Shown: positions 1 through 64,000 of the stretch, piece by piece
Layout: every line of letters starts with the position of its first letter
How positions within the stretch are numbered: position 1 is the first letter of the stretch
Assembly: GCA_003574685.1 (NCBI GenBank)
Contig: QOCQ01000009.1
Coordinates: 1 to 64,000, forward strand
Length of the DNA: 64,000 nt
Source: Rhodospirillaceae bacterium SYSU D60007
Lineage (GTDB): Bacteria > Pseudomonadota > Alphaproteobacteria > Reyranellales > Reyranellaceae
Reading direction: 5' to 3'
The notes under the pieces: model-generated
What the model was told of the DNA's origin: nothing
The model's input: only the letters and a program-made list of their open reading frames with translations
The model's database searches: none
Program-made: the position numbers and the translations under genes

Positions 1-10
1 GGGGGAAGGC
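1..10. repeat. Right end of a family A palindrome, cut by the window edge
   Basis: The first ten bases (gggggaaggc) match the last bases of the family A palindromes at 1077-1197, 9666-9790 and 39417-39541. A purine-rich ribosome binding site and a start codon follow, as they do after the copies at 1077 and 9666. Only the tail is visible, so this assignment rests on similarity and position. Confidence 0.5.
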
Positions 11-30
11 AAGAAAAGGGAGGAAAAAAC

Positions 31-1062
31 ATGAGCTCGCCGTTTCATGGCTATCTGCCGGTGCGGGAGGACTGGCTCGCGCAGCATCGCGAGGAGATCC
101 TCGAGCCGGACCTGCCGATCGTGGATCCGCACCACCACCTTTGGGACCGGCCGGGCTGGCGCTATCTGCTGCCGGAGCTGCTGGCGGATACGGGCAGCGG
201 CCACAACGTCGTGGCCACGGTGTTCGTGCAATGCCGGGCGATGTACCGCGCCGACGGGCCGGATGAGATGAAGCCGCTGGGCGAGACCGAGTTCGTTAAC
301 GGCATCGCGGCGATGAGTGCCAGCGGCGGCTACGGCAAGACGCGGGTGTGTGCCGGCATCGTGGGCCACGCCGACCTTGCGCTGGGCGCGCGCGTACAGG
401 AGGTGCTGGAGGCGCATATCGGCGTGGCGGGCGGGCGGTTCCGCGGCATCCGCCATACCTCGGCATGGGACGCCGATGCCTCCGTCCGCAATCCCAACTA
501 CCACGTGCCGCAGGGCCTGATGCCCAGTGCTGCGTTCCGCGAGGGTTTTGCCCGCCTTGGCAAGCTCGGCCTGTCGTACGACGCCTGGCTCTATCATCCG
601 CAGATCGGCGAGCTGGAGGCGCTGGCCCGCGCCTTTCCCGACACGCCGATCGTGCTCGACCATGTCGGCGGTCCGCTGCATATCGGCGCTTATGCCGGCA
701 AGCAGAAGGAGGTGTTCGAACACTGGGCGCCGGCGATGCGTGCGCTCGCGGCCTGCGCCAACGTGCACGTGAAGCTGTGCGGGCTGGGCATGCGCATCGG
801 TGGCTTCGGCTTTGATACGAAGCCGCGGCCGCCATCCTCGGAAGAGCTGGCCGCCGCGTGGAAGCCTTACATCGAGACCTGCATCGAGGCCTTCGGCGCC
901 AGGCGTTGCATGTTCGAAAGCAACTTCCCGGTCGACAAGGGCTCGTACGCCTACCCGGTGTTCTGGAACGCCTGCAAGCTGCTGGCCAAAGGCTCCAGCG
1001 CCGACGAAAAGGCCGACCTCTTCAGCCGCACGGCCGCACGGTTCTATCGGCTGGAGATCTGA
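31..1062 (+). CDS. Amidohydrolase family (TIM-barrel) metal-dependent hydrolase
   Basis: A 343-residue protein of the amidohydrolase-2 superfamily, which hydrolyses lactones or cyclic carboxylates in the cytoplasm. The metal-binding signature VDPHHHLWD lies at residues 31-39. Further likely active-site histidines are H189 (YHPQ) and H211 (LDHVGG). The C-terminal strand reads FESNFPVDK near 295-303, where relatives often have GSDWP. ATG at 31 follows the strong ribosome binding site aggagg. An SDR gene follows on the same strand after a family A palindrome, so the pair may act on one catabolic substrate. L-fuconolactonase and 2-pyrone-4,6-dicarboxylate hydrolase are relatives, but I cannot assign a substrate. 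Confidence 0.85.
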   Translation: MSSPFHGYLPVREDWLAQHREEILEPDLPIVDPHHHLWDRPGWRYLLPELLADTGSGHNVVATVFVQCRAMYRADGPDEMKPLGETEFVNGIAAMSASGGYGKTRVCAGIVGHADLALGARVQEVLEAHIGVAGGRFRGIRHTSAWDADASVRNPNYHVPQGLMPSAAFREGFARLGKLGLSYDAWLYHPQIGELEALARAFPDTPIVLDHVGGPLHIGAYAGKQKEVFEHWAPAMRALAACANVHVKLCGLGMRIGGFGFDTKPRPPSSEELAAAWKPYIETCIEAFGARRCMFESNFPVDKGSYAYPVFWNACKLLAKGSSADEKADLFSRTAARFYRLEI

Positions 1063-1076
1063 CGCGGCTTTATGTT

Positions 1077-1197
1077 CCTTCCCCCGGAGGGGGAAGGTGC
1101 CCGAAGGGCGGAAGGGGATCTCGCAACAGGCACCGTGTTGGTTGAGGCATCCCCCTTCCGGCGCTGGCGCGCCACCTTCCCCCTCCGGGGGAAGGCC
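1077..1197. repeat. Family A long palindrome, copy 1 (inverted relative to copies 2 and 3)
   Basis: About 121 bases with end arms ccttcccccggaggggg and ccccctccgggggaagg, and internal arms carrying gaagggcggaagggg on the left and cttccggcgctggcgcgcc on the right. The element at 9666-9790 is the same unit in reverse orientation. It lies between two same-strand catabolic genes. It has no open reading frame of its own and no terminal-repeat or duplication signature of a transposon. Confidence 0.9.
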
Positions 1198-1219
1198 TAT
1201 GAAAGAAAAGGAGGAAACG

Positions 1220-1972
1220 ATGGCAGGTCCGCTGGAAGGAAAAGTGGCGCTGGTGACGGGGGCGGGGAAGAATATCGGCCGCACCATCGCCCTCACACTG
1301 GCGCGCGACGGGGCGGCGGTGGTGGTCAACGGGCGTTCCGATCGCGCGCTGGTCGATGCCGTCGTCGGCGAGATCCAGGCGCTGGGCGGCAAGGCGATGG
1401 GCTATGTCGCCGACGTTTCCGATCCGCGCGGTGTCGGCCAGATGGTTGAGGCGACGGTCGGCACCATGGGCGGCCTCGACATCGTCGTCAGCAATGCCGG
1501 CCTGCGGCGGCAGACATCGTTCCTTGATATGTCGTTGGAGGAATGGCGCGAGATCCTGTCCGTGGCGCTGGACGGTGCGTTCATTCTCGCGAAGGCGGCC
1601 GTCCCGCACCTGATCCGCCGCGGCGGCGGCGCCATCGTGGCGATGTCCGGCGTTTCGACGCATGTCGGCACACCCAACCGCTGTCATGTCTCGGCCTCGA
1701 AGGCCGGCCTGGAAGGGCTGATCCGCGCGCTGGCAATCGAGCTGGCGCCGCACCGCATTACCTGCAACTGCGTGGCGCCCGGCGCCGTCGATACCGCCCG
1801 CGGCCCGTCGGCCGGCGCCATGCCCGGCATGCTTTCGGACCAGAACATCCCCCTGAAGCGCAAGGCGACCGTCGATGAGATCGCCGCCGCCGTCCGCCAT
1901 CTCGTCGGGCCGGGCGGCGGCTACATCACGGGACAGACCATCCACGTCAACGGCGGCGTCTTCCTCACGTGA
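1220..1972 (+). CDS. SDR-fold protein lacking the catalytic Tyr and Asn
   Basis: A 250-residue short-chain dehydrogenase/reductase fold. The cofactor-binding glycine motif TGAGKNIG is at 13-20 and the NAG motif at 92-94. The C-terminal PGAVDT and ITGQTIHVNGG segments are typical of classical SDRs. The YxxxK site is altered: the sequence reads HVSASK, so the Tyr position is V157 while K161 is kept. The active-site Asn, normally in VNL, is Ala (SVALDG). Serines are present near 143-146. ATG at 1220 follows gaggaaac; the open frame extends upstream through the repeat, but that part is not coding-like. It may bind a nucleotide without SDR chemistry, or use another acid/base. Confidence 0.85.
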   Translation: MAGPLEGKVALVTGAGKNIGRTIALTLARDGAAVVVNGRSDRALVDAVVGEIQALGGKAMGYVADVSDPRGVGQMVEATVGTMGGLDIVVSNAGLRRQTSFLDMSLEEWREILSVALDGAFILAKAAVPHLIRRGGGAIVAMSGVSTHVGTPNRCHVSASKAGLEGLIRALAIELAPHRITCNCVAPGAVDTARGPSAGAMPGMLSDQNIPLKRKATVDEIAAAVRHLVGPGGGYITGQTIHVNGGVFLT

Positions 1973-1975
1973 GGC

Positions 1976-2833
1976 TCATCCCTGCAGCAGCTTGCGCTGG
2001 CGCGTGAAGGCCTGCGCAACAAACTCGGTGAAGGCGCGCACGCGCGCGGTGCGGCGCAAATCCTCGTGCGTCAGCACCCACAGCCCCGATGTGGATGTGA
2101 TGCGCGGCGTGTTGAGGCGAACCAGCCCTGGCGTCGGATCGCCGAGATAGCGCGGCAGGACGGCAAGCCCGAGTCCCGCCGCGGCGAGCTCGCGCAGCGC
2201 CAGCAGCGAACTGGCGCGCGCCGCCACCGTGACCTCCGGCAGCGCCTCGCGCATCCAGCGCGCCGCCAGGGTGTCCGCGAGGCTGTCGTCCGGCGCCAGC
2301 CAGGCGCGGTCCTTCTGCTTCAAGTAGTCCGGACTTCCGTACACAGCGAAGGCGATCGATGCGACCCGCCGGCCCACCAGCGCCGGCAAGGGATCGTCCG
2401 CCGGCCGGATCGCCACGTCGGCATCGCGGCGCGTGAGGTTCAGGACGGTGTTGGTGACAGCAACCTCGACGATGATGCCGGGGTGCGCGGCGCGAAACGC
2501 TGCCAGAATCGGCGGCAACAGGGAGGCCATCAGGGTGTCCGTCGTCGTGACCCGCAAGCCTCCCGACAGGCGCAAATCCTGTCCTGCCATCCGGCGTTCG
2601 AGATCGACGACGGCGGTGTCGATGCGGCGCGCGGTTTCGAGCAGCGCTTCGCCGGCTTCCGTCGGCACATAGCCGCCCGGCAGCCGTTCGAAGAGCCGCA
2701 CGCCCGATTTCGCCTCCAGGGCCGCGATGCGCCGCAAAACGGTCGTGTGGTTGACGCCCAGCGCCCGCGCCGCGCCGGCCAGCGTGCCGGCCATGCCCAC
2801 CGCCAGCACATAGCGAAGATCGTTCCAGTCCAC
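1976..2833 (-). CDS. LysR family transcriptional regulator
   Basis: An N-terminal winged helix-turn-helix (AGAARALGVNHTTVLRRIAA) is followed by a LysR substrate-binding domain. I chose the GTG at 2833, giving 285 residues starting VDWNDLRYVLAV, because LysR proteins usually begin just before this motif and AGGG lies about eight bases upstream. An ATG at 2872 would add 13 residues but has no visible ribosome binding site. The gene converges on the SDR gene ending at 1972 and diverges from the YdcZ-type transporter at 2918. That gene is its most likely target by position, since LysR regulators commonly control the divergent neighbour. Confidence 0.85.
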   Translation of the reverse strand: MDWNDLRYVLAVGMAGTLAGAARALGVNHTTVLRRIAALEAKSGVRLFERLPGGYVPTEAGEALLETARRIDTAVVDLERRMAGQDLRLSGGLRVTTTDTLMASLLPPILAAFRAAHPGIIVEVAVTNTVLNLTRRDADVAIRPADDPLPALVGRRVASIAFAVYGSPDYLKQKDRAWLAPDDSLADTLAARWMREALPEVTVAARASSLLALRELAAAGLGLAVLPRYLGDPTPGLVRLNTPRITSTSGLWVLTHEDLRRTARVRAFTEFVAQAFTRQRKLLQG

Positions 2834-2917
2834 GGCATCTACCCTGTGCGCCTGTGCAGTCGGAACCTGCATTCATGCCATATAGGCGTGCGTGCAGGCA
2901 CATGCGATCTGGCCGGC

Positions 2918-3844
2918 ATGGATACGACCTTCGTTGCCCTTTCGCTCTTCGCCGGCGCCCTGCTTGCCGTGCAGGCCGGCGCCAATGCCCAGCTTTCCAA
3001 AGCCGTGGGAAGCCCCTTCGGCGCGACTGCCCTTCAGCTTGGCGTGGGCACGCTGTTGCTGCTCGCTGCGGCCATCGCGGCAGGCGGACTCGAGCGGCTG
3101 GCCGGTCTGCACGACGTGCCGGCCTGGCACCTCGCCGGCGGCACGGCTTCGGCTTTTTACGTGGTGGCAACAATCCTGCTGTTTCCACGGCTGGGCGCGG
3201 TGGTGAGCGTGGGCCTGTTCATTGCCGGCCAGATGCTGGCATCCCTCGCACTGGATCATTTCGGGATGCTCGGCGTTCCGGCCGCGCCGCTGGACCGCCC
3301 GGCGCTGACCGGCGGGTTAGCCGTGCTTGCCGGTGCGGCGGCCATTGCCTGGAGCCAGGACGGGGGTGGCGAAACGGTCGGGCGATCGTCGCGTCTAGCA
3401 TGGATAGCCCTGGCGCTGACCGCGGGTGCCGTGTTGCCGGTCCAGGCCGCGGTCAACGCATTGCTGCACGCCGACCTCGGCGCGCCGTTTCCGGTTGGTG
3501 TCGTCAGCTTCCTCGTGGCGACCGCGTCGATGACTCTTGTCCTGGCGCTGGCCATGGGCCTGTTCGGTGCGCCGAAGCCGCGGCTTGCCGCGGTGTCCGG
3601 CATGCCATGGTGGGGATGGCTGGGCGGCTTTGCGGGCGCCACCTATGTGATGGCCATGTTCACCGGCATGCCGGCCATCGGGGCCGCCTCGGTGGTGGGA
3701 TTTGCCATTGCCGGCCAGCAGCTCGCCTCGCTGCTGGTGGACCGCTACGGTTGGTTCCGCCTGCCCCGGCGGCCGACGCCGCCGCTGCGGCTGGCGGGCG
3801 TGGCCGCGCTGCTCCTCGGCGTGGGGCTCATCAAGGCGTTCTGA
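2918..3844 (+). CDS. DMT superfamily transporter, tandem YdcZ (DUF606) domains
   Basis: A 308-residue inner-membrane protein with about ten hydrophobic segments. The two halves resemble each other: ALLAVQAGANAQLSKAVGSP near the start matches AVLPVQAAVNALLHADLGAP in the second half, and GLFIAGQMLASLALDHFG matches GFAIAGQQLASLLVDRYG. This is the duplicated form of the YdcZ/DUF606 unit, which also occurs as separate half-size proteins. Members are proposed small-molecule exporters and the substrate is unknown. ATG at 2918 is the first Met of the coding-like part; the longer upstream frame overlaps the LysR gene in antisense. The end overlaps the next, convergent gene by 14 bases. Confidence 0.85.
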   Translation: MDTTFVALSLFAGALLAVQAGANAQLSKAVGSPFGATALQLGVGTLLLLAAAIAAGGLERLAGLHDVPAWHLAGGTASAFYVVATILLFPRLGAVVSVGLFIAGQMLASLALDHFGMLGVPAAPLDRPALTGGLAVLAGAAAIAWSQDGGGETVGRSSRLAWIALALTAGAVLPVQAAVNALLHADLGAPFPVGVVSFLVATASMTLVLALAMGLFGAPKPRLAAVSGMPWWGWLGGFAGATYVMAMFTGMPAIGAASVVGFAIAGQQLASLLVDRYGWFRLPRRPTPPLRLAGVAALLLGVGLIKAF

Positions 3845-4667
3845 GCGTTTCGATGAAAGCCGCGATGTCGCTTGCGGCACGGGCGGGCTCTTCCCAGTGC
3901 AGGGCGTGGCCGGCACCGGCGTAGGTGATGTGTCGCGCATGCGGGATGCTTGCCTGCAAGGCCTGCCGGCCGGCGCGGTCGCAGATCGAATCCTTGTCGC
4001 CCCACAGGATCAGGGTAGGCGCCTGGATGGCGGGCAGCTTGCCGAGATCCTCGTCGATCTGACTGCGCAAGGCGCTGCGCCAGGTGTGGGCGGGAAGCTT
4101 CAGACTTTCACCCACGACCATCTCGAAATAGTCGGGCGGAACCGGCTGCGCCAATGTGCTCTGCTGGAAAGCGCGCACGAAGGCGGGATCGACCGGATCG
4201 GCCAGCGCGCAGACCTCGCGCCACAGGGCCTCGATCTCCGGGTTACCCCTGAGCGTGCGGAACGCACCCAGCAGCACCAGGCCCAGCATGCGCTGCGCCG
4301 CAGTGGCGGCAAGGCGCTGTGCCACGAGGCTGCCCATGGAATGGCCCGCGATCACGGCGCGCGCGATTCCGAGCCGATCCAGGAATTCGACGAGATCGTT
4401 GGCCATGGCCGGTGCATCGCAGGCCGCCCGCGGCTTGTCGGAGTCGCCGTGCCCGCGCAGCGACACCGCGACGGCACGCACCGTAGCCGGCAAGGCGTCC
4501 ATCAGCGGCTGATATGAGCGCCAGGAGTCGGAATAGCCGTGCAGCAGGATCAGCGGCACGCCGGCCTGATCGCCCTGCTCGGCCCAGGAGAGCGTGATGC
4601 CCGATCCGAGCGTCACCCTGCCGGGACGAAGATCGGTGCTGCGGTCCATGGCCATCAGGGAATTCAT
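3831..4667 (-). CDS. Alpha/beta hydrolase
   Basis: A 278-residue alpha/beta-hydrolase fold protein. The oxyanion-hole HG motif is in LILLHGYSDSW (residues 43-44). The nucleophile elbow is GHSMGS with S110. The likely acid is in LWGDKDS and the C-terminal histidine in AGHALHW. Such proteins are cytosolic esterases, C-C hydrolases or lactonases. It is a single-gene unit between a convergent transporter, overlapping by 14 bases, and a divergent TfdA-like dioxygenase. The context fits ring or ester catabolism, but the substrate cannot be read from sequence. Confidence 0.85.
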   Translation of the reverse strand: MNSLMAMDRSTDLRPGRVTLGSGITLSWAEQGDQAGVPLILLHGYSDSWRSYQPLMDALPATVRAVAVSLRGHGDSDKPRAACDAPAMANDLVEFLDRLGIARAVIAGHSMGSLVAQRLAATAAQRMLGLVLLGAFRTLRGNPEIEALWREVCALADPVDPAFVRAFQQSTLAQPVPPDYFEMVVGESLKLPAHTWRSALRSQIDEDLGKLPAIQAPTLILWGDKDSICDRAGRQALQASIPHARHITYAGAGHALHWEEPARAASDIAAFIETLRTP

Positions 4668-4821
4668 CGCGCCCTCGCGTGTTGCGGCAATCCGGTCAGG
4701 AAACCTGTCCGGGCACTAAAACAGCGCCGCGCGGACTTTCTTCCTGCCATGACGGCTCGGAATGGCGCCGGGTGCACTGTGCGGCTACCATGGGCCGGAA
4801 GATGACCGGGAGCGCCGTGCC

Positions 4822-5712
4822 ATGAGCGTCACCATCCGCCAGCTTCATCCCGTGATTGGCGGCGAAGTATCGGGCGTGGATCTGCGCCGGCCGCTGACGC
4901 CGGACGAGGTGGCCGCGATCGAAGCCGGCATGGACAAATACGCCGTGCTGGTCTTTCACGACCAGGACATCACCGACGAGCAGCAGGTGGCCTTCAGCCG
5001 CAATTTCGGCCGCATCGAGCTGGCGGTGGGCGGCAACATCACCAAGCCGACGGAGCGCCGGATCAGCCTCGAGCTGGCCGACATCTCCAATCTGGATCCG
5101 GCCGGCAAAATCTATGAGCGGGACGACCGGCGGCGGATGTTCAACCTCGGCAACCAGCTCTGGCATTCCGACAGCTCGTTCCGCGCCGTGCCGGCGAAAT
5201 ACTCGTTGCTGTCAGCTCGCGCCATTCCCGCGCGCGGCGGCAATACCGAATTCGCCGACATGCGCGCTGCTTACGATGCGCTCGACGATGAGACGAAGGC
5301 GGAGGTCGAGAATCTCATCTGCGAGCATTCGCTGATGTATTCGCGCGGCCTGCTGGGCTTCACCGAGTTCACCGACGAGGAGCGGGTTATGTTCAAGCCG
5401 GTGCGCCAGCGCCTTGTGCGGACGCATCCGGTGACCGAACGCAAGTCGCTGTTCCTCGCCTCGCATGCCGGCACCATCGTGGGCTGGCCGATGCCCGAGG
5501 CGCGCGCCTTCCTGCGCGATCTGGTCGAGCACGCCACCCAGCGGCAGTTCGTCTATGCCCACCAGTGGCGGCTGCATGATCTCGTGATGTGGGACAACCG
5601 CCAGACCATGCATCGCGCACGCCGCTACAACGAAACCGGCGAGGTGCGCGACATGCGCCGCACCACCATCGGCGGCGAGGGCCCCACCGTGGAGCAGGTG
5701 CAGGCGGCTTAG
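4822..5712 (+). CDS. TauD/TfdA family Fe(II)/2-oxoglutarate dioxygenase
   Basis: A 296-residue dioxygenase. The iron triad appears as WHSD (H115, D117) and a distal histidine in QTMHRARR (H264), with a basic cluster DMRRTT near 278-282 to bind 2-oxoglutarate. TauD/TfdA enzymes hydroxylate small acids such as taurine or aryloxyacetates and split 2-oxoglutarate to succinate and CO2. ATG at 4822 starts MSVTIRQLHPVIGGEVSGVD, a typical family N-terminus. A close paralogue lies at 26735-27631, sharing the segment RRRMFNLGNQLWH. A family B palindrome follows directly. Confidence 0.9.
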   Translation: MSVTIRQLHPVIGGEVSGVDLRRPLTPDEVAAIEAGMDKYAVLVFHDQDITDEQQVAFSRNFGRIELAVGGNITKPTERRISLELADISNLDPAGKIYERDDRRRMFNLGNQLWHSDSSFRAVPAKYSLLSARAIPARGGNTEFADMRAAYDALDDETKAEVENLICEHSLMYSRGLLGFTEFTDEERVMFKPVRQRLVRTHPVTERKSLFLASHAGTIVGWPMPEARAFLRDLVEHATQRQFVYAHQWRLHDLVMWDNRQTMHRARRYNETGEVRDMRRTTIGGEGPTVEQVQAA

Positions 5713-5738
5713 CGTCGCGGTGGCGCCCAATTTTGTCC

Positions 5739-5863
5739 GTCGTCCTGAGCGAAGCGAAGGACCTTGCGGTGGTTCAGCCAAAGAATGACGGCGCCGGTGA
5801 CCTACTGGCCTCGTCGTCACGGGTTGCACGACCGCAAGGTCCTTCGCTTCGCTCAGGACGACG
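5739..5863. repeat. Family B long palindrome, copy 1
   Basis: Near-perfect inverted arms of about 32 bases (5739-5770 and 5831-5863) contain cctgagcgaagcgaaggacc and ggtccttcgcttcgctcagg, with about 60 bases between. It lies between two convergent genes, where it could form a bidirectional terminator-like hairpin, although there is no T-tract. A second copy is at 23186-23304. Confidence 0.9.
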
Positions 5864-5870
5864 GGAAATG

Positions 5871-7091
5871 TCAGTCGACGATGGCCTGGTAGCTGAGAAC
5901 GCGCAGCTCGCGGCGGATCGGGTATGTCGATGACGGCATGAGCTGCGTCAGCAGGATGACGTACATCTCCTCGGCCGGGTCGATCCAGAAGGCCGTGCTG
6001 GCGGCGCCGCCCCAGGCGTATTCGCCCGGCGTGCCGAGGATCTGCGCCCGTGCGGGGTCGAGCATCACCGAGAAACCCAGCCCGAAGCCGATGCCGGTAT
6101 AGGTCGATTCGCTGAATCGCGGCTGGCCCATATCGGCCATGTCGCCGTCAAGATGGTTGCGCGTCATCAGCTCGACCGTCTTGCGGCCCAGCAGGCGCAC
6201 GCCCTCCAGCTCGCCCTTGTTCAGCATCATCTGGCAGAAGCGCATGTAGTCTGCCGCCGTGGACAGCAGCCCGCCGCCGCCGGAGCACAGGCGCGGCGTC
6301 AGGAACCGGCTCTTCTGCGGATCCTCGATCAGCTTCAGGCCGCCGCTTTCGTCCGGACCGTAATTGGCGGCGAAGCGTTCGATCTTGTCGGCCGGTACGT
6401 GGAAGGACGTATCGACCATCCCCAGCGGCGCGATCAGGCGCTCGTGCAGGAACTCGCCGAAGGGCCGGCCGGAAATCACCTCGACCAGATAGCCCAGTAC
6501 ATCGGTCGAGATGCTGTAGTTCCATTCGCTGCCGGGCTGGGCGATCAGCGGCATGGTGGCGGCAAGCGACACGACATCCCCGAGGCTGCCCTTCGCCGTC
6601 TGGAAGTCGACGCCGGCCTCGCGGTACATGGCATCGACCGGGGTCGCTTCCATGAAGCCGTAGGTCAGGCCCGACGTATGCGTGAGCAGGTCGCGGAAGG
6701 TGATGTCCCTTTGCGCCGGTTCGCTGTCGTACTTGCCGCGGGCGCCCGATACGTAGACGCGCATGTTCCGGAACTGCGGCAGGAAACGCGTGACCGGGTC
6801 GTCGAGCTGGAAGCGGCCCTCCTCGTACAGCATCATGATGGCCACGCTGGTCAGCGGCTTGGTCATCGAATAGATGCGGAAGATGGTGTCGGGCCGCATG
6901 GGCTTGTCGCGCGCCAGGTCGGCCTTGCCGCAGGCATGCATCAGCGCCACCTCGCCGCGGCGGCTGACGACCGTCATCAGGCCGGCGAGCTTCTTCTGAT
7001 CGACGAGAGCCTGCATCCAGTCGCGGATGCGGTCCAGCCGCGGCGCGGAAAGGCCGAGATCTTCGGACGGAATTCTGACGTCGATGTTCAT
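5871..7091 (-). CDS. Serine hydrolase of the class C beta-lactamase family
   Basis: A 406-residue protein with penicillin-binding-protein fold motifs: SxxK is YSMTK (S75, K78), the second motif is NYSIS around Y192, and the C-terminal YAWGGAAST occupies the usual KTG/HxG place. ATG at 7091 follows GGAGGG; the frame also opens at a GTG four codons upstream. No signal peptide is visible, so it is probably cytosolic, like EstB-type esterases and amidases of this family rather than a resistance beta-lactamase. It converges on the TfdA-like gene across a family B palindrome. Confidence 0.85.
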   Translation of the reverse strand: MNIDVRIPSEDLGLSAPRLDRIRDWMQALVDQKKLAGLMTVVSRRGEVALMHACGKADLARDKPMRPDTIFRIYSMTKPLTSVAIMMLYEEGRFQLDDPVTRFLPQFRNMRVYVSGARGKYDSEPAQRDITFRDLLTHTSGLTYGFMEATPVDAMYREAGVDFQTAKGSLGDVVSLAATMPLIAQPGSEWNYSISTDVLGYLVEVISGRPFGEFLHERLIAPLGMVDTSFHVPADKIERFAANYGPDESGGLKLIEDPQKSRFLTPRLCSGGGGLLSTAADYMRFCQMMLNKGELEGVRLLGRKTVELMTRNHLDGDMADMGQPRFSESTYTGIGFGLGFSVMLDPARAQILGTPGEYAWGGAASTAFWIDPAEEMYVILLTQLMPSSTYPIRRELRVLSYQAIVD

Positions 7092-7197
7092 GCGGCCCTC
7101 CACGCAACGGTGATGCGGATGCGGCCGTCATCGTAGAGGGGCAGGAAGCGGTTGTCTCCGGCTGGCCGTCGCGGACCTTTCGCGCCGAGATCCGTGG

Positions 7198-7365
7198 CTA
7201 GCGCGAGAGGTTGGCGGCCACCATGTTCATGGTTTCACCGATCTTGTTGCCGAGGGCGGAAAAGCCCGTGATAGCGGCGACGGAAACCAGTGCCACGATC
7301 AGGCCGTACTCGATCGCGGTTGCGCCGGACTGATCGTTCATCAACTCCTGAAGAATGGAAAACAT
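7198..7365 (-). CDS. Flp/Fap family type IVb pilin
   Basis: A 55-residue prepilin. A short leader ends in Gly before the hydrophobic helix, with the Flp signature GATAIEYGLIVALVS; prepilin peptidase would cut after that Gly. ATG at 7365 follows GGAAGGGG eight bases upstream. Flp pilins form the fibre of tight-adherence (Tad) machines. No tad/cpa genes are in the window, so this is an orphan pilin gene whose assembly genes must lie elsewhere. It is preceded by an unusually AT-rich stretch. Confidence 0.9.
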   Translation of the reverse strand: MFSILQELMNDQSGATAIEYGLIVALVSVAAITGFSALGNKIGETMNMVAANLSR

Positions 7366-7528
7366 ATGAATACCCCTTCCAGACCAAACTTTGTTTTTCG
7401 TTAATAAGTCGTCAATATTTATACTCTCATTCGTCAAAATTTGAACATCAGGCACTACTTCAACAAACACCGCCAGAATTCTCATGTTTCAGATAAATAA
7501 CATCTGGTAATGTCTTGTTTTACAAGTG
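7366..7528. promoter_or_regulatory. AT-rich upstream region of the flp pilin gene
   Basis: This stretch is clearly richer in A+T than the surrounding GC-rich DNA, with runs such as ttaataagtcgtcaatattt. It is the 5' region of the pilin gene and also the 3' end of the downstream SDR gene. I infer a strong or specially regulated pilin promoter here but cannot fix -35 and -10 boxes with confidence. Confidence 0.4.
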
Positions 7529-8338
7529 CTATTGTGCCGTATAGCCGCCGTCCACGATCAGGCCGGTGCCGGTCATGAAGCCGGCATCATCGGAGGCCAG
7601 GAACACGATCCCCTTGGCGATGTCCGCAGCGGTGCCCAGGCGTCCTATCGGATGGCTGGCCAGGGATTGCTGGCGCGCGGCATCGACGTCGTTGGTGCCC
7701 AGCCGCTCGGCGCGCGCGGCGAAGGTCTGGGCGCCCATATCGGTCTCGATCACGCCCGGATGGATCGAGTTGACGCGGATGCGATAGCCCTTGCGGGCAA
7801 ATTCCAGCGCTACCGATTTGGTGAAGGTGGTCACACCGCCCTTGGTCATCGAGTAGAGCGGATCGAGCGGCGAGCCCACCAGGCCCGCGATCGAAGCGAG
7901 ATTGACGATGGCCGAGCCATGCGGGCTGTTGCGCGCCCGCTCGCGCAAAGCCGGCATCGCCTGTTTGGTGCCGAGGAAGACGCCCGTCAGATTGACGGCG
8001 CACAGGCGCTGCCAGTCGGCGAGCGAGGCCTGCTCGACATCGCGGCCGATGAAGACGCCGGCGTTGTTGACCAGGATGTCCAGCCCGCCAAACTTTTGCA
8101 CGCAGACGGCGATGGCGGCGTCCCATGCGTTCGGGCTGGTGACGTCGAGGTGGCAGTAGATGGCTGTACCGGCGCCGACCTCCGCTTCCAGCGCGCGCAC
8201 CGTCTGCCGGCCGCGCTCGTCCAGCACATCGCCGATCGCCACCCGGGCGCCGGCGCGCACCATCTGCAGCGCGGTTTCGGCGCCAATGCCGCGGGCGGCG
8301 CCGGAAATCAAAGCGACCTTTCCGTCCAGGCGATTCAT
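7529..8338 (-). CDS. Short-chain dehydrogenase/reductase
   Basis: A 269-residue classical SDR. The cofactor motif SGAARGIG lies at about 11-18, NNAG follows in ILVNNAGVF, and the active site is LYSMTKGG with intact Tyr and Lys. The C-terminal end FMTGTGLIVDGGYTAQ is typical. The reaction would be NAD(P)-dependent alcohol/ketone interconversion with unknown substrate. ATG at 8338 follows GGAGG; the longer upstream frame overlaps the divergent argE promoter region and is not coding-like. Confidence 0.9.
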   Translation of the reverse strand: MNRLDGKVALISGAARGIGAETALQMVRAGARVAIGDVLDERGRQTVRALEAEVGAGTAIYCHLDVTSPNAWDAAIAVCVQKFGGLDILVNNAGVFIGRDVEQASLADWQRLCAVNLTGVFLGTKQAMPALRERARNSPHGSAIVNLASIAGLVGSPLDPLYSMTKGGVTTFTKSVALEFARKGYRIRVNSIHPGVIETDMGAQTFAARAERLGTNDVDAARQQSLASHPIGRLGTAADIAKGIVFLASDDAGFMTGTGLIVDGGYTAQ

Positions 8339-8486
8339 TTCCGGCCTCCAGTCCTGTTGAGCGGAGTACCGTAGCATCGCGCGCGGCTGATGCAGGCGTG
8401 GCTCGTGCATGGCCGCCCTGAATTGCCCGGCCGGCGCGGCGGTGCCATGGTCGGGCCGGTGCGTCAAAGCCAGCGGGTGAGGGGCA

Positions 8487-9656
8487 ATGCCGGGTGAGAC
8501 AGTGGATTCGATCGAGATGCTGCGCCGTCTCGTGGCGTTCGACACGACGTCGCGCAACTCGAACCTGGCGCTGATCGAGTATGTCCAGGCGTATCTGGCC
8601 GGGCACGGGATTGCGGCGCGGCTGGTGCCGAACGAGGAGACGACCAAGGCCAATCTCTACGCCAGCATCGGCCCCGATGCCGAAGGCGGCATCGTGCTGT
8701 CCGGCCATACCGATGTCGTGCCGGTGGATGGCCAGCCATGGGAGAGCGACCCCTGGATGCTGACCGAGCGGGACGGCAAGCTCTACGGGCGCGGGACGGC
8801 CGACATGAAGGCGTTTTCCGCCGTGGCGCTGGCGCTGGTGCCGGAGTTCCTGCGTGCGGGTCTGAAGGTGCCGGTGCATCTGGCGGTGAGCTACGACGAG
8901 GAGATTGGTTGTCTGGGCGCGCATTCGCTGGTCGAGCGGCTCATGGGAGACGTCAGGCGGCCGCGCGCGGTGATCGTCGGCGAGCCGACCATGATGGGGG
9001 TTGTGAACGCGCAGAACTGGGGCGGCGGGCTGATCACAACGTTCACTGGCGTCGAGGCGCATTCCTCGATGACGCATCTCGGGGTCAGCGCCATTCACTA
9101 TGCCGGCGCGTTCATTCACTTCCTCAACGAACTGCAGGACGAACTCGCAGCGCGGCGACGCCGCGACATCGACATGGAGCCGGCCCATACCACCATCAAC
9201 GTGGGCGTAATCAACGGCGGCACGGCGGGCAACATCCTCGCCCGCGAGTGTGTGATGAACTGGGGCTACCGCACGCTGCCTGGCGACGACTATACCGAAG
9301 TGCAGCGCCGCGCCGAGGCGTTCCTCAACGACACCCTGCTGCCGGCGATGCGACGCAAACATCCGGACGCCAATATCCATACGCGCCGCCGTTCCTTCGT
9401 GCCGGGGATCAAGCCCGAGGAGAATCGCGACGCCGAAGAGCTGGCGCTGCACTGGACCGGCGGCAACCGCACCTACGCCGTGCCGTACGGAACCGAGGCG
9501 GGCATCTTCCGCGCCGCCGGAATCCCGACCGTCATCTGCGGTCCCGGCGACATTGCCCAGGCGCATCAGCCCAACGAATTCATCCTGAAGTCGCAGATCG
9601 CCGCCTGCGAAGCCTTCATGCGCCGCCTGATGGCGTGGAGCGCGCGGCAGGGCTGA
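8487..9656 (+). CDS. argE: Acetylornithine deacetylase (M20 family)
   Basis: A 389-residue M20 metallopeptidase-fold enzyme matching ArgE in length and motifs. Metal ligands are seen in GHTDVVP (H74, D76), GTADMK (D106), YDEEIG (E138, E139), GEPT (E166) and the C-terminal AHQPNEF. The N-terminal LVAFDTTSRNSNLALI is characteristic of alphaproteobacterial ArgE-type proteins. ArgE removes acetate from N-acetylornithine to give ornithine. Many alphaproteobacteria also use the ArgJ cycle and carry several ArgE-like paralogues of unknown substrate. The next genes are a deacetylase and two SDRs, so a catabolic amidohydrolase role is possible. GAGGGG precedes the start. Confidence 0.75.
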   Translation: MPGETVDSIEMLRRLVAFDTTSRNSNLALIEYVQAYLAGHGIAARLVPNEETTKANLYASIGPDAEGGIVLSGHTDVVPVDGQPWESDPWMLTERDGKLYGRGTADMKAFSAVALALVPEFLRAGLKVPVHLAVSYDEEIGCLGAHSLVERLMGDVRRPRAVIVGEPTMMGVVNAQNWGGGLITTFTGVEAHSSMTHLGVSAIHYAGAFIHFLNELQDELAARRRRDIDMEPAHTTINVGVINGGTAGNILARECVMNWGYRTLPGDDYTEVQRRAEAFLNDTLLPAMRRKHPDANIHTRRRSFVPGIKPEENRDAEELALHWTGGNRTYAVPYGTEAGIFRAAGIPTVICGPGDIAQAHQPNEFILKSQIAACEAFMRRLMAWSARQG

Positions 9657-9665
9657 TGAGTCAAA

Positions 9666-9790
9666 ACCTTCCCCCGGAGGGGAAGGTGGCGCGCAGCGCC
9701 GGAAGGGGGATGCCTCAACAAGCACGGCGCGGCAGTTGTTGCACCATCCCCCTTCCGCCCTTCGGGCACCTTCCCCCTCCGGGGGAAGGT
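9666..9790. repeat. Family A long palindrome, copy 2
   Basis: Arms ccttcccccggaggggaagg and ccttccccctccgggggaag enclose inner segments ggcgcgcagcgccggaag and cttccgcccttcgggcacc. It is in reverse orientation to the copy at 1077-1197 and the same orientation as 39417-39541. It separates the argE-like gene from the polysaccharide deacetylase gene. Confidence 0.9.
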
Positions 9791-9812
9791 CTATGAAAGA
9801 GGAGCACAGCCA

Positions 9813-10673
9813 ATGCCGATCGCACCCAGGGGCTTCCCGGTGATGCTGACCTTCGATCTCGACGCCGAGACGCTGTGGACGGCGCGCGATCCCAAGAACT
9901 GGGAGCGGCCCGTCGCGCTCTCGCAGGGCACCTACGGCTGGAAGGTCGGCATGGGCCGCATCCTCGACCTGCTCGACCGCTACGGCATCAAGGTGACGTT
10001 CTTCATTCCCGGGCTGGTGATGCAGCAGCATCCCGCCCTGATGGAGGATGTGCTGCGGCGCGGCCACGAGATCGGCCACCATAGCTGGTCGCATGCCTGG
10101 ATCACCACGCTGACACCGGAGCAGGAACGCGAGGAGATGGAGAAGGGCGTCGAGATCATACGCAAGATGACCGGCCGCAAGCCGGCCGGCTACCGCTCGC
10201 CCGCGGGCGAATTCAGCCAGATCACGCTGCGGCTGCTGAAGGAATACGGCCTCCGCTATTCCTCCAACTTCTTCGACGACGATTCGCCCTACCTGCTGCG
10301 CTTCGACGGCGAAACCAGCGACATCGTCGAGTTTCCCTTCGCCTGGGTGCTCGATGATGCGCCGTTCTTTCTCTATTCGATCACGCTGCCGGGCCGCACC
10401 ATGCACCCGCCGTCATCGGTGCTGGAGGGCTGGATCGACGAGTTCGACACGCTCTATCGCGAGGACCGCGAGTTCGTGTTGGCCATGCACCCGCAGATCA
10501 TCGGGCGGCCCTCGCGCATCACTATGCTGGAGAAGCTGATCCGGCACATCATGTCGCATCCCGGCGTCTGGTTCGCGCGCTGCGACGAGGTGGCCGAGGC
10601 GGTGCGGCCGTACCTGACGGAGCACAAGATGATCATGGAGCCGGTCGCGATGCGGAAGCCGCCCCATGGCTGA
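9813..10673 (+). CDS. Polysaccharide deacetylase family protein (NodB/PuuE-like)
   Basis: A 286-residue protein of the carbohydrate esterase 4/NodB fold. The catalytic base and metal Asp are in TFDLDAE (D15, D17) and the metal histidines in GHEIGHHSWSH (around H90 and H94), followed by AGYRSPAGEFS. No signal peptide is seen, so a cytosolic PuuE-like amidase or deacetylase on a small molecule is more likely than a cell-wall enzyme. ATG at 9813 follows gaggag. The 3' end overlaps the next SDR start by eight bases, which points to translational coupling and a shared pathway. Confidence 0.85.
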   Translation: MPIAPRGFPVMLTFDLDAETLWTARDPKNWERPVALSQGTYGWKVGMGRILDLLDRYGIKVTFFIPGLVMQQHPALMEDVLRRGHEIGHHSWSHAWITTLTPEQEREEMEKGVEIIRKMTGRKPAGYRSPAGEFSQITLRLLKEYGLRYSSNFFDDDSPYLLRFDGETSDIVEFPFAWVLDDAPFFLYSITLPGRTMHPPSSVLEGWIDEFDTLYREDREFVLAMHPQIIGRPSRITMLEKLIRHIMSHPGVWFARCDEVAEAVRPYLTEHKMIMEPVAMRKPPHG

Positions 10674-11418
10674 CGTGCATGACCTTTCCGGCCGCCGCGT
10701 GCTGGTGACCGGAGCTGCTTCCGGCATCGGCCGCGCCACGGCAGAGTTGTTCGTGCAGCGCGGCGCCAGGGTGGCGCTGCTCGATCGTGACAGGCACGTC
10801 GAGAAGGTCGCGGCGGAAGTCGGCGGCACCATCGGCCTGGTTGGCGACGTGGCCGACGAAGGCGCGGTGGCGCGCAGCGTTGCCGTTGCCGCGGCGAAGC
10901 TGGACGGGCTGGACGGCGTGGTGAACTCGGCCGGCATCGACCTGGTGAAGCCCGTTACGGAGATGACGCCTGAGGAGTGGAACCGCTTGCTGGCGGTGAA
11001 CCTGAGTGGCCCGTTCCATGTCTGCCGCGCCGCTGCGCCGTACCTGCGGCAGGCATCCGAAGCGACCGTGGTCAATGTAGCGTCGGGCGCGGGGCTGGTA
11101 CCGCTGAAACACCGGACGGCCTACTGTGCCTCGAAAGCCGGCCTGGTGATGTTCACCAAGACGCTGGCCATCGAGCTGGCGCCGGTGCGGGTCAATGCCT
11201 TCTGTCCCGGCATCATCGATACGCCGCTGTTCCGCCAGTCGTTCGAGAATGAGCCGGATCCGGATGCCGAGCTCCGGCGCATCCTCGACCGCTATCTCAT
11301 CAAGCGTGCCGCGACGCCGGAGGAAGCGGCGCAAATCGTGCTGTTCCTGACCAGCCGCGCCTCGTCGATCATGACCGGCGTGGCGCTGGCCGGCGATGCC
11401 GGGAGGACCTTCCATTGA
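10666..11418 (+). CDS. Short-chain dehydrogenase/reductase
   Basis: A 250-residue classical SDR. TGAASGIG forms the cofactor loop, NSAG the NAG motif, and AYCASKAG the intact catalytic Tyr and Lys. The C-terminus SIMTGVALAGDAGRTFH departs slightly from the usual VDGG ending. It overlaps the deacetylase gene upstream by eight bases and the next SDR gene by four, giving a tight three-gene run. The substrate is unknown; two SDRs in tandem suggest consecutive oxidations or a heteromeric pair. Confidence 0.88.
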   Translation: MADVHDLSGRRVLVTGAASGIGRATAELFVQRGARVALLDRDRHVEKVAAEVGGTIGLVGDVADEGAVARSVAVAAAKLDGLDGVVNSAGIDLVKPVTEMTPEEWNRLLAVNLSGPFHVCRAAAPYLRQASEATVVNVASGAGLVPLKHRTAYCASKAGLVMFTKTLAIELAPVRVNAFCPGIIDTPLFRQSFENEPDPDAELRRILDRYLIKRAATPEEAAQIVLFLTSRASSIMTGVALAGDAGRTFH

Positions 11419-12161
11419 GCGCGCCACGTTTCGCCGTTGTCACGGGGGCCGCCAACGGCATCGGCCGCGCCACCGCCTTGCGCCTGGCGGACGACGGCTG
11501 CGATCTGGCGATCGTCGATGTCGAGGCCGAGCCGCTGGCCGAGGTCGCGGCGGGGATCGAGGCGAAAGGGCGTCGCTGCCTGACGTTGGTCGCGGACTGT
11601 CTTGACCCGGCCGCCATCGCCGAGGCGGCGCTGCAGATCGAGCAGACCGGCCCCGTCGATGTCCTGTTCAACAATGTCGGTCAGAGCGGGCGGGAGCGCG
11701 CGTCGGAGTTCTGGAACTCCGATCCGGAGGTCTGGCGGTTCGTGATCGAGATCTCGCTGATGTCCACTCTGCGCTGGTCGCGCCGGATCGTGCCCGGTAT
11801 GCGCGCACGCCGCAGCGGGCGCATCATCAATATGTCGACGGAGTCGGCATTCTATGGCGACACGGGGTTGGCCGACTACGCCGCCGCCAAGATGGGCGTC
11901 GTGGGCTTCACGCGCTCGCTGGCGCGCGAACTGGCGCCGTTCCACGTTACCGTGAACGCCGTCGCGCCCGGCGCAATCCGTACCCGCGCCCATGACCGGC
12001 TGCCGAAGGAAACCATCGACAAGGTGCGCAACAGCGTGCCCATGGGCTTCGTCGGCGAACCGCAGGACGTGGCGCACGTCGTCTCGTTCCTCGCCAGCGA
12101 GGGCGCCCGCTACATCACTGGCCAGACGATCCTGATCGACGGCGGACGGTGGATGATCTGA
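11415..12161 (+). CDS. Short-chain dehydrogenase/reductase with TTG start
   Basis: A 248-residue classical SDR. TGAANGIG is the cofactor loop, NNVGQS replaces NNAG, and the active site DYAAAKMG has intact Tyr and Lys. The end ITGQTILIDGG is canonical. I place the start at TTG 11415 because TTG overlaps the upstream TGA in a TTGA junction and GGGAGG lies just upstream, the layout of translational coupling. No ATG fits the family N-terminus. It is the last gene of the deacetylase-SDR-SDR run; a family C palindrome follows. Confidence 0.88.
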   Translation: MSAPRFAVVTGAANGIGRATALRLADDGCDLAIVDVEAEPLAEVAAGIEAKGRRCLTLVADCLDPAAIAEAALQIEQTGPVDVLFNNVGQSGRERASEFWNSDPEVWRFVIEISLMSTLRWSRRIVPGMRARRSGRIINMSTESAFYGDTGLADYAAAKMGVVGFTRSLARELAPFHVTVNAVAPGAIRTRAHDRLPKETIDKVRNSVPMGFVGEPQDVAHVVSFLASEGARYITGQTILIDGGRWMI

Positions 12162-12170
12162 CGGAAACAG

Positions 12171-12283
12171 CCTTCATGGTGAGCTTTGTCGAACCATGAA
12201 GGCGCCGTGCGGCCCCCAGCGTGGGGCGCTTCATGGTTCGACCCGGTGGATGCTTCGCATCCACCTGTGCTCACCATGAAGCG
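12171..12283. repeat. Family C palindrome, copy 1, interrupted by a 26-base hairpin
   Basis: The left arm at 12171-12202 is itself a hairpin (cttcatggt ... aaccatgaag). The right arm, cttcatggttcgac ... gctcaccatgaag, is split by 26 bases (12243-12268) that form a separate hairpin, ggtggatgc-ttc-gcatccacc. The right half lies inside the 3' end of the RluA-type gene on the minus strand and encodes its final residues and stop codon. Confidence 0.9.
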
Positions 12284-12995
12284 GGTCTCCGGCACCGAGA
12301 TAACCGCATGCCCGCAGCGCTGCCAGCATGTGCGGCGGCGGCGGGGCCTCGACCATGATGGGCGGCTTGCCTTCCTTGAGCGGGATGGAGAGGGCGCGGG
12401 CGTGCAGGTGAAGGGGTGGCGATGATCCGCGCACGGGTGCGGCGCCGTACAGCGGATCGCCGACGATGGGACAGCCCAGCGCGGCGCAGTGCACGCGGAT
12501 CTGGTGCGTGCGGCCGGTGCGCGGACGCAGCTCCAGCCAGCCCAGGCCGTCGCCGTGGCCGAGAAGACGATAGCCAGTAACGGCCTTCTGCCCGGACGGA
12601 TCGGGCAGCATCCGCCAGCCGCCGTCGCGACGCGATACCTTGCGCAGGGGCTGGTCGATCGTTCCCTCTGCCTGCGCCGGTGTGCCGTGGACGACAGCCC
12701 AGTAGACCTTCTCGATCTTGCCGGCGGCGAAGAGCGCGCCGAGCTTGCGCAGCGCCTTGGGGTGCCGTCCCAGCACCAGGCATCCCGACGTATCCCGGTC
12801 CAGACGGTGCGCCAGCGCCGGCGGTTTTGACCAGCCGAAGCGCAGCGCATCGAACATCGCCTCGAGGTTCGGCCCGCCGCCAGGGCCGGGATGCACGGCA
12901 ATCCCCGCCGGCTTGTCGATCACCAGCATCAGCCCGTCGCGGTAGAGCACGCGCCCGACCAGCTCGTCGGCGGAGAGGACGGCGGCGCGTGGCAT
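12231..12995 (-). CDS. RluA family pseudouridine synthase
   Basis: A 254-residue RNA pseudouridine synthase. The catalytic motif is HRLDRDTSG with D66, and RTHQIRVHCAALGCPIVGD is the conserved C-terminal block of the RluA/RluC/RluD group. There is no N-terminal S4 domain, as in RluA-like single-domain enzymes acting on rRNA or tRNA. The last 17 or so residues (PLHGEHRWMRS and onward) are encoded by the family C palindrome at 12228-12283, which also provides the TGA. The native C-terminus was probably replaced or extended when the repeat inserted. Which uridine is modified cannot be told. Confidence 0.9.
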   Translation of the reverse strand: MPRAAVLSADELVGRVLYRDGLMLVIDKPAGIAVHPGPGGGPNLEAMFDALRFGWSKPPALAHRLDRDTSGCLVLGRHPKALRKLGALFAAGKIEKVYWAVVHGTPAQAEGTIDQPLRKVSRRDGGWRMLPDPSGQKAVTGYRLLGHGDGLGWLELRPRTGRTHQIRVHCAALGCPIVGDPLYGAAPVRGSSPPLHLHARALSIPLKEGKPPIMVEAPPPPHMLAALRACGYLGAGDPLHGEHRWMRSIHRVEP

Positions 12996-12998
12996 GGT

Positions 12999-13796
12999 TC
13001 AGCCGCCTATCACCACGGCGGCCGACCGGTTGCGCAGGGTCTTGACGATGGCGTGGCCGACCAGCGTGCTGGTCTTGCGGTTCTCCGGCGAGGGCACGAG
13101 ATCCTCGACGAAGCGCATCGAGCCCAGCGGCCCTCGGGCGGTGATCTCGCAGACATGCGTGGTGATCGTGGGGTCGGCAATGATGACGACGCGCGTACGG
13201 TCGAGCCCGATGCCGGCCAGTGCGGTGGCGGCCGATATGTTGACGTTCTGCGGGTAGAGCTTCGCGCCTTCGCGGACGGGGCCGTCGAAGAGGACCTGCG
13301 GCGCCGTGAGGGCATCAAGATCGGTCAGTCTCTCGGCAGCGGTGCCTTTCCACGAGGCGGGATCCTTGCGCACGGTGATCACCGCTTCGTCCAGGCCGCC
13401 TTCGGCCAGAGCGGCCAGCATGTCCAGCCCGCCAATGCCGGCGGCCGGCAGATAAACGCGACGTCCGTTCGCGCGGGCAGCATGCGCGACGCGCTCCAGC
13501 AGGGCCGTGTCGGTGAAGGCGCCCACGGACGTCACGTAGAGATCGGCGCCGCCGTCCAGCACCCGCACGGCATAGTCGCGCACCGCCTGGTGACCGGCAC
13601 CTTCCACGACCACGTCGAGCAGGTAGCGGAAGAACCAGTCGGGATCGTGCGTGATATCAGGCTTCTCGCTGGAAGGCGGACGCGGCGTGCGCACCAGGGC
13701 CGTGGTGAGCTCGATGCCCTCCAGCCGGCCGGCAGCGACAGCCTCGGCAATCCGTCTGCCGATGGCACCGAAGCCGATCATGCCAAGCCTGGTCAT
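12999..13796 (-). CDS. L-aspartate dehydrogenase family protein
   Basis: A 265-residue protein with an N-terminal Rossmann motif (GMIGFGAIGRRIAEAV) and the C-terminal DUF108 signature YPQNVNISAATALAGIGLD, as in aspartate dehydrogenases (NadX type). The reaction would be L-aspartate plus NAD(P)+ to iminoaspartate or oxaloacetate plus ammonia. ATG at 13796 follows GGATCGAG. It begins one base after the DctM stop, so it belongs to the TRAP operon, and no nadA or nadC is nearby. That favours catabolism of an imported amino or keto acid over NAD synthesis; this is inference. Confidence 0.8.
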   Translation of the reverse strand: MTRLGMIGFGAIGRRIAEAVAAGRLEGIELTTALVRTPRPPSSEKPDITHDPDWFFRYLLDVVVEGAGHQAVRDYAVRVLDGGADLYVTSVGAFTDTALLERVAHAARANGRRVYLPAAGIGGLDMLAALAEGGLDEAVITVRKDPASWKGTAAERLTDLDALTAPQVLFDGPVREGAKLYPQNVNISAATALAGIGLDRTRVVIIADPTITTHVCEITARGPLGSMRFVEDLVPSPENRKTSTLVGHAIVKTLRNRSAAVVIGG

Positions 13797-13797
13797 C

Positions 13798-15168
13798 TCA
13801 GCTCGATCCGTAGAACAGCCGCGGCAACCAGAGAACGATGCCGGGGAAGATGATGCAAAGGCTGACACCAAGTCCCTGCAGAATGAGAAACGGTATCGCG
13901 CCGCGGATAATCGTCGCCATGGTTACCTGCGGTGGCGCCACGCTCTTGAGATAGAAAAGCGAGTAGCCGAACGGCGGTGACAGGAAGGCCATCTGCATGT
14001 TGACCATGAAGATCACGCCGTACCACAGGGCGACGTCCGAGGATGCGACGCCGGGGAATCCGAGCAGGCCGTCAAAACTAAGCGCCTTCAGGATCGGCAG
14101 GAAGATCGGCACGGTCAGCAGCAGGATTCCGACCCAGTCGATGAACATGCCGAGCACGAACAGGATCGCCATCATCAGCAGGACGATGCCATACGGCGCG
14201 AGGCCGGTGCCCAGGATCTGGTTGGCGACGTAGGTCTGGCCGCCCTTCAGGATGAAAAACCCGACGAAGAGGGTGGCGCCAAAGAAAATCCACATCACCA
14301 TGGCGGTCGCCTTGAGCGTGGCCAGCGACGCTTCGCGCACCGTCGCCCACGTCAGCCGCCGGTGTATGGCGCAGACGATCAGCGCACCGAAGGTGCCGAT
14401 GCCCGCAGCCTCGACGGGTGTAGCGACACCGAGGAAGATCACGCCCAGGGCGACAATGATGAGAAGAATGGGCGCGATCGTCTTCTGAAGAAGCCGCAGT
14501 TTCTCGACGATGCCTACGCGCTCCTCGCGCGGCAGGGCAGGGCCCAGCTTGGGGTTCAGATACGAACGAATCGTCACATAGGCGATGTACAGCCCCGACA
14601 GCATCAGGCCGGGGAACACCGATCCGGCGAGCAGCTCGCCCAGCGACTGCTGCGCCACCACCGAATAGACGATCGCCATCACCGACGGCGGGATCAGGAT
14701 ACCGAGCGTACCGCCGGCCAGCAGGGCGCCGCAGGCGAGCTCCGGATTGTAGCCGCGCCGCAGCATGGCCGGCAGCGCGATCATCCCCATGGTCACTTCG
14801 GTCGCGCCCACGACGCCGACCATGGCGGCGAGAATCGTGCATACCACGACCGTGGCAGAGGCCAGCCCGCCCTTCAGCCCACCCAGCCACTTGTAGACGA
14901 CATCGAACAGCTCCTCGATGATGCCCGCCTTCTCCAGAATCGCCGCCATGAAGATAAAGAGCGGCACGGCCGAGAGCTGGTAGTCCGTCATGAACGGAAA
15001 CACCCGCGCCGGCAGCATGTTCAGCATCTGCGGCGAGCCGAACACGAACAGGAATATGCAGGCGAGGCTGCCCAGCGCGAAGGCCATCGGCACGCCGAGA
15101 GTCAGCAGGGCGGCGAGGCCAAGCATCATGAGGAGGCCGAGAATCTCGACCGGTGCGTCCAGGCCCAT
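13798..15168 (-). CDS. TRAP transporter large permease (DctM family)
   Basis: A 456-residue inner-membrane protein with about a dozen hydrophobic segments. Conserved DctM blocks include SAVPLFIFMAAILEKAGI and AGGTLGILIPPSVMAIVYSV. It is the Na+-coupled transport subunit that accepts substrate from the periplasmic DctP protein. It starts three bases after the small-permease stop and ends one base before aspartate dehydrogenase, so all are cotranscribed. Confidence 0.92.
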   Translation of the reverse strand: MGLDAPVEILGLLMMLGLAALLTLGVPMAFALGSLACIFLFVFGSPQMLNMLPARVFPFMTDYQLSAVPLFIFMAAILEKAGIIEELFDVVYKWLGGLKGGLASATVVVCTILAAMVGVVGATEVTMGMIALPAMLRRGYNPELACGALLAGGTLGILIPPSVMAIVYSVVAQQSLGELLAGSVFPGLMLSGLYIAYVTIRSYLNPKLGPALPREERVGIVEKLRLLQKTIAPILLIIVALGVIFLGVATPVEAAGIGTFGALIVCAIHRRLTWATVREASLATLKATAMVMWIFFGATLFVGFFILKGGQTYVANQILGTGLAPYGIVLLMMAILFVLGMFIDWVGILLLTVPIFLPILKALSFDGLLGFPGVASSDVALWYGVIFMVNMQMAFLSPPFGYSLFYLKSVAPPQVTMATIIRGAIPFLILQGLGVSLCIIFPGIVLWLPRLFYGSS

Positions 15169-15171
15169 GGC

Positions 15172-16278
15172 TCAGCTCCTCGCCGCAACCACGGTGTGAA
15201 CGTCCTTCGCCAGGCGGGCGAGCCCTTGCAGCAGCAGCAGGGCCGCGCCGATCGGGATCATCAGCTTGACCGGCCAGTACTGGATCGCCCACTCGGTGAA
15301 CGACACCTCGCCGGCGCCAACCGCGTCGGCGGCAAAGATCCAGCCGGTCCACAGCATGGTGCCGGCAAAGATGAAGAAGAAGACCGACCCGACGATGTCG
15401 CAGATCGCCTTGCCGCGCGGCGAAAGCTGGCTGTACAGCATGTCGACCCGCACGTGGCTCTCGCCCCGGTAGGCATACGCCCCGGCGATCATGTATTGCA
15501 TGCCGAACATCAGGAACGTGCTCTCGTGAACCCAGTTGGTCGGAGAGTTGAAGACATAGCGCGCGATGACCTCGAAGTAGTAGGCGACCACCGCGAGAAC
15601 CGACCAGTAGGCCACCAGCTCGCCCATGACGCGGACCGTGGCATCGATGCCGCGCGCCACCGAGCCCACCGCACCCGGAATCTCCGGTGGGGGGTCTTCG
15701 ACCAGGACCGGCTCGACCGCGGATATGACCGGCGGCGGTTCGGTCTGCCGGGCCCGGCGTACGAGTCCGGGGATGAGCAAGGCATCGATCAGCAGCAGTA
15801 CGAGCACCAGGCCGGCGGTACCGCGCATGACCAGGTTGGCGCGATCAATCGCCGCGTTGGCCGCAGCGTAGTCTTCCTTTGCCTTGGCAAGCTGCGTCTC
15901 GCTGCGTTCGATGCGCTTCTGCGCATCGAGGCTGCCGCGTTCCGCCGCGGGCCGCGTGCGTTCGATGACGCGCCCGAGGCTCTCGACATCCTGCCGCGCC
16001 TTCGACAGCAGCTCGCGGCCATCGCGATACAGATCCCCGCCGTAGATGACCACCACGAACAGCGGCAGGAACACGAACCCCCAGGCGCTCTTGAGATAGA
16101 ACCGGTGCATGCCGAGGAAGCCGGCGAACAGCCAGAAAAGGTAGGCGAGAAAAAGATTGGCCTGCCCGTCATCCCTGCTGTTCCTGGTTTTCGCCACCAT
16201 GACCCAGGCGATGAGGGGAAAGACGAGCAGTGCCGACCAGTACATCCAGTGCGGCAGCACAAATCCGATCGAGGGCAT
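15172..16278 (-). CDS. TM2 domain-coiled coil-DctQ fusion: TRAP small permease with large N-terminal extension
   Basis: A 368-residue protein, about twice the usual DctQ length. Residues 12-28 are hydrophobic. Residues 41-80 look like a TM2 domain: a membrane helix, the turn GFLGMHRFYL, then a second helix. Residues 86-148 are charged and helical, likely a coiled coil. Another membrane helix lies at 155-172, then a Pro-rich linker. DctQ homology runs from about 210 to 355, with FEVIARYVFNSPTNWVHE and ESHVRVDM. It sits where DctQ belongs, between DctP and DctM. The DNA shows one uninterrupted frame, so the fusion is not an assembly gap. What the TM2 module adds is unknown. Confidence 0.85.
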   Translation of the reverse strand: MPSIGFVLPHWMYWSALLVFPLIAWVMVAKTRNSRDDGQANLFLAYLFWLFAGFLGMHRFYLKSAWGFVFLPLFVVVIYGGDLYRDGRELLSKARQDVESLGRVIERTRPAAERGSLDAQKRIERSETQLAKAKEDYAAANAAIDRANLVMRGTAGLVLVLLLIDALLIPGLVRRARQTEPPPVISAVEPVLVEDPPPEIPGAVGSVARGIDATVRVMGELVAYWSVLAVVAYYFEVIARYVFNSPTNWVHESTFLMFGMQYMIAGAYAYRGESHVRVDMLYSQLSPRGKAICDIVGSVFFFIFAGTMLWTGWIFAADAVGAGEVSFTEWAIQYWPVKLMIPIGAALLLLQGLARLAKDVHTVVAARS

Positions 16279-16317
16279 GGACGATGGCCCCGGAAGAGGG
16301 TGTCAAACGGGAGAGGA

Positions 16318-16343
16318 GCAGGCGCCGACGGTTCGGCGCCTGC
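16318..16343 (-). other. Intercistronic hairpin after the TRAP binding-protein gene
   Basis: A perfect 11-bp stem (gcaggcgccga with tcggcgcctgc) and a four-base loop lie between the DctP stop and the DctQ-fusion start on the minus strand. There is no U-tract, so it is more likely an RNA-stabilising or processing element that keeps DctP levels above permease levels than a terminator. A similar hairpin follows the ABC binding-protein gene at 37473-37499. Confidence 0.6.
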
Positions 16344-16354
16344 ACCGGCGAACG

Positions 16355-17473
16355 TCAGAGATCCAGCTTCAGACCCTTGTACATGTCCGGCTCGACGTAG
16401 CCGAAGGTGGGCGACTCCATCAGTTCAAGCTGCAGCTTGAAGATGCGGGCGGCATCCTTGTCCTTGTTGGCCCACTTGAACCAGATGGGTACGGCAACGC
16501 GCTGGAACTTCTCGAGGTCTTCGGGAGGGAGACGGTTGACCTCGGTGCCGGCCTTGATGAACCTGGCCCAGGCCTCGACGTCCGCCTGCTGGATGGCAGC
16601 ATGGTGCAGTCTTGAATAGACCTCGACCTCGTCTTCCACCCAACGCTTCATTTTGGCCGACAGCTTGTTCCAATGGTTCAGGCCGACACAGAAGTCCATA
16701 AGGTCGACCGGCTGGTAGACGGATGCCAGGCCGCTCGGCCCCATCCAGATGTATTTCGTCACTTGCTGGAAGCCGAGATCCCAGTTGACCGCCGGGCCGG
16801 TGTAGTCGGCTGCGTCAATGGTGCCCTTCTCGAGGGCGGAGAACACCTCGCCGCCCGGCAACAGCGTGGTCTTGGCACCGATGGCGGCGAAGCCCTCGGC
16901 GATCATGCCGCCTGGGACGCGGATCTTGAGATCCTTGAAGTCCTCGATCGAGCGGATCGCCTTCTTGGAGTGGACGATGTTGGGGCCGTGATGGATGCGC
17001 CCGACATACATGAGGCCCTGCTTGGCGAAGACCTCGCGTGCCGCCTTGAGGCCGCCATGGCCATAGAAGAAGACGTCCCATTCGTGCGGATAGCGCAGCC
17101 CCATCAGGTAGGACGAGAGAAAGGCGGTGGCCGGAATTTTCCCCGCCCAGTACAGGGTGAAGGAGTTCATGGCCTCCAGGACCCCGCTCTTGACGCCATC
17201 CAGCAATTCGAAGTCGCCGACGATCTCCTTGGCGCCGAATGGCTTGAATTCCAGCTCGCCGCCGGTCTTTTCCTTGATGCTGGTGCACCACTGCTTGAAG
17301 GTCGCGAGCCCGACGCCCGCCGGCCAGGACGTCTGAACCTTCCACGTAGTGGTTTCCGCCGCCGCGGCGTTGCGCACATGCGGCATGGCAACGACCGCGG
17401 CAGCGGCAACCGTACCGCCTTTCAGCAGCCTGCGGCGATTGACGCTGGGTTGGGTGGAGTTGCGAATTCTCAT
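16355..17473 (-). CDS. TRAP transporter substrate-binding protein (DctP, TakP-like), Tat-exported
   Basis: A 372-residue periplasmic binding protein. The N-terminus has a twin-arginine signal (NRRRLLKGGTVAAAAVVA), then mature sequence TWKVQTSWPAGVG. Features such as KIRVPGGMIAEGFAAIGAKT and DAADYTGPAVNWDLGF resemble the alpha-keto-acid/mannitol-chloroaromatic branch of TRAP binding proteins (TakP type). ATG at 17473 follows GGGAGGAAAGG; the frame extends upstream without coding character. It is first in the operon DctP, TM2-DctQ, DctM, aspartate dehydrogenase. It diverges from a 2-oxoacid oxidoreductase operon, which fits a 2-oxoacid substrate but does not prove it. Confidence 0.88.
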   Translation of the reverse strand: MRIRNSTQPSVNRRRLLKGGTVAAAAVVAMPHVRNAAAAETTTWKVQTSWPAGVGLATFKQWCTSIKEKTGGELEFKPFGAKEIVGDFELLDGVKSGVLEAMNSFTLYWAGKIPATAFLSSYLMGLRYPHEWDVFFYGHGGLKAAREVFAKQGLMYVGRIHHGPNIVHSKKAIRSIEDFKDLKIRVPGGMIAEGFAAIGAKTTLLPGGEVFSALEKGTIDAADYTGPAVNWDLGFQQVTKYIWMGPSGLASVYQPVDLMDFCVGLNHWNKLSAKMKRWVEDEVEVYSRLHHAAIQQADVEAWARFIKAGTEVNRLPPEDLEKFQRVAVPIWFKWANKDKDAARIFKLQLELMESPTFGYVEPDMYKGLKLDL

Positions 17474-17800
17474 GGCCTTTCCTCCCATTGCCACCGGACG
17501 ATGGACCATCGCGACGATCTCCGGGTGGCGTTTGAACCGCGCGTTTGATGAGTGACCCTGCATTCCGATTTTCGCGCGCCGCGACCTTGGCACCTGTTGC
17601 GCATAGCCGCAAGGAAAGTGGCGGAGTCGGCCGAGGGTGCCTACCTGTCAGGTCGCGGAGCACGTGTCTCGATCCTGCGTCTCACGAAAAGGACGCTCGC
17701 ACGCCCTTCGCCAACCGATTAACCAGCGCAGGGTGACGATAAAGACCACAGTAGCTTTAGGGAAATTCGCGCAACGCAGGGCACCTCGCCGAATTAGCGG
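17474..17800. promoter_or_regulatory. 327-bp divergent intergenic region between the TRAP and 2-oxoacid oxidoreductase operons
   Basis: No coding frame, RNA gene or family A/B/C repeat is visible here. It must hold the promoters of both divergent operons. The part near 17720-17800 is somewhat less GC-rich than its surroundings. I could not identify convincing -35/-10 boxes or an operator. Confidence 0.45.
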
Positions 17801-19705
17801 GTGTTTCCGTTGGCTGAGTCGGGTAAATATCTCGTAACCCACAAGAATCGGGAGCCATACAGCCCCCGCGCATGGCTCCCGGGAGGAAGCAGGTTGAGAG
17901 CAACGGATATCGGCAATCCCGACTATTTTCACAAAGTCGTCGATTGCCAGTGGGCGTGTCCGGCGCATACGCCGGTGCCCGAATACATCCGGCTGATCGC
18001 ACATGGGCGCTACGACGACGCCTATATGATCAACTGGAAGTCCAACGTGTTCCCCGGAATTCTCGGCCGGACGTGCGACCGGCCGTGCGAGCCCGCGTGC
18101 CGCCGCGGCCGGGTCGAGGATGAGACCCTGGTCAACAACAAGAAGGAGCCCGTCGCGATCTGCCGTCTGAAGCGCGTGGCCGCGGACTACAAGAACGGCA
18201 TCGAGGCGCGCCTGCCCAGGGCGCCGGCACAGAAGATCGGCAAAACGGTGGCCTGCGTCGGCGGCGGGCCGGCATCGCTGACAGTGGCGCGCGATCTCGC
18301 GGTGCTTGGCTACGACATCGTCATCTTCGATCAGGATCCGAAGCTGGGCGGCATGATCCGCACCCAGATCCCGCGCTTCCGTCTGCCCGAATCGGTGATC
18401 GACGAAGAGGTCGCCTACATCACCGGCATCGGCAACATCGAGTTCCGCCATCGCCGCATCGATTCGATGAAGGCGCTGCTGGCCGAAGGCTTCGATGCGA
18501 TCTTCGTGGGCTCGGGCGCACCGCGGGGGCGCGATCTCGACATCCCCGGCCGCAAGGAAGCCGCGGCGAACATCCATATCGGCATCGACTGGCTGTCGAA
18601 CGTCTCGTTCGGGCACATCGACAAGATCGGCAAGCGCGTGATCGTGCTGGGTGGCGGCAACACGGCGATGGATTGCTGCCGCACCTCGCGCCGCCTGGGC
18701 GGCACCGACGTCAAGGTGATCGTGCGTTCGGGCTTCGAGGAGATGAAAGCGTCCCCCTGGGAGAAGGAGGACGCCATGCGCGAGGACATCCCGATTCTGA
18801 ACTTCCTCGTGCCCAAGGAGTTCACGCACAAGGAGGGACGGCTGACCGGCGTGCTGTTCGAGAAGGTCAAGGCGGTCTACGACGAGAAGGGGCGCCGCAG
18901 CCTCGTGCCCGCGGGCGAGCCCGACCAGCATTTCGAGTGCGACGATGTTCTGGTGGCCGTCGGTCAGGAGAACGCCTTCCCCTGGATGGAGAACGACTGC
19001 GGCATCGAATTCGACAAGTGGCACATGCCGAAGGTCGACACCACGACCATGGCCTCCACGCATCCCAAAGTGTTCTTCGGCGGCGATGCGGCTTTCGGCC
19101 CCAAGAACATCATCTGGGCGGCCGCGCACGGGCACGATGCGGCGATCTCGATCCACAAGTTCCTGCACGGCGAGGATGTAAACCAGCGGCCGGCGCCCGG
19201 CATGAACATCGTCAGCCAGAAGATGGGCATCCACGAGTGGAGCTACGACAACGACATCTCGGTCGTGGCGCGCTTCAAGGTGCCGCATCGCGAGAAAACC
19301 GAAGCGCTGCGGGATATCAGGGCGGAGGTCGAGCTGGGCTACGACACGCTGCTGGCATGGAAGGAAGCGCAGCGCTGCCTGAACTGTGACGTGCAGACGG
19401 TCTTCACCGGCAGCCTGTGCATCGAGTGCGATGCCTGCGTTGACATCTGCCCGATGGACTGCATCACCTTCACCGAGAACGGCGAGGAGCAGGAGCTGCG
19501 TGGCCGGCTGATGGCGCCGGCGCTCAATACCAGCCAGGACCTCTATATCGGTGATGGTCTGAAGACCGGCCGCATCATGGCCAAGGATGAGGACGTCTGT
19601 CTCCACTGTGGGCTGTGCGCCGAACGCTGCCCGACGGGCGCGTGGGACATGCGCAAGTACTACATCGAGATGACGCACGCGGGGCACGCATGCCACAAAA
19701 GCTAG
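17801..19705 (+). CDS. GltD-like FAD oxidoreductase with N- and C-terminal Fe-S motifs, partner of a 2-oxoacid oxidoreductase (KorC-like)
   Basis: About 634 residues. The N-terminal part has the cysteine pattern of GltD-type proteins (CQWACPAHTPVPEYI, then CDRPCEPACRRGR). A flavin site GGGPASL and an NAD(P) site GGGNTAMDC follow. The C-terminus carries two ferredoxin-like clusters, CIECDACVDICPMDC and CLHCGLCAERCP. It would pass electrons between NAD(P)H and the 2-oxoacid oxidoreductase encoded by the next two genes, like the third subunit of KorABC-type 2-oxoglutarate oxidoreductases. The start is uncertain: GTG 17801 is the first possible codon and has no good ribosome binding site. The 3' end overlaps the next gene by 16 bases. 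Confidence 0.85.
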   Translation: MFPLAESGKYLVTHKNREPYSPRAWLPGGSRLRATDIGNPDYFHKVVDCQWACPAHTPVPEYIRLIAHGRYDDAYMINWKSNVFPGILGRTCDRPCEPACRRGRVEDETLVNNKKEPVAICRLKRVAADYKNGIEARLPRAPAQKIGKTVACVGGGPASLTVARDLAVLGYDIVIFDQDPKLGGMIRTQIPRFRLPESVIDEEVAYITGIGNIEFRHRRIDSMKALLAEGFDAIFVGSGAPRGRDLDIPGRKEAAANIHIGIDWLSNVSFGHIDKIGKRVIVLGGGNTAMDCCRTSRRLGGTDVKVIVRSGFEEMKASPWEKEDAMREDIPILNFLVPKEFTHKEGRLTGVLFEKVKAVYDEKGRRSLVPAGEPDQHFECDDVLVAVGQENAFPWMENDCGIEFDKWHMPKVDTTTMASTHPKVFFGGDAAFGPKNIIWAAAHGHDAAISIHKFLHGEDVNQRPAPGMNIVSQKMGIHEWSYDNDISVVARFKVPHREKTEALRDIRAEVELGYDTLLAWKEAQRCLNCDVQTVFTGSLCIECDACVDICPMDCITFTENGEEQELRGRLMAPALNTSQDLYIGDGLKTGRIMAKDEDVCLHCGLCAERCPTGAWDMRKYYIEMTHAGHACHKS

Positions 19706-21522
19706 AGGCGGTGAACGACTTCGTCGTCAAGTTTGCCAACGTCAACGGATCGGGCTCTGCGTCGGCCAACGAGCTGTTCGCGCGCTCGATCCTGCGCATG
19801 GGCGTGCCGGTCAGTCCGCGGAACATCTTCCCTTCGAACATCCAGGGGCTGCCGACCTGGTACGAGGTGCGGGTCACGGAAAGGGGCTATCTCGGACGGC
19901 GCGGCGGCGTCGATCTGATGGTGGCGATGAACCCGCAGACCTGGGACGAGGACGTCAAGGAAATCGAGCCGGGCGGCTATCTGTTCTATGACGCCACCAA
20001 GCCGATGCCGCCCTCGATGTTCCGGCCCGACATCAACGTGATCGGCGTGCCGCTGACGGCCATCTGCAACGCCACCTACACCGACGCCCGCCAGCGCCAG
20101 CTCTTCAAGAACATCATCTATGTCGGCGCGCTGTCGGTGCTGCTGGACATTGATCCGAAGGAGATCGAGCGGCTGTTCGGCGAGCAATACAAGGGCAAGG
20201 AGAAGCTGCTCGACAGCAACGTCAAGGCGCTGCAGCTGGGGCGCGACTGGGTGCTGAACAACATGGACCCGTCGGCGGTGAAGCTGAAGGTGCGCCGCGC
20301 CAGTGCCGTGGGCGACCGCATCTTTGTCGAGGGCAATAACGCGGCTGCCTTGGGCTGCGTCTACGGCGGTGCCACCGTCTGCGCCTGGTATCCGATCACG
20401 CCCAGCTCGTCGCTGGCCGAAGCCTTCCAGGCGCATTGCCGCTGGCTGCGGCACGACAAGGAAACCGGCAAGGCGAAGTACGCCATCGTGCAGGCCGAGG
20501 ACGAGCTGGCCTCGATCGGCATCGTGATCGGCGCCGGCTGGAACGGGGCGCGCGCCTTCACCTCAACCTCGGGGCCGGGCATCTCGCTGATGACCGAGTT
20601 CATCGGCCTCGCCTACTTCGCCGAAGTGCCGGCAGTGATCATCAACGTGCAGCGCGGCGGACCGTCTACCGGCATGCCCACCCGCACGCAGCAGGCGGAT
20701 ATTCTCTCCTGCGCACTGGCGTCCAACGGCGACACCAGGCACGTCCTGCTGTTTCCCGAGGACCCGAAGGAGTGCTTCGACTTCGCCGCCGCGGCGCTTG
20801 ATCTGGCAGACCGCCTGCAGACGCCGGTATTCGTCATGACCGACCTCGACATCGGCATGAATCACCGTCTGTGCGCACCCTTCGAATGGGACGATTCGCG
20901 GGCCTACGACCGCGGCAAGGTGATGACGGCCGAGCAGTTGCAGAACGCCAAAGCCAGGTTCGGCCGGTACCTCGATGTCGATGGCGACGGCATTCCGTAT
21001 CGCACCTATCCCGGCACGCATCCGACCAAGGGATCGTTCTTCACCCGCGGCACCACGAAAGACCGCTACGCCAAGTACAGCGAGGAAGGACCGGTCTACG
21101 TCGATAACATGGAACGGCTGGTGCGCAAGTTCGAGACGGCCAGGACACTGGTGCCACAACCGGTGCTGCGGCCGGCCCGCAAGGCAACGCGCAGCGGCGT
21201 GATCTATTTCGGCTCGACCAGCCCGGCCATGAGCGAGGCGCTGGACCGGCTGGAGGAGCGCGGCGTGCATCTGGATGCGCTGCGGCTGCGGGCCTATCCG
21301 CTGAGCGCGTCCGTGGCGGAGTTCATTGACACGCATGACCAGGTTTTCCTGGTCGAGCAGAACCGCGACGGCCAGCTCCGTATGCTGCTGATGAACGACC
21401 TTGGCGTCGATCCCGGCAAGGTCATCCCGGTGCTGCACTATGACGGCACACCCATCACCGCCCGCTTCATTACCGACGCGATCCGCGCGCAACTGGCGCC
21501 CGAGCGTCTGGCGGCAGAGTAG
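19690..21522 (+). CDS. 2-oxoacid:acceptor oxidoreductase, fused gamma-alpha subunit
   Basis: A 610-residue subunit. A gamma-type domain is N-terminal (NGSGSASANELFARSILRMG). The alpha-type pyrimidine-binding domain begins near NAAALGCVYGGATVCAWYPI, with TSTSGPGISLMTEF and a C-terminal EQNRDGQLRMLL block. This gamma-alpha fusion is typical of two-subunit 2-oxoglutarate or 2-oxoisovalerate:ferredoxin oxidoreductases. They decarboxylate a 2-oxoacid to its acyl-CoA and give low-potential electrons. ATG at 19690 overlaps the upstream gene by 16 bases, implying coupling. Which 2-oxoacid is used cannot be fixed from sequence alone. Confidence 0.88.
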   Translation: MPQKLEAVNDFVVKFANVNGSGSASANELFARSILRMGVPVSPRNIFPSNIQGLPTWYEVRVTERGYLGRRGGVDLMVAMNPQTWDEDVKEIEPGGYLFYDATKPMPPSMFRPDINVIGVPLTAICNATYTDARQRQLFKNIIYVGALSVLLDIDPKEIERLFGEQYKGKEKLLDSNVKALQLGRDWVLNNMDPSAVKLKVRRASAVGDRIFVEGNNAAALGCVYGGATVCAWYPITPSSSLAEAFQAHCRWLRHDKETGKAKYAIVQAEDELASIGIVIGAGWNGARAFTSTSGPGISLMTEFIGLAYFAEVPAVIINVQRGGPSTGMPTRTQQADILSCALASNGDTRHVLLFPEDPKECFDFAAAALDLADRLQTPVFVMTDLDIGMNHRLCAPFEWDDSRAYDRGKVMTAEQLQNAKARFGRYLDVDGDGIPYRTYPGTHPTKGSFFTRGTTKDRYAKYSEEGPVYVDNMERLVRKFETARTLVPQPVLRPARKATRSGVIYFGSTSPAMSEALDRLEERGVHLDALRLRAYPLSASVAEFIDTHDQVFLVEQNRDGQLRMLLMNDLGVDPGKVIPVLHYDGTPITARFITDAIRAQLAPERLAAE

Positions 21523-21537
21523 GGTTCGGAGCAGATC

Positions 21538-22593
21538 ATGACCTACATCACCAAGCCCAAGCTGCACCATCCCTCGCTGCAGCGTAACAAGGCCGGCTAC
21601 ACCCGGCGCGACTACGAGGGATCGGTCTCGACCCTGTGCGCCGGCTGCGGCCACGACTCGATCAGCGCCGCCATCATCCAGGCCTGCTACGAGCTCGACG
21701 TGCAGCCGCACCAGGTCGCCAAGCTGTCGGGCATCGGCTGCTCATCGAAGACACCGACCTATTTCCTGGGGCACAGCCACGGCTTCAACACCGTGCATGG
21801 CCGCATGCCCTCAGTGCTGACCGGTGCCAATCTCGCCAACCGCGATCTGATCTACATGGGCGTGTCCGGGGACGGCGATTCGGCCTCGATCGGGATGGGT
21901 CAATTCGCGCACATCATGCGGCGCGGCGTGAACATGGTGTACATCGTCATGAACAATGGCGTGTACGGACTGACCAAGGGCCAGTTCTCGGCCACCGCCG
22001 ATCGCGGCTCGGTTAGCAAGAAGGGCGTCGCCAATTCCGATTCGTCGATCGATCTGGTGTCGATGGCGATCCTGATGGGCGCCACCTTCGTGGCGCGCAG
22101 CTTCTCGGGCGACAAGCAGCAGCTCGTGCCGCTGGTCAAGGCCGCAATCGAGCATCGCGGTGCCGCCTTCCTCGACGTCATCAGCCCGTGCGTGGCCTTC
22201 AACAATCATGCCGGCTCCACCAAGAGCTACGAATACGTGCGCCAGCACAACGAGGCGGTAAACCGGCTGGACTTCATCGAAAGCCGCGAGGAGATCACCA
22301 CCCAGTACGAGCCGGGGACGATGCAGGTGGTGGAGCAGCACGACGGCTCGCTGCTGCGCCTGCGCAAGCTGGCGCCGGATTACGATCCCTGCGACAAGAT
22401 CGCGGCCCTGCAGTATATCCAGGCGGCCGAGGCGGCGGGCGAGGTGGCCACGGGCCTGCTGTACGTAGAGCCCATGCCCAAGGACCTGCACGAGAACTTC
22501 AACACCGTTGAAACGCCGCTGAACCGCCTCGAGGCAAAGGACCTGTGCCCGGGCAAGGCCGCCCTCGACAAGATCAACGCTTCGTTGCGCTGA
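21538..22593 (+). CDS. 2-oxoacid:acceptor oxidoreductase, beta (TPP-binding) subunit
   Basis: A 351-residue TPP-binding subunit. The Fe-S/TPP motif CAGCGHDSI is near the N-terminus, GIGCSS follows, and the thiamine site reads GDGDSASIGMGQ with NNGVYGLTKGQ. Together with the gamma-alpha subunit upstream it forms the catalytic core. It begins 15 bases after the previous stop, in the same operon as the GltD-like electron-transfer subunit. Confidence 0.9.
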   Translation: MTYITKPKLHHPSLQRNKAGYTRRDYEGSVSTLCAGCGHDSISAAIIQACYELDVQPHQVAKLSGIGCSSKTPTYFLGHSHGFNTVHGRMPSVLTGANLANRDLIYMGVSGDGDSASIGMGQFAHIMRRGVNMVYIVMNNGVYGLTKGQFSATADRGSVSKKGVANSDSSIDLVSMAILMGATFVARSFSGDKQQLVPLVKAAIEHRGAAFLDVISPCVAFNNHAGSTKSYEYVRQHNEAVNRLDFIESREEITTQYEPGTMQVVEQHDGSLLRLRKLAPDYDPCDKIAALQYIQAAEAAGEVATGLLYVEPMPKDLHENFNTVETPLNRLEAKDLCPGKAALDKINASLR

Positions 22594-22638
22594 GGTGTGC
22601 TGGTGTAGCGACACGCCACCTCGACCAGCCGGAACCAG

Positions 22639-22723
22639 CCTTCATGGTGAGCCTGTCGAACCATGAAGGCGTCGCACGGCGGCGCGGCTGGCTGCTTCAT
22701 GGTTCGACAGGCTCACCATGAAG
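22639..22723. repeat. Family C palindrome, copy 2
   Basis: Two hairpin arms, ccttcatggtgagcctgtcg ... at 22639-22669 and cttcatggttcgacaggctc ... at 22695-22723, are inverted copies of each other. The right arm ends in ctcaccatgaag, and its ATG (22718) is the first possible start of the DUF3574 lipoprotein gene. Confidence 0.9.
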
Positions 22724-23149
22724 CAGATTTCTGACGCCAGACGTGCTCGGGAAGCAGCCGCGCTGCTGGCGTTAACTCTGTCTCTTGCCGCCTGCGCGGC
22801 TCAACCCACTTGCGTGGCGCCGGCCAGTCGCGCAACCCAGGTCGATCTCTATTTCGGCCGCGATATCGCCGGCAGCGGCGAGGTGTCGGACGCGCAATGG
22901 GCGCAGTTCCTCGACCAGGAGGTAACGTTGCGGTTCCCGGCCGGGCTCACGGTGAGCGATGCGCGTGGCCAGTATCGCGATACCACCACCGGCAGGATCG
23001 ACCGCGAGCGCAGCAAGCGGCTGACGATACTGGTCGCCGACATGACATCGGCAAGGCCTGCGCTCGACGCTGTGGCCGAGGCCTACAAGAAGCGCTTCCA
23101 GCAGAAATCGGTCCTGCGAATCGAGGCGCCAGTATGCGCCGCGTTCTGA
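22718..23149 (+). CDS. DUF3574-type lipoprotein
   Basis: A 143-residue protein with an N-terminal hydrophobic stretch and lipobox LAAC (lipidated C26), so it should be a periplasm-facing lipoprotein. The remainder (DLYFGRDIAGSGEVSDAQWA and TVSDARGQYRD) resembles DUF3574 proteins of unknown function. The start codon and second codon fall inside the family C palindrome and no ribosome binding site precedes it. No other in-frame ATG lies before the signal sequence, so either this repeat-derived ATG or a nearby non-ATG codon is used. Monocistronic, with repeats on both sides. Confidence 0.75.
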   Translation: MKQISDARRAREAAALLALTLSLAACAAQPTCVAPASRATQVDLYFGRDIAGSGEVSDAQWAQFLDQEVTLRFPAGLTVSDARGQYRDTTTGRIDRERSKRLTILVADMTSARPALDAVAEAYKKRFQQKSVLRIEAPVCAAF

Positions 23150-23185
23150 AGCGGATGTGTTGGGACGGTCCATAACGCCACTTCT

Positions 23186-23304
23186 GTCGTCCTGAGCGCA
23201 GCGAAGGACCTTGCGGTCGTGCGATCAGAACCATGGCGTCGGTGAATCACCGGTGCCGTCAATGGCCGAACAACCGCAAGGTCCTTCGCTTCGCTCAGGA
23301 CGAC
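23186..23304. repeat. Family B long palindrome, copy 2
   Basis: Arms at 23186-23217 and 23273-23304 pair with one clear mismatch (cctgagcgcagcgaagg versus ccttcgcttcgctcagg). It sits between two convergent genes, as does the copy at 5739-5863. Confidence 0.9.
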
Positions 23305-23324
23305 GGAAGGTCAGAGGTGACGGT

Positions 23325-24314
23325 TCACGCAAGCATCATTTCGGTGCCGTGCGCCGTCAGCCAGGCGCTGTAGTCCTCGGCTGACTCGCTTGATCCGTAA
23401 CGCGGCGTGAAGCGCAGGTCGCTCGCAAGTCGGTCGATGGCCAGAGGTGCGCGGTCGCGATCGCCGTGCAGGTTTACGGTCGGCGGCTCGCCCGGGCGGC
23501 AGAGGCGGCAATCGAAGCCTGGCGGTGCGGCCATCCGCAGGCGGTTCCCCCAGTCCAGAAGGCTCCAGGCGACGCCGGGCCCGATGTTGTAGAGATCGTG
23601 GCCCGGTCGGGCTGCGTCGATCAGCGCCAGGACACCCTCTGCCACATCCCGCACGTACACGAAGTCCCGCACGCAATCGCGCGGCAGTACCGCCGGCCGG
23701 CCTTCCAGCGCAGCCAGCGCCACCTGGAAGGGCGGGCTCAGCGTGTCGCGGACGCCGGTGGCGTGCTCCCACGGCCCGAACACGCTGGAAAGCCGCACGA
23801 TGCGCACGTCGAGAGAGTGCAGCTCGGCGATGCGCCGCGCAAACTGCTCGCCGGCAAGCTTGCTGACGGCATAGAGCGAGCGGGGTACAGGCGGGGTCGC
23901 TTCGTCGAGCGGCTCGCGCCGCCAGGCGCTGTCGCCGTAGGCCGAGGCGGAACTCAGCAGGATCGTGCGCCGTACCATGCCTGCCGCCACGGCCTGGAGC
24001 GCGCGCACCACGCCGCCGACGTTGACGTCGAGAATGCGGTCCGGTTCGGCCGATTCGCGTGCTGCATCGGCGGTCAGCGCGGCGCCGTAGATGATCACTT
24101 CCGGCCCGGATTCGACGGCACGCGCGACCTGTGCCGCGTCGCATACGTCTCCGGCGACAATGGAGAGAGTCCCTGGCAGGGTACGTACGAAATCCTGAAA
24201 GACAGCCGGCGGTGGCCGCCGGTCGAACAGCACCACGTTATCGCCGCGTCGCAGGAGCGCTTCGGCCATTCCGAGGCCGACGAAACCGCTGCCTCCAAAG
24301 ATCAGGACTTGCAT
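23325..24314 (-). CDS. NAD-dependent epimerase/dehydratase (extended SDR)
   Basis: A 329-residue extended SDR. GGSGFVGLG is the dinucleotide loop, LLSSASAYG carries the catalytic Ser, and SLYAVSKLAGE has Tyr and Lys. RDFVYVRDVAEGVLALI is the usual nucleotide-sugar epimerase block. The substrate is probably a sugar nucleotide or hydroxy acid derivative. It is a single gene divergent from the acyl-CoA ligase operon. Confidence 0.85.
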   Translation of the reverse strand: MQVLIFGGSGFVGLGMAEALLRRGDNVVLFDRRPPPAVFQDFVRTLPGTLSIVAGDVCDAAQVARAVESGPEVIIYGAALTADAARESAEPDRILDVNVGGVVRALQAVAAGMVRRTILLSSASAYGDSAWRREPLDEATPPVPRSLYAVSKLAGEQFARRIAELHSLDVRIVRLSSVFGPWEHATGVRDTLSPPFQVALAALEGRPAVLPRDCVRDFVYVRDVAEGVLALIDAARPGHDLYNIGPGVAWSLLDWGNRLRMAAPPGFDCRLCRPGEPPTVNLHGDRDRAPLAIDRLASDLRFTPRYGSSESAEDYSAWLTAHGTEMMLA

Positions 24315-24393
24315 GGCGCCCCGCGGACTTGGATGCCTCGTACCCTGCGCCTAAACTCGATACATTGCGCAAGGAAGGCAAGGGGAGGATGTC

Positions 24394-25908
24394 ATGTTCC
24401 GGTCGCTGGGCGAGATCCTGCCGCAGGCTGCACGCCGTTTCGGCGGGAAAACGGCGCTTGTCTTCGAAGGTCGGAACCTCGCTTTCGACGAGCTCAATGA
24501 CCTGTCCGACCGGATCGCCGCGGCATTGGTGGCGCAGGGTATCACCCTGGGCGACCGGGTGACGCTCTACGCGCCCAATTCCTGGGAATGGATCGTCGCC
24601 TATCACGGCGTGCTGAAGATGGGCGGCGTCGTCAATCCGCTCAACATGATGCTGACGCCGGCCGAAGCCGAGTACGCGATGAAGGACTGCGGTGCGCGCG
24701 CCGTCTTCACCACTTCCGACAAGGCGGCGGGTATCGCCGATATCGGCCGGCGCACGGCGGTGCAGCGCATCATCGTGTTCGGCACCGCCGCGCCGGACGG
24801 CATGCTTGCCTTTGACGACCTGCTGCGCCGCCACCAGGGGAACTTCAGGCTGGCAGAGGTCGATCCCGACACGCTGTCGACCATCGGCTACACCTCGGGC
24901 ACCACCGGACATCCCAAGGGCGCGATGCTCAGCCACCGCGCCATCCTCATGAACGTGGCGCTGACCGCGGTGATGCACGTGCGTACCGCCGCCGACACCA
25001 TCGTGAGCGCGCTGCCCTGCGCGCATGTCTATGGCAACGTCGTGATGAACGGCGCGCTGGCCTACGGCAGCACGCTGGTGCTGCACAAGGCATTCAACGA
25101 GCAGGCCGTGCTCGAAAGCATCCAGCAGCACCGGGCGACGATGCTGGAGGGCGTGCCGACCATGTACATGTACCTGCTGAACAACAAGGATCTCGGCCGC
25201 TACGATCTCTCCTCGCTGACCCGCTGCACGGTCGGCGGCCAGACCATGCCGGTCGCCAAGATGCAGCAGGTCGAGCAGGCGTTCGGCTGCCCGCTGATCG
25301 AACTCTGGGGCATGACCGAGCTGGGCGGGCTGGGTACCACGCACACCGCCTACGGGCCGCACAAGCTGGGCTCCATCGGTGTGCCGCTGCCGCACGTCGA
25401 GGCGCGCATCACCAAAGTCGGCGCGCCGGCGGTGGCGCTGCCCGCCGGTGAAGTGGGCGAGCTGATGATCCGCGGGCCGATCGTGATGAAGGGCTATTAC
25501 AGGCGCGAGGACGCGACGCGCGAAACCATCGAGCCGGACGGCTGGCTGCATACCGGCGATCTCGCCTCGATGGACGATGAAGGCTTCATCTTCATCGTCG
25601 ATCGTGCCAAGGACATGATCATCACGGGCGGCTACAACATCTACCCGGCCGAGGTCGAGCGCGTGGTGGCGCAGCACAGCGCGGTGGCCATGGTGGCGGT
25701 GGGCGGCGTGCCCGACGAGATGAAGGGGGAACTTGCCGTGGCTTACGTCGTGCCGGCGCAGGGTCAGACGGTGAACCCGGAGGAGATCATTGGCTTCTGC
25801 CGCCAGCATCTTGCCGCCTACAAGGTGCCGCGTGCGGTGCGGGTGGTGGCCGATCTGCCCAAGACCAGCACGGGCAAGATCATGCGGCGGCAATTGAAGA
25901 ACCTGTAA
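24394..25908 (+). CDS. AMP-dependent acyl-CoA synthetase
   Basis: A 504-residue ANL superfamily enzyme that activates a carboxylic acid to acyl-AMP and then acyl-CoA. The P-loop-like motif YTSGTTGHPKG lies at 166-176, the A5 region WGMTELGG follows, then GYYRREDATRE, WLHTGDLA and a C-terminal TGKIMRR with K495. GGGGAGG precedes ATG 24394. It leads an operon with an SDR, a TfdA-like dioxygenase and a small hypothetical gene, suggesting breakdown of an organic acid. Acid specificity is not readable. Confidence 0.9.
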   Translation: MFRSLGEILPQAARRFGGKTALVFEGRNLAFDELNDLSDRIAAALVAQGITLGDRVTLYAPNSWEWIVAYHGVLKMGGVVNPLNMMLTPAEAEYAMKDCGARAVFTTSDKAAGIADIGRRTAVQRIIVFGTAAPDGMLAFDDLLRRHQGNFRLAEVDPDTLSTIGYTSGTTGHPKGAMLSHRAILMNVALTAVMHVRTAADTIVSALPCAHVYGNVVMNGALAYGSTLVLHKAFNEQAVLESIQQHRATMLEGVPTMYMYLLNNKDLGRYDLSSLTRCTVGGQTMPVAKMQQVEQAFGCPLIELWGMTELGGLGTTHTAYGPHKLGSIGVPLPHVEARITKVGAPAVALPAGEVGELMIRGPIVMKGYYRREDATRETIEPDGWLHTGDLASMDDEGFIFIVDRAKDMIITGGYNIYPAEVERVVAQHSAVAMVAVGGVPDEMKGELAVAYVVPAQGQTVNPEEIIGFCRQHLAAYKVPRAVRVVADLPKTSTGKIMRRQLKNL

Positions 25909-25920
25909 GGAGACCAGGAT

Positions 25921-26709
25921 ATGGAATGTCGTATGGACGGCCGCGTGGCCCTCATTACCGGCGCCAGCATGGGACTGGGTCGCGCGATGGCGCGGAAGTT
26001 TGCGGGCGCCGGTGCGGCCGTGGCGATGCTCGCCCGGCGGCCGGACGTGCTGGAGGAGGCCAGGACCGAGGTGGCGAAGGCGGGCACGAAGGTGCAGGTC
26101 TATAGCTGCGATGTCTCGGACAAGGCGGCGCTGGAGGCGACCTGGGCCAAGGTGGTGGGGGATTTCGGCCAGGTGGACGTGGTGGTCAACAATGCCGGTG
26201 CGTCGGCGGCCAAGCCCTTCGAGTCCGTGACCGACGCCGAATGGGAAGCCGATTTCGCGCTGAAGGTGTGGCCGGCCATCCGTCTGTGCCGGCTGGCATG
26301 GCCGGGGATGGTGCAGCGCCGCTGGGGCCGCATCATCAACGTGCTCAACACGCACGCCAAGGCGCCGGCGGCCAACAGCGCCCCCACCAGCGTGTCGCGC
26401 GCTGCGGGGCTTGCGCTCACCAAGGTGCTGGCCAGCGAGGGCGCGCCGCACAACGTGCTGGTGAACGCCCTGCTGGTCGGCCTGATCGACAGCGACCAGT
26501 GGATGCGGCGTTACAAACAGCAGCCGGGCAGCAACAAGAGCTACCGCGAGTTCCTCGACGAGTTCGCGAAGTCCCGCGGCCTGAAGATCGGCCGGCTGGG
26601 CGAGGCCGACGAGTTCGCCAACGCCGCGTGCTTCCTGGCGTCGGATGCGGGTTCCTACATCAACGGCGTTGCCATCAACGTCGACGGCGGCATGTCGCCG
26701 GTCGTATAA
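25921..26709 (+). CDS. SDR-fold protein lacking catalytic Tyr and Lys
   Basis: A 262-residue SDR fold with cofactor loop TGASMGLG and NNAG. At the active site the sequence is PTSVSRAAG, so the Tyr position is T156 and the Lys position R160. The usual catalytic Ser region reads NVLNTHAKAP. The C-terminal YINGVAINVDGG is normal. It begins 12 bases after the acyl-CoA ligase stop and is in the same operon as the dioxygenase. It could be non-catalytic or use different residues; I would not assume ordinary dehydrogenase activity. Confidence 0.85.
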   Translation: MECRMDGRVALITGASMGLGRAMARKFAGAGAAVAMLARRPDVLEEARTEVAKAGTKVQVYSCDVSDKAALEATWAKVVGDFGQVDVVVNNAGASAAKPFESVTDAEWEADFALKVWPAIRLCRLAWPGMVQRRWGRIINVLNTHAKAPAANSAPTSVSRAAGLALTKVLASEGAPHNVLVNALLVGLIDSDQWMRRYKQQPGSNKSYREFLDEFAKSRGLKIGRLGEADEFANAACFLASDAGSYINGVAINVDGGMSPVV

Positions 26710-26734
26710 TTTGAGGTATGTGCCGGAGGGAACG

Positions 26735-27631
26735 ATGCCTGTTGTCGTCAATCCGATCACCGACAGCTTTGCCGCCGAGATCGGCGGGCTGGACCTGCGC
26801 CGTCCGGTCGAGAAGGGCGAATTGCAGGTCATCGAGGACGCCTTCAACCGCTTCGCGGTGCTGGTCTTTGTCGAGCAGGAGCTGACCGACCAGCAGCAGA
26901 TCGAGTTCAGCCTCAATTTCGGCCCGCTCGAAACCGCCATGGGCAATATCCGCAAGGATACGAAGCAGCGCCTGCGGCCCGATCTGGCCGACGTCTCCAA
27001 CCTCGACGAGAACAACGAGCTGCTGAAGCCCGACGACCGGCGCCGCATGTTCAATCTCGGCAACCAGCTCTGGCACACCGACAGCTCCTTCAAGCGCGTG
27101 CCGGCCAAGTGCTCGCTGCTTTATGCCAAGGCCATCCCGCCGGTCGGCGGCTTCACCGAGTTCGCCGATTTGCGCGCCGCCTACGACGATCTGCCGGAGG
27201 AGACGAAGCGCCGGCTGGAAAACCTGGTGGCGGAGCATTCGATCTTCACGTCGCGCGCCAAGACGGGCTACGGCAACTTCAGCCAGGAGGAGCGCGACCA
27301 GCTTCCGCCGGTGCCGCAGGTGATCGTGCGCACCCATCCCGGCTCGCGCCGCAAGACGCTGTATCTGGCCTCGCATGCCGGCCGGATCTTCGGCATGGAG
27401 GATGCCGAGGGAAAGAAGCTGCTGGCCGATCTGATCGCGCATGCGACGCAGCGCCAGTATGTCTACACCCATCGCTGGCGGGTGGGTGATCTGGTGATGT
27501 GGGACGACCGCTGCACCATGCACCGCGGCCGGCCGTTCGACGATCTCAGCTACAAGCGCAGCGTCCAGCGCACCACCGTGGCCGACGTCGCGCCGACGGT
27601 CGAGCAGGAAGGCATCCGGCTGGTGGCATGA
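26735..27631 (+). CDS. TauD/TfdA family Fe(II)/2-oxoglutarate dioxygenase
   Basis: A 298-residue dioxygenase closely related to the one at 4822-5712. Iron ligands are in WHTD (H114, D116) and CTMHRGRP (H263), with RTT after it. Over the first 120 residues the two share PAKxSLL and FNLGNQLWHxDSSF. ATG at 26735 follows ggaggg. Its TGA overlaps the next ATG (ATGA), indicating coupled translation. Placed after an acyl-CoA ligase and an SDR-like gene, it probably hydroxylates an organic acid substrate. Confidence 0.9.
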   Translation: MPVVVNPITDSFAAEIGGLDLRRPVEKGELQVIEDAFNRFAVLVFVEQELTDQQQIEFSLNFGPLETAMGNIRKDTKQRLRPDLADVSNLDENNELLKPDDRRRMFNLGNQLWHTDSSFKRVPAKCSLLYAKAIPPVGGFTEFADLRAAYDDLPEETKRRLENLVAEHSIFTSRAKTGYGNFSQEERDQLPPVPQVIVRTHPGSRRKTLYLASHAGRIFGMEDAEGKKLLADLIAHATQRQYVYTHRWRVGDLVMWDDRCTMHRGRPFDDLSYKRSVQRTTVADVAPTVEQEGIRLVA

Positions 27632-28059
27632 CGGGCGACGAGGCTCGCTACCTGGAGCAACGGCAGCGCGTCGCCGAGGAGTTGCGCGACAAGCTCGACC
27701 GGCGGCCCTTCGGTACCGAGCTGGCTGAGAGACTGTGGCGCGCGCTGATGCGCATGCGCGTCGGCGGTGGCGTGATCGTCGACTACCACAGGGACTATTG
27801 CGGCCATGGGCTGATCCGGACGAAAGACGGCGTGATGTTGTGCGAGGTCGAGGATGGCAGTGGCTACACGCACACGACGACCGCCTCGTGGGACCAGAAG
27901 GAGGCGTTCGTCGCCTTCTTTGCTCGCCAGTCAGACTTCACCTGCAGCGGTTGGGATCCGTCGGAGCCGGCCTTCGCCTCCGCCGACGAGTGGCACCGCA
28001 ACAACCAGCGCCTCACCCGCAAGGTCTTCGAACGATTCCTAAGGGACCACGGCGGGTGA
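27628..28059 (+). CDS. Hypothetical protein coupled to a TfdA-like dioxygenase
   Basis: A 143-residue soluble protein that I do not recognise. Visible features are a charged helical N-terminus (EQRQRVAEELRDKL), a central segment with HRDYCGHG, and several Trp, His and Cys residues. It has no signal peptide or membrane helix. The start overlaps the dioxygenase stop by four bases (ATGA), so it is expressed with it and may serve the same pathway. Confidence 0.7.
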   Translation: MTGDEARYLEQRQRVAEELRDKLDRRPFGTELAERLWRALMRMRVGGGVIVDYHRDYCGHGLIRTKDGVMLCEVEDGSGYTHTTTASWDQKEAFVAFFARQSDFTCSGWDPSEPAFASADEWHRNNQRLTRKVFERFLRDHGG

Positions 28060-28091
28060 ACTGCAGCGGCTCCGCTGCGACCACAAGAGTT

Positions 28092-28178
28092 GCTTCATGG
28101 TGAGCTTGTCGAACCATGAAGCGGCCGGCGCTGCCGATCGTGCGTCGCCTTCATGGTTCGACAAGCTCACCATGAAGG
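28092..28178. repeat. Family C palindrome, copy 3
   Basis: Arms at 28092-28122 and 28148-28178 (ccttcatggttcgacaagct ...) form two hairpins that can also pair as one long stem. The right arm creates a spurious ATG reading MVRQAHHEG in frame with ppa. Confidence 0.9.
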
Positions 28179-28206
28179 CTCACTTGCCTGGTCCAGGGAG
28201 GCCACC

Positions 28207-28749
28207 ATGGACATCAGCCAGATTCCGACCGGCGAGAATCCGCCCTGGGACGTCAATGCCGTGATCGAGGTGCCGCAGGGCGGCGAGCCCGTGAAGTACG
28301 AGATGGACAAGGCATCGGGCGCGATGTTCGTGGACCGCTTCCTGCACACGGCGATGTTCTATCCCGGCAATTACGGCTTCATCCCGCATACGCTGTCGGG
28401 CGACGGCGATCCGGTGGACGTGCTGGTGGTGGGCCAGGTGCCGGTGGTGCCGGGTGCCGTGATCCGCTGCCGGCCGATCGGCGGATTGCTGATGGAAGAC
28501 GAGGCGGGGCCCGACGAGAAGCTGATCGCCGTGCCCGTCGACAAGCTGCACCCGTTCTATACCGGCGTCACCAGCTTCGAGCAACTTCCGCAGATCCTGC
28601 GCGACCAGGTGGCGCACTTCTTCCAGCACTACAAGGATCTGGAGAAGGGCAAGTGGGTGACGATCGTGCGCTGGGTCGGCCCGGACGAGGCCGCGAAGAT
28701 GATCACCGACGGCATCGCCCGCGCGGCTGGCGCCACATCGTCATCCTGA
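28207..28749 (+). CDS. ppa: Inorganic pyrophosphatase, soluble family I
   Basis: A 180-residue cytosolic enzyme hydrolysing pyrophosphate. The family signature is DGDPVDVLV, with the conserved substrate loop YPGNYGFIPHT and GGLLMEDEAGPDEK. ATG at 28207 follows GGGAGG. An upstream in-frame ATG at 28153 lies in the family C palindrome and is not likely used. It stands alone after the acyl-CoA ligase operon. Removing pyrophosphate would favour the ligase reaction, but ppa is a housekeeping gene. Confidence 0.97.
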   Translation: MDISQIPTGENPPWDVNAVIEVPQGGEPVKYEMDKASGAMFVDRFLHTAMFYPGNYGFIPHTLSGDGDPVDVLVVGQVPVVPGAVIRCRPIGGLLMEDEAGPDEKLIAVPVDKLHPFYTGVTSFEQLPQILRDQVAHFFQHYKDLEKGKWVTIVRWVGPDEAAKMITDGIARAAGATSSS

Positions 28750-28912
28750 TTGCAGCGAGGCATTTCCCGCAGACATCCGCTCACGCTTCTGCCGTTCCGA
28801 TGGAAATCGACGCCTCGATCTCTGAAGCGCAATGCGCTGGACACACCATTGGGCGTGACAAATAATCGGCGTCGGACAGTCACGTCAGATGAGCCATCGA
28901 CAGGAGGGCCGG

Positions 28913-30280
28913 ATGAGCCAGCCCGCATCGATTGATACCGACCCATCGATGACGACTACCGCGTACTTTCAGCGCGCCTGGTCCGAAATCGCCGATGCCT
29001 GCACGCGATGCGGCAAGTGCGTCGAGGTCTGCCCGGTCACGCCGACACTTCCCGCAGTAGCGGCCGTGCCACCCGCCGAGGTCATTTCGGGTCTGTTCGA
29101 CTTCATGGGCGGCGGGCCGCTGTCCGAACCGACGCGCCGCTTCGGGAACGGCTGCAATAGCTGCGGAGTCTGCATCCCCGCGTGCCCGGAGAACGTCAAT
29201 CCGCGCCGGATGGTGCTGCTCTCGCTGCCCCGGATGTCGGCGGTCGACAAGCCCGCGCCCGATGCGTTCCAGAAGATGGCCCGCGCTACGCGGATCTTCG
29301 TCGCGATGCAGCTTCTGCCGAATGACGTCCTTCGGATGCTCAAGCCCCCGAAGGCTCGCAAGGTGGACGTCGTCTTCCATGGAGGCTGCAACCCCGTCCG
29401 CACACCGAATCTCCTGTTCAATCTGATGACGCTGCTCGATGCGCTGGACGTCAACTACGAGTTCATGGGCGGCCCGTCGTCCTGCTGCGGCGTCGTCCAC
29501 AGCAAGTGGGAGGGGGATCTGAAGCGGGGCGAGAAGACTTCCGAGGTGACGCTACGGCGATTCGGCGAGTTCAAGCCGAAACAGGTCATCGAGTGGTGTC
29601 CGACCTGCCGACTCCACTTCAACGAGACGCTCGAAGGCTACCGGCAGGTCGAGTTCAGCATCGATCACGCCACGGGGCTGCTCCGGGAGCGTTCCAGCAC
29701 GCTCCGGTCACTGTTCACCACGCCTGTGCAACAGCGTGTAATCGTCCACACGCACCAGGGGATGGCCGACGTCGGCCAGAATGTCGTCGAGCTGCTGTCG
29801 ATGGTACCGGGACTGACGATCGTCGACGTGATCGAGGAGCCTGGCTACACGTGCGGCGTTTCGGGCCACGACCGGTCGCCCGAGCTGAAAGCCCAGGCGC
29901 GACCGAAGACGCTCGAAGCCATGAAGAAGTCCGGCGCCGACGCACTGGTTTCGCTCTATCACAGTTGCCACCGGCAGCTGCTGGGCGAGGGGCGCGTCAA
30001 CGGCTTCAAGGTGATCAACTACACTGATCCCCTGGTCCGTGCCTGCGGACTCGATCCCTGGCCTGATACGATGGAGCCGATGGCCGGGCGAAATGACTGG
30101 GCGAACCTGGTTCGCGAGGTAATGCCGCTGTTGATGCAGAACCACATCGACATCGACCCGGAGAGCCTTCTCGCGGTGATGCCCGAGCTGTTCGCAGGCG
30201 CCGAGTGGAAGGGTGGCCTGTGCAGCTTCGCTGCAAGCGTGCGTGCCTCGTCCCCGTCGGCATCGGGCTCGACCCGATAG
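28913..30280 (+). CDS. Heterodisulfide reductase-like Fe-S protein (HdrD/GlpC type)
   Basis: A 455-residue protein with two ferredoxin-type [4Fe-4S] motifs: C30, C33, C36, C40 and C81, C84, C87, C91. Two CCG-like regions follow: GGPSSCCGVVHSKWEGD with WCPTC, and a degenerate EEPGYTCGVSG with YHSCHRQL. Such proteins carry electrons to membrane or thiol partners, as in GlpC, GlcF and HdrD. GGAGG precedes ATG 28913; an ATG at 28889 is less well placed. The partner flavoprotein is not adjacent. The Ser/Ala-rich last 20 residues look non-conserved, so a frameshift near the 3' end cannot be excluded. Confidence 0.8.
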   Translation: MSQPASIDTDPSMTTTAYFQRAWSEIADACTRCGKCVEVCPVTPTLPAVAAVPPAEVISGLFDFMGGGPLSEPTRRFGNGCNSCGVCIPACPENVNPRRMVLLSLPRMSAVDKPAPDAFQKMARATRIFVAMQLLPNDVLRMLKPPKARKVDVVFHGGCNPVRTPNLLFNLMTLLDALDVNYEFMGGPSSCCGVVHSKWEGDLKRGEKTSEVTLRRFGEFKPKQVIEWCPTCRLHFNETLEGYRQVEFSIDHATGLLRERSSTLRSLFTTPVQQRVIVHTHQGMADVGQNVVELLSMVPGLTIVDVIEEPGYTCGVSGHDRSPELKAQARPKTLEAMKKSGADALVSLYHSCHRQLLGEGRVNGFKVINYTDPLVRACGLDPWPDTMEPMAGRNDWANLVREVMPLLMQNHIDIDPESLLAVMPELFAGAEWKGGLCSFAASVRASSPSASGSTR

Positions 30281-30536
30281 GTCGGCGCACTGAGACGCGA
30301 TTCCGGCGAGCACGGGCCGCCCCTGCCAACGGTGCGCAGGTCGGGCCGGTCGAAGGTGATGCTGGCCGTGCACGGCCATGGCGTCGCTCTCTTGCCTGGC
30401 GGCCCGGGACATCTCCGTGTGCACAGCCTCGACCTTTATTAGCGACGGTCCCTGCTCAAGCGGTTGAAGACCTATTGCTGCTTGCGGTGTGGGCGGCGCG
30501 CTCCTACCATTTTGCCGAAGCGGTCGGGGAAGAACA

Positions 30537-32381
30537 TTGGCCCGGGAGCAGCGGCGTCTGGCGGCGATCGTCGCCGCTGATGTGGTCGGCTATTCCCGGC
30601 TGATAGGCCGGGACGAGAGCGGCACAGTCGCGCGTCTGCGGCGGAACCGTGCTGAACATCTTGATCCGGTCCTGGTCAAATACGGAGGTCGTCTGGTCAA
30701 GCTGGCCGGCGACGGGGCCCTGCTCGAATTTGGAAGCGCCGTCGATGCGCTGAGCGCCGCCATCGAATTCCAGCAGGCGATGGTCGAAGCCAACCGCGAC
30801 CAATCCGCGGAGACGGCTCTCATGTTCCGCCTAGGTCTGCACCTGGGCGATCTGATCGTGGACGGCGACGACCTCTACGGCGACGGCGTCAACGTGGCGG
30901 CACGTCTGGAAGGCGAAGCGCCGGCAGGCGGCATCCTGATTTCACGCAACGTCCGTGATGCCGTTGCCGGGCGCGTGCCGGCGACGTTCGAGGATCTGGG
31001 CGGCCTTTTGCTGAAGAACATCGAACGCCCCGTCCGGGCCTTCAGGGTACATTGGGAGGCATCGGCCTGGCGGAAGCCGGCGGCCCCGGAGGTGACCGCG
31101 CCCGCAGCGGCGTTGCCATCTTTGGCGACACCACTGCCCTTGCCCGACAAGCCCTCCATCGCGGTGCTGCCGTTCCAGAACATGAGCGGTGATCCCGAAC
31201 AGGAGTTCTTCGCCGATGGCATTACCGAAGACGTCATCACCGATCTGTCGCGCTTCCACTCGCTGTTCGTGATCGCGCGCAACTCGTCCTTCGCCTACAA
31301 GGGCAAATCGCCCGACATCCGGCAGGTCGGCCGGGAGCTTGGCGTCCGCTACGTGCTGGAAGGGAGCATCCGCAAGTCGTCGAACAGAATTCGCGTGACG
31401 GGCCAGTTGATTGACACGCTGACCGGCAATCACATCTGGGCCGAGCGGTACGACCGCGTGCTGGAGGACATCTTCGCGGTCCAGGAGGAAGTGACGCAGG
31501 CCATCGTGGCGGCGATCGCGCCGCAGATCGAATTGACGGAGCATTCGAAAGCGGCTCGCCGACGCCCAGACGATCTCAGCGCCTACGAAATGGCTCTTCT
31601 GGCACGGGCGCATGCGTGGCAGGGACATGACACAGGCGATCGGGCCCTTCTGGAGCAGGCGATTCGTGAGGCGACAGAGGCGCTGGCGATTGACCCGGGA
31701 AGCGTGCTGGCCCAGCAAACGATTGCCTATGCTCGAGGATTCCTGCTCCTTCTGTGGCCCGAGGATGGGGAGCAAGCCCTTCGCGAAGCCAAGGTGGCGG
31801 CCGCGCGGTCAATTGAGCTGGACAGTACAGACGCGCTTGGCTACGCGCTGCGCGGGTTGTGCGTCCTCGACGGTTTCCAGGTAGATCGCTATCCCGAAGC
31901 GCTTGCTGATGCCCGGCGCGCCCACGAGATGAATCCCAACGATGTGTTTGTACTCTGGTGTCTTGCATGGCTGGAGGCTGCAGCGGGTGAACACGAGCGG
32001 GCTATTGAACACGGTCACCAGATCTTGCGGCTCAACCCGCGTGACTCCCGCAGTCATGATACCTACCACATGCTGGGCTTTGCGAGCTTCGGTGCGAGGC
32101 AATACGCCGAGGGTGTCGCCTGGGAGCTGCGGGCGCTCAATGACAAGCCCGGGATGATACAGCCACTCGCCGTGCTCGCGAGATGTTACGTTGGTACCAA
32201 CGACATCCGCAAGGCACGTGCTGCTTGGACAGAGGGCCAAAAGCGTGCGCCGGAGTTCTTCAAGAGCAGGCTGGAGGGCAATTCGTTTCACGCTCGTCCT
32301 GAGGATCGCAAGAGATCGACCACTTTCTTGCGGATCGCGGCGGGCCTGGAAGACCCCACTGCCGCCGACTCGCTGCGGTAG
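30537..32381 (+). CDS. Class III adenylate/guanylate cyclase with TolB-like and TPR regions
   Basis: A 614-residue protein. The N-terminal cyclase homology domain has AIVAADVVGYSRLI (metal Asp D15), LAGDGALLEF (D59) and YGDGVNVAARLE (N119, R123). A linker leads to a TolB/FlgO-like domain starting SIAVLPFQNMSGDPEQEFF. TPR-like helices then run from about residue 370 to the end. The start is TTG 30537, giving MAREQRRLAAIVAADV, typical of this family, with GGGGAAG upstream; a GTG at 30489 is an alternative. It should be cytosolic and make cAMP or cGMP in response to an unknown cue. No effector gene is adjacent. Confidence 0.85.
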   Translation: MAREQRRLAAIVAADVVGYSRLIGRDESGTVARLRRNRAEHLDPVLVKYGGRLVKLAGDGALLEFGSAVDALSAAIEFQQAMVEANRDQSAETALMFRLGLHLGDLIVDGDDLYGDGVNVAARLEGEAPAGGILISRNVRDAVAGRVPATFEDLGGLLLKNIERPVRAFRVHWEASAWRKPAAPEVTAPAAALPSLATPLPLPDKPSIAVLPFQNMSGDPEQEFFADGITEDVITDLSRFHSLFVIARNSSFAYKGKSPDIRQVGRELGVRYVLEGSIRKSSNRIRVTGQLIDTLTGNHIWAERYDRVLEDIFAVQEEVTQAIVAAIAPQIELTEHSKAARRRPDDLSAYEMALLARAHAWQGHDTGDRALLEQAIREATEALAIDPGSVLAQQTIAYARGFLLLLWPEDGEQALREAKVAAARSIELDSTDALGYALRGLCVLDGFQVDRYPEALADARRAHEMNPNDVFVLWCLAWLEAAAGEHERAIEHGHQILRLNPRDSRSHDTYHMLGFASFGARQYAEGVAWELRALNDKPGMIQPLAVLARCYVGTNDIRKARAAWTEGQKRAPEFFKSRLEGNSFHARPEDRKRSTTFLRIAAGLEDPTAADSLR

Positions 32382-32414
32382 CCAGGATCAACTACGCATT
32401 TATGAGTCCACGAC

Positions 32415-33236
32415 CTAGTACCTGAACTTCTGGATGCGCTCGGGATCGCCGACGAATTCCTCGTCGGCGAAGCTGCCGCCGATGACGCGCGGGCCCACCT
32501 TGCCCGGGTCCTCGGGCGGCTCGCGCGCCAGCACCTCGGCAGCATGGTCCTCCGCCCGGTCCTTCGGCCGGTAGCCGAGCTGATAAGCGGTGGCATTGTC
32601 GAACCACGAGCGCTCGTTGTCCGACACGCCGTAGACGATCTCGAAATGGATATCGGGGTGCTCCAGCCCGATGCGCACGAGCTGGGCGAGATCGCGCCAG
32701 CTGATCCAGATGCTGAGCCGGCGCTTGTCGATCGGCTTGTCGTTGGCATTGCCGATGCGGATGCACAGCGAGCCGATGCCGTACTTGTCGGCATAAAGCG
32801 CGGCGACCAGCTCGCCGAACGCCTTGCTGACGCCGTAGCGGCCATCGGGCCGGAACACGGCCTGCGCACCGACGCGGCGGGTGCGAGGATAGAACCCCAC
32901 GGCGTGATTGCTGCTGGGGTAGATCACGCGCTTCACGCCCGCGGCGCGGGCGGCCTCATAGAGATTATACAGGCCGACGATGTTCTGCCGGTGTACCGTC
33001 TGCCAGTCTGCCTCGACTGACTGGCCGGCCATATGGATGACGCCATCGACGCCCTTGATGACCGTGGCGAGCGCGCCGGCATCGGCGATATCGACGCGGT
33101 GGAAGGTCTCGCCGGGGCCGACATCGTTGATGGCCTTGATATCGGCCAGCCGCAGCTCGCCATAGACGCCCCTGAGCTCGCGGCGCAGGGCCGAACCGAT
33201 GGATCCGGCCGCGCCGGTCAGCAGTACCGTCTTCAT
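32415..33236 (-). CDS. udh: Uronate dehydrogenase (NAD-dependent)
   Basis: A 273-residue extended SDR closely resembling bacterial uronate dehydrogenases. Motifs are TGAAGSIG (7-14), the conserved VGLYNLYEAARAAGVKRV, SSNHAVGFYPRTRR with S109, and GRYGVSK with Y134 and K138. Udh oxidises D-galacturonate or D-glucuronate to the aldarolactone, the first step of oxidative uronate catabolism. GGAGGT precedes ATG 33236. The galactonate genes dgoK and dgoA lie about 10 kb away, but no lactonase or dehydratase gene is adjacent. It is divergent from the PhyH-type dioxygenase gene. Confidence 0.78.
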   Translation of the reverse strand: MKTVLLTGAAGSIGSALRRELRGVYGELRLADIKAINDVGPGETFHRVDIADAGALATVIKGVDGVIHMAGQSVEADWQTVHRQNIVGLYNLYEAARAAGVKRVIYPSSNHAVGFYPRTRRVGAQAVFRPDGRYGVSKAFGELVAALYADKYGIGSLCIRIGNANDKPIDKRRLSIWISWRDLAQLVRIGLEHPDIHFEIVYGVSDNERSWFDNATAYQLGYRPKDRAEDHAAEVLAREPPEDPGKVGPRVIGGSFADEEFVGDPERIQKFRY

Positions 33237-33342
33237 GGACACCTCCGCGGGGTCGGATGGTAGAGGGTTGGCGCCATGTTGCAAGGCATGCGCGGCGGCG
33301 CGATAGTCCGTGCCACACAGATGAAACGCGAGGAGGACGCCC

Positions 33343-34176
33343 ATGCCGTGCGTGCTGGGCCCGGCGCAGATCGCCGAATACAACGAGCGCAGTTTCACCA
33401 TCGCCCGCGGGATGTTTTCGCCCGAGGAGGTCGGCCTGCTGACGCGGGCCATGGAGGAAGACCCGGCGGTGCGGGGCCACATGCTGGACCGGCTCGACGG
33501 CGAGGGCCGTGCCACGCGCATCTCCCTGTGGAACCGGGCCGGCGACAGCGTCTATGGGCTGGCGGCGCGCTCGGCCCGCATGGTCGACACCAGCGAGACG
33601 CTGCTGGGCGGGCCGGTCTATCACTATCAGTCCAAGCTCACGGCCAAGGAGCCGGCGGTCGGCGGGGCCTGGGAATGGCACCAGGATTACGGCTACTGGT
33701 ACTACAACGGCTGCCTGCGGCCGGACCTGCTCTCGTGCATGGTCGCGCTCGACCGGACCGCCCGCGAGAATGGCTGCCTGCAGATCGTGGAAGGCAGCCA
33801 CAGGCTTGGCCGCATCGACCACACGCCGCTGACGCAGGGGCAGAACGAGGTCGATCCGAAGCGCATGCCGCACATCCTTGCCCGCCATCCCGTGGCGTAT
33901 TGCGAGCTGGAGCCGGGCGACGTGCTGATCTTCCACTGCAATGCGATCCACCGCAGCGACGCCAACCGCTCGGGCAAGCGGCGCTGGACCCTGCTGATCT
34001 GCTACAACCGCGTCGATAACGACACCGTCACGAAGGACGACGACCGCTACTACGTGCCGCTCGACAAGGTCGATGACGGCGCCATCCTGCGCGCGGGCCT
34101 GGCGTTCTCCCGCGCCGACCAGGAGCACTTCGCCTCAAAGCCCTACGTCCCCACCCTGCCCAGCGCGGCGGAGTAG
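33343..34176 (+). CDS. Phytanoyl-CoA dioxygenase (PhyH) family oxygenase
   Basis: A 277-residue Fe(II)/2-oxoglutarate oxygenase. The iron motif is WHQD (H113, D115) in EWHQDYGYWYYNG and the distal His is in CNAIHRSDAN (H203), followed by a basic residue for 2-oxoglutarate. The GCLQIVEGSHRLG block is typical of PhyH and ectoine hydroxylase relatives. GAGGAGG precedes the ATG. The flavoprotein gene starts ten bases downstream, so the two are probably cotranscribed. Substrate unknown. Confidence 0.85.
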   Translation: MPCVLGPAQIAEYNERSFTIARGMFSPEEVGLLTRAMEEDPAVRGHMLDRLDGEGRATRISLWNRAGDSVYGLAARSARMVDTSETLLGGPVYHYQSKLTAKEPAVGGAWEWHQDYGYWYYNGCLRPDLLSCMVALDRTARENGCLQIVEGSHRLGRIDHTPLTQGQNEVDPKRMPHILARHPVAYCELEPGDVLIFHCNAIHRSDANRSGKRRWTLLICYNRVDNDTVTKDDDRYYVPLDKVDDGAILRAGLAFSRADQEHFASKPYVPTLPSAAE

Positions 34177-34185
34177 GCCAGGGCC

Positions 34186-35526
34186 ATGCGCCAGGCCGAC
34201 ATCTTCCACCCCGACTTCAGGGCGCGGCCGTGGTGGTGGGAGTGGTGGCAGCCGTCCAACGAACTGTCGCAGGATCCGCCGCGCCGCACCGACGTGCTGA
34301 TCGTGGGCGCGGGTTATGGCGGGCTGTCTACAGCGCTGGAGCTGGCGCGCGGCGGCAGCCGTGCTGTGGTGCTGGAGCGCGGCGATTTCGGTACCGGCGC
34401 CAGCACGCGCAATGGCGGCATGGTCAGCGGCGGTGTCAATCTCGGCAAGGGCATCTCGGGCAAGAACCGCGACTCCGAGGCGTGGCAGGTGCGCAAGAAG
34501 GCCCTGCTGACCAGCGGGGTCGAGTCGATGACGGCGATTGAGGACATCATCGCGCGCGAGGGCCTGCAGGCGCATTTCATCCGCCACGGCCGGTTCATGG
34601 GCGCCTTCACGCCGGCGCACTACGCTGACCTCGCCTCGAGGGTGGACGATTTCAACGCCCTGGCACAGGCCGGCGCCGAGATGCTGCCGCGCGAACGGCA
34701 GCGCGAGGCCATTGCGTCCGACTACTACCACGGCGGCATGCTCGTGGCCCGGGCAGGCCATCTGCATCCTGCCTGCTATTATGGCGGCCTGCTTGCTGCG
34801 GCGCACAAAGCCGGTGCGATCCTCTGTGCGCAGACCGAGGCCCTGGCCTATGGGCGCAAACCGGGCGGCGGCTACGTGGTGAAGACCAGCCGCGGCGACA
34901 TCGAGGCTTCGGACGTGGTGGTCGCCACCAACGGCTATACGGGCGATGTCACCCCCTGGCTGAAGCGCCGTCTGGTGCCGGTGGCGAGCCATATCATCGC
35001 GACGGAGGAGTTGCCGGCGGGGCTGGGGGAAGCGCTGATCCCCGGGAGCCGGGCGATTGCCGACACCAAGCGTGTGCTGACCTACTATCGCCTGTCGCCG
35101 GACGGCAAGCGGCTGATCTTTGGTGGCCGGGCGCGCTTTACCCAGGCCCCGCCGGAGGTCAGCGCGCCGGTGCTGTACCGCTACATGACCGACCGCTTCC
35201 CGCAGCTCAAGGGCACCCGGATCACCCATGCCTGGACCGGCAATGTCGCCTTTGCCTTCGACTGGCTGCCGCATATGGGGCGCACGCCCGACGGGCTGCG
35301 CTACCTGATGGCCTGCAACGGCAACGGCGTTGCCATGATGACTTATCTGGGCCGCGAGACCGCCCGCAAGATCCTGGGCGGCTCGAACGCGCCGGCGAAT
35401 GCCTTCGACAGCGACGACTTTCCGACGCGGCCGCTCTATGGCGGTGATCCCTCCTGGGTCCTGCCCTGGGTGGGCGCGTGGTACCGCATGCGGGACTGGT
35501 GGGATCGCCGCCGCGCCGCGGCATGA
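34186..35526 (+). CDS. FAD-dependent amine oxidase-like oxidoreductase (DAO family)
   Basis: A 446-residue DAO-fold flavoprotein. The FAD motif is GAGYGGLSTALELA near 41-54, with ASTRNGGMVSGG after it and a C-terminal GNGVAMMTYLG. The N-terminal Trp-rich segment PWWWEWW is like gamma-glutamylputrescine oxidase and PuuB relatives. It would oxidise an amine or amino acid to an imine with H2O2 or a respiratory acceptor. It lies between a PhyH dioxygenase and a peptide-type ABC importer, suggesting uptake and oxidation of a small nitrogen compound. Confidence 0.85.
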   Translation: MRQADIFHPDFRARPWWWEWWQPSNELSQDPPRRTDVLIVGAGYGGLSTALELARGGSRAVVLERGDFGTGASTRNGGMVSGGVNLGKGISGKNRDSEAWQVRKKALLTSGVESMTAIEDIIAREGLQAHFIRHGRFMGAFTPAHYADLASRVDDFNALAQAGAEMLPRERQREAIASDYYHGGMLVARAGHLHPACYYGGLLAAAHKAGAILCAQTEALAYGRKPGGGYVVKTSRGDIEASDVVVATNGYTGDVTPWLKRRLVPVASHIIATEELPAGLGEALIPGSRAIADTKRVLTYYRLSPDGKRLIFGGRARFTQAPPEVSAPVLYRYMTDRFPQLKGTRITHAWTGNVAFAFDWLPHMGRTPDGLRYLMACNGNGVAMMTYLGRETARKILGGSNAPANAFDSDDFPTRPLYGGDPSWVLPWVGAWYRMRDWWDRRRAAA

Positions 35527-35669
35527 GCAGATGCTTACGCTTGACGGACGGCGTACGCATGGCTGGCCTACAATTTGCGTTGACGTCCATAGTCAACCGG
35601 TGGTGAGTATTGCGCCTCGCATGGCTGCATCGATGCGGCCGTTCGCAACGCCCTTCAGGGGGGTCTCTC

Positions 35670-37460
35670 ATGGATGAACGAGAACTGCGCGGCCTGATCG
35701 AGGACGTGAAGGTCGGCAAGCTGTCGCGTCGTGGCTTCGTCGGCATCATGACGGCTGTCGGGTTGACGGCCCCCATGGCGACGCAGCTTCTGGCGCTGTC
35801 CGGCGTCGCCCATGCCCAGCCGAAATCGGGCTACAAGCCGACCAAGCGCGGCGGCGGCGGTGCGCTGAAGGTGCTGTGGTGGCAGGGTCCCACCCTGCTC
35901 AATCCGCATTTCGCCGTGGGCACCAAGGACCAGGACGGCTCGCGCGTCTTCTATGAACCGCTGGCCGGGTGGGATGCCGACGGCAACCTCGTGCCGTTCC
36001 TCGCGGAGTCGGTCCCCAACCTTGAGGACGGCACGCTGGCGAAGGACGGCATGTCCGCCACCTGGAAGCTCAAGAAGGATGTCCAGTGGCATGACGGCAA
36101 GCCGTTTACCGCCGACGACTGCATCTTCAACTGGGAATATGCGCGCGATCCGGCCACGGCGTCGGTCACCATCGCCAGCTACAAGGACGTCGAGGTCGAG
36201 AAGGTCGACTCGCACACCATCAAGGTGAAGTTCAAGAAGCCGACGCCGTTCTGGGCCGATGCCTTCGTGGGCGCGCGCGGCATGCAGATCCCCAAGCACC
36301 TGTTCGAAGACTACCGCGGCGGCAAGTCGCGCGAAGCGCCGACCAATCTCAAGCCGGTCGGGACCGGCGCCTACAAATTCGTCGATTTCAAGCCCGGTGA
36401 CCTCGTCAGAGGCGAGCTCAATCCCAACTACCATGAGTCGAACAAGCCGTACTTCGACAGCATCGAGATGAAGGGCGGCGGCGATGCGATTTCGGCGGCG
36501 CGCGCCGTGCTGCAGACGGGCGAGTACGATTTCGCCTGGAACATGCAGGTCGAGGACGTCATCCTGAAGCGGCTGGAGGAAGGTGGCAAGGGCCGTGTGC
36601 TCGTCACGCCGGGCGGCAATATCGAGCACATCCAGCTCAACAATACCGATCCGTGGACCGAGGTGGATGGCGAGCGTTCCAGCATCAAGACGAAGCATCC
36701 GTCGCTCAGCGACCCCGCCGTGCGCCAGGCCATGGCCTTGCTCGTCGATCGCAAGTCGGTGGAAGACCACATCTATGGCCGCACCGGCATTGCCACGGCG
36801 AACTTCCTGAACAATCCGGAGCGCTTCCGCTCCAAGACCACGAAGTTCGAGTTCAACATCGAGAAGGCGAACCAGATCCTTGAGGCCGCCGGCTGGAAGA
36901 AGGGATCCGACGGTATTCGCGCCAAGGACGGCACGAAGCTGAAGTTCGTCTACCAGACCTCGATCAACGCGCCGCGCCAGAAGACCCAGGCGATCGTCAA
37001 GCAGGCCTGCCAGAAGGCCGGCATCGACATCGAGATCAAGTCCGTGACGGCTTCGGTGTTCTTCTCGTCGGACGTGGCCAATCCGGACACGTACACGAAG
37101 TTCTACACCGACATCCAGATGTACACGACGACCATGACGCAGCCCGATCCGGAGCTGTTCATGAACCAGTTCACGTCATGGGAGGTCGCCACCAAGGAGA
37201 ACAAGTGGCAGGGCCGCAACATTACGCGCTGGCGCAATGAGGAATACGACAAGCTGTTCCGCGCGGCGCAAGGCGAGCTTGATCCCGTCAAGCGGGCCTC
37301 CATGTTCATCAAGATGAACGAGCTGGTGGTGAACAACCAGGTCGTCATTCCCGTCGTCTATCGGCCGGCCGTGCAGGCGGTTTCGCAGAAGCTGCATGCC
37401 GACATCAGCGGCTGGGACAACAATACCTGGAATCTCAGGGACTGGTATCGCGACGCCTGA
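35670..37460 (+). CDS. Peptide/opine-type ABC transporter substrate-binding protein, Tat-exported
   Basis: A 596-residue family 5 extracellular solute-binding protein. The N-terminus carries a twin-arginine signal (LSRRGFVGIMTAVGLTAP) with cleavage likely after VAHAQ. The conserved WKLKKDVQWHDGKPFTADD block is present. ATG at 35670 is the start that gives the signal at the right distance. It is the first gene of an importer operon with two permeases and two ATPases. The adjacent amine oxidase-like gene hints at an amine, opine or modified amino acid rather than ordinary dipeptides. Confidence 0.9.
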   Translation: MDERELRGLIEDVKVGKLSRRGFVGIMTAVGLTAPMATQLLALSGVAHAQPKSGYKPTKRGGGGALKVLWWQGPTLLNPHFAVGTKDQDGSRVFYEPLAGWDADGNLVPFLAESVPNLEDGTLAKDGMSATWKLKKDVQWHDGKPFTADDCIFNWEYARDPATASVTIASYKDVEVEKVDSHTIKVKFKKPTPFWADAFVGARGMQIPKHLFEDYRGGKSREAPTNLKPVGTGAYKFVDFKPGDLVRGELNPNYHESNKPYFDSIEMKGGGDAISAARAVLQTGEYDFAWNMQVEDVILKRLEEGGKGRVLVTPGGNIEHIQLNNTDPWTEVDGERSSIKTKHPSLSDPAVRQAMALLVDRKSVEDHIYGRTGIATANFLNNPERFRSKTTKFEFNIEKANQILEAAGWKKGSDGIRAKDGTKLKFVYQTSINAPRQKTQAIVKQACQKAGIDIEIKSVTASVFFSSDVANPDTYTKFYTDIQMYTTTMTQPDPELFMNQFTSWEVATKENKWQGRNITRWRNEEYDKLFRAAQGELDPVKRASMFIKMNELVVNNQVVIPVVYRPAVQAVSQKLHADISGWDNNTWNLRDWYRDA

Positions 37461-37472
37461 GATCCTGATGCG

Positions 37473-37499
37473 GGACGCCGGCCGTGACGGCCGGCGTCC
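37473..37499 (+). other. Intercistronic hairpin after the ABC binding-protein gene
   Basis: A perfect 13-bp inverted repeat (ggacgccggccgt and acggccggcgtcc) is separated by a single base. It has no T-tract. By analogy with hairpins after other binding-protein genes, it probably protects the upstream mRNA and lowers permease expression. The TRAP operon has a comparable hairpin at 16318-16343. Confidence 0.65.
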
Positions 37500-37526
37500 A
37501 TCGCTCCCACACGGGTGGGTCTGTTT

Positions 37527-38483
37527 GTGAGTCACTATCTTCTGCGCCGCCTGCTGATCGCCATACCGAGCCTGATCGGGATCAGCATCGTGCTGTTCAC
37601 CATTCTGGCTCTGGCCCCGGGCGATCCATTCGAGGAGCTGGCGACCAATCCCGCCGTGCCGCCGGAAGTACGGACCGCCCTGCGCGCCAAGTTCGGGCTC
37701 GATGACCCGGTCCATGTCCGCTACCTGCGCTGGGCGAGCGCCATGCTGCAGGGCGACTGGGGCTTTTCCTTCGTCAGCCGTGTCGATGCCGACCGCCTGA
37801 TCCTGCAGCGCCTGCCGGCGACGCTGTTTGTCATCGGCTCGGCGCAGATCCTGGCGCTGCTGGTCGCCCTGCCGGTCGGCATTTATGCCGCGACGCGGCC
37901 CTATTCGATCTTCGACCAGATCGCCAATACGCTGGCCTTCATCGGATTTTCGTTACCGACCTTCTTCACCGGCCTGCTGTTCATCCTGCTGTTCAGTATC
38001 TATCTGGACTGGCTGCCGTTCGTTTACACGGAAGTCAACGAAACCGGATGGCGATGGTGGTGGGGGCACCTGCGGCAGGCGATCATGCCGATCACCGTGC
38101 TCGGCCTGTTCCAGGGCGCCTCGATGACGCGCTATGTGCGGTCCGCGGTGCTTGACGTGATCCGGCTGGACTACGTTACGACGGCGCGCTCCAAGGGACT
38201 CGCGGAACGGATAGTGATCGGCAAGCATGTGGTGCGTAACGCGCTGATCCCGGTGGTCACGCTGGTCGCACTGCAGATGCCGGCGGTGTTCGGCGGCGCC
38301 ATCGTCACCGAGCAGATCTTCCGGATACCCGGCATCGGCTCGTTGCTGATCAGCTCGATCCTGGCCAACGACACGCCGGTGATCATGGCGGTCACTTTCG
38401 TCTTCGCGTGCCTGGTCATTCTCTTCAACCTGATCGCAGACGTTCTCTATGGCTGGCTCGACCCTCGTATCTCCTATCGCTAG
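37527..38483 (+). CDS. ABC transporter permease (DppB/OppB type)
   Basis: A 318-residue membrane protein with about six helices. The N-terminus HYLLRRLLIAIPSLIGIS and the EAA loop region DYVTTARSKGLAERIVIGKH are characteristic. I chose GTG 37527, giving VSHYLLRRLL, because GGGTGGG lies at the right distance; GTG 37515 would add four residues. The 3' end overlaps the next permease gene by 35 bases. Confidence 0.9.
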   Translation: MSHYLLRRLLIAIPSLIGISIVLFTILALAPGDPFEELATNPAVPPEVRTALRAKFGLDDPVHVRYLRWASAMLQGDWGFSFVSRVDADRLILQRLPATLFVIGSAQILALLVALPVGIYAATRPYSIFDQIANTLAFIGFSLPTFFTGLLFILLFSIYLDWLPFVYTEVNETGWRWWWGHLRQAIMPITVLGLFQGASMTRYVRSAVLDVIRLDYVTTARSKGLAERIVIGKHVVRNALIPVVTLVALQMPAVFGGAIVTEQIFRIPGIGSLLISSILANDTPVIMAVTFVFACLVILFNLIADVLYGWLDPRISYR

Positions 38484-39387
38484 CGCCCAGGCGCGAACGG
38501 CCTCGGCCAAGCGCGTCTCGCCGTGGCGCGAGGCATGGCGCCGTTTCCGCCGGCACCGCCTGGCGGTGGGCGGCGTCGTGGTGCTGGGCCTGATGATTCT
38601 GGCGGTGGCCATCGGTCCGTTGGTGTGGAGCGTGCCGATCAACGAGATCGATTTCGCCGCCATGCTTCAGGGGCCGTCGCTCGCGCATCCGCTGGGCACT
38701 GACGATCTGGGCCAGGATATCCTCGCGCGCATGCTCTACGGCGGGCGTATCTCGCTGGCCGTGGGGCTGGCGGCCATGGCCGTGGCGATCTTTGTGGGCA
38801 TCGTCATTGGCGCCATTGCCGGCATCTCGCGCGGCAGCGTCGATGCGGCGCTGATGTGGCTGACCGATCTCTTCCTCTCATTGCCGCAATTGCCGTTGCT
38901 GCTGCTGCTGATCTACCTGTTCCGCGATCCGCTCAAGGAAATCGCAGGGCCCGAGTTCGGGATTTTCATCCTTATCGTCATCGTGATCGGCGGCTTCCGC
39001 TGGATGCCGGTCGCGCGCCTGGTACGGGCACAGTTCTTCTCGCTGCGGGAGAAGGAGTTCGTCGAGGCAGCGCGCGCCCTTGGCGCATCGGTCCCGCGGC
39101 AGGTGGTACGCCACATCCTGCCGAACTCGCTGGGCCCCGTTATCGTCGCCGCCACCATCGACGTTGCCGCGGCGATCATCGCTGAATCAACCCTGTCGTT
39201 CCTCGGCCTGGGCTTTCCGCCGGACATCCCCACCTGGGGCCGCATGCTGTTCGATGCCAAGGACAATATCGATTTCGCTCCGCACTGGGTGCTGGCGCCG
39301 GGCACCGCCATCTTCCTCGCGGTGCTGACCATCAACTTCATTGGCGATGGCCTGCGCGATGCCCTCGACCCGCGCAAGGTGATGTAG
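38449..39387 (+). CDS. ABC transporter permease (DppC/OppC type)
   Basis: A 312-residue membrane protein. It has the long cytosolic N-terminus usual for DppC, then the conserved HPLGTDDLGQDILARMLYGG. The EAA loop is KEFVEAARALGASVPRQVVR and the C-terminus NFIGDGLRDALDPRK. The start overlaps the DppB-type gene by 35 bases. A family A palindrome and a small VOC gene separate it from the ATPase genes. Confidence 0.92.
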   Translation: MAGSTLVSPIASAQARTASAKRVSPWREAWRRFRRHRLAVGGVVVLGLMILAVAIGPLVWSVPINEIDFAAMLQGPSLAHPLGTDDLGQDILARMLYGGRISLAVGLAAMAVAIFVGIVIGAIAGISRGSVDAALMWLTDLFLSLPQLPLLLLLIYLFRDPLKEIAGPEFGIFILIVIVIGGFRWMPVARLVRAQFFSLREKEFVEAARALGASVPRQVVRHILPNSLGPVIVAATIDVAAAIIAESTLSFLGLGFPPDIPTWGRMLFDAKDNIDFAPHWVLAPGTAIFLAVLTINFIGDGLRDALDPRKVM

Positions 39388-39416
39388 GCATATGAAGTTG
39401 TTGCGCCTCTTCATGG

Positions 39417-39541
39417 ACCTTTCCCCGGAGGGGGAAGGTGGCGCGCAGCGCCGGAAGGGGGATGCCTCAACCAGCACGACGCCGCAGGTGTTGCACCATC
39501 CCCCTGCCGCCCTTCGGGTACCTTCCCCCTCCGGGGGAAGG
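39417..39541. repeat. Family A long palindrome, copy 3, inside the ABC importer operon
   Basis: Arms cctttccccggagggggaagg and ccttccccctccgggggaag enclose gcgcgcagcgccggaag and the partner gccgcccttcgggtacc. It has the same orientation as 9666-9790. It lies between the second permease gene and the VOC/ATPase genes, so transcripts of the importer would carry it. Confidence 0.9.
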
Positions 39542-39562
39542 GCAGTTTTCAGGCCTTAGAGC

Positions 39563-39934
39563 ATGCTTGGCCATCTGTCGTTTGGCGTTGAGGACCTGGG
39601 GCGGGCGGTGCAGTTTTATGACCGGATCCTGGCGCCGCTGGGCTTCGTACGGGTCTGGAGCAACGAGCGGGGTGCCGGTTTCGGCCCGAAGGGCGGCGGC
39701 GACAAGCTGGCGCTATTCGCGCGTCCGGGGCAGGTGATCCCCCCGGGACCAGGCTTCCATCTGGCGTTCGATGCCCCCAGCCGGGCCGCGGTGGATGCCT
39801 TCCATGCCGCGGCGATGGCGGCCGGTGGCCGCGATGCAGGTGCGCCGGGTTTGCGGCCGCACTACAGTGCCACCTACTATGCGGCCTTCGTGATCGACCT
39901 CGACGGCTACAAGCTCGAGGCGGTCCACCAATAA
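39563..39934 (+). CDS. VOC family (glyoxalase-like) protein
   Basis: A 123-residue single-module vicinal-oxygen-chelate protein: MLGHLSFGVEDLGRAVQFYD at the start, a central GFHLAFDAPSRAAVDAFH, and a C-terminal AAFVIDLDGYKLEAV. Such modules dimerise and act as glyoxalases, dioxygenases, isomerases or binding proteins. It lies inside the ABC importer operon, 24 bases before the first ATPase gene, which is an odd position. It may process the imported compound. Confidence 0.85.
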   Translation: MLGHLSFGVEDLGRAVQFYDRILAPLGFVRVWSNERGAGFGPKGGGDKLALFARPGQVIPPGPGFHLAFDAPSRAAVDAFHAAAMAAGGRDAGAPGLRPHYSATYYAAFVIDLDGYKLEAVHQ

Positions 39935-39958
39935 AGCGAGAGCGAACAGGGTGACTTC

Positions 39959-40930
<972 letters not shown>

Positions 40931-40953
40931 GGATTCGCAAGGAATACCGCCCG

Positions 40954-41928
40954 ATGGTCGAGCCGCTGCTGCGAGTCAAGAATCTGGTGAAGCATTTCCC
41001 GGTGAAGGGTGGCCTGCTGCGCCGCGAGGTGGATCGCGTGCACGCCGTGGACGGCGTGAGCTTCGAGCTGGGTGCCGGCGAGACGCTGGGGCTGGTTGGC
41101 GAATCGGGTTGCGGCAAGTCGACGACGGGGCGCTGCATCCTGCGGCTGATCGAGCCGACGTCGGGCGAGGTCTGGTTCGAAGGCAAGAATGTGCCGGCGC
41201 TCGGCAAGGGCGAATTGCGCGCGCTGTGCCGCGACATGCAGATCATCTTCCAGGACCCGTATGCCTCGCTCAACCCGCGCATGACCGTGGGCGCCATCAT
41301 CGGTGAGGCGCTGACGATTCATAGCCTTGCGAAGAACCGCCGGCAGTATGAGGAGCGGATCGTCGAGCTGCTGGAGACGGTCGGGCTCAATGCCGATCAC
41401 ATGCGGCGCTTTCCGCACGAGTTCTCGGGCGGCCAGCGGCAGCGCATCGGCATCGCCCGCGCGCTGGCGGTGTCGCCCAAGCTGATCGTGTGCGACGAGC
41501 CGGTTTCGGCGCTGGACGTGTCGATCCAGGCCCAGGTCATCAATCTGCTCGAGGACCTGCAGGAGCAGTTCAGCCTGACCTATCTCTTCATCGCCCACGA
41601 CCTGTCGGTGGTCGAACATATCAGCACGCGCGTGGCGGTGATGTATCTCGGCCGTATCGTCGAGATCGCCTCGTCGCGGGACCTCTATACGAAGCCGCTT
41701 CATCCCTACACCGAGGCCTTGCTGTCGGCGGTGCCGATCCCCGATCCGTCGGTCAAGCGGCAGCGCATCATGCTGCAGGGCGACGTCCCCAGCCCGATCC
41801 GGCCGCCGTCGGGCTGTCATTTCCATACCCGCTGTCCGATCCGCAAGCTGCCGCTGTGCAGCGAGAAGGTGCCGGAACTGAAAGAATCGTCCCCCGGCCA
41901 CTTCGTCGCCTGCCACCTCCGGGGTTAA
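40954..41928 (+). CDS. ABC transporter ATP-binding protein (DppF/OppF type)
   Basis: A 324-residue ATPase. Walker A is GESGCGKST, the signature [15 protein letters not shown] and Walker [13 protein letters not shown]. The C-terminal extension [19 protein letters not shown] matches OppF/DppF. ATG at 40954 ([15 protein letters not shown]) follows AAGGAA; a GTG at 40918 inside the upstream gene is less likely. Its end overlaps the next, convergent gene by four bases. Confidence 0.93.
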
Positions 41929-42797
41929 GCATCGATCAGGGCGTCTGCCTCATCGGCGTCGATGCGGAATGCGAGCTGCGCTGCGTCGGGGTCGGGGGCG
42001 GCGATGCGCCAGAACGTGAACCAGTACTGCGCGTGGTTGGTGTTGCCGATCGGCACCGCCGGCGGGATCAGCAGGAACGCGGCACGGGCCAGATAGACGT
42101 TGAACTGGTCGTTGCGGGCCAGCAGTGCTTCCAGCGGGTGGCCTTCGGGGAACGCCGCCCCGCGCCCGCCGGGACCCCAGTCCGGCAGCGAGTGGGCGCA
42201 ACGCACCAGCCCGGGCCAGCCCAGCCCGGAGAGCTCGCCCAGCCGGTGCGCCACACGGTCGGGCGGCGTGCGGGCCATGTGGATCAGCGTGTCCTTGGCG
42301 CGGTGGGCCTCGAAGGGAATGAGGCCGCCTGTCACGGCCTGGGGCGGCTCTGGCTCGGCCGGATCGCCGCGGCGAACCCGCAGGCGGCTGCTGTGCCAGG
42401 CCACATGCAGGAGAAAGCGCGCCATGTTTTCGCGCGCCGCCAGCGGCCGGTCGCTGTGCAGATCCGCAACGCAGGCGCGCGCCATGGCGATGAACTGCCG
42501 TGCGCGCATGGCATCCGGTGCATCCGCATCGACATTGGCCATGCGCAGCAGCGGCGGCGGCAGCTCGGCGGCGGCGGCCATTTGCAGCGCCACGATGTCC
42601 CACACCGGTATGGGCCGTGCCGCAACCCGCGCATTCAGAGACTCGACCATGGCGCCCCATGACACTTGCGCTTCTTTCGGCGTGGCTTTCCTGACCGCGC
42701 GCCGCGACTTGGCGGAAGCGACCTTCTCCCGCGGCACCTTGCGGGCCGCTGGCGCCTTTTTCTTCACGCCCGTTTTCCCGATCCTGCTTGCTGTCAT
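41925..42797 (-). CDS. Hypothetical protein with a Lys/Ala/Arg-rich N-terminal tail
   Basis: A 290-residue protein that I do not recognise. The first 50 residues are very basic and Ala/Pro-rich ([20 protein letters not shown]), like histone H1-type or other nucleic-acid-binding tails. The remainder is helical, with Trp and Arg clusters, [20 protein letters not shown] in the middle and [16 protein letters not shown] near the end. ATG at 42797 follows GGGGTTGGGG; the frame extends to a TTG at 42827. It is convergent with the importer operon and divergent from dgoK. Confidence 0.65.
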
Positions 42798-42898
42798 CCC
42801 CAACCCCGGACGGCCCTGAAAACGCAAGTTGCCGCAGAGGCAGGTTCAAAGTCTAGCATGGCGCATGCCGACGGCGATTTCCACGAGGACAGCAGCAC

Positions 42899-43819
42899 AT
42901 GACGGGCGCGCTCATCTGTCTGGACTGGGGCACGACCGCGCTGCGCGGCTGGCTGGTTTCGGCCGATGGCGCAGTGCTGGACCGGCGCACGGGCGGGCCG
43001 GGCATCATGGCGGTGGAGGGCTCTTTCGAAGAGGCGTGCCACGCCTTCACCGGCGGCTGGCGCGCGGCGTCGCCGGCCCTGCCCATCATTGCCGCCGGCA
43101 TGATCGGCAGCCGGCAGGGCTGGCTGGAGGCACCGTACGTGCACTGCCCCGCCGGCTTTGCGGACGTGGCATGCCGTTGCATTGCGGTCGAAGGGAAGGA
43201 CCTGTCCTTGCGCATTGTGCCCGGCCTGTCGTGGCAGGCGCCCGACAACATGGCGGATGTCATGCGTGGCGAGGAAACGCAGGTGTTCGGAGCACTGGAG
43301 AGCGGCGCGCAGGATGGTGTCTTCATCCTGCCCGGTACGCACAGCAAATGGGTGCGTGTCGAAGCAGGCGGCATTGTCGGCATTGCGACGTGGATGACCG
43401 GCGAGCTCTTTGCCGTGCTGCGCGGCCACTCGATCCTGGGCCGCATGATGTCCGTCGACGCATCGCACGACGCCGGGGCGTTCGCGGCCGGCGCGGCTGA
43501 CGGGCTGGAGCACGGCAACCAGCTCACACGCCGTCTTTTCGGCGTACGTACGCGGGGACTGCTGGGCGGGCTCGGCGAAGCGGCCGCTCCCAGTTTCCTG
43601 TCCGGGCTTCTGATCGGCGCCGAGATTTGCGCGGCGCGCCGCATGCCGGATATCGGCGATGGCGCCGCGCGCGTTCATCTGATCGGCGATGCAGTGCTTT
43701 GCCAGCGCTATGCGGAGGTGCTGGGGATGGCAGGAATCGCCGCGCACATTGCCGATGCGGAGGTGACGCCGCGTGGCCTGTGGCGCCTCGCCCGCACCGC
43801 CGGCATGATCGCGCCATGA
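42899..43819 (+). CDS. dgoK: 2-dehydro-3-deoxygalactonokinase
   Basis: A 306-residue sugar-acid kinase phosphorylating 2-dehydro-3-deoxy-D-galactonate with ATP. Hallmarks are the N-terminal phosphate loop CLDWGTTALRGWLV, MRGEETQVFGAL and the LPGTHSKWVRVE block. It lies 18 bases upstream of dgoA, giving the two lower steps of the De Ley-Doudoroff galactonate pathway. The dehydratase DgoD and the regulator are not next to it. Confidence 0.93.
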   Translation: MTGALICLDWGTTALRGWLVSADGAVLDRRTGGPGIMAVEGSFEEACHAFTGGWRAASPALPIIAAGMIGSRQGWLEAPYVHCPAGFADVACRCIAVEGKDLSLRIVPGLSWQAPDNMADVMRGEETQVFGALESGAQDGVFILPGTHSKWVRVEAGGIVGIATWMTGELFAVLRGHSILGRMMSVDASHDAGAFAAGAADGLEHGNQLTRRLFGVRTRGLLGGLGEAAAPSFLSGLLIGAEICAARRMPDIGDGAARVHLIGDAVLCQRYAEVLGMAGIAAHIADAEVTPRGLWRLARTAGMIAP

Positions 43820-43837
43820 CTCCGCGCGGAGGACGGT

Positions 43838-44476
43838 ATGTCGCTGAACACTGGCAATCTGCGTGCTGCGCTGACGGCCTGTCCGCTGATCGCCATCCTG
43901 CGGGGGCTGACGCCCGATGAGGCGCCTGCCATCGGCAAGGCGCTGGTCGATGCCGGCTTTGGCGTACTTGAAGTGCCGCTAAACTCACCCCGGCCGATCG
44001 ACAGCATCCGCCTTTTGGCGGCAGCGCATCCCATGGTCCTCGTGGGCGCTGGCACGGTGATGACGCCCGCCGACGTGGACGCTGTGGCCGAAGGCGGCGG
44101 CCGGCTGATCGTCATGCCGCATGCCGACCATGCGCTTGTGGCTCATGCCAAGGCGAACGGACTGGTGTGTGTGCCGGGCGTCGCGACGCCGACGGAGGGC
44201 TTTGCGGCGCTGGCCGCCGGCGCCGACGCATTGAAGCTATTCCCGGGCGAGATGCTGACACCCGCCGTGGTCAAGGCGCTGCGGGCGGTCTTTCCACGCG
44301 ACACGATGATGATCCCGGTGGGTGGCGTGAGCGAAAGAACGATGCCGGATTACTGGGCGGCCGGTGCCGACGCTTTCGGCATCGGCTCGGCGCTGTACCG
44401 GCCCGGCCTGACCGCCGCCGCGGTGGCGGCGCGCGCCGGCGCCCTGGCGGCGGCCGCGCGCGCCTTGCACCGCTGA
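43838..44476 (+). CDS. dgoA: 2-dehydro-3-deoxy-6-phosphogalactonate aldolase
   Basis: A 212-residue class I aldolase of the KDPG/KDPGal family, cleaving KDPGal to pyruvate and glyceraldehyde 3-phosphate. The N-terminal AILRGLTPDEA is diagnostic of DgoA. The catalytic Glu is in GVLEVPLNSP (E45) and the Schiff-base Lys in ADALKLFPGE (K133). GGAGGAC precedes the ATG. It is cotranscribed with dgoK. Confidence 0.92.
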   Translation: MSLNTGNLRAALTACPLIAILRGLTPDEAPAIGKALVDAGFGVLEVPLNSPRPIDSIRLLAAAHPMVLVGAGTVMTPADVDAVAEGGGRLIVMPHADHALVAHAKANGLVCVPGVATPTEGFAALAAGADALKLFPGEMLTPAVVKALRAVFPRDTMMIPVGGVSERTMPDYWAAGADAFGIGSALYRPGLTAAAVAARAGALAAAARALHR

Positions 44477-44495
44477 AGATTCCCGTTTCGGACGG

Positions 44496-45035
44496 TCAAC
44501 CGCCGGCGGGCGTCGTCGAACCACCGTCGCCCAGGTCACGCTGCATCAGCACGCTGTCGACCCAGCGGCCATGCTTCCAGCCGATCGCGCGCAGCGTGCC
44601 GACGGTGCGGAAGCCGAACTTGGCGTGCAGGCCGATCGAGGCCGCATTGGCGCTGTCGCCGATGACGGCGATCATCTGCCGGTAGCCGCGCGCCGTGCAG
44701 CGCTCGATCAGGGCCGGCAGCAAGGCCGAGCCGATGCCGCCGCGGCGGTCTTCCTGGTCGATATAGATCGAGTTCTCGACGGCAAAGCGGTAGGCCGGGC
44801 GGGGGCGGTACGCCGCGGCGTAGGCATAGCCCACCACCCGGCCGCCGCGCTCGGCGACGAGGTATGGATATCCGTTGGCAAGATACCCGGACCGCCGGCG
44901 CGCCAGCTCATCGGCCGACGGGGCTTCTTCCTCGAAGGAGGCGAGCCCGTGCAGCACGTGATAGGCGTAGATGCGGGCAATGGCGGGGATATCGTCGTCG
45001 CGCGAATCGCGCACCAGCAACGCAGCAGACATCAT
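44496..45035 (-). CDS. GNAT family N-acetyltransferase (phosphinothricin acetyltransferase-like)
   Basis: A 179-residue acetyltransferase. VRDSRDDDIPAIARIYAYHV starts the domain and the acetyl-CoA loop is DQEDRRGGIGSALL. GYRQMIAVIGDSANAASIGLH and KFGFRTVGTLRAIGWKHGRW are typical of the PAT/YncA group. It acetylates a small amine such as methionine sulfoximine or phosphinothricin-like compounds. Two adjacent ATG codons (45035, 45032) are possible starts. Confidence 0.88.
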   Translation of the reverse strand: MMSAALLVRDSRDDDIPAIARIYAYHVLHGLASFEEEAPSADELARRRSGYLANGYPYLVAERGGRVVGYAYAAAYRPRPAYRFAVENSIYIDQEDRRGGIGSALLPALIERCTARGYRQMIAVIGDSANAASIGLHAKFGFRTVGTLRAIGWKHGRWVDSVLMQRDLGDGGSTTPAGG

Positions 45036-45112
45036 CCGGGTTTCGGTCCAATGGCAGGCGAAGAGAACCTGCCGCAGCCGCTGGCCGCTGTCGAGACCGA
45101 CAGGTGCGGCGC

Positions 45113-45865
45113 CTATCGAGCCGAATTGCTCCGCCGCGCAATGCGCACGTCGGGATCGATGAACCGCTCGACGGCCGGATGGACCAGCAGCCTGCCCGCG
45201 TCGGTATCCTCCGGATCGTCAAGTCGCGCGGTGATCTGCAGCGCTGTCCCGATGAAACGGCACAGCGCTGCCATCTGGACCGGCGTGCGGATCGACGTCA
45301 CGATCAGCCGGTCGTCGTAGTGCACCTCGTCCTTTGCCGAACGGCTGTCGTTCAGCACGACGATTGTTGGCGGCTCCTTCATGTGCCGCAGGGGATAGAA
45401 CATTGCCATGCCGGTGGCGCCGGGCCGGCACAGCACCAGCCGCGGTCGCAACTCACGGATGAAATTGAGCAGCGCAGCTCCGGGAGGGCCGTCCGGCTGC
45501 GGACGGGCCTCGATGCCGCAAGCGTTGAGCCATTCGACGGTTTCCGCCCGCCGGGCGGCATCGTCATCCGCGACCACCACAATATTTCGGCGCACTGGCG
45601 TCTCTCTACGAATGTTCGAAATGAATGCCCCTTGCGGGGCGACTTCCATGAACCCGTCGTTGCCCTGGCGGGCGCCTCCGGCACGCGGTAATTGCGCTCC
45701 TTCTATTTCCAACAAATCGTTGAGGCCGTGAAGCACGAACTTGAAGGCGTCTCGCCACCGTTTGTGACCTCGCAAAATGCATGAAGTCAGAAAGGCAGCA
45801 CTATCAATGCAATAAACGGGATCGTTTACAAGCCGTCTGAGTACCGGATTTGGGTCCAAATCCAT
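45113..45865 (-). CDS. Hypothetical protein with a degenerate receiver-like domain
   Basis: A 250-residue protein. Residues from about 93 read like a response-regulator receiver fold: NIVVVADDDAARRAETVEWL as first strand and acidic pair, then PRLVLCRPG where a phosphorylated Asp is expected, and IVVLNDS in place of the usual Thr/Ser strand. The phospho-acceptor Asp is not visible. The N-terminal 90 residues and the C-terminus (HPAVERFIDPDVRI) are unfamiliar. It is divergent from the carbonic anhydrase gene with about 107 bases between. The receiver assignment is tentative. Confidence 0.6.
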   Translation of the reverse strand: MDLDPNPVLRRLVNDPVYCIDSAAFLTSCILRGHKRWRDAFKFVLHGLNDLLEIEGAQLPRAGGARQGNDGFMEVAPQGAFISNIRRETPVRRNIVVVADDDAARRAETVEWLNACGIEARPQPDGPPGAALLNFIRELRPRLVLCRPGATGMAMFYPLRHMKEPPTIVVLNDSRSAKDEVHYDDRLIVTSIRTPVQMAALCRFIGTALQITARLDDPEDTDAGRLLVHPAVERFIDPDVRIARRSNSAR

Positions 45866-45972
45866 GGGGTATTTTGCCGCGCGGAGGCGGATGGCGGACG
45901 GGGATCACGGCATTGCCCGGTGCGACGGGTTTCCGTAAGGGAATGGACCATCACAGAAGGAGTTCATGGACG

Positions 45973-46758
45973 ATGGCGCTCGGACGTCTGATCGACGGCT
46001 TTGCCGATTTCCGTGCCGGCTTCTGGAAAGAGAACCGGGACCTCTTCGATCGGCTGGCGCGCGAGGGACAGTCGCCCAAGGTGCTGATTGTCGGCTGCGT
46101 GGACTCGCGCGTCGATCCGGCGATCCTCACGCGCACCCAGCCTGGCGATCTGTTGACCATACGCAACGTGGCGGCCATCGTGCCGCCGCATCAGCCCGAC
46201 GCAGCCGGCTATCACGGCACCAGCACGGCGCTGGAGTTCGGGGTGCGTGGCCTCTCCGTCGAACACATCGTCGTGCTCGGCCATGCGCTTTGCGGCGGCA
46301 TGCGGGCGCTGGTCGAGGAGGGGGCCAGCCACCTGTCCCAATACGAATATCTCGCCGACTGGATCGGCATCGTCCGTCATGCACGCGACATGGTCACTCT
46401 CGGCCTGCCCGATGCCAGCCCGGAGGAACGGCAGTGCGCCATTGAGCAGGCTGGTGTCATCGTCTCGCTGGGCAACGTGCTGTCGTTCCCCTGGGTGCGC
46501 GAGCGGGTGAGTGCCGGGACGCTGGCGGTGCATGGCTGGTACTTCGACCTGCGCACCGGCGAGCTCTCTGCCTTCGATCCCGAAACAGCATTGTTCCGGC
46601 CGATGCGCAGCACGGCAGATGCCGAGCGCATGGGGCTGCGCCGCGCCGGCGGGGACCATCCCGAAGGGAGCGACCGCCACCTCGTCCGCTTCATTGAGGC
46701 GCTGCGCGCGACCGGCATGCGGCCGGGCTTGACTGTCGGCCGCGCGGAGATCGGCTGA
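45973..46758 (+). CDS. Beta-class carbonic anhydrase
   Basis: A 261-residue enzyme interconverting CO2 and bicarbonate. Zinc ligands are C42 in GCVDSR, with D44 and R46 as the catalytic dyad, and H104 and C107 in GHALCGGM. I chose ATG 45973 because AGAAGGAG lies about ten bases upstream and it gives the usual family N-terminus LIDGFADFRAGFW; the frame is open further upstream. Monocistronic. Confidence 0.92.
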   Translation: MALGRLIDGFADFRAGFWKENRDLFDRLAREGQSPKVLIVGCVDSRVDPAILTRTQPGDLLTIRNVAAIVPPHQPDAAGYHGTSTALEFGVRGLSVEHIVVLGHALCGGMRALVEEGASHLSQYEYLADWIGIVRHARDMVTLGLPDASPEERQCAIEQAGVIVSLGNVLSFPWVRERVSAGTLAVHGWYFDLRTGELSAFDPETALFRPMRSTADAERMGLRRAGGDHPEGSDRHLVRFIEALRATGMRPGLTVGRAEIG

Positions 46759-46799
46759 GCCTGGAGCGCGCCAGCAGAGTGGCGCGCGCCCGGCGGATA

Positions 46800-47429
46800 C
46801 TACATGCGTGCCGGCAAGGGGATTCTGGCGTCCGTCAGGGCTTTCTCGAGTACCGGGATGGCCTCGGCGGCATTTCCCTTGTCGCACTGGTCCATGGCCT
46901 GTGCCACCTCACCGCGCGGCTCCTGCCGTCCGAGGTATTGCCGGAAGCTGGCACTCATTGCCTTGCAGTAGGCGAGGTCGTCGCGCGCGACTGCCTTGCC
47001 GATGACGATCTCGTCGCGGCGATTCTGCGGCTCCACGACTCCGTCCGCGGTCGGGACCAGCGGCTGGCTTTCACCCCGGGCGGTCACGGCGATCGCCGTC
47101 GCCGGAACGCCGCCGCGTACGAGCGCGTCCTTGGCCGCGTTGGCGCGACGCAGCGACAGGGCCATGTTGTAGGCATCCGGGCCCGAGCGATCGGCATGTC
47201 CGACGACCGAAACGCCCGCGTTGCCACCGGCCGTCTTGTATGTGCTGGCCGCCTGGCCAAGGGTGGTCTGCGCCTGTGGTGTCAGCGTTGAGCTGTTCAG
47301 GTCAAAAAACACCATGTAGGAATTCGCTCCCGCCGGCGGCGGCGCTGTTGTTGTCGGAGCCGGTTCGGGCTGCCCGCACGCGGCCAGAAGGAGCGCAGTC
47401 GCGGTCAAAGCAGAGAGTCTCATGTACAT
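46800..47429 (-). CDS. OmpA-family lipoprotein
   Basis: A 209-residue protein. The signal sequence ends in lipobox LAAC (C18), followed by a Pro/Thr-rich spacer. The OmpA-like peptidoglycan-binding domain then runs from YMVFFDLNSSTLTPQAQTTL through GHADRSGPDAYNMALSLRRA and RRDEIVI. After the OmpA domain a further 60 residues (YCKAMSASFRQYL onward) are extra. It anchors outer membrane to peptidoglycan or senses the envelope. GGGGAGA precedes ATG 47429. It is divergent from recA. Confidence 0.88.
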   Translation of the reverse strand: MYMRLSALTATALLLAACGQPEPAPTTTAPPPAGANSYMVFFDLNSSTLTPQAQTTLGQAASTYKTAGGNAGVSVVGHADRSGPDAYNMALSLRRANAAKDALVRGGVPATAIAVTARGESQPLVPTADGVVEPQNRRDEIVIGKAVARDDLAYCKAMSASFRQYLGRQEPRGEVAQAMDQCDKGNAAEAIPVLEKALTDARIPLPARM

Positions 47430-47894
47430 GCTGTTTCTCCCCTGATTACGCTGACAAGAATGCGGACAACTTTCGCCATCGTCCGGCCAGCAAGAAAACT
47501 ATCTACCATTTGAGCACGATGTAAAATCGAATATTCACCCTGTTCAAAGGCAGACGGGGTTTTTAGACGCGGAAACTACTTGCATCCAGTTGAAGGTGAC
47601 GCTTTGTTTTCGTGCGATCGTGTTTTACTTCCAATGCGAAGGAAGGCTTTCACCGGTATGCCGGCACAAGCAGGCGAGCAGCCGGAGATAGGTTGGGCCG
47701 GAAGCGATGCGGCCGAAACCGAACCTATGGTCGTGTACACCCGAACGTTACAAGAACGTGTGTCAAGTCTGAAAAGCAAATCAAAGGGTTAATTTTTGGC
47801 TTGTCGGGGAGAACAAAAAGCGTACAGTCGGCTTGCCCTTCGGATTTATCGGCATTGAAAGGCCCCCCGCGGCCGGATAACCAAGGAGGTCGGC
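47430..47894. promoter_or_regulatory. 465-bp region between the OmpA lipoprotein and recA
   Basis: It contains the recA control region with a LexA box at 47743-47757 and the strong ribosome binding site aaggaggt before the recA ATG. A pair ttgtcg (47801) and tacagt (47823) spaced 16 bases could be a promoter, but it is weak and lies downstream of the LexA box. No real gene is evident; the short frames here lack coding character. Confidence 0.55.
47743..47757 (+). promoter_or_regulatory. LexA box (alphaproteobacterial SOS operator) of recA
   Basis: The sequence GAAC-GTTACAA-GAAC is an exact direct repeat with a seven-base spacer, the known LexA operator of alphaproteobacteria. It lies 138 bases before the recA start. 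LexA would repress recA here until DNA damage activates RecA-dependent LexA cleavage. Confidence 0.85.
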
Positions 47895-48965
<1,071 letters not shown>

Positions 48966-48998
48966 GCGCTTCCCGAGGTTCAGGGGCGAGGGGCCCTG

Positions 48999-49035
48999 GC
49001 CGGCGGCCGGACCGCCATGCGGCGAGGCCGCCGGC
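48999..49035. other. Inverted repeat downstream of recA
   Basis: A perfect 10-bp stem (gccggcggcc with ggccgccggc) with a 17-base loop that can pair partly on itself. There is no T-tract. It is probably a 3' stabilising hairpin ahead of the true terminator at 49116. Confidence 0.4.
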
Positions 49036-49115
49036 ACAAATTCTCTCCGGCATGAAGTCCGGGACTTCCAACCCTGCATTCCCGGACATCTGGTGTCGTG
49101 ACACGACGGCACCTG

Positions 49116-49156
49116 GCGGGCGGCGCATCCACGGCGCCGCCCGCTTTTCTCTTTCT
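49116..49156 (+). terminator. Intrinsic terminator of recA
   Basis: A perfect 11-bp GC stem (gcgggcggcgc with gcgccgcccgc) with a seven-base loop is followed directly by ttttctcttt. It lies just before the end of the convergent argD gene and reads for the plus strand. Confidence 0.85.
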
Positions 49157-49159
49157 GCC

Positions 49160-50359
49160 TTATGCCGCCCTGGGCTGCGCGCCCACCTGGTGCAGTGCCT
49201 GACGCAGAAGGCCGATCATCTGGTCGATCTCGGCCGCGCTGACCGTCAGCGCGGGCATGAAGCGCAGCAGGTTGGGACGCGGCGCGTTGAGCAGCAGGCC
49301 AACCGGCTGCAACAGGCGTGCCGCCTCGACGATCCGCCCACCATCCGGTGTGGCGAGCACCAGTGCGCGCAGCAGGCCAAGGCCGCGTTCGCCCGGCAGA
49401 CCGAACTCCGCGGCCAGCCCGGCCAGGCGCTGTGCAAGGTGATCGCCGCTGCTACGCACCTGCTCAAGGAAACCGGGGGCCAGCAGCACCTGCATCACGG
49501 CGACGCCGACGGCGGCCATCAGCGGGTTGCCGTTGAAAGTGCCGCCCTGGTCGCCGTGCTCGAAGCAGCAAACTTCCTCGCGCGCGAGCTGCGCGGCCAG
49601 CGGCACGCCCCCGCCAATGCCCTTGCCCAGCGTCATGATGTCGGGCTCGACGCCATAGTGCTGATACGCGAACAGCGTTCCGCAGCGCCCCATGCCGGTC
49701 TGGATCTCGTCGAAGATCAGCAGCAATCCCTTGCGCTGCGTGAGCTCGCGAAGCGCGCACATGAATTCCACAGTCGCAGGCACGACGCCCGATTCGCCCT
49801 GCACCGGCTCCAGCATCACGGCGACCGTCTCGCTGTCGATCAGTGCCTCGACCGACGCGATGTCGTTGAGCGCAGCCTTCGCGAAACCCGGAACCTTGGG
49901 CTCGAACAGCGTGTCCCAGCCCGGCTTGCCAGAAGCCGACATGGTGGCAAGCGTGCGGCCGTGAAAGCCGCCGTCGAAGGTGATGATGCGGTAAGCGCCG
50001 TTCTTGTGACGCGCGCCCCATTTGCGCGCCAGCTTGATCGCGCCTTCATTGGCCTCCGCGCCGCTGTTGCAGAAGAACACGCGGTCGAAGCAGCTATGCC
50101 GCGTCAGCAGGTTGGCGAGCTGCAGGGCGGGCTCGTTGTAAAAGGCAGGGCTGGGCGTGATCAGCTTGGCGGCTTGTTCGGCCAGCGCCCGCGCGATTTC
50201 CGGCGGGCAGTGGCCCAGCGTGTTCACGGCCCAGCCCTGGACGAAGTCGAGATAGCGCTTGCCGCGATGATCAATCAGCCAGCTTCTCTCGCCGCGCACG
50301 AAGACGGCGTCGGGCCGGGCGGTGATGTCCATCAGGCTGTGCGTCGAAAGCGGGCTCAT
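49160..50359 (-). CDS. argD: Acetylornithine aminotransferase (class III PLP-dependent)
   Basis: A 399-residue class III aminotransferase. [20 protein letters not shown] binds the PLP phosphate side, [10 protein letters not shown] carries the PLP-pairing Asp (D217), and the Schiff-base Lys is in TLGKGIGGG (K246). Length and motifs fit ArgD, which makes N-acetylornithine from the semialdehyde; succinylornithine and succinyl-DAP activity also occur in this family. ATG at 50359 follows GAGAGGA. An Arg-rich leader peptide and a terminator lie just upstream, supporting an arginine-biosynthetic role. The frame extends far upstream but overlaps those elements and is not coding-like. Monocistronic, convergent with recA. 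Confidence 0.88.
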
Positions 50360-50396
50360 GGCATGTCCTCTCCGGAGAAGGCGTGCCGTGGCCTGC

Positions 50397-50430
50397 AAAA
50401 CAAAAAAAGACCACGGTAACGCCCGTGGCC
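50397..50430 (-). terminator. Attenuator-type intrinsic terminator in the argD leader
   Basis: On the minus strand ggccacgg-gcgtta-ccgtggtc forms an 8-bp stem (one G-U pair) with a six-base loop, followed directly by tttttttgtttt. It lies about 38 bases before the argD start and about 31 bases after the leader-peptide stop. An intrinsic terminator here would stop argD transcription unless an alternative RNA fold forms, as expected for attenuation. The CCACGG sequence recurs about 30 bases downstream, giving a possible competing pair. Confidence 0.8.
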
Positions 50431-50460
50431 TCTTGCGGTTTGCAACGATGGCAGGATCGG

Positions 50461-50550
50461 TCAGCGGATCCGATGCCCATGCGCACGCCCACGCGGCCCC
50501 GGGAGAGGGTGCATGTGGCGTCGGCGTCGAAGCGTTGCGGTCCTGATCAT
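50461..50550 (-). CDS. Arginine-rich leader peptide of argD (putative attenuator peptide)
   Basis: A 29-residue open frame starting ATG at 50550 and ending TGA at 50463. It has nine Arg codons, four of them consecutive (RRRR at residues 8-11), then R20, R22, R27 and R29. Four His codons are also present. GAGAAGAG lies about ten bases upstream. A ggatc/gatcc stem overlaps the stop region, and the intrinsic terminator follows. In the usual attenuation scheme, ribosome stalling at Arg codons when charged tRNA-Arg is low would prevent the terminator and allow argD expression. In GC-rich DNA Arg codons are common, so the evidence is the combination of position, terminator and gene function. Confidence 0.7.
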
Positions 50551-50585
50551 CGCGGCGGCACTCTTCTCGTAACGCAGGCGGGGTG

Positions 50586-52943
50586 TCAACCGGATTCGGC
50601 CGCGCTGGTGTCCTCGACGATCGATTCCACCGCGTAGCCATAGCGCTTGACGTTGTGCAGCCGGTCGAAGAACCGGTTCAGCCAGATCTGTGCCGGCAGC
50701 AGCGGTCCCGGTGGCGCGGGATGTGTGGCCGCCCAGCGCAGCGCGCGTACCAGCGGAATACCCTGATTCTCGCCGGCGCTGGACAGCGGCGCCAGATGCC
50801 GAAGCGCAAGATAGGTGAGCGCGCTGGGCAGCACGTCGATCTGCACCGAGGGATCATCCGAGCGTGCGCAGTTTTCCGCCGGCGATGTCACCATGTGCTC
50901 GCGGCAGACCAACGGTCGCTCCTCGTAGATCGAGCAGCTTCCGCCTTCGAGAAGCGGGCAGGGTATCTTGAGGCCGAACCAGGCCGCGGGGAGATCGCCG
51001 TCTTTCCACGCGCCCTGTGCGAGACCCTGCTCGAATTCGGCAGCGCGATCCCACCCGGCGATGCGCCGCTCCGCCTCGGCGAAACGCGCGCGGACCTCGC
51101 TGCGGCGGGGTTCCGGCATGTCCTCGACCAGCGTCGCAATGCGGCGGGCTTCCAGCGAAGAAACGATCAGCAGCTCGTGACAGCAGGCCGTGCAGCCCGC
51201 GCGGCACGAGATCGGCTTGCCCTTCGCGGCGCTCGCGGCGATGACGTCCTGCACCATGGCGTTGGCGAAGGCGCCGAACGTCGGCAGCATGTCCGCCGCC
51301 GACACCATGCCCGGCGGAATCGCGACCTCGACCTGGCTTGCGGCATCGGGGCGGCTGTCGTCCCGATGCGCACCGCGGCCACCCAGGGGCACGAGCGCGG
51401 CGATTTCGGGCACCCGGCCGCCCCGGGCTTCGGCGGCCGCCTGGGCCTCCCGCAGACGCGTCGCGAAGCGCTCCAGCCAGAGCGCTGCGGGCAGCTCCGC
51501 CGACGTCTCGGGATGGGCGGCAACCCAGCTCAGCATGCGGATCATGTCGGTGCGCGCGCGGCGTGGCCCGTCATCCGCCGACAGATGGTCCAGCGCCGTT
51601 GCCAGCCGGGCGGACGGCACACGCTTCACCCGTGCCAGCTCGTCATCGAGCGCGAAGCAGAATTTCGGGTCCGACGTGACGAGGTATTCGCGGCAGATCA
51701 GCGGCCGGTCGTGATAGATTGAGCAGCTCTCGTCCTCGAGGAACGGGCACGCCAGCTTCAGCCTCATGTAGTCGATCGCCAGCCGGGGATCGCCCCGGCC
51801 CTCGGCGAGCAGGGTGTCGAGTTCGCCCAGCCGCTCCCACGCCGACAGCCGTTGCTCGGCGGCGGCGAAGCGCTTGCGGATTGTGCTGCGCCGGGGTTCG
51901 GGCATGCCATCGACCAGCGCCGCCAGGCGGCGGGCTTCGATGGCGCTGACGGGAATGATCTGGCGGCAGCACGCGCCGCATCCTGCTCTGCAGGCGATGG
52001 CATCGCCGATCGCCTCGGCCTGCGCTGTCACGGTTCGTGCAGCCTCATCGGCCAGCCTCTGCAGGACCGGCAGCAAGGCCTCGGCACGCACCTTGCCAGA
52101 GGGCAGGCGGACGCCGGCAACAACGCTGCCGTCCTGCCCTGGGCTGGCGGCCGTTGCTGGCGGCGACGGCTGTGCCGCCGCCTGCTGGGCCGGCGGGCGT
52201 GCCATGCGGCCGAGGAAATCCTGCACCCATTGCGTGCCCGGTCGCAGGGGCAGCGTGTCGGGATGGCGGTCGGCCCATGCGAGCGCCACCGACAGGCTGA
52301 CCGCCGCAGGGTACTCGCCGCTTTCGCCACCGGAGAACCGCAGCAGCGTCGAGAGCTTGGGGACGGGCACGACGTTGATGCCGCCTTCATGCGGACTCGC
52401 GCACCGCGTCGGGGGTGACGTCACGAGGTACTCGCGGCAGGCCAGCGGGCGATCCGGGTGAATGGAGCAGCTCTCGTCCTCCAGGAAGGGGCAGGCGATT
52501 GCGAGCCTGAAATAGGCCTGATCGAAGACCTGCCGGGCCTCGACTCCCATTTCCCCGATCCGCATGGCCGCATCGTGCAGGCCCGCGTCCCTCAGTCGCT
52601 GGCCCGCCTCGGCGAAACGGGCCTTGATCGCGCTGCGCCGCGGCTCGGGCATCTGCTCGACCAGTTCCTGAATGAAATACGCCTCCGGTACCGAGATCGG
52701 CACGGCCTGGCGGCAGCAGGCACCGCAGCCGGCCTTGCACGACACGGTCTTGCCGGCACCGGCCAGCTCCTGTTCGGAGGCCGAGACAACTGCGTTCACG
52801 AGACCCTGCAAGGCCGGCAGCACCGCCTGTTGCTTCACCGGGGCGGTCGGTGCCGTGATGCGGGCCTGGATGACGAGCCCGCCGACGCTCATCCTGAGAT
52901 TGCCGGTCGCCATCTCGGGCGGGGCCGTCCCGGCAGGGCTCAT
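50586..52943 (-). CDS. Triplicated YkgJ family (CxxxCxxCC) cysteine-cluster protein
   Basis: A 785-residue protein made of three tandem YkgJ-like units. Each has a CxxxCxxCC cluster and a later set of single Cys. Unit 1 has C69, C73, C76, C77 with C151, C159, C169, C181. Unit 2 has C318, C322, C325, C326 with C399, C407, C417, C429. Unit 3 has C580, C584, C587, C588 with C662, C670, C680, C692. Shared blocks are MPEPRRS and [11 protein letters not shown]. Most YkgJ proteins hold one unit and are predicted to bind zinc or an Fe-S cluster; function is unknown. ATG at 52943 follows GGAGAT. No signal peptide. It is divergent from alaS. Confidence 0.88.
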
Positions 52944-53128
52944 GCTCGATCTCCAGCGGCTGATTCCGGGTTGTGCAACAGGCCGTCCCTGTCGGGCGTT
53001 TCCCGGTGGCAGGGGTATACACCTGATCGGCAAAGGCTGCCATTCGCCGGCAGCGGCGCCGGCCGCTGTGTGGACACCGCACCGGCTGGCAGGGTAAGAA
53101 CCCCGGTTTCCCACAGGATCGGCGGCAA

Positions 53129-55785
<2,657 letters not shown>

Positions 55786-55786
<1 letters not shown>

Positions 55787-56118
55787 TGGAGACCCGGATC
55801 GTTGTTGTCGCGCTCGCCTTGACGCTGGCGACGCTGGCGTCCTGCACGAACGCGCCCGAATACAGCCGCGATGGCGCCAGCGACGATCAGCGCCGCACCG
55901 ACGAGGCGCTCTGCCGCGCGCAGGTGGACAGCCTCATGGTCAAGGACCGCAACATCGCCGCCGACCGCGAGGCTACCCTGGGCGCGACCGACGAGCGCTT
56001 CGGCCGCAGCCAGCTCCCGCGCGACATGGCCGCGCGCGAGGACCGCAATCGCAGCCGCCGCCTGATGCAGAACTGCATGTCCGCCCGCGGCTGGACCGTG
56101 AACAAGGGCCTGTTCTGA
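55786..56118 (+). CDS. Small lipoprotein of unknown function
   Basis: A 110-residue protein with a hydrophobic signal and lipobox LASC (C20), so it should be membrane-anchored. The mature part is charged and helical, with two more Cys (ALCRAQ and QNCMSARGW) that could form a disulfide in the periplasm. ATG overlaps the alaS TGA (TGATG), so it is translated from the alaS transcript. I do not recognise the family. Confidence 0.8.
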
Positions 56119-56153
56119 TCCGGCACACTCAGATACGCCTATGCCCGCGCTAG

Positions 56154-56570
56154 TCAGCCGGCGCCCGGATTGCCCTGGCGGGGTTGGTTAACCTGCGCCT
56201 GCGTAAAGCCGGCTATCGATGCGTAGCCGCGCACGACTGCCTCGCGCTCGGCGTAGCTTGCCACCTGTTCAATGTCGCCGAACCCGTCCGGCGCTCGCGC
56301 CTCAACCATGTCGATTACGCCTTCCGGTCCGCCCTTGCGGTTGGTCAGCACGATTGCGCCAGTTGCCAGGCGGCGCTCTGCGTCGTAGGCGGCCAGCGCT
56401 GCTGCCACCGACGGTGTCGAGGCCAGACATCGCGCCAGGCAGCTTGCATCGAGGATCGCCTGGCTCGCGCCGTTGCTGCCGACGGGGTACATCGGATGCG
56501 CCGCATCGCCCAGCAGGCTCACGCGTCCGAACGACCAGCGTGGCAGGGGATCCATGCCCGCCATGAATGA
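56154..56570 (-). pseudogene. C-terminal remnant of an FAD-dependent aromatic monooxygenase
   Basis: The minus-strand frame encodes only the C-terminal third of a salicylate hydroxylase-like flavoprotein: DPLPRWSFGRVSLLGDAAHP, then MYPVGSNGASQAILDASCLA and AALAAYDAERR. The FAD-binding GxGxxG domain and the whole N-terminal two thirds are missing. Upstream DNA instead holds a DUF1127 gene. The remnant's frame stays open upstream to 56669, but homology fades there. I call it a 5'-truncated pseudogene. Confidence 0.8.
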
Positions 56571-56643
56571 CGTCGTCATGGCATCACCAGCGCAATGGCG
56601 CCCGGTGTTTACCAGCGATCGTCGCCGGACTACCGGCACGACC

Positions 56644-56880
56644 TCACCGCTTCCAGAACGGTTTCGCACACTCGCGCCGGGCCTCTGCCCGTGTCAGACC
56701 GACATCGCGCAGCAAACGGTCATCAAGTGCGCCGAGCGCACGTCGCTGACGGCCTCGATCGATCGACAGGCGGACGGCATTCGCCTGATGAGAGAGGCGA
56801 GCCGGCAATACCCGCCGCCATACCGCGAGAGGCGAACCGGCGTGCGGATGCCCGGCTGCCGGACGGATGATCAATGACAT
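56644..56880 (-). CDS. DUF1127 small protein (YjiS-like)
   Basis: A 78-residue protein whose C-terminal half carries the DUF1127 signature (RQRRALGALDDRLLRDVGLT, then RAEA). DUF1127 proteins are small, basic and common in alphaproteobacteria, where some bind RNA or affect phosphate metabolism. AGGAC lies unusually close to the ATG at 56880. It lies directly upstream of the monooxygenase remnant, on the same strand. Confidence 0.8.
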   Translation of the reverse strand: MSLIIRPAAGHPHAGSPLAVWRRVLPARLSHQANAVRLSIDRGRQRRALGALDDRLLRDVGLTRAEARRECAKPFWKR

Positions 56881-56960
56881 GTCCTGGCCTCGTCTGCCGG
56901 ATATAACCGAACCTGATTACCCGGCTGGCTCCGCTGAGAGACGTTTAGCGACAGACATCC

Positions 56961-57046
56961 GCTTCATGGTGAGCTTGTCGAACCATGAAGCGGCCCGCAC
57001 CGCCGCTCTGCCAAGCCTTCATGGTTCGACAAGCTCACCATGAAGG
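56961..57046. repeat. Family C palindrome, copy 4
   Basis: Arms at 56961-56991 and 57016-57046 carry cttcatggtgagcttgtcga and its inverted partner. The spacer is 24 bases. It lies in the 541-base gap between the DUF1127 gene and the cupin gene. Confidence 0.9.
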
Positions 57047-57421
57047 CTTCTTGACACCGTTCGTATGGGCTAGCGGAGCCAGCCGGGTCATCAGGTAACC
57101 GAATGCAGGGCCGCGCTCATAAAGCGGCCCTGCGGGTCATCGGCACAGGCGTGAGACCCGTGGCCATCTCGTTGGTCGTCAACATCGGGATGCGCCGTTA
57201 CCCGTTGATTTCGGAACGAGAGAGTCCGGTTACGTCTGTAACGGCGAACAAGGGCCCGTTCTGATCGCGATCCCGATCACCTTTGCGGCCTTCCGTTCCA
57301 GCGCAACAGGGCCCCTTCGCGCCGTCCGTTGCGATTGACAACATGGAAAACCCGGAGTGTGGTTCGGCAATCTCAAACCATGTCGACGAAGCTCTATCGG
57401 CAGCTATCAAAGGAGGAAGCC
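57047..57421. other. Intergenic stretch with a strong hairpin, no gene seen
   Basis: It contains a perfect 10-bp stem at 57105-57133 (gcagggccgc, nine-base loop, gcggccctgc) without a T-tract. The rest shows no coding character on either strand and no RNA gene. It must include the promoter of the cupin gene, which I could not locate. Confidence 0.5.
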
Positions 57422-57757
57422 ATGGCTGGCGTAGGGACGGAAAAAGTGTTCGAGAACGACAAGGTCATCGTCTGGAACTTCGTGCTTGCCCCGGGTGAGG
57501 AAACGCCGATGCATACCCATGAGCACAGCTACATGTGGTATGCGATCAGCGGCGCGCCCTTGCAGGTCTTCGACGAGCAAGGAAAGGACCTGGGTACGCT
57601 CGATATTCCGACGGGCGCGATCTATTCGCTGAAGCTCGACAACGGCTTTCTGGAAGTCCTCTCCGAACCTGGAAAGGGCATGCGCGTTCCCGCCAGGCAC
57701 AAGGCCCGCAACGTCGGCTCCGCGCCGTATCGGGAAGTGCTGGTGGAGTACAAATAA
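57422..57757 (+). CDS. Cupin domain protein
   Basis: A 111-residue single-domain cupin. The metal-binding motif is HTHEHSY (H31, H33, H35) after PGEETP, with a later strand pair VLSEPGKGMRV. Small cupins bind a metal and act as dioxygenases, isomerases or binding proteins. ATG at 57422 follows AAAGGAGG at ideal spacing; upstream in-frame ATGs lack this. Monocistronic, substrate unknown. Confidence 0.88.
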   Translation: MAGVGTEKVFENDKVIVWNFVLAPGEETPMHTHEHSYMWYAISGAPLQVFDEQGKDLGTLDIPTGAIYSLKLDNGFLEVLSEPGKGMRVPARHKARNVGSAPYREVLVEYK

Positions 57758-57809
57758 TCTCCGTCCGGGCGGGCGCCATCCAGTTGATGGCGCGCGCCCG
57801 CCTTGCGGG

Positions 57810-58454
57810 TTATGCCGCCTCCCGGAAATCGCCGATCTGCGCATCGAGCGCGCGCTTGAAGGCAGGCCGGGCGGTGCAGCGTTCGATGTATGCCGCCAGA
57901 CGCCTGTCGCGCGTGACGATGTCGGTGTGATTGAGGATCCGCAGCACCGTCGTCATCATCAGATCGCCGGCCGTGAAGCGCTCGCCGTCAAGATATGGCT
58001 TGTCGCCGAGTGATTTCGACAGTGCGGACAGGCGCTTCTGGGCAAACTCGACGGCGCCGGGGCGGCGCAGCTTCGCCCATTCCTCGTTGACGTAGAACAG
58101 ATCGATCAGCGCGACGCTGAGGAGGAACGGCTCGATCGAATTGAGGGCGGCGATCAGCCATTGCGTGGCGCGTGCGCGCGCCTGCGGATCCCTTGGCAGG
58201 AGCGTTTCACTCCTTTCACCGATATGCAGCACAATGGCGCCGGACTCGAAGAGGACGAAGCCGTCTTCCTCGAGCATCGGCACCTGCCCGAACGGCTGCA
58301 GCGCGCGGTAATCCGGCTTGTCCTGATCGCCCTGCTCCAGCAGGCGCCTCCTGTAGGAGAGGCCGGCTTCCTCCAGCGCCCAGCGCACGCGCAAGTCGCG
58401 CACCTGGCCCCGGGCGAAATCCGGAACCCATCGGAAGGCGGAAATCGTAATCAT
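57810..58454 (-). CDS. Glutathione S-transferase family protein
   Basis: A 214-residue GST. The thioredoxin-like N-terminal domain contains FGQVPMLEEDGFVLFESGAI with the cis-Pro and the glutathione-contacting ES pair, and the helical C-terminal domain includes YLDGERFTAGDLMMTTVLRI. ATG at 58454 follows AGGAG; the open frame upstream is not coding-like. It would conjugate glutathione or remove it from an electrophile. Confidence 0.9.
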   Translation of the reverse strand: MITISAFRWVPDFARGQVRDLRVRWALEEAGLSYRRRLLEQGDQDKPDYRALQPFGQVPMLEEDGFVLFESGAIVLHIGERSETLLPRDPQARARATQWLIAALNSIEPFLLSVALIDLFYVNEEWAKLRRPGAVEFAQKRLSALSKSLGDKPYLDGERFTAGDLMMTTVLRILNHTDIVTRDRRLAAYIERCTARPAFKRALDAQIGDFREAA

Positions 58455-58686
58455 GCGGCGTACTCCTTCATCTTGCGGTCGGTCCTTTTCGGCACACAAA
58501 GGACGTCCAGCAGAAGGACAATCCGACAGGGGCTCACCGGAAATCGGTACGTTGAGTTGAATCCGTTCGGGCTGGCCGCATATTGAGAGCAGATTGCCGC
58601 GCGCAGGAGTGGCTGCGTTGTCGTGCAACCTTGGCTGACGAGTGCCGTTTTCTGACTGTCACGCGGACGGCGGGGAGGGCGTTGCC

Positions 58687-58896
58687 ATGCCAGACGCACC
58701 AGACACACCGATCTTTCCATTGCCTGTGCAAGGCGCATTCTTCTCCGGGCCGGCGGTGCCGCGGCGCCGGATCGGCGAAGATCTTGATGACGAAACGGTC
58801 GATGAGCGGATCGACCCGCCGGACCAGATCGTTCCGGAGGAGGAGGACGAAGACTGGGACTCCGAGGATCCCCGCCGGCCGCCGTCACCGGACTGA
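58687..58896 (+). CDS. Small acidic hypothetical protein
   Basis: A 69-residue protein with a Pro-rich N-terminus (DAPDTPIFPLPVQGAFFSG) and a very acidic tail (PEEEDEDWDSEDP). GGGGAGGG precedes ATG 58687. No domain is recognised. It is the first of three tiny same-strand genes spaced 2-28 bases apart. Coding status is supported by the ribosome binding site and the order, not by homology. Confidence 0.55.
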   Translation: MPDAPDTPIFPLPVQGAFFSGPAVPRRRIGEDLDDETVDERIDPPDQIVPEEEDEDWDSEDPRRPPSPD

Positions 58897-58924
58897 CGCT
58901 GTGCTTTACGTGAAGGAGAGGCGC

Positions 58925-59140
58925 GTGCGCGAGCAGAACGACCCTTCTGGACTGCCCGAACCGCCGCCGCCCTGTGGTCCGGGTACGCCGGGCAAGCCCG
59001 CGGGGCGGCGGCGTCGCGATCGTGGTGCGCCCGAGAACAGGCCGAACAGCGGCGTGCCCGATGAACGCACGCGCAACGATCCGGCCGAAAAGGTGCCGCC
59101 GAAGACGCCGGAGGCCGGCGATATCAACGACCTGACATAG
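58925..59140 (+). CDS. Small hydrophilic hypothetical protein
   Basis: A 71-residue protein with a Pro-rich start (SGLPEPPPPCGPGTPGKPAG), a basic patch GRRRRDRG and an end EAGDINDLT. I chose GTG 58925 because AAGGAGAGG lies just upstream; GTG 58910 is possible. It looks intrinsically disordered. It is flanked by two other tiny genes on the same strand. Confidence 0.5.
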   Translation: MREQNDPSGLPEPPPPCGPGTPGKPAGRRRRDRGAPENRPNSGVPDERTRNDPAEKVPPKTPEAGDINDLT

Positions 59141-59142
59141 CC

Positions 59143-59454
59143 ATGCCGCGCCTCAGGCTGTGGCTGCGCGACTGGTGGCGCCGCCTGTCCGCCGGCAGGT
59201 CGCGCAGGCAGCGCGCAAGCCGTGCGGCGGCGGAGGAAGCGCGCCTGATCGTGGCCAGCGGCGAGCTGGGGCTGCGCCACGCTGCCGAACTGGCGCATCC
59301 CGGCGCGGAGCGGCCGGAGCGTATCCGCCTCGAGCCGTCCGTGACGGTGCGCCCGCCATCCCTGCTGCGCGATGCGCTCTCCTATCTCGCCTCAATCGTG
59401 GCCGCGGCACTGCTGCTGGCAGCCTTCATGCTGTTCGTCGTCCCCACGGGCTGA
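59143..59454 (+). CDS. Small basic protein with a C-terminal membrane helix
   Basis: A 103-residue protein. The N-terminus is Arg/Trp-rich (LWLRDWWRRLSAGRSRRQRA). The middle reads RLIVASGELGLRHAAELAHP. A single hydrophobic helix lies at the C-terminus (SYLASIVAAALLLAAFMLFV), so it would be tail-anchored with the basic part in the cytoplasm. It starts two bases after the upstream stop. Function unknown. Confidence 0.6.
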   Translation: MPRLRLWLRDWWRRLSAGRSRRQRASRAAAEEARLIVASGELGLRHAAELAHPGAERPERIRLEPSVTVRPPSLLRDALSYLASIVAAALLLAAFMLFVVPTG

Positions 59455-59473
59455 GCACCGCCAGAGAGGCTGA

Positions 59474-60232
59474 CTACACCGGCACCTGAGCGGGGCGGTA
59501 GCAGGCGATGGCGTTGTGGAAGAGGGCGCGTTCGGCACGGCCGGGATCGAGCGTGCCGGCGATCAGGCTGATGTCGCTGGGGTAGAATGGCCGTTCGGCG
59601 CGCAGCGAGGGCAGGTCGGTGCCGAACATCAGCGCGGTTTCATCTGCCTCGGCGATGGCCTGCAGCGTGGCGCGCACCGACAGCGACACCCGGCCGAAGC
59701 CGCTGGCCTTCACCTTGGCGCCACGCCAGACCAGCTCCAGCAGGGCGGGCAGGGCATTGGCGGTGAAACCGAGATGCTCGATCACCACGCGCGGCAGACC
59801 CAGCAGCGTCGGTTTGAGCTCATGCAGCGTGTAGCCGTCGAGGCAGAGCTCGATGTGCCAACCGGCGAGATCAAAGACGCGGTGCGCCATGCGCGCCATC
59901 GCGGCGGGATCGCCGGCCATGCCGTGAAGGAAATCGAACCGCAGGGCCCGCACCCCGGCGCTGTCGAGGTAGCGGATGGTCTGGTCGTCGACGTCTTCCG
60001 GCAGTTGCGTGACGCCGACATAGCAAGGGCCGAAACGCGCCAGCGCGTCCAGCAGACAGCCCTGGTCGTACGCCTGGAAAGGTGTGGAGACGATCGCCCC
60101 GCCGGCGACGCCCAGCGGCCCGGCCGTCGCCCAGTAGTCGTCCACGGTGTAGGGTGGCGGCATGAAGCCGTCGTGGATGACCAGCGGGAAGCGCGGGTCG
60201 ATGATGTGGAAATGCGCGTCGAACAGCGCCAT
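59474..60232 (-). CDS. Amidohydrolase family metal-dependent hydrolase
   Basis: A 252-residue TIM-barrel hydrolase of the amidohydrolase-2 type. FDAHFHIIDP is the N-terminal metal motif, VVIEHLGF carries another likely metal His, and LMFGTDLPSLRAERP the C-terminal Asp. It starts three bases after the amidase stop, so both are one operon. An amidase followed by a lactonase-type hydrolase suggests stepwise opening of an amide- or lactone-containing compound. Confidence 0.85.
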   Translation of the reverse strand: MALFDAHFHIIDPRFPLVIHDGFMPPPYTVDDYWATAGPLGVAGGAIVSTPFQAYDQGCLLDALARFGPCYVGVTQLPEDVDDQTIRYLDSAGVRALRFDFLHGMAGDPAAMARMAHRVFDLAGWHIELCLDGYTLHELKPTLLGLPRVVIEHLGFTANALPALLELVWRGAKVKASGFGRVSLSVRATLQAIAEADETALMFGTDLPSLRAERPFYPSDISLIAGTLDPGRAERALFHNAIACYRPAQVPV

Positions 60233-60235
60233 GCA

Positions 60236-61666
60236 TCACCACGCGGGATCGATGGGCGTCGCTACTCCATGCACGGCTTCGACGATCTCTGCGGCATCCA
60301 GCGCCAGATCCTCGCGGAAGCGGGGGGCGATGATCTGCACGCCCAGCGGCAGGCCGCGCGGCGCGTCTGGCACGGCCGTGGTGCCCACCGGCACTGCCAC
60401 CGAGGGCAGGCCCAGCATGTTGACGACCGTCATCAGGGCCTGGGCGTCGAGCACGTGCCGGAAGGTGGGCACGTCCTTGCAGTCGAAGCCGACCTCGAAG
60501 GGCAGGTCGCCCGAGTTGGGGCCGATCACGAGCGGGTACGTTTCCATGAACAGGCTCCAGGCACGGCGATGGGTCAGCACCTCGGCCAGGCCCTGCATGT
60601 ACTCCTTCAGCGTGATGTCCGGCTGGATTTCCAGCCACAGACCGGCGCTCTTGCGCGCCTGCGCATCGCCCAGCTTCTCGATGCTTTCGTACGTCAAGTG
60701 CCGGGTTTCGGTGAAGACCAGCTTGCGCCACACCCTTATGGCGGCTTCGAACGATGGCGGCTCGACTTCCTCGACGGCGTAGCCGTTGTCGGCCAGCGCC
60801 TTGCCCGCCTTGCGCACCGCCTCGGCGACGGCGGGATGCGTGTACTGCCCCGCTGGCTGCGCGACCAGCGCCACACGTACCGGCGTGGTGGCGGGCAGCC
60901 CTTCCAGCGGCGCCGGGACCCACACCGGGTCGCGCGCATCGCTGCCCGACATTGCGGCAAGACCGATGCGCAGGTCGCGGACCTTGCGTGCCAGGGGTCC
61001 GTTGACGGCCATAAGCTGGTTGGTCGCGGAGCGCTCGACCGTTGCCGTGGCGTTGAAGGAGGGCACGCGCCCCATAGTCGGGCGGATGCCGGCAAGCCCG
61101 CAGGTGTAGGCCGGATAGCGGATGGATCCGCCGTAATCGTTGCCATGCGCCAATGGCGCGATTCCGGCTGCCAGGGCCGCCGAGGCGCCACCGGAGGAGC
61201 CACCGGGCGTGCGCGCCTTGCTCCAGGGGTTCAACGTCGCGCCATGCACATCGTTATCGGTATGCCAGCGCAGGGAAAAGGCGGGCGTGTTGGTGCGGCC
61301 GACGATCACGGCACCGGCCTTTTTCCAGTTGGCCACCGGCGGGCTGTCTTCGCTGGCGATGGTCTGCCGGAAGGCGGCCACGCCGTTGATGGTCGGCAGT
61401 CCGGCCTGGTCGATGTTCTCCTTGATGGTGACCGGAACGCCGTGCAGCGGCCCCAGCCGCTCGCCGCGGCGCACGGCCTCGTCGGCGGCTGCCGCGTCCG
61501 CCAGCGCCTGCTCCGAAAGATCGCGCACGACCGCGTTGATCTTCGGATTGACCGCCTGCATGCGATCGATCACGGCGATGGTCGCCTCGCGGCTCGAAAC
61601 CTTGCGGCTGCGGATGGCGGCGGCGAGATCGACGGCGTCCCATTGCCAGAGTTCGGTGGCGGTCAT
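60236..61666 (-). CDS. Amidase (amidase-signature family)
   Basis: A 476-residue amidase-signature enzyme. The catalytic triad is visible as K82 (TIKENIDQAG), cis-Ser S157 (TPGGSSGGAS) and nucleophile S181 (YGGSIRYPA), at the same spacing as in GatA. The usual GatA role is ruled out because no gatB or gatC is nearby and a catabolic hydrolase follows. GAGGAAA precedes ATG 61666. It hydrolyses an amide to acid plus ammonia. The LysR gene upstream on the same strand may control it. Confidence 0.9.
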   Translation of the reverse strand: MTATELWQWDAVDLAAAIRSRKVSSREATIAVIDRMQAVNPKINAVVRDLSEQALADAAAADEAVRRGERLGPLHGVPVTIKENIDQAGLPTINGVAAFRQTIASEDSPPVANWKKAGAVIVGRTNTPAFSLRWHTDNDVHGATLNPWSKARTPGGSSGGASAALAAGIAPLAHGNDYGGSIRYPAYTCGLAGIRPTMGRVPSFNATATVERSATNQLMAVNGPLARKVRDLRIGLAAMSGSDARDPVWVPAPLEGLPATTPVRVALVAQPAGQYTHPAVAEAVRKAGKALADNGYAVEEVEPPSFEAAIRVWRKLVFTETRHLTYESIEKLGDAQARKSAGLWLEIQPDITLKEYMQGLAEVLTHRRAWSLFMETYPLVIGPNSGDLPFEVGFDCKDVPTFRHVLDAQALMTVVNMLGLPSVAVPVGTTAVPDAPRGLPLGVQIIAPRFREDLALDAAEIVEAVHGVATPIDPAW

Positions 61667-61801
61667 TCTGCGTTTCCTCGTATGGCTTCGACCGCCGGCC
61701 AGCTTATCGCGCCGCGGTGCCGCCCGCGACAACGCTCGACGGGGTGCGCCGGCAACCCTGCCGCGCACCCCGCACGCGCCTGAGGAAAACGCTGTGAAGG
61801 C

Positions 61802-62710
61802 CTACTCTGCGGCCAGGGCGGCTTCGGGAATGGCGCGCAGCTCAAGCAGGGCGTTGCGCACGATCTCGAGCGCCGGCTCGTTGCGCCGGGAGCGGTGCTC
61901 GATCAGCGCCAGCGTGCAGGGGACCGACGGCGCGATCGGCCGCACGACGATCCCCGGCATGGACTCGCTGACCGCCACGTCGGGCACGATGGACATGCCG
62001 AGGCCCAGCCCGACCACATCCTTCATCGACTCGACCGTCCCCATGTGCATTGGCGTGCGCGGCAGCGGTAGCTGGCCCGAAAGCCACTCCATCACCAGCG
62101 AATACACGGCAGCGCGGGGATGCTCGAGCACCAGCGATTGCTGCGCGGCCCAGGCGGGTGTAACGAAATCCGGGATGTCGCGCATGCTGGCGGGCAGGAT
62201 CGCGACCAGCATCTCGGCGCGCAGCGGCGTTACCCGCAGATGGGCCTCGTCGATCGGCAGCGTCACCAGTCCGAAATCGAACCGGCTCTTGATCACGTGC
62301 TCGACGGTATCGCGCGTGGCGGTGTTGGTGACCTGCAGCTCGATGCCAGGATGCTGCTCGCGGAGCTGGCGGATGACCGAGGGCAGCAGGTAGGTGAGCG
62401 CCGTATTGGTCGTGCCGATGCGCACCTGGCCCACCCAGCCGTCGCGGTAGCGTCGCATGGCCCCGGCGGCAACGTCGCACTCGCGGAAAATGCGACGCGC
62501 ATGCTCGACCAGCTCCTGGCCCGGCGCGGTCACCTGGACCCGGGTGCCCGTCCGTTCGAGCAGTCTGACTCCGAACCGCTGCTCCAGCTCGCGGATCTGA
62601 AGGCTGACCGCGGGCTGGGTGAGGTTGAGATGGCGAGCGGCGGCCGAGAAACCGCCGAGTTCCGCGACCGCGGTGAGGGTCCGGAGCTGGTCGAGATTGA
62701 GGCTGCGCAT
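61802..62710 (-). CDS. LysR family transcriptional regulator
   Basis: A 302-residue LysR protein. The helix-turn-helix is GGFSAAARHLNLTQPAVSLQ, followed by ELEQRFGVRLLERTG and a periplasmic-binding-like effector domain (GQVRIGTTNTALTYLLPSVI). It lies 135 bases upstream of the amidase gene on the same strand and may regulate the amidase-amidohydrolase pair. Confidence 0.92.
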   Translation of the reverse strand: MRSLNLDQLRTLTAVAELGGFSAAARHLNLTQPAVSLQIRELEQRFGVRLLERTGTRVQVTAPGQELVEHARRIFRECDVAAGAMRRYRDGWVGQVRIGTTNTALTYLLPSVIRQLREQHPGIELQVTNTATRDTVEHVIKSRFDFGLVTLPIDEAHLRVTPLRAEMLVAILPASMRDIPDFVTPAWAAQQSLVLEHPRAAVYSLVMEWLSGQLPLPRTPMHMGTVESMKDVVGLGLGMSIVPDVAVSESMPGIVVRPIAPSVPCTLALIEHRSRRNEPALEIVRNALLELRAIPEAALAAE

Positions 62711-62853
62711 CGCGAAGTTTCCCTGTTAAAGGCGGAATGAAAGACAATGCTTTCCACGCGCGGCCGGACTGCGGCCGCGGCTTGTCGACCTGATTGACTC
62801 GGAACTCAACGCGTTGGCGTGACGTGCACGCCGGCGAAGCGACCGCCCCGCGG

Positions 62854-63624
62854 TCAGCGAGTGCCGTTATTGCTCACCAGCAGCTCCAGTGGCAGCGCCG
62901 TCAGGGCAGAGGCGAGCGGTCCGTCCGGCGGGCGGTCAGTGACGAGATACGCTGCTTTCTCGAAATGCTCGACGCGCACCGGCGCGTAGCGGTTGAACTT
63001 GGCATGGTCGGCCACGACCACCGCCGTGCGCACCGACAGGAACATCTGGCTCGACAGCTCGCATTCCTCGCGGGTGTAGTCCATCAGCCAGCCGGCCGGC
63101 GATATCGCGCCGGCGCCGATGAAGGCGAAATCGGCGGAATAATGGGCGAGCATCGCGGTCGCGTCGCGGCCCAGCGCGATGTTGTTGGTGGTCTGCATCT
63201 CGCCGCCGAGCATGAAGACGCGGTTGCCGTTATGTCCCGTCATGCGGCTGCAGATGGCGATGCTGTTGGTCACCACCGTGAGCTCTTGCCGCGCGAGAAG
63301 GGCTTCGGCCACCGCCTGCACCGTCGTTCCGCCGGGCAGCATCACCGATGCGCCGTCGGGCACCAGATCCGCGGCCAGAAGGCCGATCGCCCGCTTGGCG
63401 TCGGCGTTCGTGATGGCGCGCACGGCCAGGACCGGCTCGCCGCGCTCGACCGCCAGCGCCCCGCCATGGGTCTTGCGCAGCACGTTGCGGTCCGACAGCG
63501 TCACCAGATCGCGCCGGATGGTCTCGCGGGATACGTTCAGCCGGCGCTGGATCTCCGTGATCGAGAGCGAGCCGCGCTCGTTCACCATCGAGACAATCCG
63601 GCTCTGTCGTTCCTCGGCCAACAC
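62854..63624 (-). CDS. DeoR family transcriptional regulator
   Basis: A 256-residue repressor. The N-terminal winged HTH has ITEIQRRLNVSRETIRRDL. The DeoR sensor domain contains VMLPGGTTVQAVAEALL and VVADHAKFNRYAPVRV, which bind phosphorylated sugars. Start is GTG 63624, preceded by GGGGAGG. DeoR proteins usually control an adjacent sugar or polyol operon. The next gene upstream is an oligopeptide-type ABC ATPase running off the window, a possible target. Confidence 0.9.
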   Translation of the reverse strand: MLAEERQSRIVSMVNERGSLSITEIQRRLNVSRETIRRDLVTLSDRNVLRKTHGGALAVERGEPVLAVRAITNADAKRAIGLLAADLVPDGASVMLPGGTTVQAVAEALLARQELTVVTNSIAICSRMTGHNGNRVFMLGGEMQTTNNIALGRDATAMLAHYSADFAFIGAGAISPAGWLMDYTREECELSSQMFLSVRTAVVVADHAKFNRYAPVRVEHFEKAAYLVTDRPPDGPLASALTALPLELLVSNNGTR

Positions 63625-63798
63625 GGCCGCGCCTCCCCCTTGGATTCAGAAATTTGCAGGAACTGGCGATCGTTGGGAGAGATTAGCAGAGTCGCGCAAG
63701 CTTGGCCATATGTTTTTGCTGATTTTTGGGAATAAGGGGCCGGATGTGCTGTTTCGTGTGCAATGTTGTGGAGACGTGCGCCTTTGCGCACGTCTGGG

Positions 63799-64000
63799 TC
63801 ACCGCAGGTGGCAGGCCACGCGATGGCCGGGGGCGATCTCGCGCAAGGCCGGGGATTCGACCCGGCAGCGCTCGACGGCGTAGGGGCAGCGTGGATGGAA
63901 GTGGCAGCCCGGCGGTGGTTTCACCGGGCTGGGCACGTCGCCCTGCACCACCAGCTTCCGGCGCTTGATGGCGGGGTCCGGCACCGGCACGGCCGAGAGC
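63799..64000 (-). CDS. Oligopeptide-type ABC ATPase, C-terminal part, cut by the window edge
   Basis: About 66 residues of the C-terminal extension are visible: [20 protein letters not shown], then [18 protein letters not shown] and [16 protein letters not shown]. This matches the OppF/DppF tail and resembles the end of the gene at 40954-41928. Walker motifs lie beyond the window. It is probably the last gene of a second peptide-type ABC operon on the minus strand, upstream of the DeoR gene. Confidence 0.9.

Follow-up and report, generated by a model that had tools for sequence, protein, structure and literature searches.

The window, by which we mean the whole 64,000-nucleotide stretch of DNA analysed here, encodes a TRAP transporter whose small permease is oddly built. 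Ordinary DctQ proteins with which we compared it are about 170-212 aa long and lack N-terminal helices, whereas in this Q-subunit the DctQ domain is preceded by a coiled-coil hairpin and four additional hydrophobic helices. Is this combination a genuine protein, how would it sit in the membrane, and what could such an addition do for an importer?

A composite Q-subunit within a dctPQM operon

The dctQ gene (15172..16278, minus strand) is a single open frame of 368 aa with an ATG start, recognised by its Pfam DctQ and TM2 matches and by about 50 full-length homologues; its GC content by codon position (0.65/0.44/0.86) is typical for genes of the window. It lies on the same strand as, and between, dctP (16355..17593, minus), which encodes a Tat-type substrate-binding protein identified by Pfam DctP and a match to PDB 2zzv, and dctM (13798..15168, minus), whose 456-aa large permease matches Pfam DctM at 1.1e-78 and is 90% identical to that of L001, a homologous locus. 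An aspartate dehydrogenase-like gene (12999..13796, minus; NCBIfam NF009828 above cut-off, Pfam Asp_DH_C) begins 1 nt past the dctM stop and probably belongs to the same operon. A gene for an RluA-family pseudouridine synthase lies 3 nt beyond it, the pair spanning 12231-13796 (minus), and the TRAP operon may include both; at another locus, L043, an AspDH-like gene with 30% identity also adjoins the TRAP genes. Divergent from the TRAP operon, at 17801-22593 (plus), are genes for a GltD-like NAD(P)/4Fe-4S flavoprotein and a 2-oxoacid:acceptor oxidoreductase alpha (gamma-alpha fused)/beta pair, a set that resembles a three-part 2-oxoacid:NAD(P) oxidoreductase and is not found next to the TRAP operon at the homologous loci compared.

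Read from its N-terminus, the protein consists of an N-terminal helix, a TM2 hairpin, a coiled-coil hairpin, a fourth TM and the DctQ domain (coordinates in this and the next paragraph are all on the minus strand). The original prediction had recognised a TM2 hairpin, a charged stretch, a further helix and a full DctQ domain in one frame, all of which are present, and had overlooked the first helix, TM1 (aa 10-31; 16186..16251), which is helical in the AlphaFold2 model, carries the motif FVLPHWMYW...P and occurs in module-less relatives as well. The N-terminal extension of DctQ that it described is thus real, but as short forms keep this helix, the extension takes the form of a TM2-coil-TM insert, flanked by an ancestral helix at the N-terminus and by DctQ. 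The TM2 domain (aa 41-77; 16048..16158) comprises two short hydrophobic helices linked by G-x-x-G-x-H-R-F-Y-L and matches Pfam TM2 (PF05154) at E 1.5e-5 with 25.5 bits, slightly under the cut-off of 27.9. When DctQ homologues were examined for N-terminal TM2 domains, as had been proposed at the outset, TM2 was matched at E<=1e-3 in 44 of 47 (best 7.6e-8); this breadth, together with the invariance of G53, G56, H58, R59 and Y61, rules out a chance match. The two-helix hairpin is common to TM2 proteins, including animal TM2D1-3, in which the G-x-x-G-x-H-R-F-Y-L stretch has its counterpart in the DRF loop. Unlike in TM2D1-3, however, the hairpin here forms part of a transporter subunit, with a coiled coil continuing its second helix.

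That coiled coil is made up of an arm A (aa 81-113; 15940..16038), a turn (aa 114-116; 15931..15939) and an arm B (aa 117-151; 15826..15930), and is followed by TM4 (aa 152-173; 15760..15825), the segment with the highest family hydropathy in the protein. A hydrophilic, variable and Pro-rich linker (aa 174-207; 15658..15759), of low pLDDT and predicted to be cytoplasmic, leads to the DctQ domain (aa 208-362; 15193..15657), where the Pfam DctQ match covers aa 232-360 (E 3.5e-26; 92.1 bits, cut-off 28.3). Across the 47-row alignment the extension has eleven invariant residues (P2, H10, W14, P21, G53, G56, H58, R59, Y61, S92 and D165). Mean pairwise identity is 0.55 in TM1, 0.49 in TM2, 0.27 in the coil, 0.40 in TM4, 0.17 in the linker (aa 176-207) and 0.64 in DctQ; the value for the coil is low, with no specific binding surface visible.

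Our scan of 84,980 species genomes returned 54 related loci, from which we built an alignment of 50 full-length rows including the window, and a 47-row set for the invariant residues. The architecture is common to about 50 other species at 40-76% identity, and dctP, dctQ and dctM are adjacent in this order wherever the contig of the homologue extends far enough. Carriers of the module belong to the Alpha- and Gammaproteobacteria, the Desulfobacterota (Deltaproteobacteria) and SAR324, and Microvirga massiliensis and Sneathiella glossodoripedis are examples of isolates among them, whilst the plasmid collection holds one long-form member, from Sinorhizobium sojae. One record, filed as Mesoflavibacter sp. 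isolate ih5 (Bacteroidota; L024), has a TRAP operon nearly identical to that of a genome of the window's own class (L113, G738), and is therefore probably mislabelled. A sequencing frameshift or an assembly error joining a TM2 gene to dctQ, an explanation that the original prediction had itself raised, is already refuted by about 50 independent genomes, isolates included, with the same architecture in full-length homologues and dctPQM operons, and its chance of being correct is practically nil.

The module also appears tied to the transporter. With the N-terminal module as query, a search of 398 Pseudomonadota genomes found the full form in only six, each time within a frame of 374-459 aa; the frames examined carry DctQ. 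As a stand-alone gene, the TM2-coil module was not found in these 398 genomes, where weaker matches were either brief or to short TM2 proteins of a generic kind. The window's genome has one copy of the module among 21 DctQ matches, a large TRAP repertoire for its 5.3 Mb. In the largely open-access literature searched, we found no description of a TM2 domain or a coiled-coil hairpin in a TRAP transporter or DctQ, and a C. sphaeroides transposon study deals with other TRAP systems. Widespread as the architecture is, it is apparently a form of a known type of transporter that has gone undescribed.

Shape and orientation of the hairpin

An AlphaFold2 model built on the 47 homologues (mean pLDDT 78.5) has helices at 10-31, 42-55, 57-61, 65-113 and 117-179, followed by those of DctQ; the two long helices reach a pLDDT of about 95-98 (about 95 in arm A), and confidence is modest in the DctQ part. 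In this model, TM2b and arm A are one helix (65-113), the chain breaks at the turn, and arm B and TM4 are again one helix (117-179), such that the charged segment is predicted to form an antiparallel coiled-coil hairpin, the antiparallel packing being deduced from the order of the helices, the shortness of the turn and Foldseek overlays. Where some 60 charged helical residues had originally been described, the segment proves indeed charged and helical, but has about 68 residues (81-148), with a strongly hydrophobic helix after it at about 152-172, and is modelled as a two-armed antiparallel hairpin rather than one helix.

Evidence independent of the model points the same way. Family-averaged hydropathy has its best period at 3.5, the heptad period, in both arms (p=0.0045 for A and p=0.0145 for B, by shuffling). 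The spacing between S92 and D165 is 73 residues in 35 of the 50 rows; the others have 66, 80 or 108 (-7, +7 and +35), with a few at 72, 74, 107, 110 and 112. The length outliers are mostly heptad steps, a few being off by one or more, and on these alignments the pattern has the look of a coiled coil under length constraint. A codon comparison of six pairs gave a pN/pS of 0.07-0.65 for the coil, by which the module is judged to be under purifying selection. The DctQ part of the model matches SiaQ (7qha_A) in Foldseek with a TM-score of 0.71 by target length and has the four-helix Q fold; indeed, the window protein is like DctQ/SiaQ (PF04290; SiaQM 7qha, 8thj) in its complete DctQ domain, its dctP/dctM operon and its fold. 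The hairpin overlays MacA-type hairpins (3fpp, 9qgy) at 1.8-1.9 Angstrom over 82-87 columns, a match that is generic and not significant (E 4.7-4.9). We claim no homology from this similar antiparallel geometry, and the window's hairpin is TM-anchored at both ends.

On which side of the membrane would it stand? SiaQ is N-in/C-in, with both periplasmic loops predicted to touch the P-subunit (PMC9971032). Given an N-in DctQ and a hydrophilic linker at 174-207, TM4, which is the most hydrophobic of the helices, must cross from the periplasmic to the cytoplasmic side; on this analysis the hairpin most likely stands in the periplasm, next to where the P-subunit docks. The positive H-R-F-Y-L-K loop of TM2 (K+R 2.2, D+E 0) would then be cytoplasmic, as in animal TM2D proteins, whose TM2 loop is intracellular (PMC8714088). 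The loop between TM1 and TM2 is positively charged too (K+R 3.2). The parity of TM1 is awkward: four spanning helices make TM1 N-in, whereas module-less relatives need it N-out, and the simplest reconciliation is probably that one helix, the 14-residue TM2a, does not span the membrane.

Module-less relatives and the likely substrate

Relatives that lack the module place it in an evolutionary context. With the clade's DctQ domain as query, 385 genomes of the window's class yielded 17 close members: in 14 the frame has 369-410 aa, one is short and two are DctM fusions. Four further short members were found in other Pseudomonadota. The N-terminal FVLPHWxYW helix is kept by all clade members, the module-less ones included, and is absent from ordinary DctQ. 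In the DctM tree, module-bearing and module-less members fall into one clade (100/99), and as the latter form a single sub-clade (100/98), this tree indicates that the module was either gained once or lost once, the root within the clade being open. The module is confined to this one TRAP clade, where it is the common form.

The module-less members have an addition of their own, in a different subunit. Their DctM, or the DctM part of their fusions, has an extra N-terminal helix and a conserved FYDPY...FLF segment (L093-L096, L050-L052, L115, L117 and L121), with about 30 residues predicted to be periplasmic. This FYDPY...FLF segment is missing from every readable module-bearing member, and the window's dctM is without the N-terminal extension. 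Before the DctM motif GLPLAF stand 79-89 residues in unfused module-less members against 24 in nearly all module-bearing ones, a comparison limited to loci with the motif detected, which leaves out some, the window's included, and in which the start codon is overshot in a few. Some module-less members (L050, L051, L115 and L117) are QM fusions, as are the TRAP permeases of the HiSiaT type, whereas the module-bearing members examined are, unlike HiSiaT, all unfused, with a short DctM N-terminus where readable. Perhaps the module on Q and the N-terminus of DctM are two different additions that serve one and the same site of the complex; since there is a single phylogenetic split, this swap between sub-clades is suggestive and does not amount to a statistical association.

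As to what is imported, the window's DctP is a near full-length relative of TTHA0766, from the calcium-lactate system of Thermus thermophilus (2zzv; E 1.3e-120, 406 bits), a dimeric protein that binds L-lactate with Ca2+ (PMC8648760). Module-less gammaproteobacterial members, for their part, adjoin glc genes, namely those for a GlcC-like FCD-GntR regulator, malate synthase G, a GlcG-like HbpS and a GlcD-like FAD oxidase. Considering both the TTHA0766-like DctP and these glc neighbours, the sequences make a 2-hydroxy-monocarboxylate of the lactate or glycolate type the likely substrate of the clade. At three of the loci (L093, L095 and L096) the TRAP operon lies in an apparent glycolate (glc) cluster, with the GlcC-like regulator and a varying selection of malate synthase G, GlcG and GlcD-like genes, suggesting a TRAP glycolate importer there. 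The neighbours of the long forms are diverse, with no single pathway or substrate indicated at the homologous loci compared. Since a DctP of the same kind serves the module-less relatives, the module is not required for lactate-type TRAP transport as such.

A putative docking tower and its rivals

What, then, could the module contribute? Our reading, which we put forward tentatively and at a shade under an even chance, is that of a lactate/glycolate-type TRAP Q-subunit with a built-in, membrane-anchored hairpin that stands in the periplasm and docks or braces DctP. Such a hairpin would stand on the Q side of QM and rise about 50 Angstrom into the periplasm, or about 75 Angstrom where the coil is of the long form. 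A rigid tower by the docking bowl of the P-subunit might conceivably capture, orient or brace the substrate-binding protein; the receptor's closest solved relative is a dimer, and the tower would brace a receptor of this dimeric type. The extra helices might also give the moving elevator domain a wider scaffold to work against. The contact between hairpin and DctP is one that we purely infer. We can push the proposal further, into a possible but rather doubtful scheme: a periplasmic docking tower borne by Q would clamp the dimeric receptor and be a fourth element of the tripartite system, with the module-less sister clade using the N-terminal extension of DctM instead.

The main rival to a docking tower is that the module anchors or oligomerises the scaffold, pairing QM complexes or fixing the scaffold in the membrane with no receptor contact at all. 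Unlikely as we consider it, this explanation has points in its favour: those who solved the SiaQM structure suggest that Q enlarges the scaffold and thereby allows QM to function as a monomer (PMC9971032), and additional TMs would enlarge that scaffold still more; oligomerisation is a frequent role of coiled coils, and low identity combined with strict coil length suits a structural element. However, the modelled coil is already satisfied inside one chain as a hairpin, which leaves less for intermolecular pairing. An improbable alternative turns the protein over, placing the coil in the cytoplasm, where it would regulate or localise the importer, the role that the original prediction had suggested for the extension. 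By K+R counts alone this arrangement gives the best positive-inside balance, but TM4, the most hydrophobic segment of the protein, would have to stay in the membrane as a non-spanning helix, which is unlikely; the invariant positive HRxY loop would become periplasmic, contrary to TM2D topology; and the charges of the coil are balanced, with a partner domain absent. A periplasmic hairpin would, moreover, suit the docking or bracing of a substrate-binding protein better than cytoplasmic regulation or localisation. Lastly, could the extension be a mere relic, the neutral passenger of an old fusion? The existence of module-less relatives speaks for this, but eleven invariant residues, purifying selection and the persistence of the extension in Alpha-, Gamma- and Deltaproteobacteria and in SAR324 make it very improbable.

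Whichever of these roles the module plays, the strict coupling of TRAP transporters to their substrate-binding proteins is poorly understood, and a conserved natural element that is probably near the docking site, together with close relatives that lack it, offers a clean comparison: setting module-bearing against module-less members could show what docking or scaffold rigidity contributes. Our analysis delimits a clade whose members, found in Proteobacteria and SAR324, are probable lactate/glycolate importers, and the TM2 domain, whose molecular function is unknown, is now placed in a system with a measurable activity.

Follow-up and report, generated by a model that had tools for sequence, protein, structure and literature searches.

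Proteobacteria control several amino acid biosynthesis operons by attenuators. Those of his, trp, leu, thr, ilv and phe all have a short leader frame rich in codons for the amino acid produced, a terminator before the gene, and a competing antiterminator, with the position of the ribosome deciding between the two structures. To our knowledge, textbooks do not count arginine biosynthesis among the pathways with leader-peptide attenuation. In the case of trpL/rnTrpL of Sinorhizobium meliloti, the attenuator mRNA is leaderless and starts at the leader AUG (PMC7298713, PMC10117765); this system is concerned with Trp and trpE, and an action of the RNA in trans has been demonstrated. The leader orf34 of Salmonella speF is described to sense arginine by a run of adjacent Arg codons in its short frame (PMC6386406); it controls polyamine synthesis via Rho and RNase G and does not act on an arginine-synthesis gene through an intrinsic terminator. 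A further ribosome-mediated attenuator was recently proposed in Rhodobacterales: uORFC-8-2, the cysS leader (PMC8632094), which has cysteine codons, precedes a tRNA-synthetase gene and is unrelated in sequence to the leader described here.

In the window, i.e. the whole stretch of 64,000 nucleotides of contig QOCQ01000009.1 from Rhodospirillaceae bacterium SYSU D60007, an element of this general kind precedes argD (Table 1). As judged from sequence and modelling, this element very likely regulates argD according to the arginine supply, by ribosome-mediated transcription attenuation with charged Arg-tRNA as the signal. It shares the architecture of the classical attenuators but differs from them in the amino acid and the gene, in its apparently leaderless mRNA, and in the lack of an evident 1:2 protector stem in the species of the window. 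With the leaderless trpL mRNA it would share the start at the leader AUG, although its sequence is a different one. An arginine attenuator had already been suggested in a first-pass annotation of this DNA, all numerical details of which (the frame, its nine Arg codons, RRRR, the hairpin, the T7 tract and the argD start) are correct, and the reading is now supported by a conserved frame and terminator, by an antiterminator that co-varies with the terminator, and by the short transcript documented for the homologous leader of Burkholderia.

Table 1. Features of the argD leader locus in the window, and the argC-upstream leaders of two congeners
Feature	Position	Strand	Remarks
Promoter -35 box TTGACA	50584..50589	minus	from sequence; overlaps the TGA (50588-50586) ending the upstream YkgJ-like frame
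Weak -10 region GAAGAG/AAGAGT	50560..50566	minus	9 nt upstream of leader ATG
Leader frame, 29 codons + TGA	50461..50550	minus	apparently leaderless; ATG at 50550, 39 nt downstream of first base of TTGACA; 9 Arg among the 29 codons; stop TGA 50463-50461; start, RRRR block and length same in three congeners
Control codons CGA CGC CGA CGC (Arg 8-11)	50518..50529	minus	invariant within genus
Putative antiterminator strand CCCGGGGCC	50495..50503	minus	codons 16-19; 8/9 pairing with terminator 5' arm
5-bp stem GGATC/GATCC spanning the stop codon	50471-50467 with 50458-50454	minus	putative inner antiterminator arm
GGCCACGGG, putative shared competitor strand	50422..50430	minus	terminator 5' arm and loop start
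Intrinsic terminator stem-loop	50405..50434	minus	8-bp core, then TTTTTTTG TTTT; T7 at 50408-50402
argD ribosome-binding site GGAGAGG	50373-50367	minus	
argD, acetylornithine transaminase, NF002985/PRK03715 type	49160..50359	minus	689 bits vs cut-off 568; start ATG at 50359, downstream of the T7
Locus L188, with Arg leader upstream of argC	G001:C23:314016-314984	minus	congener
Locus L189, with Arg leader upstream of argC	G003:C51:45122-46090	plus	congener

The frame of argD is open for 94 codons further upstream (49160-50641, minus), across the terminator and the leader, and automatic annotation could fuse the leader into argD and thereby hide it. Between argD and alaS, a long frame (50586-53231, minus) contains repeated YkgJ-like CxxCC cysteine segments, three copies by eye, and on the other side a strong 12-bp terminator (49115-49145, plus) lies between the convergent recA and argD and probably belongs to recA.

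The promoter lies close to the leader frame: 55 of 64 leaders have a TTGAC box 35-39 nt upstream of their ATG, and among the 51 with a good -35 the gap between the end of the -10 hexamer and the ATG is always 6-10 nt. As Shine-Dalgarno-like motifs are nearly absent (1/64 leaders) and the -10 is this close, the leader mRNA looks leaderless, and transcription in the window is expected to start no more than about 3 nt from the AUG.

The first-pass annotation had cautioned that the peptide alone would not convince, which is borne out by dinucleotide shuffles of the window's argD upstream region: 270 of 3000 contain an ATG frame with RRR, whereas only 4 of 3000 give ATG, RRR, stop and a terminator within 80 nt. 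The folding energy of that region is unremarkable (MFE z-score -1.3), and the case for a leader element is one of sequence conservation, not of folding energy. Such conservation in relatives had been named as the first check, and frame and terminator are indeed kept. The order ATG-...-RRRR-...-stop-terminator-argD is present in all four genomes of the genus, with the leader peptides MIRTATIRRRRIMHPVPGLRGRALLHRDP, MIRTATIRRRRDMHPHPGPHERARRHRDS and MIRTITIRRRRSMQPLPGLRERASLHRDP in the three congeners and a terminator and argD after each. For a wider comparison, 171 upstream regions of NF002985/PRK03715-type argD were collected from named genomes and from two samples, one covering the phylum and one the order Burkholderiales, the genus labels of the sampled groups (Burkholderia, Polynucleobacter and Bradyrhizobium sets) being inferred from clustering with named loci. 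The strict pattern is present in 58 of these regions and in none on the reverse strand, and shuffled controls yield a mean of about 0.15 per 171 (20 sets with 0-1 each, three of them with one). The 58 carriers belong to two bacterial classes and include the own genus, Bradyrhizobium, Burkholderia, Cupriavidus, Ralstonia, Oxalobacteraceae and others.

A further test of the frame took its ATGs from the promoter, regardless of Arg content: all those that follow a TTGAC box at a distance of 35-39 nt were considered (n=66). RRR occurs in frames 0, 1 and 2 of these promoter-defined ATGs in 41, 1 and 5 cases, the in-frame count being a lower limit because further Cupriavidus frames carry RRxxR. Judging from these counts, the Arg-rich frame with its terminator before argD is not a product of chance. 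In a synonymous-site test with three larger sets, the synonymous fractions of frame 0 were not clearly higher, and the peptide is unconserved beyond the Arg block, which is usual for attenuators and adds no proof of translation. The leader element is absent from many relatives, namely Alcaligenaceae, Zoogloea-type genera and Polynucleobacter-like genomes, and the automatic leader calls L026, L040, L075, L138 and L180 look false.

In the genus, CCCGGGGCC lies just past the Arg block and can pair at 8/9 positions with GGCCACGGG, and a long inner arm closes with the stem at the stop codon. This short stem had been noted in the first-pass annotation; it is present, and it is best read as belonging to the inner arm of the antiterminator and not as an element of its own. 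Among the four congeneric genomes one of its base pairs is changed on both sides, and CCCGGGGCC is unchanged except for C/U at the last base, with pairing retained. The antiterminator is predicted to be mutually exclusive with the terminator in the window, which is backed by co-variation in the family, where GGGUGCC against GGCAACCC is an example of the pairing. The ribosome was modelled with the 3' arm of the terminator not yet transcribed and, for the stall, with the ribosome at the last Arg of the block. The predicted sequestration of the terminator 5' arm across 64 leaders has means of 0.73 for the stalled state, 0.43 without a ribosome, and 0.39 at the stop, where the model treats everything upstream of the ribosome as unavailable. 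The modelled stall value exceeds the stop value by more than 0.2 in 46 of the 64 leaders and the reverse holds in 1, and the predicted difference between the two states is 0.34 for real and 0.13 for shuffled spacers. For the window, the model gives 0.64 (stall), 0.19 (stop) and 0.67 (ribosome-free); as the ribosome-free RNA would form the antiterminator as readily as the stalled RNA, the model gives no sign, for this species, of the classical protector stem by which termination is restored in untranslated RNA. Since CCCGGGGCC is located 32-40 nt upstream of the stop codon, a terminating ribosome would disrupt the inner arm and would not cover the outer helix.

The terminator 5' arm GGCCACGG is identical in many betaproteobacteria, and other lineages have GGCCGCACCC (Bradyrhizobium), GGGTCACAGGC or AAGCCGCGCC, with leaders that vary to match. 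A swap test compared own with exchanged pairs in a 34 x 34 matrix of duplex energies between leader and terminator arm. Relative to the expectation from row and column means, own pairs gain 2.59 kcal (s.d. of permutations 0.42, 0/20,000), and the effect persists when the pairs are grouped into ten lineages. With composition-preserving shuffles the value is -0.31 +/- 0.34, control segments from the promoter side, the N-terminal part and the post-terminator region are about zero (-0.34, 0.32 and 0.02), and the window's own score is neutral (0.0). The matrix shows an antiterminator that co-varies with the terminator, although related rows are not independent.

The frame, the Arg block, the promoter spacing, the terminator and the co-varying antiterminator are apparent from the compared sequences. 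Translation of the leader, stalling at uncharged Arg-tRNA, a dependence on arginine and readthrough upon starvation as the sign of the response can be expected from a mechanism of the following kind. Transcription would begin at or beside the leader AUG, and a ribosome would load onto the leaderless 5' end. With ample arginine, the ribosome would pass RRRR, reach the stop codon and occupy or disrupt the antiterminator arm, upon which the GGCCACGG...CCGTGG terminator would form and RNA polymerase would be released before argD. With scarce arginine, the ribosome would stall at codons 8-11, and the free CCCGGGGCC together with the stop-codon stem would pair with GGCCACGGG, resulting in transcription of argD.

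In Burkholderia, this type of leader has been catalogued under another name. Within the family to which the Burkholderia-type genomes belong, three argD leaders (L098, L099 and L101) match RF02884 (BcKCsr7) with 164, 143 and 93 bits (E 6e-36, 8e-31 and 2e-18), end to end from the -10 through the terminator and with the leader frame included. The window scores 15 bits, below the gathering threshold of 59, and at that threshold Rfam finds nothing in the window, nor in 16 loci from outside Burkholderia. Rfam files RF02884 as an sRNA to which no function is assigned; going by the matches of the three leaders, it represents the leader of argD in genomes of the Burkholderia type. According to a review (PMC10987360), Bc_KC_sr7, nc5U30 and RIT34 are one transcript of B. 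cenocepacia J2315, 147 nt long and covered by dRNA-seq and Cappable-seq data, and Sass et al. attribute short 5'UTR transcripts of this bacterium to processing or attenuation (PMC5688073); the passages on BcKCsr7 in these two papers draw no connection to arginine. A length of 147 nt would, if the 3' end is at the terminator, place the RNA start about 4 nt upstream of the leader AUG.

ArgR (PF02863) has no match in the window's genome and in 35 others, with or without the leader (36 in total); in a control search, it was found in 8 of 14 named reference genomes. The NF002985/PRK03715-type argD occurs in only 5 of 76 genomes of the window's order, and in the ArgD tree the genus forms a clade amid beta- and alphaproteobacterial sequences. 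The leader label changes 11 times on this tree versus 24 times for shuffled labels, with L010 being labelled as leader-bearing despite a frame without an Arg run. Because the argD type is rare in the order and the genus is nested among these sequences, a joint transfer of argD and its leader is likely. In a sister-genus draft genome (85% complete, 7% contamination), a Bradyrhizobium-like argD with terminator is found at a contig edge (L092, G059:C196:107-1276), which is either contamination or transfer. The window's genome has a second, different argD without such a leader, next to a gene that we take to be argF from the usual alphaproteobacterial gene order, and no Arg frame with terminator was found at this second argD (argD-argF), argG, argJ or carA. 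In two congeners, an argC paralogue has its own Arg leader with RRRRR (MLRNQNLCDRRRRRCTQ...) followed by a terminator. This leader begins about 37 nt after a TTGACG box, and its GGGCUGCG is complementary to CGCAGCCC of the terminator; the window's genome does not have this copy of argC.

Four other explanations of the locus were considered. A same-strand frame ends 36 nt before the leader and Arg codons are common in GC-rich DNA, and the hairpin might thus be the ordinary end-of-gene terminator of the YkgJ-like gene, with the Arg frame as a by-product of composition. This is very improbable and already contradicted, as leader and terminator remain linked to argD even where the gene upstream is a different one, both among congeners and across beta- and alphaproteobacteria, a promoter sits between the upstream stop and the leader, and the Arg runs are frame-specific and accompanied by leader-terminator co-variation. 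Still less credible, to the point of being negligible, is an N-terminal extension of ArgD: an open frame up to 50641 (493 aa) does exist, but the family match begins at the Met at 50359, translation of the extension would have to run across the terminator, and relatives do not preserve it, their open frames having 422, 465 and 443 aa.

A little more weight, though still small, can be given to two further explanations. RF02884 is filed as an sRNA, and its expression changes with stress; the attenuated trp leader RNA of Sinorhizobium is also active in trans (PMC7298713), and the argD leader RNA might chiefly be a trans-acting small RNA with an incidental frame. What makes this improbable is that every lineage retains it immediately upstream of argD despite sequence divergence, and that neither the RRR frame bias nor the pairing with its own terminator would be expected for external targets. 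Poly-Arg slows ribosomes, and the fungal arginine attenuator peptide is an Arg-linked leader that works by another route. Together with Salmonella speF orf34 (PMC6386406), such cases suggest that translation of the leader might be sensed by other means than uncharged Arg-tRNA, i.e. by arrest through a polybasic or Arg-bound nascent peptide or by Rho-dependent or translational control. There is equally little likelihood for this, as only the Arg block is conserved while its position in the frame and the peptide context vary, a canonical terminator and a competing antiterminator accompany it, and arrest by excess arginine would drive a biosynthetic gene in the wrong direction.

With attenuation through charged Arg-tRNA as the preferred reading, the argD leader adds a new amino acid to the known ribosome-mediated attenuators. 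A literature search that scarcely covered subscription journals found no earlier leader-peptide attenuator of bacterial arginine biosynthesis, and prior reports are possible. It is a tentative and rather unlikely extension that the leaderless Arg attenuator may be the main arginine sensor in many alpha- and betaproteobacteria without ArgR, moving between the classes with one argD subfamily and being re-used before argC, and that the terminated RNA (BcKCsr7 in Burkholderia) may also act in trans. The co-variation of leader and terminator provides a family for the study of attenuation on leaderless mRNA, and through the argD leader an orphan Rfam sRNA from work on stress and infection in Burkholderia can be reinterpreted. 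For bacteria that have no ArgR, the argD leader offers a testable answer to how arginine may be sensed.
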